From the IMG/VR virus record IMGVR_UViG_3300044730_001215, positions 1-38,844 of that record: a stretch of DNA of 38,844 nucleotides. One strand, 5' to 3'. The position numbers and the translations under genes are program-made. Positions 1 to 38,844 of this stretch are shown one piece after another; positions within the stretch are counted from its first letter, which is position 1; every line of letters starts with the position of its first letter. The notes under the pieces are model-generated. The model was not told the DNA's origin. It did not search any database and saw nothing but the letters and a program-made list of their open reading frames with translations. This DNA comes from a virus.

Positions 1-127
1 CTGGAAGCAAATTACAAGCGGCTTCATCTAGTAATACTGGGACTATCAATTATTATTTTGAGGGGACTTTCACTCCGGCAATTGGAACAACTGGCACAAA
101 CTATTCAAGCGTTACTTATAGCGTTCA
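1..127. repeat. 127-bp terminal direct repeat, left copy (circular overlap)
   Basis: Bases 1-127 are identical to 38,718-38,844. The repeat lies inside a continuous coding frame and its length equals a common maximum assembly word size. The simplest reading is that the contig is circular and the overlap was not trimmed. Confidence 0.95.
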
Positions 128-452
128 AAGTGGAAGATATACAAGAATAGGCAACAATGTTTGTTTTTCTATATTTGTTAGATGGACAAATGCCGCTGGA
201 AGTCCGACAGGAGCTATTACAGTTGGCACGTTACCTCATGCAGCTGCCTTAGTTAGTGTTTTTCATGTTCACACAGTTAACATCGATGTACCTGCATCCT
301 CTGTAGTATTAACTGGCGTCGTAGAGACAGGTGCATCAATAATAACTTTTGTTGTTGGAAGGGATGCAACGACTGATGCTTCTGTCGATCCGTCATTAAA
401 TAGCGGAGCTACTACAAGATCTATTTATGTAACTGGTTGCTATCAAGTTTAA
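1..452 (+). CDS. tail-fibre-like exported protein, C-terminal part (continues from the right end)
   Basis: This is the 3' part of the gene that starts at 37,856. Base 1 is the second base of a Ser codon whose first base is at 38,717, and the frame stays open to the TAA at 450-452, giving a 437-residue protein on the circle. This part covers about residues 289-437. It has the pattern of phage fibre tips: an aromatic-rich FTPAIG segment, then SVQSGRYTRIGNNVCFSI, which resembles the G-x-Y-T-R/K-I-G-N-x-V motif of many fibre C-termini, and a beta-rich ending at GCYQV. It probably forms the receptor- or surface-binding tip of a trimer; the trimer is inferred from the family. The next gene begins 11 bases after the stop. 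Confidence 0.8.
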   Translation, partial: GSKLQAASSSNTGTINYYFEGTFTPAIGTTGTNYSSVTYSVQSGRYTRIGNNVCFSIFVRWTNAAGSPTGAITVGTLPHAAALVSVFHVHTVNIDVPASSVVLTGVVETGASIITFVVGRDATTDASVDPSLNSGATTRSIYVTGCYQV

Positions 453-463
453 AAGGATAATCT

Positions 464-709
464 ATGATCAAATACAAAATTTTCAGAGACAGCGAAGCCA
501 AAAGACTTAGAAAAGTAGTAATCGAAATATGGAAAGAGCAAGTTTTGCCAAACGGACAGATTTCTTACTCACTACTAGACCGCACGCGTATGTTTGGCAA
601 CATTCTGCACACAGAAAAAGCTATCGAGCGCCTTCGTAAGAGAGTCTATAAACGACTAGTTAAACGTATTGCAGTTGCAACAGTCTTTGACAAAACGGGG
701 AACATGTAA
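464..709 (+). CDS. hypothetical basic protein (81 aa)
   Basis: I do not recognise this family. The start is an ATG with a good ribosome-binding site (AAAGGA six bases upstream). The product is small and strongly basic: residues 54-70 are rich in Arg and Lys (AIERLRKRVYKRLVKR), and the first third reads as alternating beta strand. No signal peptide or membrane segment is visible. It lies 11 bases after the exported fibre gene and its stop overlaps the next start (TAATG), so it is translated as part of the fibre-protease-lysis operon. A chaperone or accessory role for the fibre is possible from position alone; nothing in the sequence proves it. Confidence 0.6.
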   Translation: MIKYKIFRDSEAKRLRKVVIEIWKEQVLPNGQISYSLLDRTRMFGNILHTEKAIERLRKRVYKRLVKRIAVATVFDKTGNM

Positions 710-1668
710 TGAGAATACTTCTACTGACTATCCTGATGTTTGGATGCGCTAAGGCTAAGGATAAATTCCCAGAGGAAGTTCCACCAGAATTCTATCAAAT
801 GGATTATCGTGCTCACTCTCAAAGACTTATCGAGGAGCATACATACGGAGGGTTCGGAGTTGTCAGCAGAGGACCTACCGGCCAGCCAATGCATTCTGGA
901 GAGGCTTTGATCTGGGGTGGCACCGCTATGTGGGCGCTCCCATGTGATATGGCTTACAACCTATCCCTAGAAACAGCTCGCATGATTGATCAAAACAATG
1001 GCGCAATTATTCGAGTTAACCCGTTAGGTGAATACGAGAACGGCAGAGAGGTTTCTTTCGACGGCTTTACCGGCCTAATTCTTGGAATCTCTAGACGTAT
1101 AACCGATTGCGGAGAATTAGAACTTTGGATGGAGCCTGTCACTAAGTTAATAGCCTACCAGAAATCTAACGATAACCGTATGCATCCGAACGTATCTCAG
1201 AAAATATTTGGGGAGTTTATTTACGTAAGGGATTTAATAGGCAGCTATTTAAATATAGTGCCGAAACCTTCCGATGACCGCTTACTTGATTTAGAAAAAT
1301 TGATCGGTGGTTGGGCTTTTGCTGTTAAGACTGCGCACCTTACCGGCAAGGGATCAGACGCCTGTTTCCGCGTAAATCTAGGTCTTTCAACATTCTTAGC
1401 TGCTGAAACACTAGGTAAAAAAATCAGTCAAAACGGCAGAAATCAATTTTGCGAAAATACCAAAGATATGAATATCCCGTCAGTAGACCACTATTGTGGG
1501 ATCAAAGATATTCGCGGGTATATCGATAGTTATGTCGTTGACGAATATGAATACAGGCATCAACGGTGCGGTTATGAGTCAAAAGACGGGAAAGATAATA
1601 GCTCACCAAGGCTTGATAAAATTGTCGCGTATGTTCTTGCATACGGCTGGAAAAACCTTCAATATTGA
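709..1668 (+). CDS. exported lipoprotein-like protein of unknown function (319 aa)
   Basis: The N-terminus is a short export signal (MRILLLTILMFGC) with Cys13 in a lipobox-like setting, so a lipoprotein or secreted product is likely. The mature part has a GEALIWGGTAMWALPCD segment near residues 60-80 and an SFDGFTGLILGI segment near 115-125. The spacing of these small-residue and aromatic motifs loosely recalls alpha/alpha-barrel hydrolase-like proteins found beside phage fibre genes, but I see no clear catalytic signature. Several Cys residues in the C-terminal half suggest disulfides in an oxidising compartment. The start overlaps the previous stop (TAATG) and GGGGAA serves as ribosome-binding site. 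It lies between the exported fibre and the exported protease, which suggests an envelope role. Confidence 0.7.
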   Translation: MRILLLTILMFGCAKAKDKFPEEVPPEFYQMDYRAHSQRLIEEHTYGGFGVVSRGPTGQPMHSGEALIWGGTAMWALPCDMAYNLSLETARMIDQNNGAIIRVNPLGEYENGREVSFDGFTGLILGISRRITDCGELELWMEPVTKLIAYQKSNDNRMHPNVSQKIFGEFIYVRDLIGSYLNIVPKPSDDRLLDLEKLIGGWAFAVKTAHLTGKGSDACFRVNLGLSTFLAAETLGKKISQNGRNQFCENTKDMNIPSVDHYCGIKDIRGYIDSYVVDEYEYRHQRCGYESKDGKDNSSPRLDKIVAYVLAYGWKNLQY

Positions 1669-1694
1669 TCAAAATCAATACTATTGGGGGTTCC

Positions 1695-2576
1695 ATGTTA
1701 AAGCTAGTTTTTGCTCTATTATTTAGTACGTCTGCTTTTGCAGACGGCGGAAGAACAACACCGTACTATGCAGACTTTTCAGATCCAGATGATTTGTCTC
1801 CAGCTTTGATTGGCGGCAGCGTTGCGGATCCTGCTGACTGGCCAAGCTCACCCTGGGTTGGCAACTGTAGCTCAACTCTTTTAGGTCCTAAAGTTTTAAT
1901 CACTGCTGCACACTGCGTCGGTAACGGCGGCAGCAAATCATTTACAATTAACAACACTCGCTATTCTGCAGTATGTACGCATAACGAATCATATCGCGGT
2001 AACTCTACAGCTGACTGGGCTCTATGCCTTGTCGGTCAACCAGTAGTCGGGATCAAGTTCGAATCTGTTGCAACTGCAGCAGAGGCAGAATGTAAAGTAG
2101 GAAAAAAATACTTATGGACAGGCTACGGTTGCCAACGCTGGGGAGGAACTATCGATGGAAAATTCCGTATCGGTATGGTTGCGACTACCCGTTGTCCTTC
2201 AGGCAACGACTATGACACTGTTACCAGAGGCTCAGTTGCTCTTTGCTCTGGTGATTCTGGCGGCGGCGGATACGTTGTAATGGAGAACGGCGATCGTAAA
2301 GTAGTAGGTACGAACTCACGTTCAAATACTACCGACACGAGCTATGTTTCTTCTACCTACACAGCCAAGTTTAGAGACTGGGCTAAATCTTGGGCTAGTT
2401 CTAAATCAGTTAAAATCTGCGGTATTTCCCCAGACGCTACCGATTGCCGCTCAGGTTCTAACCCTGATCCCGATCCAGACCCTAAAGATTGCTCTAGCGA
2501 GATGGCAGCGGTTTTAGATTCTCTTACTGCCCACTCAGCAGCTACAAGAGAACTAGACGCTTGTCTTAAAAAGTAA
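1695..2576 (+). CDS. secreted chymotrypsin-fold (S1 family) serine protease
   Basis: The ATG at 1695 follows a GGGGG ribosome-binding site and gives 293 residues; an upstream TTG at 1665 is less likely because it would precede the signal peptide. Residues 1-16 are a Sec signal peptide ending AFA. LIGG at 38-41 resembles the trypsin-type activation site. The catalytic triad is visible: His73 in TAAHC, Asp107 in ADWALC, Ser188 in GDSGG. Counting back from Ser188, the primary specificity position is Ala182 rather than Asp, so cleavage after Lys or Arg is not expected. A DPDPDPDP linker (about 257-263) leads to a short C-terminal helix bounded by Cys266 and Cys290. Function outside the cytoplasm is inferred. 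Such a protease is rare in phages; alternatives are a virulence-type enzyme acquired from the host or a lysis aid. Confidence 0.9.
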   Translation: MLKLVFALLFSTSAFADGGRTTPYYADFSDPDDLSPALIGGSVADPADWPSSPWVGNCSSTLLGPKVLITAAHCVGNGGSKSFTINNTRYSAVCTHNESYRGNSTADWALCLVGQPVVGIKFESVATAAEAECKVGKKYLWTGYGCQRWGGTIDGKFRIGMVATTRCPSGNDYDTVTRGSVALCSGDSGGGGYVVMENGDRKVVGTNSRSNTTDTSYVSSTYTAKFRDWAKSWASSKSVKICGISPDATDCRSGSNPDPDPDPKDCSSEMAAVLDSLTAHSAATRELDACLKK

Positions 2577-2839
2577 TGATAAAGCCGTTGAAAGTCCTCT
2601 GCACTTATAAGTTTTGGGCACGAGTAGACGGCTTACCTGTTTCTCTCTTCGGTGCTATAATAATTAAATCATACACATCTAGAGATATCCCGCACCATTT
2701 CTATAGAGAAATGTCTCGAAGATTTAACGAGAAAACAGAATATTTTAACATCGGACCAACTCCAATAGTTTTCGAACTATTTTCCTACATGCCAGAGAAC
2801 GGCAAGAAAAAATTCAACTGTTTTCGTGGTACAATCTAG
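2576..2839 (+). CDS. hypothetical protein (87 aa)
   Basis: Not recognised. Its ATG overlaps the protease stop (TAATG), so it is translationally coupled to it. The product is basic and aromatic-rich, with a short hydrophobic stretch (LPVSLFGAIIIKSY, about residues 20-33) that is too short and polar-flanked to be a confident membrane helix. It has no signal peptide. The coupling suggests a cytoplasmic partner of the exported protease or of the lysis proteins that follow, for example an inhibitor or chaperone; this is only an inference from position. Confidence 0.55.
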   Translation: MIKPLKVLCTYKFWARVDGLPVSLFGAIIIKSYTSRDIPHHFYREMSRRFNEKTEYFNIGPTPIVFELFSYMPENGKKKFNCFRGTI

Positions 2840-2863
2840 GGGAACCCCCGAAGAGAGTACCCA

Positions 2864-3142
2864 ATGAATAAACAGGCACTTGAGAAAGTATTTACTTGGC
2901 TTGCAATGTCTCTCCTAACGGCTGCTGTAAGCTTCTTATGGGATCTTTCAAAGAGCATAGGAGAGTTAAATAAGCAGGTAGCGGTAGTTATTGAGCAGGT
3001 CGGCAGTAACGAGAAACACTTTCAAGCACAAGTTTTAAACCAAAAAGAGAGGCTAGATAGCCTAGAAGATCAGCTAAGAATTCTGAATAGCAGAATATCA
3101 TATATAACAACTTTCGTTAATGACGAAAAATCAAAGGAGTGA
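2864..3142 (+). CDS. membrane-anchored coiled-coil protein, holin- or spanin-like candidate
   Basis: The 92-residue product has one hydrophobic helix near the N-terminus (about residues 11-27, WLAMSLLTAAVSFLWDL). A long heptad-rich helix follows (about 28-85: IGELNKQVAVVIEQV, then LDSLEDQLRILNSRI). One membrane helix plus a coiled coil is the usual build of small phage lysis proteins (XhlA-like holin partners, i-spanins). It lies in a run of small genes directly before the endolysin, which supports a lysis role. A GAGAG-like ribosome-binding site precedes the ATG. Which lysis class it belongs to cannot be decided from the sequence. Confidence 0.65.
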   Translation: MNKQALEKVFTWLAMSLLTAAVSFLWDLSKSIGELNKQVAVVIEQVGSNEKHFQAQVLNQKERLDSLEDQLRILNSRISYITTFVNDEKSKE

Positions 3143-3144
3143 TT

Positions 3145-3486
3145 ATGAAAAAGTTACCTGATTTCGTTGAGAAGCTGATTATCAAGGCCATCAAAGACTT
3201 TGTTCCAGTATCTGTACTTGTAGAGGCTCTCGATACATTCAAAGCAGAGATGGAAAAAAAGTTGCGCGAGCTCGCATTGTCTACAGAAAACCAGATCGAC
3301 GATATGGTCGTAGACAAGGTTCTAGAAGCTCTCAACACTTGTGAACCAGATGCAGATTTCCTCTGCGGCTTGATCGAAAAAGGCGAGGACTACCTGATTG
3401 ACATGCTTAAGGCTCTGGCTCTTAAGTCTGAAACTAAAATCGATGACGCTCTTGTGGAATTAGTCGCTAAGGCTTTAAAATCTTAA
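3145..3486 (+). CDS. small protein with internal duplication, lysis region
   Basis: I choose the ATG at 3145 because AAAGGAG lies five bases upstream; a GTG at 3139 is less well placed. The 113-residue product contains two similar helical units: LALSTENQIDDMVVDKVLEAL (about 42-62) and LALKSETKIDDALVELVAKAL (about 91-111), separated by a Cys-containing stretch. This is an internal duplication. It is acidic and helical, with no membrane segment. No function is recognised. The location between two membrane or coiled-coil genes suggests part of the lysis cassette. Confidence 0.65.
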   Translation: MKKLPDFVEKLIIKAIKDFVPVSVLVEALDTFKAEMEKKLRELALSTENQIDDMVVDKVLEALNTCEPDADFLCGLIEKGEDYLIDMLKALALKSETKIDDALVELVAKALKS

Positions 3487-3511
3487 TTGTTCGGCTTCTT
3501 ATCTCCGTTTT

Positions 3512-3541
3512 GGGCAGGGATCTAATTATTGGTCTCTGCCC
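3512..3541 (+). terminator. intergenic RNA hairpin, possible attenuator
   Basis: GGGCAGGGATC (3512-3522) pairs with GGTCTCTGCCC (3531-3541) through nine Watson-Crick and two G-U pairs, with an eight-base loop. The hairpin lies in the only gap of the lysis cassette. The run after it (ATTTAAAAA) is not U-rich, so this may be a weak terminator, a processing site or a stability element rather than a true terminator. Confidence 0.5.
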
Positions 3542-3567
3542 ATTTAAAAATCAAATAGGAGTATCAA

Positions 3568-3846
3568 ATGGGTTTTCTGAACATCATTCTTCTCATCATT
3601 AAATATGGTCCTGCAGTTTTTGAACTGATTAAAAAAGCAATCGAACTGATTCGCTGGTTACGTGACAACGAAGATGAAGCATCACATCTTGTTAATGCTG
3701 AATCTAGCGTTGAAGAAATCGCTAAACGCTGCAAGAAGTCTAAAGACAATTCTGAATTAAAAGAATTTGTTGACAGCCTCGAAGCTCGTAAAGAGCAAGT
3801 CTTAGCTAAGAAAGCAGAAGCAGAGGCCGCTTTGAAAGGATTGTAA
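3568..3846 (+). CDS. holin-like small membrane-active protein
   Basis: The 92-residue product begins with a hydrophobic helix (residues 2-21, GFLNIILLIIKYGPAVFELI) that runs into an amphipathic Lys/Glu helix, then a long charged coiled coil ending in a KKAEAEAALKGL tail. One N-terminal membrane segment with a charged C-terminus fits small phage holins. It is immediately upstream of the endolysin (2-bp gap), the usual holin position. A strong AGGAG ribosome-binding site precedes the ATG. A second candidate, at 2864-3142, has a similar architecture, so the two may act as holin and partner. Confidence 0.6.
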   Translation: MGFLNIILLIIKYGPAVFELIKKAIELIRWLRDNEDEASHLVNAESSVEEIAKRCKKSKDNSELKEFVDSLEARKEQVLAKKAEAEAALKGL

Positions 3847-3847
3847 T

Positions 3848-4198
3848 ATGTTTAAACTATCTGAGTTTGCGTGCAAGTGCGGTAGACCTCAGTGCGATGC
3901 AGAACATATGACGATAGAGACTTTGACGGCCTTAAATGAATTGAGAAAGCTTTACGGGAAACCGCTCTATATAAATAGCGCCAGACGCTGCGAGTACTGG
4001 AATAGTAAACAGGGCGGAGCAGAAAACAGCTACCACCTAATTGGCGCAGCTGTTGACATCAAAGTAACTAGCGGAACAATGATGGGGCAGTTAGTTGAAT
4101 TGGGTATGAGAGTAGGTTTCCGTGGCTTCGGAATTGCTAAAGGCTTTATACATTTGGATACACGCGCGGGTCTAAATATTGTAATATTTACTTACTAG
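3848..4198 (+). CDS. endolysin, M15-type zinc peptidase (D,D- or L,D-peptidase)
   Basis: At 116 residues it is the size of the compact Peptidase_M15_3-like endolysins. The zinc site is visible: SYHLIGAAVDI places His63 and Asp70 in the SxxHxxGxAxD motif, and IHLD supplies His102 two residues before Asp104. A short Cys-rich N-terminus (Cys9, Cys11, Cys16) is typical of this subgroup. There is no signal peptide, so release to the periplasm must depend on a holin. The family cleaves peptide stems or cross-links of peptidoglycan; the exact bond is not deducible here. AAAGGA seven bases upstream sets the start. Confidence 0.9.
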   Translation: MFKLSEFACKCGRPQCDAEHMTIETLTALNELRKLYGKPLYINSARRCEYWNSKQGGAENSYHLIGAAVDIKVTSGTMMGQLVELGMRVGFRGFGIAKGFIHLDTRAGLNIVIFTY

Positions 4199-4225
4199 GA
4201 AGCAGTGGGGGCATTGTCATCTAGT

Positions 4226-4250
4226 AGCCCTAAGAAATTAGGGCTTTTTA
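4226..4250 (+). terminator. rho-independent terminator after the lysis operon
   Basis: AGCCCTAA (4226-4233) and TTAGGGCT (4238-4245) form a perfect 8-bp stem with a GAAA loop, followed by TTTTATTTT. It ends plus-strand transcription from the fibre and lysis genes exactly where the convergent minus-strand operon stops; the stop codon of that operon's last gene lies in the stem. There is no U run on the minus-strand side. Confidence 0.9.
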
Positions 4251-4423
4251 TTTTGTTTGTACTCTATAACTTTTCTTTTCGCTTCATCGTCGAAATAAGT
4301 CAGCGTTGAATTGCAGTCTTCACATTCCCAATAGCATCCGCCAAATTGATCCTTGCGGTGTTTTTCTGGGACTTTGTTGTAGGGTCTCTCGCAGCTGCCA
4401 CATTTTTTAATTGTCATTTTCAT
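4238..4423 (-). CDS. small zinc-ribbon protein (61 aa)
   Basis: The last gene of the minus-strand early operon. Two Cys pairs, KCGSC near residues 7-11 and CYWECEDC near 30-37, form a C-x2-C ... C-x2-C zinc-ribbon pattern, followed by a charged tail. It overlaps the preceding gene by 17 bp. Small zinc ribbons of this kind are common in phage early regions and usually bind nucleic acid or a host protein; no specific role can be named. The stop is inside the convergent terminator stem. Confidence 0.7.
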   Translation of the reverse strand: MKMTIKKCGSCERPYNKVPEKHRKDQFGGCYWECEDCNSTLTYFDDEAKRKVIEYKQNKKP

Positions 4424-4544
4424 CCTCTTCAGTTAATTCGTCTACTAGATCATTTATAGACGTGTAATCATTGTCCGGCAGGGCTCCCATGTTGTTTAGT
4501 GCCAGAATAATTTTTTTTATTTCTTCAGCTGTATTTTTTTTCAT
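4407..4544 (-). CDS. small acidic protein (45 aa)
   Basis: A short gene with an ATG preceded by AGGA at a spacing of eight bases, ending 17 bp inside the next gene. The product is acidic, helical at the N-terminus (KKNTAEEIKKIILALNNMG) and ends in a run of Asp and Glu. The acidic character and early position recall DNA-mimic or host-takeover proteins, but length and composition alone do not establish that. Confidence 0.6.
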   Translation of the reverse strand: MKKNTAEEIKKIILALNNMGALPDNDYTSINDLVDELTEEDENDN

Positions 4545-4586
4545 ATAAAATCCTTTCCGTTCATTGCTCACATAGGGCTTATCGGA

Positions 4587-4835
4587 TCATACCGAATATA
4601 CTTTAGGGCTTTTTTGTAACTCTCCGTTTTCTTTGGCCAATAACAGTGGCTCTAAAGCCGCCAGCAAAAGAAAGATGTCGTGGGCTACGATCCTGTAGGT
4701 GGTTTCACTTAGGGCTCTAATCCTCTGATGCTGCGCTTTTACGGTGCCAAGTCTCGACTTGATCGCGTGCAACTCTTCTTTGGAGATAAGCGGTTTTTCT
4801 GGAATGCCTTGCGCTATTTCGTTTCGTTCGATCAT
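4587..4835 (-). CDS. hypothetical protein (82 aa)
   Basis: Not recognised. It is mostly helical, with a charged central helix (about residues 20-40) and a Leu/Ala-rich stretch, FLLLAALEPLLLA (about 55-67), which could be a hydrophobic packing helix. The ATG overlaps the stop of the upstream gene (ATGA), so it is translated by coupling in the early operon. No motif points to a function. Confidence 0.6.
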   Translation of the reverse strand: MIERNEIAQGIPEKPLISKEELHAIKSRLGTVKAQHQRIRALSETTYRIVAHDIFLLLAALEPLLLAKENGELQKSPKVYSV

Positions 4836-5212
4836 TTCCCGAAAAGCCTTTCCTTGAGTTCTTCCATAGCCTCTTCATGTAAATACTTACACCTGAAAGA
4901 AATTGCGACAGCAGCATCAAACTCACTCTCCGTAATCTCAATCTTTCGTTCTTCGATTTCCCAGTCGGTGGCGAGGATGTTTTCGCGATTAAATCCAACA
5001 AGAAGAAGAGGCGACTCGTTTTCATACCAATGAGTTTGTTTGTACGGTAGTTTTCTTCTGAAACGTTTCCCGCTTTTAACGGCGTCAATAATATTTAGTC
5101 CCATTATTTTCCCTTCGCATGATAAACATTTATACCCAAATGACCTGTCTTTTCTCTGCGTCCAGTGCTGCATTTCACCGCATTTTTCGCATGGAGTATT
5201 TAGAGTACTCAT
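4832..5212 (-). CDS. zinc ribbon fused to a Tad2-like (DUF2829-like) domain
   Basis: The 126-residue product has an N-terminal zinc ribbon (Cys8, Cys11, Cys29, Cys32). It is followed by a domain (about residues 40-90) that starts NIIDAVKSGKRFRRK and reaches ILATDWEIEE. This recalls the AIxAMKxGKKxxRxxW ... DxxAxDWEVxE pattern of the DUF2829/Tad2 family, whose members include phage anti-Thoeris proteins that bind cyclic nucleotide signals. The core Trp after the RR pair is not conserved here, so the assignment is tentative. A helical tail follows. The stop overlaps the next gene by 4 bp. An early-operon location fits a counter-defence role; this is inference. Confidence 0.5.
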   Translation of the reverse strand: MSTLNTPCEKCGEMQHWTQRKDRSFGYKCLSCEGKIMGLNIIDAVKSGKRFRRKLPYKQTHWYENESPLLLVGFNRENILATDWEIEERKIEITESEFDAAVAISFRCKYLHEEAMEELKERLFGK

Positions 5213-5550
5213 GCATCCACCTCAATCGAATCCAAAATTTTTATTAGTTTGTAGTCGCTACCTTTGCACCATGTCTCAGGATCTTCTTGGTATTTTGTGC
5301 AGATATGAAATGTGCCATTATAAGTTTCATAAACAAAACTCTTAAGCACTTTTTTCTTTGGCGCGAGGGTCCAGACTTTTGCTTTGTTTTCTACTGTAGC
5401 TGTTTCCAAGTGGTAGTTCCCACTAAGATACCAACCAAGGGCGTTCCCGTCTGGTGCTATGCCCATGCATTTAAAAGTGTCTCTAGTGCCAGCACTGACT
5501 GCATCAAAAGGAAACCCGACTTCATCTGCCAACTCTCTAAGTGTTTTCAT
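5209..5550 (-). CDS. hypothetical protein (113 aa)
   Basis: Not recognised. It begins with a helix (MKTLRELADEVGF), followed by beta-rich sequence with many aromatic residues (GWYLSGNYHLETA, VYETYNGTFHICTKY) and two or three Cys residues that do not form an obvious metal site. It overlaps its neighbours by 4 bp on both sides, a sign of translational coupling in the early operon. The globular composition indicates a folded cytoplasmic protein. Confidence 0.65.
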   Translation of the reverse strand: MKTLRELADEVGFPFDAVSAGTRDTFKCMGIAPDGNALGWYLSGNYHLETATVENKAKVWTLAPKKKVLKSFVYETYNGTFHICTKYQEDPETWCKGSDYKLIKILDSIEVDA

Positions 5551-5711
5551 TTTGATTCCTTAATCTCGCAGAATAATCCAGTAAATAAAATGTAGTCGAT
5601 TGGGTAAGAAACATCGCAATTAAGACTGTCTGATTTTATGTGACTTGCTATCACAGACAGATAAACCCAAAGGAATAGTGCTACTATGATCTTAAACCAA
5701 TCTACTTTCAT
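5547..5711 (-). CDS. small membrane protein (54 aa)
   Basis: A short gene that fills a 157-bp gap in the minus-strand operon. It overlaps both neighbours by 4 bp or less (its stop overlaps the ATG of the downstream gene). The first 24 residues form a membrane helix (VDWFKIIVALFLWVYLSVIA), with a second weaker hydrophobic stretch near residues 38-48 (PIDYILFTGLF) and two Cys in the C-terminal half. It probably sits in the inner membrane. Small early membrane proteins of this type often block superinfection; that is only an inference. Confidence 0.65.
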   Translation of the reverse strand: MKVDWFKIIVALFLWVYLSVIASHIKSDSLNCDVSYPIDYILFTGLFCEIKESK

Positions 5712-5932
5712 TCCCCCGCCTCGCAGTCTTTGAGTGCCTTGCTCAGATATCCAAAATTAACTTCTGCTTGCCTGTAACTGTATTCTAAACAAAGTACTTG
5801 ATACGTTTCCTGCGCCGCTTCCCTCACACGCTCCAGCTTCTCGTTGCGAGCTTTGATCCGTGCAAGTTCATCATTCAATGTCGTTACTGCATGAATACAA
5901 TATGAGTGGTCATTTAAACTGGTGTCGATCAC
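5708..5932 (-). CDS. small coiled-coil protein (74 aa)
   Basis: The start is GTG, with AGGGG about five bases upstream and a GTGA overlap with the preceding stop. After a short N-terminus the sequence is a charged helix with heptad spacing (LNDELARIKARNEKLERVREAA), continuing to a second helix with Tyr and Cys. It resembles the small coiled-coil proteins common in phage early operons. No specific function is recognised. Confidence 0.6.
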   Translation of the reverse strand: MIDTSLNDHSYCIHAVTTLNDELARIKARNEKLERVREAAQETYQVLCLEYSYRQAEVNFGYLSKALKDCEAGE

Positions 5933-6114
5933 ACATCCCCCTTGAGTTCCTTGTCAGTTTTCGCGTTCTCTAAACACGAATCTACATAGCTTTTTAGTAA
6001 ATCAAGTTGAGTTACAGCTCCATGCTGCCAAAGCTTTCTAGCGCACTCGCAAGCGTGAAGCCTTAGCCTGTTTAGGTCTTCGTATTCTAAATATATTTTT
6101 TCTTCCACGTTCAT
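5929..6114 (-). CDS. hypothetical protein (61 aa)
   Basis: I place the start at the ATG at 6114, which overlaps the upstream stop as ATGA with GAGGA just before it. A longer frame from a TTG at 6159 has no ribosome-binding site. The product (MNVEEKIYLEYEDLNRLRL...) is a predominantly helical protein with a HACECARKLW segment. Not recognised. Confidence 0.5.
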   Translation of the reverse strand: MNVEEKIYLEYEDLNRLRLHACECARKLWQHGAVTQLDLLKSYVDSCLENAKTDKELKGDV

Positions 6115-6287
6115 ATCCTCAAATCCATCCCAAGATGTTTCTTCGCCATCTCCAAACAAAACTTACAATTAACTTCCTTAATATCACCACTAAGCTTAGA
6201 TACATCCTGCCGATTGCACATCGTTAGCTTTTTCCCGTTTATTTCTGCTCTTACTAGGTGAATTTTTGGCGGTCTTTGAACGCTCAC
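6111..6287 (-). CDS. small zinc-binding phage protein (58 aa)
   Basis: The best start is GTG at 6287, with AGGAG five bases upstream; the TTG-initiated longer form has none. The sequence follows a pattern often seen in tiny phage proteins: a KIHLV strand, a Cys in TMCNR, then EVNCKFCLEMAKKH. That is one His and three Cys with the spacing of a treble-clef-like zinc site. The first 92 bp overlap the preceding gene in another frame, an unusually long overlap (see findings). Confidence 0.6.
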   Translation of the reverse strand: MSVQRPPKIHLVRAEINGKKLTMCNRQDVSKLSGDIKEVNCKFCLEMAKKHLGMDLRI

Positions 6288-6513
6288 GCTGTCTCCTGAG
6301 TAGATACTGTTTTGCTGGCCTAACAATCGGCGTTGTTCTTTTATGTTTCAACTTTGAATAGATTATTTCCGCACACTGGTACATGCCAAATTCATCGCGG
6401 CAAGCTGGGTCTATTACGAATTTATCGATACATTCTTGGCACATTGATATTTCGATGTAGCTGCTAGAGCCTTCTAGCCAGCGTTTATCGCATTGGAAAC
6501 AGGCTTTAACCAT
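6196..6513 (-). CDS. Cys-rich protein with basic tail (105 aa)
   Basis: The N-terminal half has two Cys pairs, CFQC (about residues 5-8) and CQEC (about 25-28), then further Cys at 38 and 47, suggesting a zinc ribbon. The C-terminal third is strongly basic (LRRQRERSKTAKNSPSKSR), as in nucleic-acid-binding tails. The ATG overlaps the end of the upstream gene by 8 bp and is preceded by GAGAG. The last 92 bp overlap the start of the next gene in another frame; the basic tail might be partly a by-product of that overlap. Confidence 0.55.
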   Translation of the reverse strand: MVKACFQCDKRWLEGSSSYIEISMCQECIDKFVIDPACRDEFGMYQCAEIIYSKLKHKRTTPIVRPAKQYLLRRQRERSKTAKNSPSKSRNKREKANDVQSAGCI

Positions 6514-6739
6514 TCATTCTCTCCTTTACACTCCGCACCATTGCCTCGGATTGATTAAGCCCTTCGATAACCGTGGATATTATCGCGTCTGTTTTTGGCG
6601 ACAATGCCGCCGCTTCGATTATCGCTTGAGTCATCGCGGCGAAAATTTGCGCGAGATCTAAATGAGGTAATGACGTTTGCACCAGCTTGTGGATGTTGTT
6701 CACTAGCTCACGCATTAATATGTATTGATCGTCTGTCAT
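6506..6739 (-). CDS. small helical protein (77 aa)
   Basis: Not recognised. The whole sequence reads as amphipathic helices (MRELVNNIHKLVQTSL, IFAAMTQAIIEAAAL, AIISTVIEGLNQSEAMV) with no membrane segment and no Cys. The ATG is preceded by GAGG and lies directly after the stop of the small membrane protein gene upstream. It may be a small oligomeric accessory of the recombination genes that precede it in the operon; this rests only on position. Confidence 0.6.
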   Translation of the reverse strand: MTDDQYILMRELVNNIHKLVQTSLPHLDLAQIFAAMTQAIIEAAALSPKTDAIISTVIEGLNQSEAMVRSVKERMNG

Positions 6740-6913
6740 TTAAAACCTCGTAAATTTTAAGATCACTTCAGTTAGTAAAGGGAATGGAAACAGAATGATC
6801 AATATTAAAAAGAAACTCCACTCACTTAGGCCAGCGCCGTGTTTAACGTCTTTGAAGTACCAATTCCATGCGAAGCAAATCCCGCACAACAGATAGATAA
6901 TTAAATAAATCAC
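6740..6913 (-). CDS. small two-helix membrane protein (57 aa)
   Basis: A short gene read from GTG at 6913, which overlaps the ERF stop (GTGA), with GAGGT eight bases upstream. The product has two clear hydrophobic helices: residues 2-16 (IYLIIYLLCGICFAW) and about 33-48 (FFLILIILFPFPLL), separated by a polar loop with Lys and His. It ends one base before the next ATG. An inner-membrane location is expected; the function is unknown. Confidence 0.7.
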   Translation of the reverse strand: MIYLIIYLLCGICFAWNWYFKDVKHGAGLSEWSFFLILIILFPFPLLTEVILKFTRF

Positions 6914-7536
6914 GGCTCATACCTCTTTAAAATAACATCAAATAGATGTTTCTTTTCTTTGTTCATTAACTCTTCATGAATCAATTCGTAATCCTGCTCA
7001 GGCACAGCATTCTTCGCGAGGATTTCTTTAACAGCTTTTTTTTGAGTGCTAGTGCCGGTGTAATATTTGTCATCTAAAACTTTAGGATCTACTGGCTTTT
7101 GGTATTTCTTAGGCTCTTCTTTTTTCGGTTCATCGTTTTTACCTTGTGCCTGATTCGCATCGTCATCGTCATCAGCAACTATGCCAAGCATTGCACATAA
7201 GGAATATCTTTTTAGGTACGTAACAGCGGAACCAACGTCCTGCGGCAAGAGTCCCTTAGGCTTGCACCATGAATCACTTTCCAACCACTGCCCTGATACG
7301 TGGCCTATCCGAGTTTCTACTCCAATCCAACCTTTGTCGGGATCAGATAAAATGCCTTGAATTGCAGATAGTCCGTGCTTTGCCATTACACTTTGAGCTA
7401 CGCCTTTACATGCGAAAAAATCCGCGTATCTTGATTTGAAATGAGGATTAGTACTATCTTTGAGCGCTGGTTGTAACTCGCCTTGCATTGCAGATAGGGC
7501 GGCCTGAATCTCTGTAACTTGTTCTGATGTCCTCAT
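6910..7536 (-). CDS. erf: ERF-family single-strand annealing protein
   Basis: The 208-residue product matches the ERF superfamily (P22 Erf-like recombination proteins): a helical start EIQAALSAMQGELQPALKDS, NPHFKSRYADF, a beta core with GHVSGQWLESD, and the very typical QDVGSAVTYLKRYSLCAMLGIVADDDDDAN. A Lys/Glu/Pro linker and a C-terminal helical domain follow. ERF proteins anneal complementary single strands and can circularise or recombine phage DNA. The ATG at 7536 has GAGAGGA eight bases upstream and starts 3 bp after the previous gene. The pairing with SSB (12,026) and the ERCC4 nuclease is functionally coherent. Confidence 0.93.
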   Translation of the reverse strand: MRTSEQVTEIQAALSAMQGELQPALKDSTNPHFKSRYADFFACKGVAQSVMAKHGLSAIQGILSDPDKGWIGVETRIGHVSGQWLESDSWCKPKGLLPQDVGSAVTYLKRYSLCAMLGIVADDDDDANQAQGKNDEPKKEEPKKYQKPVDPKVLDDKYYTGTSTQKKAVKEILAKNAVPEQDYELIHEELMNKEKKHLFDVILKRYEP

Positions 7537-7538
7537 GT

Positions 7539-8165
7539 TTATAGTCCTCTCAACTGAGTGCCGTAATGAATTCTTGCCCATTTAAAAATCTGGCCGATTG
7601 TCATGTCTTCTTTTAGTTTTTTAGTATCCAACGTGTGGAATGAGACTTGCTGTATATACTCATCTGGCACTCCAAAAAAACTCGCTTGCTCTAGATCGAC
7701 GATGTTCCCAACTGATTTGCTACCTAATGGAAAATCGACTTCTAGTCGCGGCGTACCGTTGCGAGATACAGAAACTTTTTTCCCCAAAGAATCAGTAAAA
7801 GGAATGTTCGGATTGGCTTCGATAATCTCTTTTGTTTTTTCTTCGAATTTATCCAGGACAGATTCAAATCTCGCCTGTTCTTCTGCGATGAATTTCTTTT
7901 GTTCTTTGCACGCTTCAATCATCATTTTGAGATAGCGTTTAAAAGCTTTGCGGCGATCGATACTTTCCTGGATGTTAGCTTGGTGCTCCGAGAATTGAAT
8001 CATTAGCGCGTCACTGATTGATACGCCCTTTTCAATCTCGTCTGCGATTTCATTTAGGCAGATAGCCGCCCACTGTAGGGAAACTTTTGGCTTTGGTTTT
8101 TCACCTGTAATCAAATCGTTGTGTTTGTTTATCGCGTCTGCCATGTAGTCGATAACTTCTTTCAT
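7539..8165 (-). CDS. Gp157-like siphovirus protein
   Basis: The 208-residue product has a long charged helix (about residues 65-115: IDRRKAFKRYLKMMIEACKEQK, then FESVLDKFEEKTKEII). It ends in a beta-rich segment, KKVSVSRNGTPRLEVDF, then VPDEYIQQVSFHTLDTKKLKEDM. This layout resembles the siphovirus Gp157 family, whose C-terminus has the pattern IPEEYxxxxxxxDKxAIKxxLK. It is longer than typical Gp157 because of an N-terminal extension. Gp157-like proteins commonly sit next to the annealing protein, as here, and are thought to assist recombination. It is the first gene of the early operon; GGAGA precedes the ATG. Confidence 0.65.
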   Translation of the reverse strand: MKEVIDYMADAINKHNDLITGEKPKPKVSLQWAAICLNEIADEIEKGVSISDALMIQFSEHQANIQESIDRRKAFKRYLKMMIEACKEQKKFIAEEQARFESVLDKFEEKTKEIIEANPNIPFTDSLGKKVSVSRNGTPRLEVDFPLGSKSVGNIVDLEQASFFGVPDEYIQQVSFHTLDTKKLKEDMTIGQIFKWARIHYGTQLRGL

Positions 8166-8187
8166 TTTATTTCTCCTGATGTTGTGT

Positions 8188-8242
8188 TAGGAATCAATTT
8201 CCTACTATACTTTTTTGCCTAGTTAAACTAGTATTTTATTAT
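8188..8242. promoter_or_regulatory. divergent early control region with two palindromes
   Basis: TAGGAA-N5-TTCCTA (8188-8204) and the odd palindrome CTAGTT-A-AACTAG (8219-8231) lie between the two divergent operons. On the minus strand a -10-like TATAGT (8209-8204) lies between them, so the palindromes would cover the transcription start and the -35 zone. On the plus strand TTGCCT (8215-8220), 16 bases, TATTAT (8237-8242) is a moderate sigma70-type match. The palindromes look like operator sites for a repressor, host or phage, controlling both directions. The exact promoter positions are predictions. Confidence 0.55.
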
Positions 8243-8267
8243 TAAAGATATCGGGGGTTTATAAGAT

Positions 8268-9083
8268 TTGGAAAATATATCTCATATTAGACAGGACTTC
8301 AGTTTTCACAGAAAAATACCAGATATGTCCAAGTCAAAAAGCGCTATTTCCAAACAATACGCGGAAGGATGGGATTTGCGGAGCGCAACGCTTTCTGATT
8401 TCGCGGATACGATAACAAGTCATTGCTGGTCACCAGTTGTATTCAGAAATGGCGTGCGGAAATCGTCTAACTTTTTTCTATCCAGCCTAGTCGCTCTAGA
8501 TTTCGATAGTCCTGAGTACACATTGCGAGATGCTTTGAATGATTGGTGCGATACCATCCACGTTATTGGTACAACTGTTTCTCATCAAAAAGACAAGAAC
8601 GGTATTACCTGCGACAGATTTAGAATCGTTTCAGTTTGGGATAAACCCATTATCAAAGCATCAAATTACAAACCAAATATGAATAAGTTAATTGAAAGCA
8701 ATATGGCTTTTCACGCTGATAAAAGTTGCGTGGATCTCGGCAGATATTTTTTACCATGTAAGGCTATAGTGAGTATTAACGCAGAGGGATATAAAATACA
8801 GACAAAAGAATACGAGGAAATTATTTATGAGGATACAGTTGAAGAAATTGGGGACCTAAGTCAGTTTGCAGTTGACTACTTACACACAAAATTTCCAGAG
8901 GGAAAAAGAAATACTAATACATGGAGATTTGCCAAAGACTTATTTAAAGCTGGATATAATCAAAACGATGTAATCAAAATAATAATTAATGCGCCTACAT
9001 ATAAAGGCGTCATAGACGAATATATAAAAGAGATTGTTTCTACTGTCAAAAGTGCAAGAAAAAACTTTCTTACCAACAAATAG
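8268..9083 (+). CDS. archaeo-eukaryotic-type primase (PrimPol-like)
   Basis: The frame opens with TTG at 8268 after a GGGGG stretch; the next ATG (codon 20) has no ribosome-binding site. The 271-residue product shows the AEP catalytic layout: VALDFDS gives the paired Asp78 and Asp80, VSHQ at 104-107 gives the sxH motif, and CDRFRIV is the following strand. A D-x-GRYFLP element and a C-terminal helical PriCT-like region (about 200-265) follow. It probably synthesises primers for replication by a host polymerase. The SF3 helicase is a separate gene 243 bp downstream, whereas in many D5-type systems the two are fused. Confidence 0.75.
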   Translation: MENISHIRQDFSFHRKIPDMSKSKSAISKQYAEGWDLRSATLSDFADTITSHCWSPVVFRNGVRKSSNFFLSSLVALDFDSPEYTLRDALNDWCDTIHVIGTTVSHQKDKNGITCDRFRIVSVWDKPIIKASNYKPNMNKLIESNMAFHADKSCVDLGRYFLPCKAIVSINAEGYKIQTKEYEEIIYEDTVEEIGDLSQFAVDYLHTKFPEGKRNTNTWRFAKDLFKAGYNQNDVIKIIINAPTYKGVIDEYIKEIVSTVKSARKNFLTNK

Positions 9084-9325
9084 CTAACAGCTTATCCACA
9101 AAACGTCTTAATTTTATGGTTTATTTCTGCTTGACTCTTTTTAGAGACGGTAGCAATCTGGATCATTCAAATCCCGTTAAGACAAAAAAATACTCCCTGT
9201 GTCGCAAAACGTAGGAGTATCTTTAGAAACAAAATGATTGCCTCATATGTGACACGCACTCACCTATATTGTCAATCAAAATTTTTAAAACTTTGTCTTA
9301 GCTTAACCATGTTGTGAGGAAAACT
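9084..9325. other. non-coding gap with DnaA-box match and hairpin
   Basis: About 240 bp without a convincing gene. It contains TTATCCACA (9092-9100), an exact match to the bacterial DnaA-box consensus, and an inverted repeat ATACTCC (9190-9196) / GGAGTAT (9214-9220) with a 17-base loop and no U tract. A region of T and A runs precedes the helicase start. One such 9-mer is expected about 0.3 times in this genome by chance, so the DnaA-box reading is suggestive only. Confidence 0.5.
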
Positions 9326-10630
9326 ATGGAAGCTGCACCGGTCGTAAAACCACGTAAGAAAAAAGTTGAAACCTATCTCGAAGCTATTTTAGGGATTAAT
9401 AATATACATCCCGGACTTCCCCCTTGGCCGCATAAGTTTCACGTCTATGAACCAAAGTCTGGAGTAAAAGAATTATTACTGGAGGGAGATAATCAAGTTG
9501 TATCTTACGTAAGCAAGCAAGCTCTCGTTTCGGTAATAGTCTCTTTTTTTAATTCGTGCGGTAAGAGAAAGCTATATTTAACCCACAGAGAAGCACAAGA
9601 AGTTGCCAATATGTGGATGGCAATGATTGAGCCTATCCAGGAACCAAAAGCTATTTCTTTTAAATCAGATCAAGGTTTGACTTTCCATAGATTGATATTT
9701 GACCTGCCTGAGGCGAGCTTTGAAACGCCTCCATTATTTGAAGAGTTTTTATCACGCTGCTCAAATAATATTGCTCTCTGTGCTTTCATCGGGAGTTTGT
9801 TTGATCCCAAAGCGGACAGACAGCAATATATCTACCTGCATGGCCAAGGACAAAACGGCAAGGGTGCTTTGACATTTCTGTTAAGAAATATACTTGGTCC
9901 ATCCTGCCACACTGATTTCGTCCCAAAAGAATCTCGAATCAATAATTTTTGGACATATTCGTTTCTAGGTAAACGATTAGTAATTTTTCCAGAGTGCGAT
10001 CAGCCCTCATTTCCTAGCTCTGCTTTCTTTAAAACATTGACCGGTGGCGACAGCATCAGGATTGAGAGAAAACATGGCGATGCCTATAGCACCGAGTTGA
10101 TGTGTAAGTTTTTATTCTTAAGTAACGAGGAACTTACCATAAGCGGAGGCATGGCCGACCTTAGGCGCGCGATATTTTGTCATGTAGGTCCAATCAAAGG
10201 GAATCCAGATCCACAGTATTATGCAAACCTTATGCTAGAAGCTCCTAAAATAATAAGGGAATGTATAGATATATACAATAACTTATGTCCAAATCACGGG
10301 CCTATTCCCGTAGAAGAAAAAGCCGAAGCTCAATCATCCATTGTAGATGAAAAATATATTTCTCTTTTTGATAAGTATTTTGTCAAAAGTGAAAACGAGA
10401 ATGACTACGTATCCGCCTCGGATGTTCAGCTAGTTTTTTCTAGAAACAAGATTTTTTCGACAAACATTTGCGGGAAATATTTAGAAAGCTGGAAGAACAA
10501 TATGGGGATAAAAAAGGTAAGAATAAAAGACACCAAAAGGTGGGGGTACTCTGGAATGTCTAAAAAAGATGGCGTTTTTTTAGGCAACTGGACTGATCAC
10601 GATCCGATCGAAGACCGATCAAAATACTGA
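9326..10630 (+). CDS. superfamily 3 helicase (D5/P4-type replicative helicase)
   Basis: I take the ATG at 9326, which has GTGAGGA five bases upstream, over a GTG at 9314. The 434-residue product has the SF3 set: Walker A GQGQNGKG (173-180), Walker B LVIFPECD (218-225), motif C LFLSNEE (263-269) and arginine-finger candidates in ADLRRAI (Arg280, Arg281). In Walker A the residue after Lys is Gly rather than Ser/Thr, a variant. The C-terminal part (about 345-434) looks like a winged-helix DNA-binding region. It would unwind phage DNA at the origin; the GATC-rich candidate origin begins inside its 3' end. Confidence 0.88.
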   Translation: MEAAPVVKPRKKKVETYLEAILGINNIHPGLPPWPHKFHVYEPKSGVKELLLEGDNQVVSYVSKQALVSVIVSFFNSCGKRKLYLTHREAQEVANMWMAMIEPIQEPKAISFKSDQGLTFHRLIFDLPEASFETPPLFEEFLSRCSNNIALCAFIGSLFDPKADRQQYIYLHGQGQNGKGALTFLLRNILGPSCHTDFVPKESRINNFWTYSFLGKRLVIFPECDQPSFPSSAFFKTLTGGDSIRIERKHGDAYSTELMCKFLFLSNEELTISGGMADLRRAIFCHVGPIKGNPDPQYYANLMLEAPKIIRECIDIYNNLCPNHGPIPVEEKAEAQSSIVDEKYISLFDKYFVKSENENDYVSASDVQLVFSRNKIFSTNICGKYLESWKNNMGIKKVRIKDTKRWGYSGMSKKDGVFLGNWTDHDPIEDRSKY

Positions 10631-10879
10631 TCATAAGTCTTTGTTTTTATTAATTATCCGATCAGACTGATCATTTTGACTATATATATACAGAAATTGC
10701 TTTTTAGAGAATAGTGTAAATGACATATATATATATAAAGTTGTATTTTGATCAGTCTGATCAGTATTTCTAAAATATTAAATACTTAGATCAGTTTTTT
10801 GATCAGTATTCGATCAGTATTTGATCAGTACAAAAATTTTTAGATCATATATATGAACCTTTGATTAAATAGTAGGCAA
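10595..10879. repeat. GATC-rich iteron cluster with AT-rich core, candidate replication origin
   Basis: There are 14 GATC tetramers between 10,595 and 10,846, where about one is expected. Within this, GATCAGTATT-like units begin at 10,789, 10,801, 10,812 and 10,823, spaced 11-12 bp, about one helical turn. GATCAGACTGATCA at 10,660 is the inverted counterpart of TGATCAGTCTGATC at 10,749; the two flank a very AT-rich core (10,680-10,745) with alternating TA tracts. Phased repeats next to an AT-rich unwinding-type element beside a helicase gene are what replication origins look like. A cluster of regulator operators upstream of the nuclease operon is the main alternative. Confidence 0.7.
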
Positions 10880-11422
10880 ATGAAGAAAATTTTAGTACCG
10901 GAAATGGTGACCGGAATCGTGGATTCTAGGGAACAAAAGCCATTGGATCTAACGCCTCTAAAAATGGTAAGCGGTAGCCTTCCAACCGCTGATTACAGTG
11001 TGAAGGGTTTGGAACAATCGGTAGCAATCGAGCGCAAGTCTCTACCTGATTTCTTGGGATGCGTTGGCAGGGAACGCGAGAGGTTCGAAAAAGAGATCCA
11101 GAGGCTCTTGGCATACGAGACTAGGGCGATAGTAGTCGAGGCTACTTGGAACGAACTGGAGGCAGCTAATTGGTTAATTGGTCAATACAAATGGAAGTCT
11201 AAAATAACATCGTCGCAAGCGATAGGCTCTGCACTTGGTTGGATAGCGCGAGGAGTGCCTATCATAATGGCAACTAATCACGAAAGATGCTCTCATTTTG
11301 TAGCTAGGTTGCTTTTCACAGCGGCTAGACGGCGATGGGATGAGTTAAAGCACTTTAGGGATTCGATCCAGGATGCCGGTGTCGATTGCAAAACAGGCGT
11401 TCAAATCACTGAGAATGGTTAA
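10880..11422 (+). CDS. ERCC4-type (XPF/Mus81-like) nuclease
   Basis: The 180-residue product carries the ERCC4 nuclease signature: VDSREQ at 14-19, GSLPTADYSV at 32-41, then VAIERKSLPDF, in which Glu51, Arg52, Lys53 and Asp57 form the ERKxxxD core. RFEKEIQRL follows. Family members cut branched or flap DNA, and phage versions occur in replication and recombination cassettes. No HhH2 tandem is visible at the C-terminus, so it is a stand-alone nuclease domain. It lies directly after the candidate origin and its stop overlaps the next small gene (TAATG). Confidence 0.9.
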   Translation: MKKILVPEMVTGIVDSREQKPLDLTPLKMVSGSLPTADYSVKGLEQSVAIERKSLPDFLGCVGRERERFEKEIQRLLAYETRAIVVEATWNELEAANWLIGQYKWKSKITSSQAIGSALGWIARGVPIIMATNHERCSHFVARLLFTAARRRWDELKHFRDSIQDAGVDCKTGVQITENG

Positions 11423-11496
11423 TGAGTAAAACCGTCAATGTCCTAATTATTTTTTCTCTATCTCTTGTCATCGCTTGTTTTTGCTTATGGTTATAG
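11422..11496 (+). CDS. membrane micropeptide (24 aa)
   Basis: A 24-residue frame whose ATG overlaps the nuclease stop (TAATG). After MSKTVN it is almost entirely hydrophobic (VLIIFSLSLVIACFCLWL), one membrane helix with two Cys. Similar tiny coupled membrane genes occur elsewhere in this genome. Translation is plausible through coupling but is not backed by a separate ribosome-binding site, so confidence is limited. Confidence 0.4.
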   Translation: MSKTVNVLIIFSLSLVIACFCLWL

Positions 11497-11506
11497 AAAG
11501 GATATA

Positions 11507-11983
11507 ATGAGTTTAGAATATTATAAAAAGTTTGGAGCAGTTAGGCTAAAAGAAATCATCCAAGCTGGCGATTGTTTTCTAATTAAGCTTGATTGTCCTA
11601 AATGCAAAAATGAATTTTTATGTGATTACGAAAAAGCTATTTGTCCAGAATGTGATCTTAGTATCAAAGACATTCCAATAGTTGAACCTAAAAGAGGTGA
11701 CTATAGACTTCTTGCTGGAACAAGGCGCCGCCGTATTTTCGGCAAAAAGACAATCCAAAATCTTTTAGATATTCAGAACAGAGAGTGTGCTTATTGCGCA
11801 ATTGACATATCTAATATTGATTTTCATGTTGATCATATAAAGCCAGTATCTTTTGGTGGAAGTAACTCTTTAAATAACTTGGTTATATCTTGTCCTCAAT
11901 GCAATTTGACGGCCTATTCATTTGTATTTAAAGACTTTTACGCAAAAAAAGAATTCATCTTAAATAAGAGATTTGGTTATTAA
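11507..11983 (+). CDS. HNH endonuclease with N-terminal zinc ribbon
   Basis: The ATG at 11,507 has AGAAAGGA upstream and gives 158 residues. Cys30, Cys33, Cys46 and Cys49 form a zinc ribbon. The HNH domain has CAYC (94-97), the HVDHIKPVSFGG core with Asp109-His110, Asn123-124, and CPQC (129-132). This is the McrA-like HNH fold. It may be a free-standing homing nuclease or a packaging helper; its place inside the replication genes favours a selfish or accessory nuclease. The base composition looks slightly more AT-rich than its neighbours. Confidence 0.85.
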   Translation: MSLEYYKKFGAVRLKEIIQAGDCFLIKLDCPKCKNEFLCDYEKAICPECDLSIKDIPIVEPKRGDYRLLAGTRRRRIFGKKTIQNLLDIQNRECAYCAIDISNIDFHVDHIKPVSFGGSNSLNNLVISCPQCNLTAYSFVFKDFYAKKEFILNKRFGY

Positions 11984-12025
11984 ACATTTTGGCGATTCAA
12001 TTCAGAATCCCATTAAGGAGATAAA

Positions 12026-12397
12026 ATGAGTTTTTCAAAAGTGATCATTGTAGGAAGAGTAGGGAAAACCCCAGAGATGTTTAAATCGAAGGCAGGCGAG
12101 GATATCGCTAAGTTCTCGGTTGCCACGTCTAAGAAGTCTGGCGGACAGGAAGTGGTAAGTTGGCACAACGTGGTGTGCTTTAAAAAGACTGCTGAAAATG
12201 TAGGCAAGTATCTCGCGAAGGGTTCGATGGTAGCGATCGATGGCGAGCTTTCATATAGCACCTATGACAATAAAGATGGTGTTAAAATGTACAGGACAGA
12301 TATCGTTGCAAACTCTGTGCAGTTTCTGACTAAGCCAGTTGGACAGGCAGAGGCAGCGCAATCGGATGACGCGGAATCATCGGAAATCCCGTTCTGA
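12026..12397 (+). CDS. ssb: single-stranded DNA-binding protein (SSB)
   Basis: The 123-residue product is a typical bacterial-type SSB with one OB fold. VIIVGRVGKTPEM is the first strand pair, FSVATSK and SWHNVVCF with TAENVGKYLAKGSMVAIDGEL follow, and the acidic tail ends DDAESSEIPF. The terminal IPF is the peptide that binds partner proteins in the SSB family. AAGGAG precedes the ATG. It would coat single strands made by the helicase and hand them to the ERF annealing protein. Confidence 0.95.
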   Translation: MSFSKVIIVGRVGKTPEMFKSKAGEDIAKFSVATSKKSGGQEVVSWHNVVCFKKTAENVGKYLAKGSMVAIDGELSYSTYDNKDGVKMYRTDIVANSVQFLTKPVGQAEAAQSDDAESSEIPF

Positions 12398-12435
12398 TTA
12401 ATTTTCCTAGACCGTATTTAAAGAACAGGATAAAA

Positions 12436-12480
12436 ATGCCTATAACAATCTTGCCGAGGCACAATGTTCGAGTTTTTTAA
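12436..12480 (+). CDS. possible leader peptide (14 aa)
   Basis: ATG at 12,436 follows AGGA six bases upstream and encodes 14 residues (MPITILPRHNVRVF). It ends 17 bases inside the next gene in another frame. It could couple or regulate translation of the membrane protein that follows, or it may be chance. Confidence 0.25.
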   Translation: MPITILPRHNVRVF

Positions 12481-12679
12481 ATACGGATTCTTTATCTCAT
12501 TCGCCAATTTCTTCCTGGCAACAATTCTCCATGCTTTTGTAAAAGCTAAAGCCGATGATGATTCACTTGCGGATCGGCTTTCACACGGTTCGGTTGTCTC
12601 ATTGCTGTTCTGCATGTTCTGGACTGCTCTCTTGTGCGGTCTCGGGTTTTTTCAATACGTGAGGGACGTGCTACAATGA
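12464..12679 (+). CDS. small membrane protein, two helices (71 aa)
   Basis: Two hydrophobic segments are clear: about residues 5-27 (FKYGFFISFANFFLATILHAF) and about 44-66 (SVVSLLFCMFWTALLCGLGFF), joined by a charged loop (KAKADDDSLADRLSHG). GAGG lies upstream of the ATG and the stop overlaps the next start (ATGA). It is expected in the inner membrane. No family is recognised. Confidence 0.7.
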   Translation: MFEFFKYGFFISFANFFLATILHAFVKAKADDDSLADRLSHGSVVSLLFCMFWTALLCGLGFFQYVRDVLQ

Positions 12680-12921
12680 ATCTCAACGAACTAGCTAAAG
12701 CTATAGCCGAAATAGAAGGCAAAAAGATTGAGCTAAGCGTGGCTCAAATTAAAGAAGTACTTTTATGCCTTGGCAAGGTTCTAGCTAAGCAGCGAACAGT
12801 TGTACAAGCTGACTTAGTAAAGAAGATTATAGATCGCGGCGCTAGACGGTTAGGTCTAGTAAAAGATAATGATTATATAGCCGCTATGCACTTTTTTCCG
12901 CTCTATAAAAAAAGAACGTAG
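12676..12921 (+). CDS. small helical protein (81 aa)
   Basis: The ATG at 12,676 overlaps the previous stop (ATGA), so I prefer it to an upstream start at 12,634. The product begins MNLNELAKAIAEIEGKKIEL and continues with SVAQIKEVLLCLGKVLAK, a helix-turn-helix-like or HU-like arrangement of short helices, then a basic segment KKIIDRGARRLGLVK. A DNA-binding or regulatory role is possible; the resemblance to HU-family N-termini is weak. Confidence 0.6.
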   Translation: MNLNELAKAIAEIEGKKIELSVAQIKEVLLCLGKVLAKQRTVVQADLVKKIIDRGARRLGLVKDNDYIAAMHFFPLYKKRT

Positions 12922-12954
12922 TTATTTCACACTGCTAGCAGAAGGAGTTGCAGA

Positions 12955-13302
12955 GTGAGTGAAAGACCGCAAAACAAACATTTAAGGCCGTTCAAAAAAG
13001 GACAGTCAGGAAATCCATCCGGTAAAAAAAAGAATCTTTTAACTCGCGACCAAGTTAATGGGACTATCTCAGATTTGTACAGTTTGGGTCCTGGAGAGTT
13101 AAAGGATTTTGCTGATTCTAAAAAAGGCACTATGTTAGAAATTCATATTGCCGCCATCATTGCTAAAGGAGTTTCAAAAGGCTGTTCTCATGCTCTTGAG
13201 GGACTCCTTCAACGTTCAATTGGTAAGATTAAAGACGAACAGGACATCGACGTTCTTGGAGAATTTAGTCTCGCATACAAACGGGATGAAGAAGCTGGAT
13301 GA
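12955..13302 (+). CDS. DUF5681-like protein, candidate small terminase subunit
   Basis: The frame starts with GTG at 12,955, with AGAAGGAG seven bases upstream. The product (115 residues) has the FKKGQSGNPSGKKK motif near residues 13-26 that marks the DUF5681 family, followed by a helical domain. Such proteins commonly precede the large terminase and are taken as small-terminase-like. The position, four genes after SSB and two before the large subunit, fits. The direct packaging role is not demonstrated by the sequence. It overlaps the next gene by 4 bp. Confidence 0.6.
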   Translation: MSERPQNKHLRPFKKGQSGNPSGKKKNLLTRDQVNGTISDLYSLGPGELKDFADSKKGTMLEIHIAAIIAKGVSKGCSHALEGLLQRSIGKIKDEQDIDVLGEFSLAYKRDEEAG

Positions 13303-13571
13303 AATCTAAATTCAAATCGTTAGATGAAGACATCTTAAAACTATCGCCTAAGTACACGGTTAAAGAAATTGTGACAATCTTAGGTGTTACGATTAGTCGC
13401 GTGAATAAGGTTTTGAATAAGGCCTATGTTCCCAAGTACCCGTTGGATGAGATGGTTAGAGATCATATTGAGTATGTCCTAAAGCTACACGACGGGAACA
13501 AGACGCGGGCGGCTAGGGATTTAGGGATTTCTCTTAGGTGCCTTCGCTATAGGTGCAACGGGAAAAAATAA
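13299..13571 (+). CDS. Fis-like HTH protein, candidate terminase small subunit or regulator
   Basis: The 90-residue product shows two DNA-binding regions. A helix-turn-helix (about residues 18-40: TVKEIVTILGVTISRVNKVL) is followed by a C-terminal Fis-type helix pair in LKLHDGNKTRAARDLGIS, which matches the GNxTRAAxxLGIS motif. ATGA overlaps its upstream neighbour. It may recognise the packaging site together with the DUF5681 protein, or regulate late genes. Confidence 0.65.
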   Translation: MKSKFKSLDEDILKLSPKYTVKEIVTILGVTISRVNKVLNKAYVPKYPLDEMVRDHIEYVLKLHDGNKTRAARDLGISLRCLRYRCNGKK

Positions 13572-14239
13572 TGAAGCAATGCTCTGTTGATGGATGCGGC
13601 AAAAAAACAAAAGGCAGGGGTTATTGTTCCATGCACTTAAAGCGGTTACATACGCATGGTCAACTCGAATTGCCAACAAAAAAAATTTACATTTGCGTAG
13701 CAGACGGATGCCAGAGAAAAGCTCACGGCAGAATATATTGCGGAATGCACAGGGATCGTCTCAATAGAAATGGAACTCTTGAGACTTTACCTGTTGTTAC
13801 TTTAGAGCAGCGATTTTGGAGACGTGTTGACAAGAGTAACGAACAAGGTTGCTGGCTTTGGACAGGAACTAAGGTTGATGGGTACGGACAAATCAGCATA
13901 AACGGCAAGGGCGTAAGGGCACATCGGCTGTCTTATAAGCTAGCTACAGGTAATGATCCAGGCGACCTTCTTGTATGCCATACATGTGACCAAAGAGATT
14001 GCGTTAATCCTTCACATTTTTTTCTTGGTACTGATAAGGATAATTCACGTGACCGCAATTCTAAAGGACGTAGTTGGCAGCAGAAAAAAACTCATTGTCC
14101 TCAAGGGCACGAGCTAGTTGATGGCAATCTTGTTTTAAGCAAAATCGGCAGAAGTTGCCGCAAATGTGTAAACGAACGAGCAATAAAATATCGAAAAAAC
14201 AAAATAGCCCGCCAAGAGCAGGCCAATGCAAACCAGTAA
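13571..14239 (+). CDS. HNH endonuclease (HNH_3-type) with tandem Cys/His repeats
   Basis: The ATG at 13,571 overlaps the preceding stop (TAATG) and gives 222 residues. Two similar N-terminal zinc units (CSVDGCGKKTKGRGYCSMH and CVADGCQRKAHGRIYCGMH) precede the HNH_3-type core: GCWLWTG, DGYGQI, AHRLSYKLATG, VCHTCDQRDCVNPSHFFLG. A C-terminal CPQGHEL ... CRKC unit follows. This is the I-HmuI-like family of phage nucleases. It sits between the candidate small and the large terminase genes and overlaps the latter by 14 bp, so it may assist packaging or be a mobile homing gene. Confidence 0.9.
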   Translation: MKQCSVDGCGKKTKGRGYCSMHLKRLHTHGQLELPTKKIYICVADGCQRKAHGRIYCGMHRDRLNRNGTLETLPVVTLEQRFWRRVDKSNEQGCWLWTGTKVDGYGQISINGKGVRAHRLSYKLATGNDPGDLLVCHTCDQRDCVNPSHFFLGTDKDNSRDRNSKGRSWQQKKTHCPQGHELVDGNLVLSKIGRSCRKCVNERAIKYRKNKIARQEQANANQ

Positions 14240-15632
14240 ACCCTCACTACAGTTATTCCAGCCAACCGGATATCAATCAAAGGTTGTCGATCTAATAAGA
14301 AATAAATTTGATTACAGTCGCGGTAATTTAGAGATCCTATTATCTGGATCATATGGATCTATGAAGAGCGCGCTACTTGCTCATCTTGCCGTAACACATG
14401 CACTCATGTACCCACGCGCTGGTATAGCTATCGTGCGTAAATCGTTACCTGATTTGAAACAGACATTGTTCAAAGAAATCATCGACCATATAGAAACGGA
14501 TGCACGCGAGGGACTTACTAACTACTTAGTTGAAGGTAAAGATTATTGGGTGAACACCACTCGTGGATCTATCAGATTTAAAAATGGATCTGAGATCAGC
14601 CCTATTTTTTGGTCAGATCGTCGCTATAAGCGCGCTAGGTCGAGATCTTTCTCAATGGTTCTAATTGAAGAAGGCACAGAGAACGACCTTGAGGATAAAA
14701 ATGGTTATGAGGAAATCAAAGCGCGATTGCGACGTATTCCACACATTTCTGAGAATGTACTTGTAATTGCAACGAACCCTGATTCCCCCAGTCACTGGAT
14801 CTACGACGAGTTCATCGCGGTCAATCAGAACAAACAACACCCAACACGCTATGTTTTTTACAGCAGAACAGAAGATAACCCATACCTTGACCCAATTTAT
14901 ATATCTGGGTTGCGCGCTAATATGGACGAACGCAGGGCTCAAAGGTTTTTAGATGGCCTCTGGATCGAAATATCCAAGGACATGGTTTACTACTCATATA
15001 GTGAAGACAACTACGTTCCAAAGCCGTACCGTTTTAATCCAAACTACCCGATTCATTTGTCGTGGGACTTTAACATAGGCGTGGGTAAGCCGTTATCGGC
15101 GTGCGTATTTCAGTACATCAATGACACGTTTCATTTTGGAAAAGAAATCGTCATTGAAGGTATGCGTACGCAAGATAGCTTAGAGGAAATGGCAGCGCGC
15201 GGAATTCTCGATATGCCTTGTCTTTACTTTGTTGTTAATGGAGATGCGAGTGGTAAGCATAAGGATACGCGGAACAGAAGAGACGACTATGAAATTATTG
15301 TCGACTACCTATCGAACTACAAAACCGCAGAAGGTAAGCCTATATCATTTAGGAAAATAGTGCCTCTCGCTAACCCGCCAGTGAGACAACGCCACAATAT
15401 GGTTAACGCATATGCTAAGAACGCAAATAATGATGTGCGGTTATTTGTTTATGAAGAGTGCCCGAATCTACACAAGGGCTTTAGGCTAGTTGAGCTTTTA
15501 AAAGGCGCAAGCTATCAAGAGAACGACGGGCCAGCTTTCCCGTTTCAACACGTGACAACGGCGGCAGGGTACGGAATTTATGCTGCTACTGTTCTGATGA
15601 GTCCTAGGAATCAGAGGACCATACAGCTCTAG
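14226..15632 (+). CDS. terL: terminase large subunit
   Basis: The 468-residue product has the expected two parts. The ATPase has a Walker A-like GSYGSMKS (41-48), in which Met replaces the usual Gly before Lys, a Walker B VLIEE (145-149) and a coupling motif IATNP (181-185). The C-terminal nuclease has SWDFNIG with Asp281 and NGDASGKHKDT with Asp340 as metal-ligand candidates. It translocates DNA into the procapsid through the portal and cuts it. The length is standard for siphovirus terminases. It overlaps the HNH gene by 14 bp and ends 421 bp before the portal. Confidence 0.93.
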   Translation: MQTSKPSLQLFQPTGYQSKVVDLIRNKFDYSRGNLEILLSGSYGSMKSALLAHLAVTHALMYPRAGIAIVRKSLPDLKQTLFKEIIDHIETDAREGLTNYLVEGKDYWVNTTRGSIRFKNGSEISPIFWSDRRYKRARSRSFSMVLIEEGTENDLEDKNGYEEIKARLRRIPHISENVLVIATNPDSPSHWIYDEFIAVNQNKQHPTRYVFYSRTEDNPYLDPIYISGLRANMDERRAQRFLDGLWIEISKDMVYYSYSEDNYVPKPYRFNPNYPIHLSWDFNIGVGKPLSACVFQYINDTFHFGKEIVIEGMRTQDSLEEMAARGILDMPCLYFVVNGDASGKHKDTRNRRDDYEIIVDYLSNYKTAEGKPISFRKIVPLANPPVRQRHNMVNAYAKNANNDVRLFVYEECPNLHKGFRLVELLKGASYQENDGPAFPFQHVTTAAGYGIYAATVLMSPRNQRTIQL

Positions 15633-15684
15633 TCAAAAAGAAAAGCACGACCAAGATCGGATAGACTGTAAAAAAAGTTTCCAT
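15604..15684 (-). CDS. counter-oriented membrane micropeptide (26 aa)
   Basis: A minus-strand frame in the gap after terL: ATG at 15,684 is preceded by a near-perfect AAGGAG seven bases upstream, and the product METFFTVYPILVVLFFLTRA followed by VWSSDS is one membrane helix. It runs against the surrounding late operon and its 3' end overlaps the end of terL. The ribosome-binding site is the main evidence. Other explanations are chance or a small antisense transcript. Confidence 0.45.
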   Translation of the reverse strand: METFFTVYPILVVLFFLTRAVWSSDS

Positions 15685-15748
15685 TTCTATTCTCCTTTTA
15701 ATGCCTATCGGACTTCCTACCAAAAACTTTAGACATCCTTGTAAGCCT

Positions 15749-15778
15749 TTGACAACCTCGGCATAATGCCCGTACAAT
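15749..15778 (+). promoter_or_regulatory. late promoter with embedded operator-like palindrome
   Basis: TTGACA (15,749-15,754), 18 bases, TACAAT (15,773-15,778) is the best sigma70-type promoter in the window, with a perfect -35. The spacer contains the palindrome GGCAT-A-ATGCC (15,760-15,770), placed where a repressor would block polymerase. It would drive the head and neck genes from 15,813 onwards. Confidence 0.75.
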
Positions 15779-15812
15779 ACTAACCAAGATCAAAACAACA
15801 CCTGAGGTAGAT

Positions 15813-16079
15813 GTGATTAAATTCACAATGAAGACTACTGCGCTAGTTACGACGACTGGAATTATAGCGTTAGGAATATATGACCTAATCTGTGTCACCA
15901 CTGGGGTTGGCGTAGATATCTCTGTTTCGAGATTTCTAGTTAACGCTGGCATAGAAGCGCCCGGCATTGTCTTTGTTTTCGGTTACGTCTCAGGCCATTT
16001 ATTCGGCTACATGAAACCTATAGGCTGTGAAGTATGCAGCAAAAAGGCAAATAATGGACATTCCATATCTAGTAAATGA
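15813..16079 (+). CDS. small membrane protein upstream of the portal (88 aa)
   Basis: GTG at 15,813 has GAGGT nearby and lies 35 bases after the -10 of the strong promoter. The product has two hydrophobic segments (about residues 8-30, TALVTTTGIIALGIYDLICV; about 45-66, NAGIEAPGIVFVFGYVSGHLF) and a Cys-x2-Cys (CEVC) in its polar tail. It overlaps the portal start by 26 bp. It is the first gene of the late transcript; a membrane role such as superinfection immunity is only a guess. Confidence 0.65.
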   Translation: MIKFTMKTTALVTTTGIIALGIYDLICVTTGVGVDISVSRFLVNAGIEAPGIVFVFGYVSGHLFGYMKPIGCEVCSKKANNGHSISSK

Positions 16080-17505
16080 AGTTAAGAAATACGACGAATA
16101 TCTGCATCATAACTATGAGTTATACAATATCTACAATGGGGATTTGCTTCAATACATTGAGAGAGAGTTAGCTAAGCAGCTATCCCCTCAAAGCTATGAG
16201 CAAGCGCAGTTTAGAATTCCGCCGATTAATATCCTTAAGCGGATTATGGATAAGCTGAGTAAAGTTTACGCACATCCGCCGCAACGCATATGCGAGGGAT
16301 CCGAATCAGAGAAAGAGCTATTCGAATGGTACGCAGAAAGTTTCAAGATCAATCAGAATATGGCGCTGGCTAATGCCTACTTCAATTTGACTAAGCGGGC
16401 ATTGATTGAGCCTTATCTCTATAAGCCAGATCCGATGTTACCAGGTATTCCAAAGCTTCGGATTATCCCGTCACATCGCGTCCTCGTTATATCTTATGAT
16501 AAATCAGATCCAACGGTACCTACTTTGGTTGTCACGTATGAGGGTAAGTATCAGGCAACACCTACCGGTCAACCTCGCAGGTATTTTAAGGCTGTAGATA
16601 AAAACCAATTTGTATATTTTGACGAGGATAAGCGCGATATCACACAGATGTTTGCGCCTGAAAATAATCAGGAAGGCATCAACTTTTACGGTGCTTTACC
16701 TTACGTTTATGTGAATCGTTCTAGCGACTGCGTTATGCCGATTCAAGATACTGACACTAAGCGTATGGCGATACTTATCCCCACGTTACTCGCAGACACG
16801 AACTACGCTTCGATGTTTCAAGCATTCTCAATTCTCTACGGTATCGATGTTTCAGATCAGGGCTTAAAGATGGCTCCTAATGCTTTCTGGACTTTTAAGT
16901 CTGAGATTGGCGTCGAGTCAAAGCCTCAAATCGGCTCGCTCAAACCAGAGATGAATGTCGATGGCTCTCTAAACTTGATAGCATCGCAGTTAGCTTTCTG
17001 GCTTAACTCGCGCGGCATTAGACCGGGAGCTATTGGGGATATTAACGGGACTAACTTTAGTTCTGGTATCTCCAAGATGATTGACGAGGCAGATACGGCA
17101 GAAGACCGCAAGGAGCAAGTGCCTTATTTCAAATATGCTGAAGAAGAATTATGGGATCTAGTGTTGCACAAGATGCATCCAGTTTGGTCATCACTTGGCC
17201 TAATTGAAAACCGCACGTTCTTCGCTGCGACCTCATATGTCACAGTCCAATTCCCTGAACAGTTGTCTATGCAAAAGCGTAGCGAGCTAGTTAAGGAAGC
17301 GATCGAAGAACTAAGATCGGGACTAACTACTAAGCGAATCGTACTAAAAAGACTTAATCCAGATATGTCAGAAGAAGAGATCGAAGAACTACTTTTGGAG
17401 CTTGGATCTAGCGAGGTAATTGAAGTCAATGGCATGGATGAGAACGAAAGTGGAGATTCCGGAGGATCTGGATCTAGCGAAGGACGAGAAGGAAGTCCTA
17501 GCTGA
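16054..17505 (+). CDS. portal protein
   Basis: I start at ATG 16,054 (483 residues). The sequence has the length, order and composition of SPP1-type siphovirus portals: an N-terminal helical region with YNGDLLQYIERELAKQL and IPPINILKRIMDKLSKVYA, a central stem/crown region around residues 230-330, and a C-terminal helix-rich part (YAEEELWDLVLHKMHPVW, then a Ser/Gly-rich tail). It is assigned mainly on gene order (next to terL and before the neck and capsid genes) plus these segments. Twelve copies form the channel through which terminase pumps DNA. Confidence 0.8.
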   Translation: MDIPYLVNEVKKYDEYLHHNYELYNIYNGDLLQYIERELAKQLSPQSYEQAQFRIPPINILKRIMDKLSKVYAHPPQRICEGSESEKELFEWYAESFKINQNMALANAYFNLTKRALIEPYLYKPDPMLPGIPKLRIIPSHRVLVISYDKSDPTVPTLVVTYEGKYQATPTGQPRRYFKAVDKNQFVYFDEDKRDITQMFAPENNQEGINFYGALPYVYVNRSSDCVMPIQDTDTKRMAILIPTLLADTNYASMFQAFSILYGIDVSDQGLKMAPNAFWTFKSEIGVESKPQIGSLKPEMNVDGSLNLIASQLAFWLNSRGIRPGAIGDINGTNFSSGISKMIDEADTAEDRKEQVPYFKYAEEELWDLVLHKMHPVWSSLGLIENRTFFAATSYVTVQFPEQLSMQKRSELVKEAIEELRSGLTTKRIVLKRLNPDMSEEEIEELLLELGSSEVIEVNGMDENESGDSGGSGSSEGREGSPS

Positions 17506-17833
17506 GAAGATTCTAGATTACATAAAGGAGCGCACACTATCAGGCGTGGGAATAAAAGGCGGGCGAAGGTTTAACTTCCCTGCCTATTCTGATTCCTATG
17601 TAAAGTCAGCAGCTTTTAAGGCAGCAGGTAAATCAAAGAACGAGGTAAACCTAAAGCTATCAGGCGAGATGCTTGAAGAGATGCGTATCTTATCTGCTAG
17701 GGGTAATCAGATACTAATCGGCTTTGAAAACGGAACACTCTCAAACGATAAAGCAGATGGTAATAGCAAAACACGGCCATTTCTTGGTATAAATAAATCA
17801 GAGTTAAATGAAATACTAAAGGAATTCAAATGA
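17429..17833 (+). CDS. neck (tail-completion / HK97 gp10-like) protein, copy 1
   Basis: Starts at an ATG inside the portal gene (17,429 preferred; 17,438 is possible) and gives about 134 residues. The conserved region has ERTLSGVGIKGGRRFNF, then YSDSYVK, KLSGEMLEEM and RPFLGIN. The same pattern, IKxRTxSGxGxxGG ... LxxSGxML ... RPF, occurs in the protein at 19,482, so these are paralogs. It resembles the HK97 gp10/virion morphogenesis class of neck or tail-completion proteins that join head and tail. It overlaps the methyltransferase gene by 4 bp. Confidence 0.65.
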   Translation: MAWMRTKVEIPEDLDLAKDEKEVLAEKILDYIKERTLSGVGIKGGRRFNFPAYSDSYVKSAAFKAAGKSKNEVNLKLSGEMLEEMRILSARGNQILIGFENGTLSNDKADGNSKTRPFLGINKSELNEILKEFK

Positions 17834-19014
17834 TCTTTCACGGCGATTGCCTTGAAAAAATGAAAGACTTGGAATCAGATTCAATTGATTCTCTTGTAAC
17901 CGATCCGCCTGCTGGTATTTCTTTTATGGGTAAAGCCTGGGACGGCGATAAAGGCGGTAGAGATCAATGGGTTTCTTGGATGACTGAAGTTATGCAGGAA
18001 TGTCTGCGGGTATTAAAGCCAGGTGCTCACGGTTTAGTTTGGGCTTTGCCACGTACTTCGCACTGGACTGCAATAGCTTTAGAAAATGCAGGATTTGAGG
18101 TCAGAGATGTTGTTACCCATTTGTTTGGTACAGGATTTCCTAAGTCGCTAGATATTAGTAAGGCGATTGATAAGGCAGCTGGGGCTGAAAGAGAAGTTAT
18201 CGGAAAAAAACCGTATAGCAATCAGGACACAAGAGGAAACCCGATAAGCAAAACAGGTGGATGGGGAACAGGTCTAGGACAAGACAAGGAACGTTTGCAA
18301 TTAGATGTAACAGCCCCCGCCACCGATGCCGCCAAAAAATGGCAAGGCTACGGTACGGCTCTTAAGCCAGCTAGTGAGCATTGGATATTAATCAGAAAAC
18401 CACTGTCAGAAAAAACTGTAGCTGCAAATGTTTTAAAGCATGGGACGGGTGGTATTAATATTGATGGTTGTAGGATAGGCACTGAGGTTAGATACAACGG
18501 TCCTGCATCAACTAATACGGTTCAGACTATGGGACGCCCAGAACATTCTGGAAGTGGCTGGAACAAAGACTATCAATGCAGTAATGTTACAGGCCGCTTC
18601 CCTGCCAACCTAGTCCTAGACGAGCATGCAGCTGAGTTGCTGGATGGGCAGAGTGGGGTTTTAAAGAGCGGTGACTTGAAACCATATAAAAATACAGAAA
18701 ACGTGGATTTTAAGAGTGGGTTAAAATTTGAAACAGCAAATAGGCAAGGCGATTCAGGCGGCGCTTCCCGTTTCTTCTACGTAGCCAAGGCATCAAAATC
18801 AGACAAGGGCGCAGACAACACCCATCCTACAGTTAAAAGCACAAAGCTAATGGAATACTTGATCAAACTAATTACACCAACAGGTGGAACTGTACTTGAT
18901 CCATTTGCCGGATCAGGTTCAACACTGGTTTCAGCTAAAAACTTAGGCTTCAATTTTATCGGTGTTGAACAAAATAAAGAATACTTTGACATAATAGAAT
19001 CGAGGATCAAATGA
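17830..19014 (+). CDS. DNA methyltransferase, N6-adenine/N4-cytosine type (beta class order)
   Basis: The 394-residue product has the catalytic motif DPPA (25-28 in TDPPAGISFMGKAWD) near the N-terminus and the SAM-binding motif LDPFAGSGSTL (about 356-366) near the C-terminus, the beta-class order. DPPA in place of DPPY is a known phage variant. A long middle region (about 130-330) is likely the target-recognition part. It probably protects phage DNA from host restriction or marks it. Its site is unknown; the GATC-rich origin makes adenine methylation of GATC worth testing. It is unusual for it to lie between two neck protein genes. Confidence 0.92.
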   Translation: MIFHGDCLEKMKDLESDSIDSLVTDPPAGISFMGKAWDGDKGGRDQWVSWMTEVMQECLRVLKPGAHGLVWALPRTSHWTAIALENAGFEVRDVVTHLFGTGFPKSLDISKAIDKAAGAEREVIGKKPYSNQDTRGNPISKTGGWGTGLGQDKERLQLDVTAPATDAAKKWQGYGTALKPASEHWILIRKPLSEKTVAANVLKHGTGGINIDGCRIGTEVRYNGPASTNTVQTMGRPEHSGSGWNKDYQCSNVTGRFPANLVLDEHAAELLDGQSGVLKSGDLKPYKNTENVDFKSGLKFETANRQGDSGGASRFFYVAKASKSDKGADNTHPTVKSTKLMEYLIKLITPTGGTVLDPFAGSGSTLVSAKNLGFNFIGVEQNKEYFDIIESRIK

Positions 19015-19157
19015 GGCTTTTTTTATTGCCTATAAATCTATTCTTATCTTTGTTGCTAACTTTATTCAAAAAATCCTTTGAAATAAAGGTGCATGTCTCA
19101 TCTGGAGAAAAAGTAATTTTTGATTATGGCTATAAAAAAACCACGGAGTTTCAATGA
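19011..19157 (+). CDS. small membrane-anchored protein (48 aa)
   Basis: A 48-residue frame overlapping the methyltransferase stop (ATGA). The N-terminus is one membrane helix (about residues 2-19, RLFLLPINLFLSLLLTLF), followed by a short beta-rich tail FEIKVHVSSGEKVIFDYGY. It overlaps the next gene by 4 bp, so it is part of a chain of coupled small genes. No function is recognised. Confidence 0.55.
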   Translation: MRLFLLPINLFLSLLLTLFKKSFEIKVHVSSGEKVIFDYGYKKTTEFQ

Positions 19158-19321
19158 AGTGCGAGAAGTGCATCTACTTTGATGATGATGTATGTAAGCG
19201 TTATCCTCCTGCGATATCTGCAGCTATGGATAGCAGCGACGAACTTATTCCCTTTCTTGGATATCCTTCCGTTGAGCCAGATGATTGGTGCGGAGAATTC
19301 AAAGCAGAGGCGAAGCATTGA
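19154..19321 (+). CDS. small Cys-cluster protein (55 aa)
   Basis: The ATG overlaps the previous stop (ATGA). Four Cys are arranged as CEKC (3-6), Cys14 in CKRYPP, and WCGEF near the C-terminus. This C-x2-C ... C-x-RYPP ... DDWCGEF pattern occurs in many tiny phage proteins and is taken as a metal- or cluster-binding fold. The function is unknown. It overlaps the next gene by 4 bp. Confidence 0.6.
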   Translation: MKCEKCIYFDDDVCKRYPPAISAAMDSSDELIPFLGYPSVEPDDWCGEFKAEAKH

Positions 19322-19485
19322 GAGAACTAGAGGATGATTTCTTAGAATACTATGAGCTATTCGAAGCGGAAGGACCAGATACCGCACACGTTAAAGCTCG
19401 CGCTTTAGTAGCTGAGAAATATAACTTAAGTCTCATTACTACTCAAAAACTCTTAGATAACTTAGGATACTACCAACCAAAATGA
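19318..19485 (+). CDS. small helical protein (55 aa)
   Basis: I take TTG at 19,318, which overlaps the previous stop and has AGAGG upstream; a GTG at 19,288 is an alternative. The product is acidic at the N-terminus (LRELEDDFLEYYELFEAEG), followed by a helix that ends in a short HTH-like NLSLITTQKLLDNLGY. It overlaps the neck protein gene by 4 bp. Confidence 0.5.
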   Translation: MRELEDDFLEYYELFEAEGPDTAHVKARALVAEKYNLSLITTQKLLDNLGYYQPK

Positions 19486-19946
19486 GTAACTTCGATAAAG
19501 GCGTTGCTGACTTCACTAAGAAGTTGAGATCTATCATCAAGGAAGCCAGTAAAGGCAAGGGACTTGATGTCATTGGCAACATTGTTATCGATATTATCAG
19601 ACGCCGAACCCGCTCAGGATACGGTGTTGACGGTGGTAGAAAGACAAAATTAAAGCCTTTATCTAAGAAATATGTAGAGTTTCGTAAAAGAAATAGAGGA
19701 AGGCTCTCGCCATTTGCATCGCCGGGTAAGTCAAATCTTACCTTTAGCGGCCAGATGCTAAACGGATTAGTTAAAAAGAAAGTCCCTGGCGGCGTTGTCG
19801 TTACGTTTGACTCGGATAGGAATAAACGGGTAGCTGGCTTCGTATCCTCGGCACGTCCATTTATGGAACTAGCCAATGACGAAGTTGAAGAAGTTACCAA
19901 AACATTTAGGAAGTACTTCTCATCGCTTGTCAGATCGAGAAGATAG
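19482..19946 (+). CDS. neck (tail-completion / HK97 gp10-like) protein, copy 2
   Basis: The 154-residue product is a paralog of the one at 17,429. It has IIRRRTRSGYGVDGGRKTKL, SKKYVEFRKR, LTFSGQMLNGLV and a C-terminal RPFMELANDEVEE. The R-T-x-SGxGxxGG, x-SGxML and RPF landmarks are shared. It fits the head-tail connector or tail-completion class. It is the last gene before the scaffold, and ATGA overlaps the previous stop. Confidence 0.7.
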   Translation: MSNFDKGVADFTKKLRSIIKEASKGKGLDVIGNIVIDIIRRRTRSGYGVDGGRKTKLKPLSKKYVEFRKRNRGRLSPFASPGKSNLTFSGQMLNGLVKKKVPGGVVVTFDSDRNKRVAGFVSSARPFMELANDEVEEVTKTFRKYFSSLVRSRR

Positions 19947-19971
19947 TGATTAAATAATAGGAGAATTTTAG

Positions 19972-20601
19972 ATGACTACCCAAGACGGTTCCGGTGGGAC
20001 CAACCAGACTACCATTCCCAGTGGGGATGAGCCAGTCAACAAAAAAGATGTCGTCGCTTACGATACTCATCAAAAACTACTTGCAGAGAAAAAGAAAGCT
20101 GCTGAACGAGCTGCTGCTCTTGAAAAAGAGCTAGAAGAAATTAAAAACCGCGAGGCGCAACGGGAAACTGAAGAGCTTGAGCGGCAAAAGAATTTCGAGA
20201 AGCTGGCACAAGTAAGAGACGAGCAACTAAAAGCTGCTCAAGCCCAACTTTCTGCAATAGAAAATGAAAGAGTTGTAGCTAGGAAACTAGACGCATTTTT
20301 GAAAACCTTGGGCGGGGACTTGCCGCAACACTACTGGGACTTGATACCGCTAGATCAAATCATCATCGATCCAACGACTAAGATGGTGGATGAAATGACG
20401 GTAGCGAAAACAGTAGAGGCGTATCGGAAAACATTTCCAGAGACGATTAAAGTCGCTGGCGGTAAACCGAATATGCCGAGTGATGCACCAGCAGGGAACC
20501 CTAATTCTAAAATGGATTATGAAACGTGGAAGGCTCTACCGCACAAAGACCCAGCAAAATGGGCTGCTGTACGTGAGGGACGTGTAACGATACCAAAATA
20601 A
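19972..20601 (+). CDS. scaffolding protein
   Basis: The 209-residue product is very charged and helical, with a long coiled coil (about residues 35-100: LLAEKKKAAERAAALEKELEE, then EELERQKNFEKLAQ). A basic C-terminal part and its position directly before the major capsid protein fit a scaffold, which organises capsid protein and is lost from the mature head. GGAGA precedes the ATG. No protease signature is present, so scaffold removal by cleavage is not indicated. Confidence 0.8.
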   Translation: MTTQDGSGGTNQTTIPSGDEPVNKKDVVAYDTHQKLLAEKKKAAERAAALEKELEEIKNREAQRETEELERQKNFEKLAQVRDEQLKAAQAQLSAIENERVVARKLDAFLKTLGGDLPQHYWDLIPLDQIIIDPTTKMVDEMTVAKTVEAYRKTFPETIKVAGGKPNMPSDAPAGNPNSKMDYETWKALPHKDPAKWAAVREGRVTIPK

Positions 20602-20619
20602 TTTAACGAGAGGGTAAAC

Positions 20620-21510
20620 ATGAGCGCAACTTTATTGGCAGAGGTTCAGAATCAGGTCCAGGCTTTCTGGTCTCCAACTTTCATGGATCAATTGAAAGAA
20701 AACACTTTACTCCCTTCTTTGGTAAATAAAGCTTACCAAGGCGATATCAAAGCTGCTGGCGACCGCGTCAGAGTAAGCCAAGTTAATCGTCCAACCGCAC
20801 AGCGTAAAACCGTCGGATCTGGTCACGAGACTTTTCAAACTCAAACACTTTCAACTAGCTATGTTGATATCATTGCGGATCAGGTTATTACTGCCGCTTA
20901 TGAATTTGATGACTTGGTTGGACTTCAGTCTCAAATCGGCCAGCAGGATTCTAAAATCCGTCAAGGCCTGATGGAAGCTGTTGAAATTGAACTAAACAAA
21001 TACCTCTACACTAAAGTTGCTCCTTCTTCTTCTGCTCCAAACCATAGAACATCTGGCGTTACTGACTTCAACGCATCTGCTTTGAACAACGTTCGTAAGC
21101 TTGCTAGCCAAGCAAAATGGCGTAAAGATGGCGGCTGGTGGTTGCTTGCAGATCCAAGCTACATGACTGATCTTTTGAACGCGCAGACTTTGACTTCTTC
21201 TGATTACACTGGTGGCGAAGCTCCAGTTATCGGCGGTCAAATGGCTCGTCAACGCTTCGGATTCAACATCCTCGAAGACAATTCAATTAGCGCAACTGTT
21301 AAGCCTTCTTTCGTCACTGGCGCAGAAGACATGGCTCTTGCTTTCCACCCAGATTTCTTGCACCTTGTTATGCAATCAATGCCAGAAATCAAAGTATCTG
21401 ATTTGCACTCTAACAAGCAATTCGGCTACGTGATTTCAATCCGCTTGATCGTCGGTTCTGCACTTGGAATCGAAGGCGCTAATAAGCATATCGTCGTTTA
21501 CAACAGCTAA
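20620..21510 (+). CDS. major capsid protein (HK97 fold)
   Basis: The 296-residue product follows the scaffold and precedes a decoration candidate, the usual place for the major capsid protein. It starts MSATLLAEVQNQVQAFW, has the long-helix stretch around residues 95-135 (IGQQDSKIRQGLMEAVEIELN) and a beta-rich C-terminus ending in HIVVYNS. No delta-domain protease site is seen. The pattern of an N-arm, spine helix and alternating beta strands fits the HK97 fold. Codon choice is unusually uniform, as expected for a highly expressed gene. Confidence 0.85.
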   Translation: MSATLLAEVQNQVQAFWSPTFMDQLKENTLLPSLVNKAYQGDIKAAGDRVRVSQVNRPTAQRKTVGSGHETFQTQTLSTSYVDIIADQVITAAYEFDDLVGLQSQIGQQDSKIRQGLMEAVEIELNKYLYTKVAPSSSAPNHRTSGVTDFNASALNNVRKLASQAKWRKDGGWWLLADPSYMTDLLNAQTLTSSDYTGGEAPVIGGQMARQRFGFNILEDNSISATVKPSFVTGAEDMALAFHPDFLHLVMQSMPEIKVSDLHSNKQFGYVISIRLIVGSALGIEGANKHIVVYNS

Positions 21511-21518
21511 GGGATATC

Positions 21519-21728
21519 ATGGAATTTTTAGCGGAAAGTCTAAGCGAGAATGCAAAGATACAGCACTTAACTGCTTCTTCACCTGAAGAGTTGACGCAAC
21601 AGTTAAGGCAGATCAAGTTGCCATTTAGAATCGTAACTATTTACGCTCAAGGTGGCGCGCATATCGCTTGGATTATTCCGACAATGCCGGTTGTTAAAAA
21701 AGTTAAAAACAAAATTAAGGAGAAATAA
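21519..21728 (+). CDS. small protein after the capsid gene (69 aa)
   Basis: ATG at 21,519 lies eight bases after the capsid stop, with AAGGGA upstream. The product is a mixed alpha/beta protein with a basic C-terminus (VVKKVKNKIKEK) and no signal peptide. Its position between capsid and decoration candidate suggests a minor head protein; no family is recognised. Confidence 0.6.
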   Translation: MEFLAESLSENAKIQHLTASSPEELTQQLRQIKLPFRIVTIYAQGGAHIAWIIPTMPVVKKVKNKIKEK

Positions 21729-21730
21729 TT

Positions 21731-22162
21731 ATGGCAGCAGTAGTTAACGCTCAAACAGTCGGCGCTGGTTTCAATAACCAAGTCGAATATGCACGAGTTA
21801 CTTATGATTTTTCAGTAGACGGCGGCGCAACTGGCGCACTTGATCTTATGACTGCAGGCGCTGGCGGCATCGTCATTGTTGACGCTCGCCTAGTTGTTAA
21901 GACTGCTTGTACTTCTGGCGGTTCTGCTACCATTAAATGGGGCCCATCAGCAGACGACGATCGTTTCTGCAACACTACTCAAGGAGCGGTTGCTTCTTTG
22001 ACTGCTGGCGCGGTTATTGTCCCACCAGCACTAGAAGGAACTCCAAACGTTATCGCTTGTCCTTTCTACCTAGCAGCAGCTGCTAAGTTGATCATGACAA
22101 TCGGTACAGCTGCTCTAACAGCTGGTAAAGTCGAATTCGTAATCGGTTACGTAAAAGCGTAA
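21731..22162 (+). CDS. candidate capsid decoration protein (143 aa)
   Basis: This small protein has low charge and is rich in Ala, Gly, Thr and Val, with alternating beta strands (GGIVIVDARLVVKT, AVIVPPALE, KLIMTIGTAAL). A compact beta sandwich directly after the major capsid gene and before the terminator fits a capsid decoration or cement protein. It is assigned by position and composition only; a tail protein is unlikely here. GGAGA precedes the ATG. It is the last gene before a strong terminator. Confidence 0.5.
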   Translation: MAAVVNAQTVGAGFNNQVEYARVTYDFSVDGGATGALDLMTAGAGGIVIVDARLVVKTACTSGGSATIKWGPSADDDRFCNTTQGAVASLTAGAVIVPPALEGTPNVIACPFYLAAAAKLIMTIGTAALTAGKVEFVIGYVKA

Positions 22163-22170
22163 TTGATAAA

Positions 22171-22216
22171 TGCTGGCCTAGTTATTTAGCGGTAGGTAAC
22201 TAGGTCAGTATTTTTT
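22171..22216 (+). terminator. rho-independent terminator after the capsid genes
   Basis: A 14-bp RNA stem pairs 22,171-22,184 with 22,197-22,210, including two G-U pairs, with a 12-base loop; TTTTTT (22,211-22,216) follows. This is the strongest intrinsic terminator in the window. It separates the capsid group from the fibre group. Confidence 0.93.
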
Positions 22217-22228
22217 ACCAGGTGGTTT

Positions 22229-22633
22229 ATGGCTTTAGATGAAAACATAAATACGCTTGAAAAAGCTAAGTTTTTAGAGACTTCCGCAAATGAAACGGCT
22301 GTTAGGGTAGCAATAGCCGCTGGAGAAGGCGGGGTCACTGGTGAATTCACTCCTAGCGGTTTAAAAATAGCCGGTAGAGTTAGCATAGTAAACGTCAACG
22401 ATACAACTTGGACAGCACTACCAGCAACAGCACTCGCAGACCGTAATGCAATCAGCATAATAAACAGATCAGGCCAACAAGTTAAAATAAATTATTCCGC
22501 TTCAGTTTCAGGCTACGTAGGTGTTCCGATCGATAACGGTTCAGAACGTTTTTACGATATATCAGATTCAATAGTCGTGTATTGTAAGTCACAGACAGGA
22601 AGCGCAGAACTAATAGTTGAAGAATTGGCATAA
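22229..22633 (+). CDS. beta-rich virion protein (134 aa)
   Basis: First gene after the terminator; AGGTGG precedes the ATG. The sequence has an N-terminal helix and then beta-rich sequence (GVTGEFTPSGLKIAGRVSIV, GQQVKINYSASVSGYVGV), ending in VELIVEELA-like strands. It looks like a small structural, probably head-associated, protein. Not recognised beyond that. Confidence 0.55.
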   Translation: MALDENINTLEKAKFLETSANETAVRVAIAAGEGGVTGEFTPSGLKIAGRVSIVNVNDTTWTALPATALADRNAISIINRSGQQVKINYSASVSGYVGVPIDNGSERFYDISDSIVVYCKSQTGSAELIVEELA

Positions 22634-22638
22634 CCCTA

Positions 22639-22974
22639 ATGGCTATTGTAAACGCTATATTTTCCAGTAGGTGGGCGAGATCGGAGTATATCGTTGCGCC
22701 GTCTCAAACGTTAGATATAGACAGCAATTTATTATCAGAATTCAAAGGTACAAAATATTATATTCAGTCTTATAGTGATGCTAATAACGTTTATAAAACT
22801 CTCGAGATGATTGTAACTAAGGAAAGTTCAGGAGTCTCAGATTCTGTGTTTGGGCGGATAGGTGATAACATAGACTTGGATTTTGTTTTTGATGTTATCG
22901 GGCTGAATGCTGTGCTTTCAGCAACAAACAACGAGAGTTTTCCAGTTTCTATTATCCTCACTAAGCTAAATTAA
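22639..22974 (+). CDS. beta-rich virion protein (111 aa)
   Basis: It begins six bases after the preceding stop. The product is beta-rich (FSSRWARSEYIVAPSQTLDI, VYKTLEMIVTKESSG) with no helices of note and a C-terminal IILTKLN strand. The position in a run of fibre-type genes suggests a minor virion component. Confidence 0.5.
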   Translation: MAIVNAIFSSRWARSEYIVAPSQTLDIDSNLLSEFKGTKYYIQSYSDANNVYKTLEMIVTKESSGVSDSVFGRIGDNIDLDFVFDVIGLNAVLSATNNESFPVSIILTKLN

Positions 22975-22988
22975 AAAGGGAGTTTTAA

Positions 22989-24305
22989 ATGGCTAGAGTT
23001 CTACATGGAATCGAAAAAGGCATCAGGCTAAACGCAACTAACTCGGATACAGTCGCGGTAGAAATTCTTTTTGGTACATCCGCACCAGGTGGAGATTCTG
23101 GCGAGCAAGACGCGGCACCAGTCGGATCTATTTTCATGCTCACAACTGGCGGTCTTTATAAGAAGACTGCTGACAACGATGCTCTAGCTGACTGGGAAGA
23201 AGTCGGCAACGTATCCCTTGACGAGCTTAGCTGGCGCAGTGAGAAGGTTGTCGCGGGTACAAACGACACTTTGACAGCTGGTTCGGGAATCGATCCAACT
23301 TCATGGTCTGACAACGAATCAGGCGTTGACGCTACTAACTGGGTAGTCGGAAACCACGTTTTAGGCGACCTAAACGGCGCACCAGCTCTCTTTAGAATCT
23401 CTGCAATTGCTTCTGCTACATCTATCACGCTCGTTACTGCAAGCGTAGCCATTGCGGATAACGATACGTTTATGGTTCAAGCTTATTTGCCTGACTCCCC
23501 AGGAGCTCAAGAGCAGCAAGCTATTGTTCATATCCCTGTTGCTGGATCTCCAGCGGTTAAAGTATCTGATGTAAACTGGAACTTTGCTGACGGTATCGGC
23601 ATGGCATCAGGATATACTCAGACGAATGGAAACGTTTCTTCTTCTGATACAGTTAACTCTGCAATCGAAAAACTAGACGGTAACCAGATTGATTTAATCT
23701 CTCTTTCTGGTGTTGCTCAGGGTGCAGTTAACTTAGGTACATTCACTGGCGCAACAATCCCAGATAACCAGACAGTCAAGCAAGCCCTCCAGGCTCTTGA
23801 AACCGCACAGGAAGAAATCGATCAAAACGTTAACGATCTGATTTCTCTATCTGGTGTTGCTGAAAACTCTACGGATTTAGGTACTTTCACTGGTTCAGTT
23901 ATTCCAGATAACTCTGACATCAAGGAAGCTCTCCAATCTTTGGAAACAGCAGTTGAGTCAGGAATCACCTACAGCCAAAATGGTGTAACTGGTACAACTG
24001 TAATTGATTCAGCTTTAGTCGACAGTGTTTGCGCGGTTAAGTGGTACGTCTACGCTCGTGAAGCTGCAAACCCTGCTCGCGTAAAAGCTTTTGAAGTATG
24101 GGCAACGCACAACGGTACAGTTTCTGCTGATGCTACCCAAGTTGATGACACTACATACGCGAAACTAAAAATTGGTTCGAACTTTGACCTTACTCTAGCA
24201 GTAAGTTTAAACGGTACTGGTGCAGCGCAAACTATCCGTTTGACAGCAGCGTCATCTACAGCTGGCGTTGATGTAAGAGCAACAAGAGAAGCAGTGAGTT
24301 TCTAA
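22989..24305 (+). CDS. fibre-like virion protein with tandem 48-residue repeat (head-module)
   Basis: The 438-residue product starts with a head-fibre-like segment (VGSIFMLTTGGLYKKTADNDA) and has two tandem repeats of a DLISLSGVAxxxxxLGTFTG unit at about residues 235 and 283, followed by IPDNxxxKxALQxLETA. At the DNA level the repeats are about 144 bp apart (23,691 and 23,835). The C-terminus is beta-rich. It sits between capsid and neck genes, so it is probably a head fibre or whisker. AAAGGGAG precedes the ATG. Confidence 0.6.
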   Translation: MARVLHGIEKGIRLNATNSDTVAVEILFGTSAPGGDSGEQDAAPVGSIFMLTTGGLYKKTADNDALADWEEVGNVSLDELSWRSEKVVAGTNDTLTAGSGIDPTSWSDNESGVDATNWVVGNHVLGDLNGAPALFRISAIASATSITLVTASVAIADNDTFMVQAYLPDSPGAQEQQAIVHIPVAGSPAVKVSDVNWNFADGIGMASGYTQTNGNVSSSDTVNSAIEKLDGNQIDLISLSGVAQGAVNLGTFTGATIPDNQTVKQALQALETAQEEIDQNVNDLISLSGVAENSTDLGTFTGSVIPDNSDIKEALQSLETAVESGITYSQNGVTGTTVIDSALVDSVCAVKWYVYAREAANPARVKAFEVWATHNGTVSADATQVDDTTYAKLKIGSNFDLTLAVSLNGTGAAQTIRLTAASSTAGVDVRATREAVSF

Positions 24306-24306
24306 T

Positions 24307-24636
24307 TTGACCTATAATAGAGACAGAGCATTTGAGAACGAAGACGGTATTATTTTAAATGATACCGTGCACGTAGTCGGGGGTGCAGGAGCACCCTCGG
24401 CGTCTTTTCCTACGCCTTCAGCATTTAGCTTCTACATTCAAGACAATGGTTCTATCTGGTTTTGGACTACAGGACCGTGGACAAGAATATCTGGTAACAA
24501 AAACTTTTCTATTCACAGACTCTCGGATGAACTTACGATCGAGTCTGGTCAACATATGCTAACATGTCAGATAGAAATTACACTGACAGGCGCATTAGAA
24601 CTTGAACTTGATTCATCATTGGTGGTCTTACTATGA
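24307..24636 (+). CDS. small virion protein (109 aa)
   Basis: The frame opens with TTG right after the upstream stop (TAATTTG); translation may be coupled, as no good ribosome-binding site is seen. The product is beta-rich and hydrophobic, with a pattern (FSFYIQDNGSIWFWTTGPWTR) common in fibre-associated proteins. The stop overlaps the next gene's start by 4 bp. Confidence 0.5.
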   Translation: MTYNRDRAFENEDGIILNDTVHVVGGAGAPSASFPTPSAFSFYIQDNGSIWFWTTGPWTRISGNKNFSIHRLSDELTIESGQHMLTCQIEITLTGALELELDSSLVVLL

Positions 24637-27005
24637 GTTTACTCCCAGGCGGTATTACACTTCCAGAACTAGCAAGTACCCCGGCTAATCCGCCGTCATC
24701 AGGTAAGTTTTTTTTATACATAAGAGCAGGTGCAATTAGGTATTACGATTCGACTTCTACCGAATTCACCTTATCTACCGGAATAACTCAGGAAGAAGTA
24801 GAAGACATTGTAGGCGGGCTTATCACAGCTGGATCTGGGATAACAGTAACCTATAATGATGCAGGCGATGTTCTGACAATTGCGTTAGACAGTGCCACAC
24901 AGACAGCATTAACTAACTCGGCCAACCATATTGCCAGTACATCTAACCCGCACAGCGTGACTAAAACGCAAGTCGGCTTAGGTAACGTTGACAATACATC
25001 AGATACAAATAAACCAGTAAGTACTGCAACCCAGACTGCTTTAAACGGTAAGCAAGATTTAGATGCTGATTTAACGGCAATTGCTGGACTTGCTGCCACT
25101 GGGCTTGTTACTAGAACTGGTTCGGGAACAGCTACAACTAGAAGCGTTGCGGCAGGTACTGGAATTTCTGTTTCTAACGGCGACGGGGTATCAGGTAACC
25201 CAACAATCACAAACTCTGATACTGGAACATCAGCCGTTTCAACTCACGTTGGTTTGGCTGATCCACATACTCAGTACTTATTAGAATCAGATGCATCTAC
25301 TACATACCAGCCGCTAGATTCTGACCTAACGGCAGTGGCCGGATTAGCTACACAAGGTATTATAACAAGAACAGGAACAGGCACCGCTACAACCAGAACA
25401 GTTACTGCTGGAACAGGGGTTACTGTTACAAATGGAGACGGCGTATCTGGTAACCCGACAATTGCTATTACAAATGTTGGTACAGCTGGATCTTACGGAT
25501 CTGCTACATCTATCCCGGTTATAACAACCAACGCGCAGGGTCAGGTCTCTTCTGTAACGCCTACAGCAGTAGCGATACCTTCTTCTCAAGTTACCGATTT
25601 TAGCGAAGCTGTAGACGATAGAGTTGCTGCATTAGTCGTTGCTGGTACAGGAATAACAGCTACATACAATGACCCTTCTAACACGCTTACCATTGCTACA
25701 ACGATCACACAGTATACTGATGAATTAGCGCAAGATGCTATCGGTGCGATTCTAACTGATACAGCTTCGGTGGATTTTACTTATAACGATGCAGGTAACC
25801 AGATAACAGCAGCGGTATTGCCCGCTGGTGTTAACCATGACGCTCTTCAGAACTTTGTTGCAAATGAGCATATTGACCATAGCACTGTGTCAATTAGCGC
25901 TGGCACTGGCTTAACAGGCGGCGGCGATATTACTGCTAACAGAACTATATCCATGCCGAATACAGGTACGGCAGGGACTTATAGAAGCGTCACTACAGAT
26001 GCTCAAGGACGAGTTACAGCAGGAACAAATCCTACTACTCTTGCCGGTTACGGTATTACTGACGCTCAGGCTCTTGACGCAGATCTTACAGCATTGGCTG
26101 GCCTGTCTACATCAGGTGTTGTTGTTAGAACTGGCGCAGGAACAGCAACGACTAGAACTATTACAGCTGGCGCGGGTATATCTATAGCTAACGGTGACGG
26201 CGTATCTGGCAACCCAACTATTACCGCTACAGCTTCTGCACCTGCTTGGGGTGGAATTACAGGGACATTATCGGCACAAACAGACTTACAAAGTGCTCTT
26301 AATGCAAAAGCCAATTTAACAGGAGGCAATGCATTTAGTGGGACCCAAACCATGGCAGACCCGCTTATTATTGGCGCTCTGTCTGGCAATGCCGCGTCTA
26401 TTTTAGAATTAGATTCTACAACTAGGGGTTTTTTACCGCCTAGAATGACAACTACCCAGATGAACGCAATATCTACCCCGCCTGCTGGGTTAGTTATTTA
26501 TAACACTACTTTAAATTGCCTGTGTACATTTGACGGAACAAATTGGATCTTCGAAGTATGCCGTTTTGTATCTGCTAACCAGACTTCCACTTCAAATACT
26601 TATGCTGATGTTACAAACCTTGTTACCTCATCACTTCCTATCGGGAACTATAGGATTGAATTTATAGGAGTAGCTCAAAGTACAGCAGCTGGAACGGGTG
26701 TAGGTTTTAGGCTTGCTCCTGCCACTACTGGTGGGGCTACTTTAGGACAAGTAGTCATTAACTGGAATTTTTCACAAGCCACAGCCGGTACTGATAAAAA
26801 CTTTGAATATTCTCAACTAACCGTGACAGATAACGTAACCTCGGCAAGTGTTGTGACAGCCAATACAAACTTTCCAGCAATAGGATTTGGAGCTTTCAGC
26901 ATAACAACAGCAGGTGCGGTTGCTGTGCAACTTAGATCAGAAACAAACGGTACAGGTATTTCTGTTAGAACTGGAAGTATCTTAAAAGTTCAGAGAGTTG
27001 CATGA
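24633..27005 (+). CDS. large fibre protein with repeated collagen-like/beta modules (head-module)
   Basis: The 790-residue product is the longest fibre in the window. Three copies of a DLTAxAGLxTxGxVxRTG ... NGDGVSGNPTI module occur at about residues 144-190, 229-275 and 482-530. Two segments typical of fibre ends follow: TTRGFLPPRMTTTQMNAI and LNCLCTFDGTNWIFE (about 600-650). The last 130 residues are a beta domain. It follows the small virion protein by overlap and precedes neck genes, so it is probably a head fibre, though a tail fibre placed out of order is possible. Confidence 0.7.
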   Translation: MSLLPGGITLPELASTPANPPSSGKFFLYIRAGAIRYYDSTSTEFTLSTGITQEEVEDIVGGLITAGSGITVTYNDAGDVLTIALDSATQTALTNSANHIASTSNPHSVTKTQVGLGNVDNTSDTNKPVSTATQTALNGKQDLDADLTAIAGLAATGLVTRTGSGTATTRSVAAGTGISVSNGDGVSGNPTITNSDTGTSAVSTHVGLADPHTQYLLESDASTTYQPLDSDLTAVAGLATQGIITRTGTGTATTRTVTAGTGVTVTNGDGVSGNPTIAITNVGTAGSYGSATSIPVITTNAQGQVSSVTPTAVAIPSSQVTDFSEAVDDRVAALVVAGTGITATYNDPSNTLTIATTITQYTDELAQDAIGAILTDTASVDFTYNDAGNQITAAVLPAGVNHDALQNFVANEHIDHSTVSISAGTGLTGGGDITANRTISMPNTGTAGTYRSVTTDAQGRVTAGTNPTTLAGYGITDAQALDADLTALAGLSTSGVVVRTGAGTATTRTITAGAGISIANGDGVSGNPTITATASAPAWGGITGTLSAQTDLQSALNAKANLTGGNAFSGTQTMADPLIIGALSGNAASILELDSTTRGFLPPRMTTTQMNAISTPPAGLVIYNTTLNCLCTFDGTNWIFEVCRFVSANQTSTSNTYADVTNLVTSSLPIGNYRIEFIGVAQSTAAGTGVGFRLAPATTGGATLGQVVINWNFSQATAGTDKNFEYSQLTVTDNVTSASVVTANTNFPAIGFGAFSITTAGAVAVQLRSETNGTGISVRTGSILKVQRVA

Positions 27006-27370
27006 GAATTATTAATGTAAACGGCATCATATGCACAAGCGAGTCTGAATTAGATGCTGCTATCGTTGATTTGTCAGAAGAGCAAAAGAATTTTATTCGA
27101 AATGACTTTTATGGAATATCCAATGCTATCCCAAGTCAGGCAACACCGAGGCAAATAAGATTAGCTTTAACAATTAGCGGTATCAGTATCGAGACAATAG
27201 ACGCCGCAATAGAAGCAATGCCGGAACCTGATAGGTCTTTAGCCAGAATAGAATGGGAATATGCCACTTATTTCGCGAGAGACAATCAGCTTATGAATTC
27301 AATGGCTCAGGGCTTAGGTATGACAGAAGAGCAGATAGACGGGCTTTTTTCTTTAGCAAGTACACTTTAA
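27002..27370 (+). CDS. small helical protein after the large fibre (122 aa)
   Basis: ATGA overlaps the fibre stop, so the two are coupled. The product is mostly helical, with acidic helices (SEEQKNFIRNDFYGIS, DAAIEAMPEPDRSLARIEWEYA) and no signal or membrane segment. The size and position directly after a fibre gene recall fibre chaperones, but this is inference. Confidence 0.55.
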   Translation: MRIINVNGIICTSESELDAAIVDLSEEQKNFIRNDFYGISNAIPSQATPRQIRLALTISGISIETIDAAIEAMPEPDRSLARIEWEYATYFARDNQLMNSMAQGLGMTEEQIDGLFSLASTL

Positions 27371-27379
27371 GGATTAAAA

Positions 27380-28213
27380 ATGAACAGAAAGCAGCGAATA
27401 ATCTGGGACGATAACGGTACTTTAAAAGATATATCGCGTTCTCTTAACGATTTTCGCGGATCTGTTAACGTAGTTCTAGATTTTAAATCAGCAACCGACT
27501 CAATCTATATCGGTACTGAGTTACCTTTTAACTGCCGATATATCAAAGTCGGGACTGTTAACGACGTTGCTACTGTGCCAAGTATCTCAGTTTGGGACGG
27601 CTCTACCTGGAACCCTGCTAAAGATCTAATCGATGAAACTAACGGACTATTTCAAAGCGGATCGGTATCTTTTGCTTTAGACAGAGATGATAAGGCTTGG
27701 GGACCGGAACAAGATTCAAATGATATCCCAGATCTTGCTGGCCTTTTTATCTATGATCTCTTTTGGTCTAAGTGGAATTGGTCTGTTGACTGGAAAGATA
27801 CGACTTCTTTGGCCTATGTTGGGAACCTTTATAGTACTGATAATGATCTAGCTACTTTCTACCCAGATCTAATGAATATCGACCTAAAAGATGCTTTCGA
27901 AACCGGTAAAACAGACTGGATTGAACAAGGATTTTCAGCTGCCGAGGTTATCGAAAGAGAGCTTAGGAAAAACTCAATCATCATGAGGCGCGAGCAGCTT
28001 TTTGATTGGTCACTTCTCCTAGAAGCAAGCGTACATAAAACTGCGGAAATCATTTACGGCGGGCTCGGATCTGCTTACAATGAAGCTAAGAAAATCGCGG
28101 CAGAACGATATACAGCAGCAGTAAACCTGAAGTACTTTGAAACTGACAGGGACGGGAACGGAATCCAGTCTCCTATAGAGCAAAGGCACTCACAAACATT
28201 TTTTACCAGGTAA
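27380..28213 (+). CDS. neck / head-tail connector protein (277 aa)
   Basis: The product begins with a beta-rich domain (about 1-90, with SIYIGTELPFNCRYIKV). A long helical part follows (FDWSLLLEASVHKTAEIIYGG and EAKKIAAERYTAAV), then a short C-terminal tail with DRDGNGIQSPIEQRHSQ, similar to the DxxKDGxxxxxERR tails seen in phage neck proteins. It follows the fibre genes and precedes the tail terminator candidate, which fits an adaptor between portal and tail. Confidence 0.6.
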   Translation: MNRKQRIIWDDNGTLKDISRSLNDFRGSVNVVLDFKSATDSIYIGTELPFNCRYIKVGTVNDVATVPSISVWDGSTWNPAKDLIDETNGLFQSGSVSFALDRDDKAWGPEQDSNDIPDLAGLFIYDLFWSKWNWSVDWKDTTSLAYVGNLYSTDNDLATFYPDLMNIDLKDAFETGKTDWIEQGFSAAEVIERELRKNSIIMRREQLFDWSLLLEASVHKTAEIIYGGLGSAYNEAKKIAAERYTAAVNLKYFETDRDGNGIQSPIEQRHSQTFFTR

Positions 28214-28216
28214 TAG

Positions 28217-28672
28217 ATGACAAAGATCACAGAAATAAGGGAAGAAATTGAGACAATTATCAAGGCTGCATTGCCCGGATATCGTCAAATACCTAACCCA
28301 TATGAGATCGAAAAGACTTCTAACGTTATCCTCAAAAAGGGCTTTGGAATTGCTTTCGGTCCTGGAACAAATTCAGAGCGACTCCTTAGCTGCCAGCTGT
28401 CGGTTGACCGCGAGATGGCAGTGATTTTAACGAGACAGGTGTCATCTACAGAGCACGATACAGATAGAAGAGAAGCAATAGAAAAAGAGCTTTTTGAAGA
28501 GCATTTTTTAATTGTTAGAGCAATCGAGCGAGATCCTAGTCTTAACAATAAAGCCGCTAGGGCTAGGTATACATCTGACAACGGTTTAGAGTTTCTGTCG
28601 TTGGAAAATTCTAGATACTTTGTTTTGCAGTCTAACTTCGCTTTCGAGTATTTCGAAGACTTAAACACTTAG
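28217..28672 (+). CDS. tail terminator / tail-completion protein candidate (151 aa)
   Basis: The length and position, just before the tail tube gene, fit the tail terminator class. The N-terminus is helical (KITEIREEIETIIKAALPG), followed by alternating beta strands (NVILKKGFGIAFGPG, LSCQLSVDREMAVILTRQV) and a final helix, as in lambda gpU-like folds. Sequence similarity alone is not decisive. Confidence 0.6.
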   Translation: MTKITEIREEIETIIKAALPGYRQIPNPYEIEKTSNVILKKGFGIAFGPGTNSERLLSCQLSVDREMAVILTRQVSSTEHDTDRREAIEKELFEEHFLIVRAIERDPSLNNKAARARYTSDNGLEFLSLENSRYFVLQSNFAFEYFEDLNT

Positions 28673-28682
28673 GAGAATTTAA

Positions 28683-30206
28683 ATGGCTACTATTTCCAGC
28701 AGAAATTCAGTATTAGGCGTAGTTACTGAAGTAACTCAAAACCTTTTAAGACTACCGCAGTCGGCAACTGATTACGTGCCGCTACAGGAAGATTTTTCTA
28801 TCGAGCCAAACTACGACCAAATCGAAAACCTTGAGATCAAGGCTTCGATCGGTAGGGCAGCTTCTATCCAGGGCGGTGAGAACCCTACAGCTTCGCTTTC
28901 TTTCTACTTGAAAGGCAGCGGCACAGAGGGATCAGCACCACAGTGGGGAGATATCGCTAAGTCTTTCTTCGGTACTCAGACCATTGAAGGAACTCAGAGG
29001 GTAACGGCTGGTTCTTCTACTGTTTCTCAAATCAATGTTACTGGTGCAGCAGCAGCAGGACTTGCTCAAGGTTACGGCGTACTGATCAAAGACCCTGTAA
29101 ACGGTTACCGTGTTCGCGTAGTTCACGAAGTAGCTACAAACCATTTTCATCCTTCATTTAACCTACCTCCAGGTAATGCACCAGGAACAAGCGTAGGACT
29201 TGGTAAGCCTGTCTATTGGACGCCAGCAAACGCAGGGCATCCGAGCCTATCTCTCTGGTGGTACGGCGGAAACGGCGGAGCAACACAAGCTGTCTCAGGC
29301 GCTTTGATCAACGACTTCAGCTATACCATGACTGCGAATGATTCAGTTAACGCATCTGCTGGATTTGACGCACTTGGTTACTTCTTCGATCCGATCTTTA
29401 TCGCATCAACTGATACATTCATCGACTTCGAAGACGACGACGGTGTAGCAGAAGCAGCGATCGCGTCTCGCTGGTACAAAGACCCGCACGAATTGGCGGA
29501 AGCTGTAACAACTGCGATGAACGCATCTGGTACAACTGAAACTCACCTGTGCGAATACGTTGACTCAACTGGTAGATACAAATTTACTTCTACAGGAACC
29601 CTTCTTTCACTTCTGTGGAACACAGGAACGAACGCTGCTAACTCTGTTGGCGATAAACTAGGGTTCTCGGTAGCTGCTGATGATACTGGCGTAGCTGCTG
29701 CAACTGGTTACACAGCAGACAACGCTCAGTCTTACGCTGCTCCACACACTCCTAGCTTTGATCCAACTGCTCCGATCATCGCTAAGAATCAAGAGGTTAT
29801 GATTGGAAACGCTACTGACTACGCTTGCTTCAACCCTTCTGAGGTTTCTGTATCTCTGTCAGGCGGTGTCAGAAAAATCGAAGACATCTGCTCCGAGTCT
29901 GGAAGAAGTGCCGCTATCATCAATAGCCGAGAAGCTGAAATCACTGTGACTGCTCTTCTTAATCAGTACGATGCAATACAGCTTGCTCGCTTTCGTAAGG
30001 GCGACTCTATCAGGTTCCAAACTTCTATGGGTGCTAAGTCTGGCGGTAACTGGGTCCCTGGAACTGTAGTTTATAGCTACGCTCCACAGTCCAAGATCAC
30101 TGCAATCAGTATCACCAACGACGATGGTCTAGTATCACTTCAGTTGACACTACAGCCATTCGTTTCTGACACTGGTACACCTGAGTTTTATATCGGACAA
30201 CTTTAA
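28683..30206 (+). CDS. major tail tube protein with inserted module
   Basis: The 507-residue product starts with MATISSRNSVLGVVTEVTQN and carries the tail-tube core on both sides of an extra domain (about residues 243-350: TFIDFEDDDGVAEAAIASRW, then DPHELAEAVTTAMNAS and KFTSTGTLLSLLWNTGT). Without the insert it has the usual length for a siphovirus tube protein. The insert is similar to a segment of the protein at 33,902 (about residues 52-148). Hundreds of copies stack to form the tube. It precedes the tail-assembly chaperone. Confidence 0.8.
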   Translation: MATISSRNSVLGVVTEVTQNLLRLPQSATDYVPLQEDFSIEPNYDQIENLEIKASIGRAASIQGGENPTASLSFYLKGSGTEGSAPQWGDIAKSFFGTQTIEGTQRVTAGSSTVSQINVTGAAAAGLAQGYGVLIKDPVNGYRVRVVHEVATNHFHPSFNLPPGNAPGTSVGLGKPVYWTPANAGHPSLSLWWYGGNGGATQAVSGALINDFSYTMTANDSVNASAGFDALGYFFDPIFIASTDTFIDFEDDDGVAEAAIASRWYKDPHELAEAVTTAMNASGTTETHLCEYVDSTGRYKFTSTGTLLSLLWNTGTNAANSVGDKLGFSVAADDTGVAAATGYTADNAQSYAAPHTPSFDPTAPIIAKNQEVMIGNATDYACFNPSEVSVSLSGGVRKIEDICSESGRSAAIINSREAEITVTALLNQYDAIQLARFRKGDSIRFQTSMGAKSGGNWVPGTVVYSYAPQSKITAISITNDDGLVSLQLTLQPFVSDTGTPEFYIGQL

Positions 30207-30210
30207 TCCA

Positions 30211-30250
30211 TTAAGAGTTTTTGGCTGGTTTTCTCTTAAAATAAAACCAG
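30211..30250 (+). promoter_or_regulatory. two mutually exclusive hairpins between tube and chaperone genes
   Basis: TTAAGAG (30,211-30,217) can pair with CTCTTAA (30,233-30,239). Alternatively CTGGTTTT (30,225-30,232) can pair with AAAACCAG (30,243-30,250). The two overlap, so only one can form at a time. They may act as an attenuator or stabilise the abundant tube mRNA; there is no clear U tract after the second. Confidence 0.45.
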
Positions 30251-30278
30251 ATCATTTTAACCACTTTCGGAGATAACC

Positions 30279-30677
30279 ATGAGACCAACCAAAAGGTTTA
30301 CACCAAGAATTTGCGACGGAGTTAATTACGAAGGCTATGTAGAATTATTCATGCCTAAATTCGATGAAAGACAAGACTTTCTTCTTATGGATGAAATGAG
30401 CGATGTAGTGGAAAACGCAATCAGAAAAAGAAATGGAGAAGAAGTTAAAGAAGAAGAGATGGGAACAAGAAAAACAATGTCCATACTAAAAAAAATCTCA
30501 TCTCAGATGGATAAATGGGTTTCAGAAATAAACATCAAAAGGCTAGATGATGGCTTTGTTTTTAATAGCCTTGAAGCCGTTGAATACGACACAGAAGTTG
30601 GCTCTACGGTTCAAGAGATGTGCACAGAACTACTTGGGAAATATAGATACGGAAACCCGAATGTGCCGCAGAGCTGA
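30279..30677 (+). CDS. tail assembly chaperone, short form (G-like)
   Basis: The 132-residue product lies between the tail tube and tape measure genes, the fixed position of tail assembly chaperones. It is charged and helical (DEMSDVVENAIRKRNGEEVK, MSILKKISSQMDKWVSE) and ends GNPNVPQS. A heptamer AAACCCG (30,653-30,659) lies in the right frame near the end, five codons before the stop, so part of the ribosomes should shift to the -1 frame and make the longer form described below. A GGAG-type site precedes the ATG. Confidence 0.8.
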   Translation: MRPTKRFTPRICDGVNYEGYVELFMPKFDERQDFLLMDEMSDVVENAIRKRNGEEVKEEEMGTRKTMSILKKISSQMDKWVSEINIKRLDDGFVFNSLEAVEYDTEVGSTVQEMCTELLGKYRYGNPNVPQS

Positions 30678-30886
30678 GGCGAGCGGCTGCGGCTATATTT
30701 AGAGGTCATAAGTACGAAAGCCCAGAGAATGATCACGTTCATGAGTACTCTGTTAGAAAAAGATTGGCTGCTCTTGGTTTCACGTCTGACTTATCCAAAT
30801 TATCAGCAGATAAAGCAGATGCTTTTATAGAGATAGATTTGAAACTTCAAGAAATACAGCAAGAGAAAAATAAAAGAGGAAAATAA
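30279..30886 (+). CDS. tail assembly chaperone, -1 frameshift fusion (G-T-like)
   Basis: Reading from 30,279 to AAACCCG at 30,653-30,659 and then shifting back one base (re-reading base 30,659) continues in an open frame to TAA at 30,884-30,886. The result has about 202 residues (127 + 75). The heptamer fits X-XXY-YYZ (A AAC CCG). The extension (RRAAAAIFRGHKYESPENDH ... LKLQEIQQEKNKRGK) has no start codon or ribosome-binding site of its own at its 5' end, and it stops one base before the tape measure ATG. As in lambda G-GT, the fusion is expected to recruit the tape measure to the tube subunits. Confidence 0.78.
30653..30659 (+). promoter_or_regulatory. -1 ribosomal frameshift slippery site AAACCCG
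   Basis: In the zero frame it reads A AAC CCG; after slipping it reads AAA CCC. It is the only X-XXY-YYZ match in the overlap of the two chaperone frames that I can see. Its place near the end of the short form is as expected. Confidence 0.7.
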
Positions 30887-30887
30887 A

Positions 30888-33800
30888 ATGGCAGATGCAG
30901 CAACCCTTAATATTGATGTTAATACAGAAAAAGCTGTAAAGAGTATCGAAAGTTTTACATCAAGTCTTAAGAAAGTAGCTGCTGCTGCCGTTGCTGTTTT
31001 TGCCAGTAAGCAGATAGTCGATTTTTTTGATTCAGGTATCCAAGCAGCTATAGCACAAGAACAAGCAATGGCTTCACTAGGACAACAGCTAAAGGCTACT
31101 GGTGAGTTTTCAACTCAGGCTTTAGAGCAATTCGCCTCTTTTGCTGATGAAATGGAAAAAACAACTCAGTACGGAGATGATTTAGTCATATCCCAGCTTG
31201 CCGTAGCTAAAGCTATGGGTTTGAGCAATGAGCAATCAAAAGAGTTAGTTAAAGCAGCTTCTGAGTTATCAGCTGTAACTGGCGATAGTTTGGCGTCATC
31301 TGTAGAGCAGCTAGGGAAAACTTACGATGGAGTTACAGGTAAATCCCCAGTACTTAGAGCCGCTCTTGCTGGTGTTTCGAAAGAGGCGCTAGAAGCAGGT
31401 AAGGGAATAAAAGCGGTACAGGATGCACTGGGAGGTTCCGCTGCTGCTCAAATAAATACGTACGCAGGAGCTTTGAAACAAGCTGAAAATGCTTACGGTA
31501 ATTTTCAAGAATCAATCGGTAAAATAGTAATTGAAAACCCAACCCTGATAGCTGCAATAAAGGGAGCCACAGAAATATTTTCTCTGTTAGAGACTTCCAT
31601 AAAAGATAACTCAGAGGAAATTAGTAAGTTTGTCACTACTTCGGTTCAAATACTTCTTTTTAGTCTAAATCAAATCGTAAACGGGACTGGTTTAGCTATT
31701 AAAAGTTTTCAAATACTTTCCAATGGCTTGCTAGTTTTCGGAGCAGCATCTTTAAAAGCAGCAGAGATATTTCTTAAGCTTTTTGGTGGAGAAGAAAGCA
31801 AGAAAAGAGCACAGGAACTAGAGAATCTTGGTCTGCAGTTTGAAACTTTCTTTAAGGAGAGAGTTGAAAGCCAAAAAGACTTTAACGCTGGATTTGATGA
31901 TCTTGCTAAAAAGATAGAAGAAATATCTCTAAAAGCTGCAAACGCGACAGAGAAATTATCAGCAGCTGAACAAAAGGCTAAAGAAGAAAGAGATAAAAGA
32001 ACTAAGGCAGAGAAAAAGGCTCAAGAAGAAAAAGAAAAATATCTGAAAGAGTTTGCTGCATTAGAAAAAAGGATAACTTTAGAAACTGCGACAGAATTAG
32101 AAAAGTTAACTATAAAAAGAGACGAAGACCTATCTGCTATAAAAAAATATGAAAACCTCGGAGTAGTTAGTAAAGAGCAAGCAAACAACTTAAAGAAATC
32201 TCTTGATGAAAAATATGAGAGAGAGAGAAAAGCAATAACAGATAAGGGCTTGGATGATGAAATCAGAGCATACGAAAACAATATAAAAGAAATAAAAAGA
32301 ACGTTTGGAGAAAAAACAGAGATAGTAAGTTCTGAAAGTAGAAAGATTTCTAAAGTTTTCTCTGAATTAGTCTTTAAAACTAACGTAGTAGTTGACTCTG
32401 AGGGTCTAGTTAAAAGTGTAAATAGAGTATTTTCAGAAACGATACTAGGTCAGGTATCCAGCCTCTTATCATCTATTCAATCTGGTAAGTCTGGCGCTGC
32501 AAACTTCATTGCTGGGTTAGGTGGAACTATTGGAAGTGCTGTTGGCGTCGCTTTTGCCGGTCCTGCTGGACAGGCTTTAGGCGGAATTATACAGCAGGCT
32601 TTGTCCTTGGTCATGCAAGATCCTAAAACACTAAGAGAGCAGATCAAGGGTTTTTCCGATGGCTTGAAAGAACTTCCAAATACTCTAGTGGAGAATGTTA
32701 GACAGATACCGAAGCTCATAGCTGAGGGATTTTTAGATGGAATTACATCCTTCATAAGTTCTCTTGGACCTATGATAAACGGAATAATTCAATCGGGACT
32801 AGAGGCATTAGATGCATTTTTTGCATCAATACCAGAGAATGCAGCTGGCGCAATAATAGGAGTTGTAGAAGGGGTAGCAGAGGCAATTGTTGACGTAGTT
32901 CAAAATGTAGTCGATCTGTTAGATGCTCCCTATGAGTTTAAAAAAACCGTACTTGATGCAGCGTATGAATTCAGAGCAGCAATAAGAGATACCAGGAGAG
33001 ATCTAAAAATTGCTGGTGGAGAACTTTCCGCAGCATTCAAAAAAGCTGTTTTAGATACAGGAACAGCATTTGCACTATTTAAGCAACAAGTACAAACATA
33101 CTTTAGTAGAGACTTTCCTAGGGATGTTAAGAATGGGGCTATGGCTTTTAGAGACGGCATTGCAAACGGAATCGAGGCTTTTGTTGCCGGTGTCAGTAAA
33201 GCAGGCACAGAGTTTTTTAGAGGTATTGTCCCAAGTATATTATTAGCGAAAGACTTTATTAACAGCATTGGGCCTAAAATAGCAGAATTTACAACAGCTT
33301 CTTTGCAATCTATCGGAGAAGCATTAACAGATTTTAGGGATAAAATAATAGCCGGTGCAGATGGTTTAGGAAGAAACATATCAGATCAATATAAAGGAGC
33401 TGCAGATAACTTTGCGGTTTTCTTTAAAGAAAAATTGCCTGAGGCTTTTAAAGATTTGGGCGATCAATTCTCTTCCGCTGCTAAAAACTTTGGTGACGGC
33501 ATAGCTAGTGCAGCTAAAAACTTTGGAAAAGAAATTAGTGATGCTTTTAAAGGTGCTTTTGGTGGCGGTGGCGGTGGTGGTGATAAAAATCCTATATCAG
33601 CAGCTTTGGGTCTTGCTAGGGGCATAACAGAGGTTCCAAGGGGATTTCCTAACGATACTTTCCCGGCTCGCCTGTCATCTGGTGAAAGAGTAGTAGATAA
33701 CCGCACTAACCAGGATTTAAAAGACTTCCTAGCTAACTCACGCGCAGGCGGGCTAGGTAACGAGCAAATGATAACACTCCTATCTGAGATTTCTTCAAAA

Positions 33801-33905
33801 ATTGGAAACAGCTCAGGAACAACAATCGAGCTAACGCTAGACAAAAAAGTATTAAGCAAAACCATACTGGATCTAAACCGTAGAAACGAAAGGCTCTCAG
33901 TATGA
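30888..33905 (+). CDS. tape measure protein
   Basis: The longest gene (1,005 residues), directly after the chaperone. It has a helical N-terminal half with a long Lys/Glu coiled coil (about residues 340-490). A hydrophobic region follows (about 540-575, FIAGLGGTIGSAVGVAFAGP) that could cross a membrane during DNA injection. A long helical stretch with repeated LDxxxEF/AFRDGI motifs is next, then a poly-Gly linker and a C-terminal element, PRGFPNDTFPARLSSGERVV, typical of tape measure ends. By the family rule of about 0.15 nm per residue the tail would be about 150 nm. The stop overlaps the next start by 4 bp. Confidence 0.9.
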   Translation: MADAATLNIDVNTEKAVKSIESFTSSLKKVAAAAVAVFASKQIVDFFDSGIQAAIAQEQAMASLGQQLKATGEFSTQALEQFASFADEMEKTTQYGDDLVISQLAVAKAMGLSNEQSKELVKAASELSAVTGDSLASSVEQLGKTYDGVTGKSPVLRAALAGVSKEALEAGKGIKAVQDALGGSAAAQINTYAGALKQAENAYGNFQESIGKIVIENPTLIAAIKGATEIFSLLETSIKDNSEEISKFVTTSVQILLFSLNQIVNGTGLAIKSFQILSNGLLVFGAASLKAAEIFLKLFGGEESKKRAQELENLGLQFETFFKERVESQKDFNAGFDDLAKKIEEISLKAANATEKLSAAEQKAKEERDKRTKAEKKAQEEKEKYLKEFAALEKRITLETATELEKLTIKRDEDLSAIKKYENLGVVSKEQANNLKKSLDEKYERERKAITDKGLDDEIRAYENNIKEIKRTFGEKTEIVSSESRKISKVFSELVFKTNVVVDSEGLVKSVNRVFSETILGQVSSLLSSIQSGKSGAANFIAGLGGTIGSAVGVAFAGPAGQALGGIIQQALSLVMQDPKTLREQIKGFSDGLKELPNTLVENVRQIPKLIAEGFLDGITSFISSLGPMINGIIQSGLEALDAFFASIPENAAGAIIGVVEGVAEAIVDVVQNVVDLLDAPYEFKKTVLDAAYEFRAAIRDTRRDLKIAGGELSAAFKKAVLDTGTAFALFKQQVQTYFSRDFPRDVKNGAMAFRDGIANGIEAFVAGVSKAGTEFFRGIVPSILLAKDFINSIGPKIAEFTTASLQSIGEALTDFRDKIIAGADGLGRNISDQYKGAADNFAVFFKEKLPEAFKDLGDQFSSAAKNFGDGIASAAKNFGKEISDAFKGAFGGGGGGGDKNPISAALGLARGITEVPRGFPNDTFPARLSSGERVVDNRTNQDLKDFLANSRAGGLGNEQMITLLSEISSKIGNSSGTTIELTLDKKVLSKTILDLNRRNERLSV

Positions 33906-35017
33906 GCAAACCGATTAGGTTTATGTACAATAATTTTGGGAACGCTCAATCGACTACTCGCACCTATTCGAGCCAGCTTTCAAGCTTTCCTTTATCTGCC
34001 GCTTTCGACTCCTACAGGTTCACAGGCTGGAGACCGTCGGGAGCATTTGAGATAAAAGCATCAAATAATACTATCTACATCAATGACGGTGCCGATAAAA
34101 CCGTGACTCTAACTAATGCAACTTATGCGACAGGTACTCTGCTTGCTGCTCATATTCAGACACGGTTAAACGCATCCTCTAGCAACTGGACTTGTACCTA
34201 TTCATCTAGCACTTACAAGTTTACTGTCGGCAGATCGTCAGGCACAGCTATTCTAAGATTTACTCAGACCACTAATGCTGCTTGGGGAACAATCGGATAT
34301 CTCGGAGCTTCAGACAGTAGCGTCGGGACTGGCACAGCAGCAGATGTAATCAGAATTCACACATCAGAGTGGATTAAATTTGATCTTTTAAACCAGTATC
34401 AGATAGACGCATTCATCGCTATTGGTGCGGTATCGTCTTATTTCCCCATTCCTGATACGGCTACGGTAACAATCAAAGCAAATAACCTAGATGACTTTTC
34501 AAACCCACCATTAAACGAAACCATGACGGTAACCGAAGAGGGTATTTTTAAATTCTTTGACGGAATCGACTCATCTTACCGCTATTGGCGAATAGACTTT
34601 GAGGACAAGTCAAATCCAAATGGTCCTAGTATATTTGATTTAAGAGTCATCTATTTAGGCGATATGGCAGCTATGACTCGTAATATTTCTAACGGGTTTA
34701 GAGCGGCTAGGATTGATAAAAGCATAGAATTAGAAAGTGAAGGTGGGACCTTCTACTACAGGAAAAAACCTAAGTATTGGCAGATCGATGGAAATGTTGA
34801 CTGGACTGTGCCAGCTGACAGGAAAATCATATCTGATCTATATGAGTATGTAGGAAATACCGCACCATTTTTCGTAGCACTTGATCCAACAACAGCGATA
34901 TCAGACACTATTTCAGAGTTTACAAAGTACGTTACATTTGATGGAGCTCTAGATAAAACGCACCTTCTATATAACTACTTTAGTCTACCGGTATCATTTA
35001 AAGAGGTAATCGGCTAA
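33902..35017 (+). CDS. distal tail protein with module shared with the tube protein (371 aa)
   Basis: It starts by ATGA overlap with the tape measure. A module at about residues 52-148 (NTIYINDGADKTVTLTNATY, LAAHIQTRLNASSSNW, YKFTVGRSSGTAILRFTQT) resembles the insert in the tube protein at about residues 243-350. The following region (EWIKFDLLNQYQIDAFIAIG, YRYWRIDFEDKS) has the look of a discoidin-like jelly roll that may bind sugars. The C-terminal third is beta-rich. It likely sits at the tail tip or forms a baseplate ring. Confidence 0.6.
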   Translation: MSKPIRFMYNNFGNAQSTTRTYSSQLSSFPLSAAFDSYRFTGWRPSGAFEIKASNNTIYINDGADKTVTLTNATYATGTLLAAHIQTRLNASSSNWTCTYSSSTYKFTVGRSSGTAILRFTQTTNAAWGTIGYLGASDSSVGTGTAADVIRIHTSEWIKFDLLNQYQIDAFIAIGAVSSYFPIPDTATVTIKANNLDDFSNPPLNETMTVTEEGIFKFFDGIDSSYRYWRIDFEDKSNPNGPSIFDLRVIYLGDMAAMTRNISNGFRAARIDKSIELESEGGTFYYRKKPKYWQIDGNVDWTVPADRKIISDLYEYVGNTAPFFVALDPTTAISDTISEFTKYVTFDGALDKTHLLYNYFSLPVSFKEVIG

Positions 35018-35454
35018 TGTCTATAACTCAATTTAAAGAATACGATTATTTTAGAGTGATGGACACAGCAGAGGTTGTTCCAGCTTTTGGTTTTAGTACT
35101 TCAGACAATCAGCAATTAACTCAGATTCTTTTAACTACATATGTTCACGGCTCACTATCTGGCAATGAAATACTTGTAGCAAAATTATACGCTGATAAAG
35201 CTTTAACCAAATTGATAGCTACAAGCAGCAATTTTCTTTTGTCTCAAATCGAGAATATCGGTGCAAACTGGTATGGTCAGATAGGTATAAGCATGCCGAC
35301 AAAACCCTGGATCGGCTTAAGTAATACTTTCTATGTCGCTATTGAAGCCACTAACTATAATTATTCCGGCTCTAACTACATCTCGTTTCTTATGTCTGAT
35401 GATTTATCAACATTTAAATTTACTCTAGTTGGAACGCGTGGAGTAATTGAGTGA
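35017..35454 (+). CDS. small baseplate or tail-tip protein (145 aa)
   Basis: It starts by overlap with the preceding stop (TAATG). The sequence is beta-rich with a jelly-roll-like alternation (VHGSLSGNEILVAKLYADKA, PWIGLSNTFYVAIEATNY). It ends by 4-bp overlap with the next gene's GTG. It is assigned to the tail tip by position; no family is recognised. Confidence 0.55.
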   Translation: MSITQFKEYDYFRVMDTAEVVPAFGFSTSDNQQLTQILLTTYVHGSLSGNEILVAKLYADKALTKLIATSSNFLLSQIENIGANWYGQIGISMPTKPWIGLSNTFYVAIEATNYNYSGSNYISFLMSDDLSTFKFTLVGTRGVIE

Positions 35455-37562
35455 GCATTGCACTTGAAAAAGTAAAGAGAGCATCCGAAAGATGGTACTT
35501 AGTCAGGCTAAACCCGTCTAGAAATGTCACTGGAATATTGGTAAGTGAAGGATCTGGAATCTACTCAGTCAATTTCCCGTATCCTATTTCTTCTATCACA
35601 AGAAATGGATCTACTTTGACTGAGGTTAGCTCTGCGCCTGGCTCAAATGATAATTGGTATCATAACGAGATTACAGGCGAGCTAGAAATAAAGCTTGCCT
35701 CTGCTCCAAGTGCTTCAAATATCGTAATAGTAAACTACTATATCTTTATGACTACCTCGGAAGGCGAGCAAATATATGAGACGCCTACTAACTCGGCTAC
35801 CCCATATAGGGTATGGCATCCAGTTATATCGGATGTTACTGAGATCAGAAAAACAATTCCAAACGCTATTTTTGGAGTACTTACCATTGATGATTTTCAG
35901 ATAAATATTATTAACCCACACAACGATTTTCAAAAATATTTGACTGTAAATGATTCATTTAAAGATGCGCCTGCTCTTGTCTGGCTATGTGTGAGCTCAA
36001 ACGAAAATATTGCACTTGTCTATACTGGAAGATGTCAGGCTCCATCTTTATCAAATAGATCTGTATCTATTAACGTTTATGATTCGTTTTCTAAATTAAA
36101 CCAGCCAGCTTATTTTGGCGATACGGCAGACGAGGCTTATTACTATAAGACTGCTGCATCATTTCCAGATCTTAACCCTAGATCACACGGCCAGCTTTGC
36201 AGGTTGGTTATAGGGAAGTACAGCAAATATATAACAAGGCATGGATCAGACGTATCTTTTTATAATTCAGAAGTTATTGTCGGCGATTCAATGCTGGAAG
36301 CTTTTTGCATAGACTTTGAGAAAAGCAACACTACATCAAATAATAGAGTATGGGGACTTTGCAGATTGCTTCATGACGGAAGCGGTAATCCTGCGATAAG
36401 AAATGTGACTTGGAATACCCCTATATTTTCCGAAACAAGCTTAGGTGAGTTTACAATTTTAAACTTCACTACGGCAGTATTTGCATCAATGGATCTTGTT
36501 GAAGGAGATAGCGTAAGACTAACCGAAGGAGCATTTGATCATTGGGGTATAATAGACATAATAGATCCTAGTCCATTTTTTGTCGGTGTTTATATAAGAA
36601 CAAATGCTACTACCACACCTGTATTTACTACAGCAGTAACTCTTACATCCTATCCAGCCGTTTCTATTATAATAAAAGATGAGAACGGTGTTGAACATAG
36701 GCCAATTTATAATAAACATTACACCGTTTCTTATGAAACAACATCTGGCGGTAACAAGTTTGCAAAAATAACTTTTGTAAATAATTTTGAGGGCGATTCT
36801 TATTTCACATCTTATTCTGGTTTAGATCCAGGTAAGCAACAGGTTTATTTTAGAGTTAGACCAAACACTTCGCAAATACCTTTACATAAACACGGACAAG
36901 TTATGAAACGGATAGCTCAAAACGCTGGCATTTCTGTTTTATCATCTACATTTACAGATGCGGATACAGACTTGGATGCGGGTGTATTGATGTCCGTACC
37001 AACTTCGCAGGAATCTGATTACGATAACTATATTAAATACGCAGAAGACGTTGCCTCATCCACATTGGGGATAATGTTTTCGAATACAGAAGGGCAAGCT
37101 GAATATCATTTATTAGCCGATCCAACTTCTAGTGATGAAAGAAACGACAACTACATTTTAGATAGCAGCCTTGATTTAGAAGTAAATTACCAGGATATTT
37201 ACACCAGAGTTATAGCCTACAATACTAATGACAAATCGGATGCAGAAGGTTTAAGTCAATCAATTTCTACATCAGAAAATTTGGCATCAAAATATCTATA
37301 TAATATTAATAGGCCGAGGCAATTAGTTCACGTATTAGACGACATTAGCGGAAGAATAAACTATCATTTATCTACGGTATCAAATCCAGTTTCTACTTAT
37401 CAATTTAAGACTGCGACAATAGACATTGAGACAGATATTAATGATGACTTGGTAATTAACTCTGAATTCGTACCTGGTGGTATGGTCACCGCTAAAGTCA
37501 TTGGAACAATCAGAAATATTAACGAAACTAAATTAATAGCTATTACATTTGGAGGAAACTAA
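35451..37562 (+). CDS. baseplate hub / tail-tip protein (703 aa)
   Basis: GTG at 35,451 overlaps the previous stop (GTGA). The 703-residue product is a large beta-rich protein with many aromatic residues, sitting between the distal tail protein and the fibres, where hub or tip proteins lie. It starts KVKRASERWYLVRLNPSRN. The middle (about residues 180-280) contains LVIGKYSKYITRHGSDVSF, and the C-terminus (about 520-640) has DNYIKYAEDVASSTLGIMFS, typical of hub-like domains. It contains no obvious lysozyme motif, so any wall-cutting role would belong elsewhere. Confidence 0.65.
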   Translation: MSIALEKVKRASERWYLVRLNPSRNVTGILVSEGSGIYSVNFPYPISSITRNGSTLTEVSSAPGSNDNWYHNEITGELEIKLASAPSASNIVIVNYYIFMTTSEGEQIYETPTNSATPYRVWHPVISDVTEIRKTIPNAIFGVLTIDDFQINIINPHNDFQKYLTVNDSFKDAPALVWLCVSSNENIALVYTGRCQAPSLSNRSVSINVYDSFSKLNQPAYFGDTADEAYYYKTAASFPDLNPRSHGQLCRLVIGKYSKYITRHGSDVSFYNSEVIVGDSMLEAFCIDFEKSNTTSNNRVWGLCRLLHDGSGNPAIRNVTWNTPIFSETSLGEFTILNFTTAVFASMDLVEGDSVRLTEGAFDHWGIIDIIDPSPFFVGVYIRTNATTTPVFTTAVTLTSYPAVSIIIKDENGVEHRPIYNKHYTVSYETTSGGNKFAKITFVNNFEGDSYFTSYSGLDPGKQQVYFRVRPNTSQIPLHKHGQVMKRIAQNAGISVLSSTFTDADTDLDAGVLMSVPTSQESDYDNYIKYAEDVASSTLGIMFSNTEGQAEYHLLADPTSSDERNDNYILDSSLDLEVNYQDIYTRVIAYNTNDKSDAEGLSQSISTSENLASKYLYNINRPRQLVHVLDDISGRINYHLSTVSNPVSTYQFKTATIDIETDINDDLVINSEFVPGGMVTAKVIGTIRNINETKLIAITFGGN

Positions 37563-37853
37563 ATGGCTGGTGAAATAAGAAGACTATATTTTGCTGACGG
37601 ACTAACCACAACAGCGGCAGAGACACTTCCGAGCTCTAAAAAAGTATCTGTTGTTTTAACTGCAGAGACATCTAAAACCGTAACCCTAACAGGTTTCCCA
37701 GATGCTAGGGATATGATTTGGCAATTAAAAAAGCCTTCTGCCGATGATTTCGAGCAGATTGATTGCAAAATTACTACACCTACCGCGACTAGTGTTGTTC
37801 TAGACTTCGGTGGATTTGCTAAAACCGGTACATTTATCCTATTGGGAGTTTAA
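37563..37853 (+). CDS. small tail-tip / fibre-base protein (96 aa)
   Basis: ATG follows the preceding stop directly, with GGAGG seven bases upstream. The product is beta-rich ([40 protein letters not shown]), with no helix or signal. It probably links the hub to the following fibre. No family is recognised. Confidence 0.55.
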
Positions 37854-37855
37854 AT

Positions 37856-38844
37856 ATGTTTATCAGATTTCTTACTTTATTTTTTCTTTTGTTCACGGTT
37901 CAGGCATCTGCCTTAGAGGTAAATGGCGAATTAAAGAATGCAGTTGTAGAAAAATTCTCCTCAGATCCAGCTACAGGCTTGGTCGAGGGACGGATTTATT
38001 ACAACACTGTTAGCAAAAATTTTAGAATCTATAGCGGAACTACTTGGTTAAATTATGTGGACACAACCTCAACACAGACTTTAACTAATAAAACGTTAAC
38101 AGCACCAACTTTAACATCTCCAGAGCTTGGTACACCGGCGTCTGGAACTATGACAAACGTTACTGGCTTACCTTTAAGTAGTGCAGTAACTGGTACCCTT
38201 CCGGTATTGAATGGCGGCACTGGAGTTACTTCTTCAACCGGTACAGGCTCTGTTGTTTTATCTAACTCGCCTTCACTAGTAACACCTGTGCTCGGTACTC
38301 CAGCGTCTGGAACTATGACAAACGTTACAGGTTTACCGCTTGGCACTGGTGTAACTGGAAGCCTTCCAATTGCAAACGGAGGAACAGGACAAACGGCAAA
38401 GACAGCCGCATTTGACGCTCTTTCACCTGTCACAACTAAAGGCGATTTAATTGCACGAGATTCGTCAAATAACGTTAGAGTATCAGTGGGTACAGACGGG
38501 CAAGTTTTAACTGCCAATAGCGCTACCGCATCAGGACTTGATTGGTCATCTCCTTTAACAAATCCAATGGATTCAGCTGGCGATATTATAGTAGGTGGAA
38601 TAGGTGGAGCAGCTACTAAACTAGATTCAGGAACAAGCTCACAAGTGCTTATTGGAGGGACATCTCCATCTTGGGGTAGCATTACAAATTCAATGGTTGA
38701 TGCTTCTGCTGGTATTTCTGGAAGCAAATTACAAGCGGCTTCATCTAGTAATACTGGGACTATCAATTATTATTTTGAGGGGACTTTCACTCCGGCAATT
38801 GGAACAACTGGCACAAACTATTCAAGCGTTACTTATAGCGTTCA
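37856..38844 (+). CDS. tail-fibre-like protein with N-terminal signal peptide (continues at base 1)
   Basis: This is the 5' part of a 437-residue gene that continues at bases 1-452. GGGAG seven bases before the ATG sets the start. Residues 1-19 are a Sec signal peptide ending VQASA, followed by LEVNGELKN, then [20 protein letters not shown], a collar typical of fibres. Next come two 55-residue repeats of [16 protein letters not shown] and [13 protein letters not shown], the NGGTG module of phage fibres. A signal peptide is not expected on a virion fibre, which assembles in the cytoplasm. Either the N-terminal hydrophobic segment has another use or the protein is exported to the host surface, like the signal-peptide-bearing, tail-fibre-like MAT proteins of Bdellovibrio. 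Confidence 0.8.
38138..38328 (+). repeat. 165-bp-spaced direct repeat in the fibre gene
   Basis: A 26-base exact match occurs at 38,138-38,163 and 38,303-38,328, the ends of two 55-residue protein repeats ([13 protein letters not shown]). The high DNA identity suggests a recent duplication or recombination, which could vary fibre length. Confidence 0.85.
38718..38844. repeat. 127-bp terminal direct repeat, right copy
   Basis: Identical to bases 1-127. It shows that the two ends of the window join in a continuous coding frame. Confidence 0.95.

Follow-up and report, generated by a model that had tools for sequence, protein, structure and literature searches.

The origin of phage P4, the ori of the alpha protein, is an iteron origin, and P4 ori and crr are two separated elements. 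The alpha protein itself fuses a Toprim primase to a P4-family helicase (TIGR01613), and P4 is also discussed in PMC4234260. Among the Primase_Cterm helicases, Rep of SaPI and Cch2 of SCCmec use the C-terminal domain to recognise iterons placed immediately behind the gene that encodes them, and binding of two hexamers has been proposed for the SaPI origins (PMC7581432, which cites Ubeda et al., 2007 for the SaPI Rep origin). The isolated C-terminal domain of Cch2 binds the direct repeats past its own gene, where the putative origin has only three AAGTG repeats and a mirror-symmetric double array is not described (PMC7581432). Similarly, ORF904 of pRN1 is an SF3 helicase with a C-terminal winged helix and has its origin directly downstream, in the form of a 100-nt stem-loop without iterons (PMC4234260). 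As for Sfi21-type phage origins, nothing directly usable as a further precedent was found in the literature searched.

The stretch of DNA analysed here, referred to as the window, is the 38,844-base IMG/VR virus record IMGVR_UViG_3300044730_001215. It carries an array of GATC-centred iterons which is very probably the replication origin of the phage and would be recognised by the predicted C-terminal winged-helix domain of the SF3 helicase encoded just upstream. The gene of this helicase, the proposed initiator (9314..10630, plus strand), was assigned by profile matches to the P4 primase C-terminal family (DUF5906). The protein scored 57 bits against PF19263, above the cut-off of 27.6, and 66 bits (E 2.6e-18) against TIGR01613, which is below the curated cut-off of 108.7; its Walker A motif reads HGQGQNGKGA. 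Its upstream partner is a small primase-type protein of 271 aa (8268..9083, plus strand; phrog_2135 'DNA primase', E 3.8e-12), and the next gene after the array encodes an ERCC4-type nuclease (10880..11422, plus strand; PF02732, E 5.4e-7, and phrog_3490). The gene order thus runs primase-like protein, SF3 helicase, array, ERCC4 nuclease, HNH, and SSB, while the opposite strand, to the left of the primase, helicase, and array stretch, encodes an Erf annealing protein and has a Gam-like match, which is weak. These surroundings place the array inside the replication module, directly behind the most plausible initiator. A blastn search of window 9314-11422 against phages gave no match.

The array comprises 14 GATC sites (10595, 10601, 10606, 10617, 10629, 10660, 10669, 10750, 10759, 10789, 10801, 10812, 10823, and 10843) within 252 bp (10595-10846), where the window background of 4.4 per kb would give about 1.1. 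No other 252 bp of the window has more than 6 sites, simulated Markov sequences reached a maximum of 7 (order-1) or 9 (order-3), and the array is the strongest 7-mer cluster in the window. Its units share TTTTGATCRGTNTT when read outward from the centre; the minus strand carries the units left of the AT-rich core and the plus strand those on its right, and all of them point away from the core. The left arm of outer units (10595..10632, minus strand) overlaps the 3' end of the helicase gene, with the first four GATC sites (10595-10620) within the last codons of the ORF and the fifth (10629-10632) across the stop codon. The left inner tandem iteron pair (10660..10673, minus strand) is a GATCA module with the units 9 bp apart and forms the element GATCAGACTGATCA. 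It is followed by the core (10674..10749), which is 82% AT, has TATATATATA on both sides, and is likely the DNA-unwinding element. The right inner tandem pair (10749..10766, plus strand) mirrors the left one with the same distance of 9 bp, and its element TGATCAGTCTGATC at 10749-10762 stands opposite to GATCAGACTGATCA. The right arm (10789..10832, plus strand) consists of four outer GATCAGT units 11-12 bp apart and is 80% complementary to 10589-10632, and a degenerate GATC (GATCATAT; 10843..10846, plus strand) forms a weak outermost unit.

The spacings are mirrored across the core, reading 11-12-31-9 (left) and 9-30-12-11-11 (right), and the dyad axis of the whole array lies at 10710.5-10711. 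A mirror partner within 1 bp exists for 12 of the 14 GATC sites, a number reached in 0.2% of random-placement trials. With the spacings of 11-12 and 30-31 bp the units are placed roughly on one helix face; the 9-bp pairs are less well phased. An earlier note, made by a model from the letters of this DNA, had pointed to the 14 sites, to four units 11-12 bp apart (they are those at 10789, 10801, 10812, and 10823, spaced 12, 11, and 11), to mirror-image elements around a TA-rich core, and to a beginning of the cluster in the 3' end of the helicase gene. All of these were found; the symmetry was understated, as the whole array is a dyad near 10711.

The array is conserved in a relative, IMGVR_UViG_3300008108_000164 (36,094 bases; here G001), which is colinear with the window apart from a circular permutation and whose helicase shares 76% amino acid identity with that of the window. 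Over the region of interest, a further record, IMGVR_UViG_3300042691_030813, has the same sequence as G001 and hence is not independent. In G001 the layout is kept, with spacings of 11-11-12-31-9 before the core and 9-30-20-10 after it, and 11 GATC units are present, among which GATCGGT is commoner than GATCAGT. Identity between the two phages is 95% for the GATC letters, as against 66-71% for the other array letters and 46% for the third codon positions of the helicase gene.

If the array is the binding region of the helicase, divergent helicases would be predicted to have an array in the same place with another word. Terminase-based searches supplied four more contigs that include the 3' end of an SF3 helicase gene, from divergent phages which share the terminase family of the window. 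In every one of them the helicase 3' end is the site of the strongest 7-mer cluster found in the entire locus. The words are GTAGACA (L145), TGACAGA (L163), CAACACT (L214), and CTAACCA (L219), none of them with GATC, and each locus presents two tandem pairs, the second inverted, on either side of an AT-rich core of ~72-119 bp. Searching with a detector of this mirror module returned one module in each of the six loci, none elsewhere in those loci, none in shuffles, and a single match in 1.95 Mb of other loci, situated in a locus chosen for its GATC repeats. As the detector was designed after seeing the discovery loci, it was applied unchanged to a new set obtained by helicase similarity, consisting of 77 further SF3 helicase loci (612 kb, two discovery duplicates left out). 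Here 11 modules were detected, all of them 3-157 bp past the helicase stop and none elsewhere in the 612 kb, and these amount to only about four word families because several loci are near-identical. The strict module was absent from the other 66 of the 77 loci, and likewise from eight other SF3 loci (phiSAJS1, Gordon, RR1-A, JCL1032, Geonosis, Nonnen-W8red 1, ctKpZ937, and plasmid pAACI03). Strong 7-mer clusters of any layout were located at the helicase 3' end in 27 of 40 cases (binomial about 6e-14, with near-identical loci counted separately).

Repeat clusters in other positions were also observed. In Streptomyces phage phiSAJS1 (L225:3253-3559), plasmid pAACI03 (L229:2343-2634), and phage ctKpZ937 (L232:1796-2127) the SF3 helicase gene is immediately preceded, on its 5' side, by the strongest repeat cluster, and these clusters are candidate origins of a different layout. 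The sole background match of the detector (L015, Anabaena azotica FACHB-119 contig35, 7220-7460) consists of densely packed TGATCA/GATCAGTTGTGATCAGTTGATCAGT repeats within a long ORF of the minus strand (6496-7998); it resembles an in-gene repeat array and is possibly a plasmid or prophage Rep origin. Scans for the iteron pattern by itself gave two irrelevant viral matches, one a low-complexity coding repeat (L005) and the other a short repeat (L006).

The proposed iteron binder is a predicted winged-helix domain at about residues 344-425 of the helicase (10343..10588, plus strand). An AlphaFold2 model of the C-terminal fragment had a mean pLDDT of 70.6, with about 72-87 over the domain, and the topology H-b-b-H-H-b-b-b; the full-length helicase model (pLDDT 36.5) was unusable. 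In VIA-align, the best matches of the domain model were the RFX winged helices, which are DNA-binding domains (Z 8.5/7.5), and the P4 origin-binding domain 1ka8 aligned over 77 residues with Z 6.1 and rmsd 3.0, which is within the generic winged-helix range; Z values under 8 may reflect the common fold only. Foldseek gave no match under E 0.001.

The iteron word changes together with this domain. In a comparison of 31 helicase loci that have an array, none of the 404 helicase pairs with less than 35% C-terminal identity shared an iteron, as compared with 12 of the 25 pairs at 50% or more, and the pairs that share a word have a C-terminal identity of 61% or more. For example, in the pairs L297/L312 and L311/L312 the helicase core is 82-86% identical, the C-terminal 110 residues are 54-55% identical, and the words differ. 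This tracking fits recognition by the C-terminal domain, and the correlation is to be taken as support and not as proof because shared ancestry confounds it.

Compared with the described systems, the window array possesses every feature of the SaPI Rep and Cch2 kind which can be tested in a sequence, namely a P4-type helicase upstream, iterons 3' of its gene or overlapping it, an AT-rich segment, and a predicted winged helix; it would function like these, with binding by the helicase and initiation being inferred. As in the SaPI5-type Rep (Primase_Cterm), the iterons are right downstream of the helicase gene and a primase adjoins, and the helicase is of the same superfamily as SaPI Rep, with a C-terminal DNA-binding domain that is predicted in the window. 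However, SaPI is a satellite island, whereas the window is a tailed-phage genome with a GATC-centred word. Cch2 is a P4-type Primase_Cterm helicase as well, but its three repeats contrast with the mirror array of the window. The window helicase resembles P4 alpha in its family, and 1KA8 aligns to its C-terminal domain as one among many winged helices; it differs in having a separate primase and one compact mirror array after the helicase gene. With pRN1 it shares the position of the origin directly behind the gene, the iteron array taking the place of the stem-loop. Since GATC would be a part of the recognition word, the array can be regarded as a clear new example of the origin type known from P4 and the staphylococcal islands.

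Initiation at the array could then be envisaged as follows. With its C-terminal winged-helix domain the helicase would bind the TTTTGATCRGTNTT iterons, and the inner tandem pairs flanking the AT-rich core would each seat one hexamer, in opposite orientation. The outer units, about one helical turn apart, would raise the local concentration of the initiator. The core would melt, the two helicases would depart in opposite directions, giving bidirectional initiation, and the neighbouring primase and SSB would start the synthesis.

The dense GATC sites invite another explanation, a methylation-gated origin, in which Dam-like GATC methylation by the phage or the host controls the binding of the initiator or of SeqA-type proteins as in E. 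coli oriC. The earlier note had suggested that methylation could set the firing and had mentioned that the phage carries a methyltransferase; there is in fact an N6/N4-type DNA methyltransferase at 17830-19014, with CcrM and DpnA types among its best relatives of solved structure, and GATC is the centre and the best-conserved part of every unit. However, G001 retains its 11 GATC units without this gene (72 bp stand there in place of window 17833-19226, and the protein search was also negative), the other phages have a similar layout with GATC-free iterons, and in 75 related loci GATC is depleted at the equivalent site, the helicase 3' end and stop (3.96 vs 5.69 per kb). Such gating is hence very improbable. 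While oriC keeps GATC apart from the initiator word, here it is inside every iteron, and no DnaA-type protein was seen among the window proteins scanned. The claim of an origin with iterons, an AT-rich core, and an SF3 helicase neighbour finds good support in the comparison, and the oriC likeness and the methylation control do not; nor is such an origin unusual for this kind of phage, as repeat clusters are common at SF3 helicase 3' ends. Cumulative GC skew, also suggested as a check, was rejected as an origin locator, as its minimum at 7923 (7.9 kb) follows the switch of gene strand and not the array, and the gene-by-gene third-position skew was noisy. Over the whole genomes, GATC counts are slightly below the maximal-order Markov estimate (184 vs 201 in the window, 137 vs 164 in G001), and the window count is above that of a dinucleotide shuffle (133). 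The dense GATC sites look like a part of the recognition word rather than a methylation switch, present here because GATC is the centre of the iteron in this lineage. For the same reason, as every iteron is GATC-centred, methylation by a host Dam-like or an acquired phage enzyme might alter the affinity of the initiator; if true, the lineage of the window would be methylation-sensitive while the wider class of SF3 origins is not, which we consider very unlikely.

Other functions can be weighed against that of an origin. The array lies between two co-directional genes and includes one weak sigma-70-like site (10748-10776, 9/12), and repeats can bind regulators, which would suit an operator or promoter array through which a phage regulator controls either the helicase gene or the operon of the ERCC4 nuclease, with no origin function. 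This is very improbable, given that promoter-like matches in 8-12 kb are fewer than the average of shuffled sequences (7 vs 12.6), that the arrays follow the helicase gene across phages with a word that varies with the helicase C-terminal domain, and that an AT-rich core flanked by mirrored arms is suited to unwinding; autoregulation could operate alongside the origin function. Iteron clusters occur at plasmid centromeres too, and a centromere-like partition site or a pac-like packaging site might look alike. Yet the scan of window proteins, which covered a part of the ORFs, revealed no gene of ParA/ParB type, the terminase is 3.6 kb off, and the arrays associate with SF3 helicase 3' ends, which makes such a site exceedingly unlikely.

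With the array read as a helicase-recognised origin, a rule for many uncultured tailed phages would be to seek the repeat cluster directly behind the SF3/P4-family helicase gene, which in some lineages has a tandem iteron pair on each side of an AT-rich core, one the mirror image of the other. As iteron word and helicase C-terminal domain change together, the initiator and its origin may often be paired from sequence alone, and such pairs are natural material to decode the DNA choice of winged helices. For the phage of the window, an ordinary and testable origin would take the place of the methylation-switch story.

Some further observations concern the surrounding genes. The methyltransferase of the window has conserved parts at 1-65 and 325-394 with a long insert between them. 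In G001 and G002, an HNH-like ORF (L003:6553-7110, judged by eye), possibly a homing endonuclease, separates the array from the ERCC4 nuclease gene; the window is without it. The intergenic region from which the Gam/Erf operon and the primase gene diverge (window 8162-8262) is 95% identical to that of G001, far more alike than the surrounding genes, and is probably a shared control region. Likewise, the SSB gene region (window 11980-12339) has 93% DNA identity to G001, as against near 70-75% for most genes, which suggests either a recent exchange or a strong constraint.
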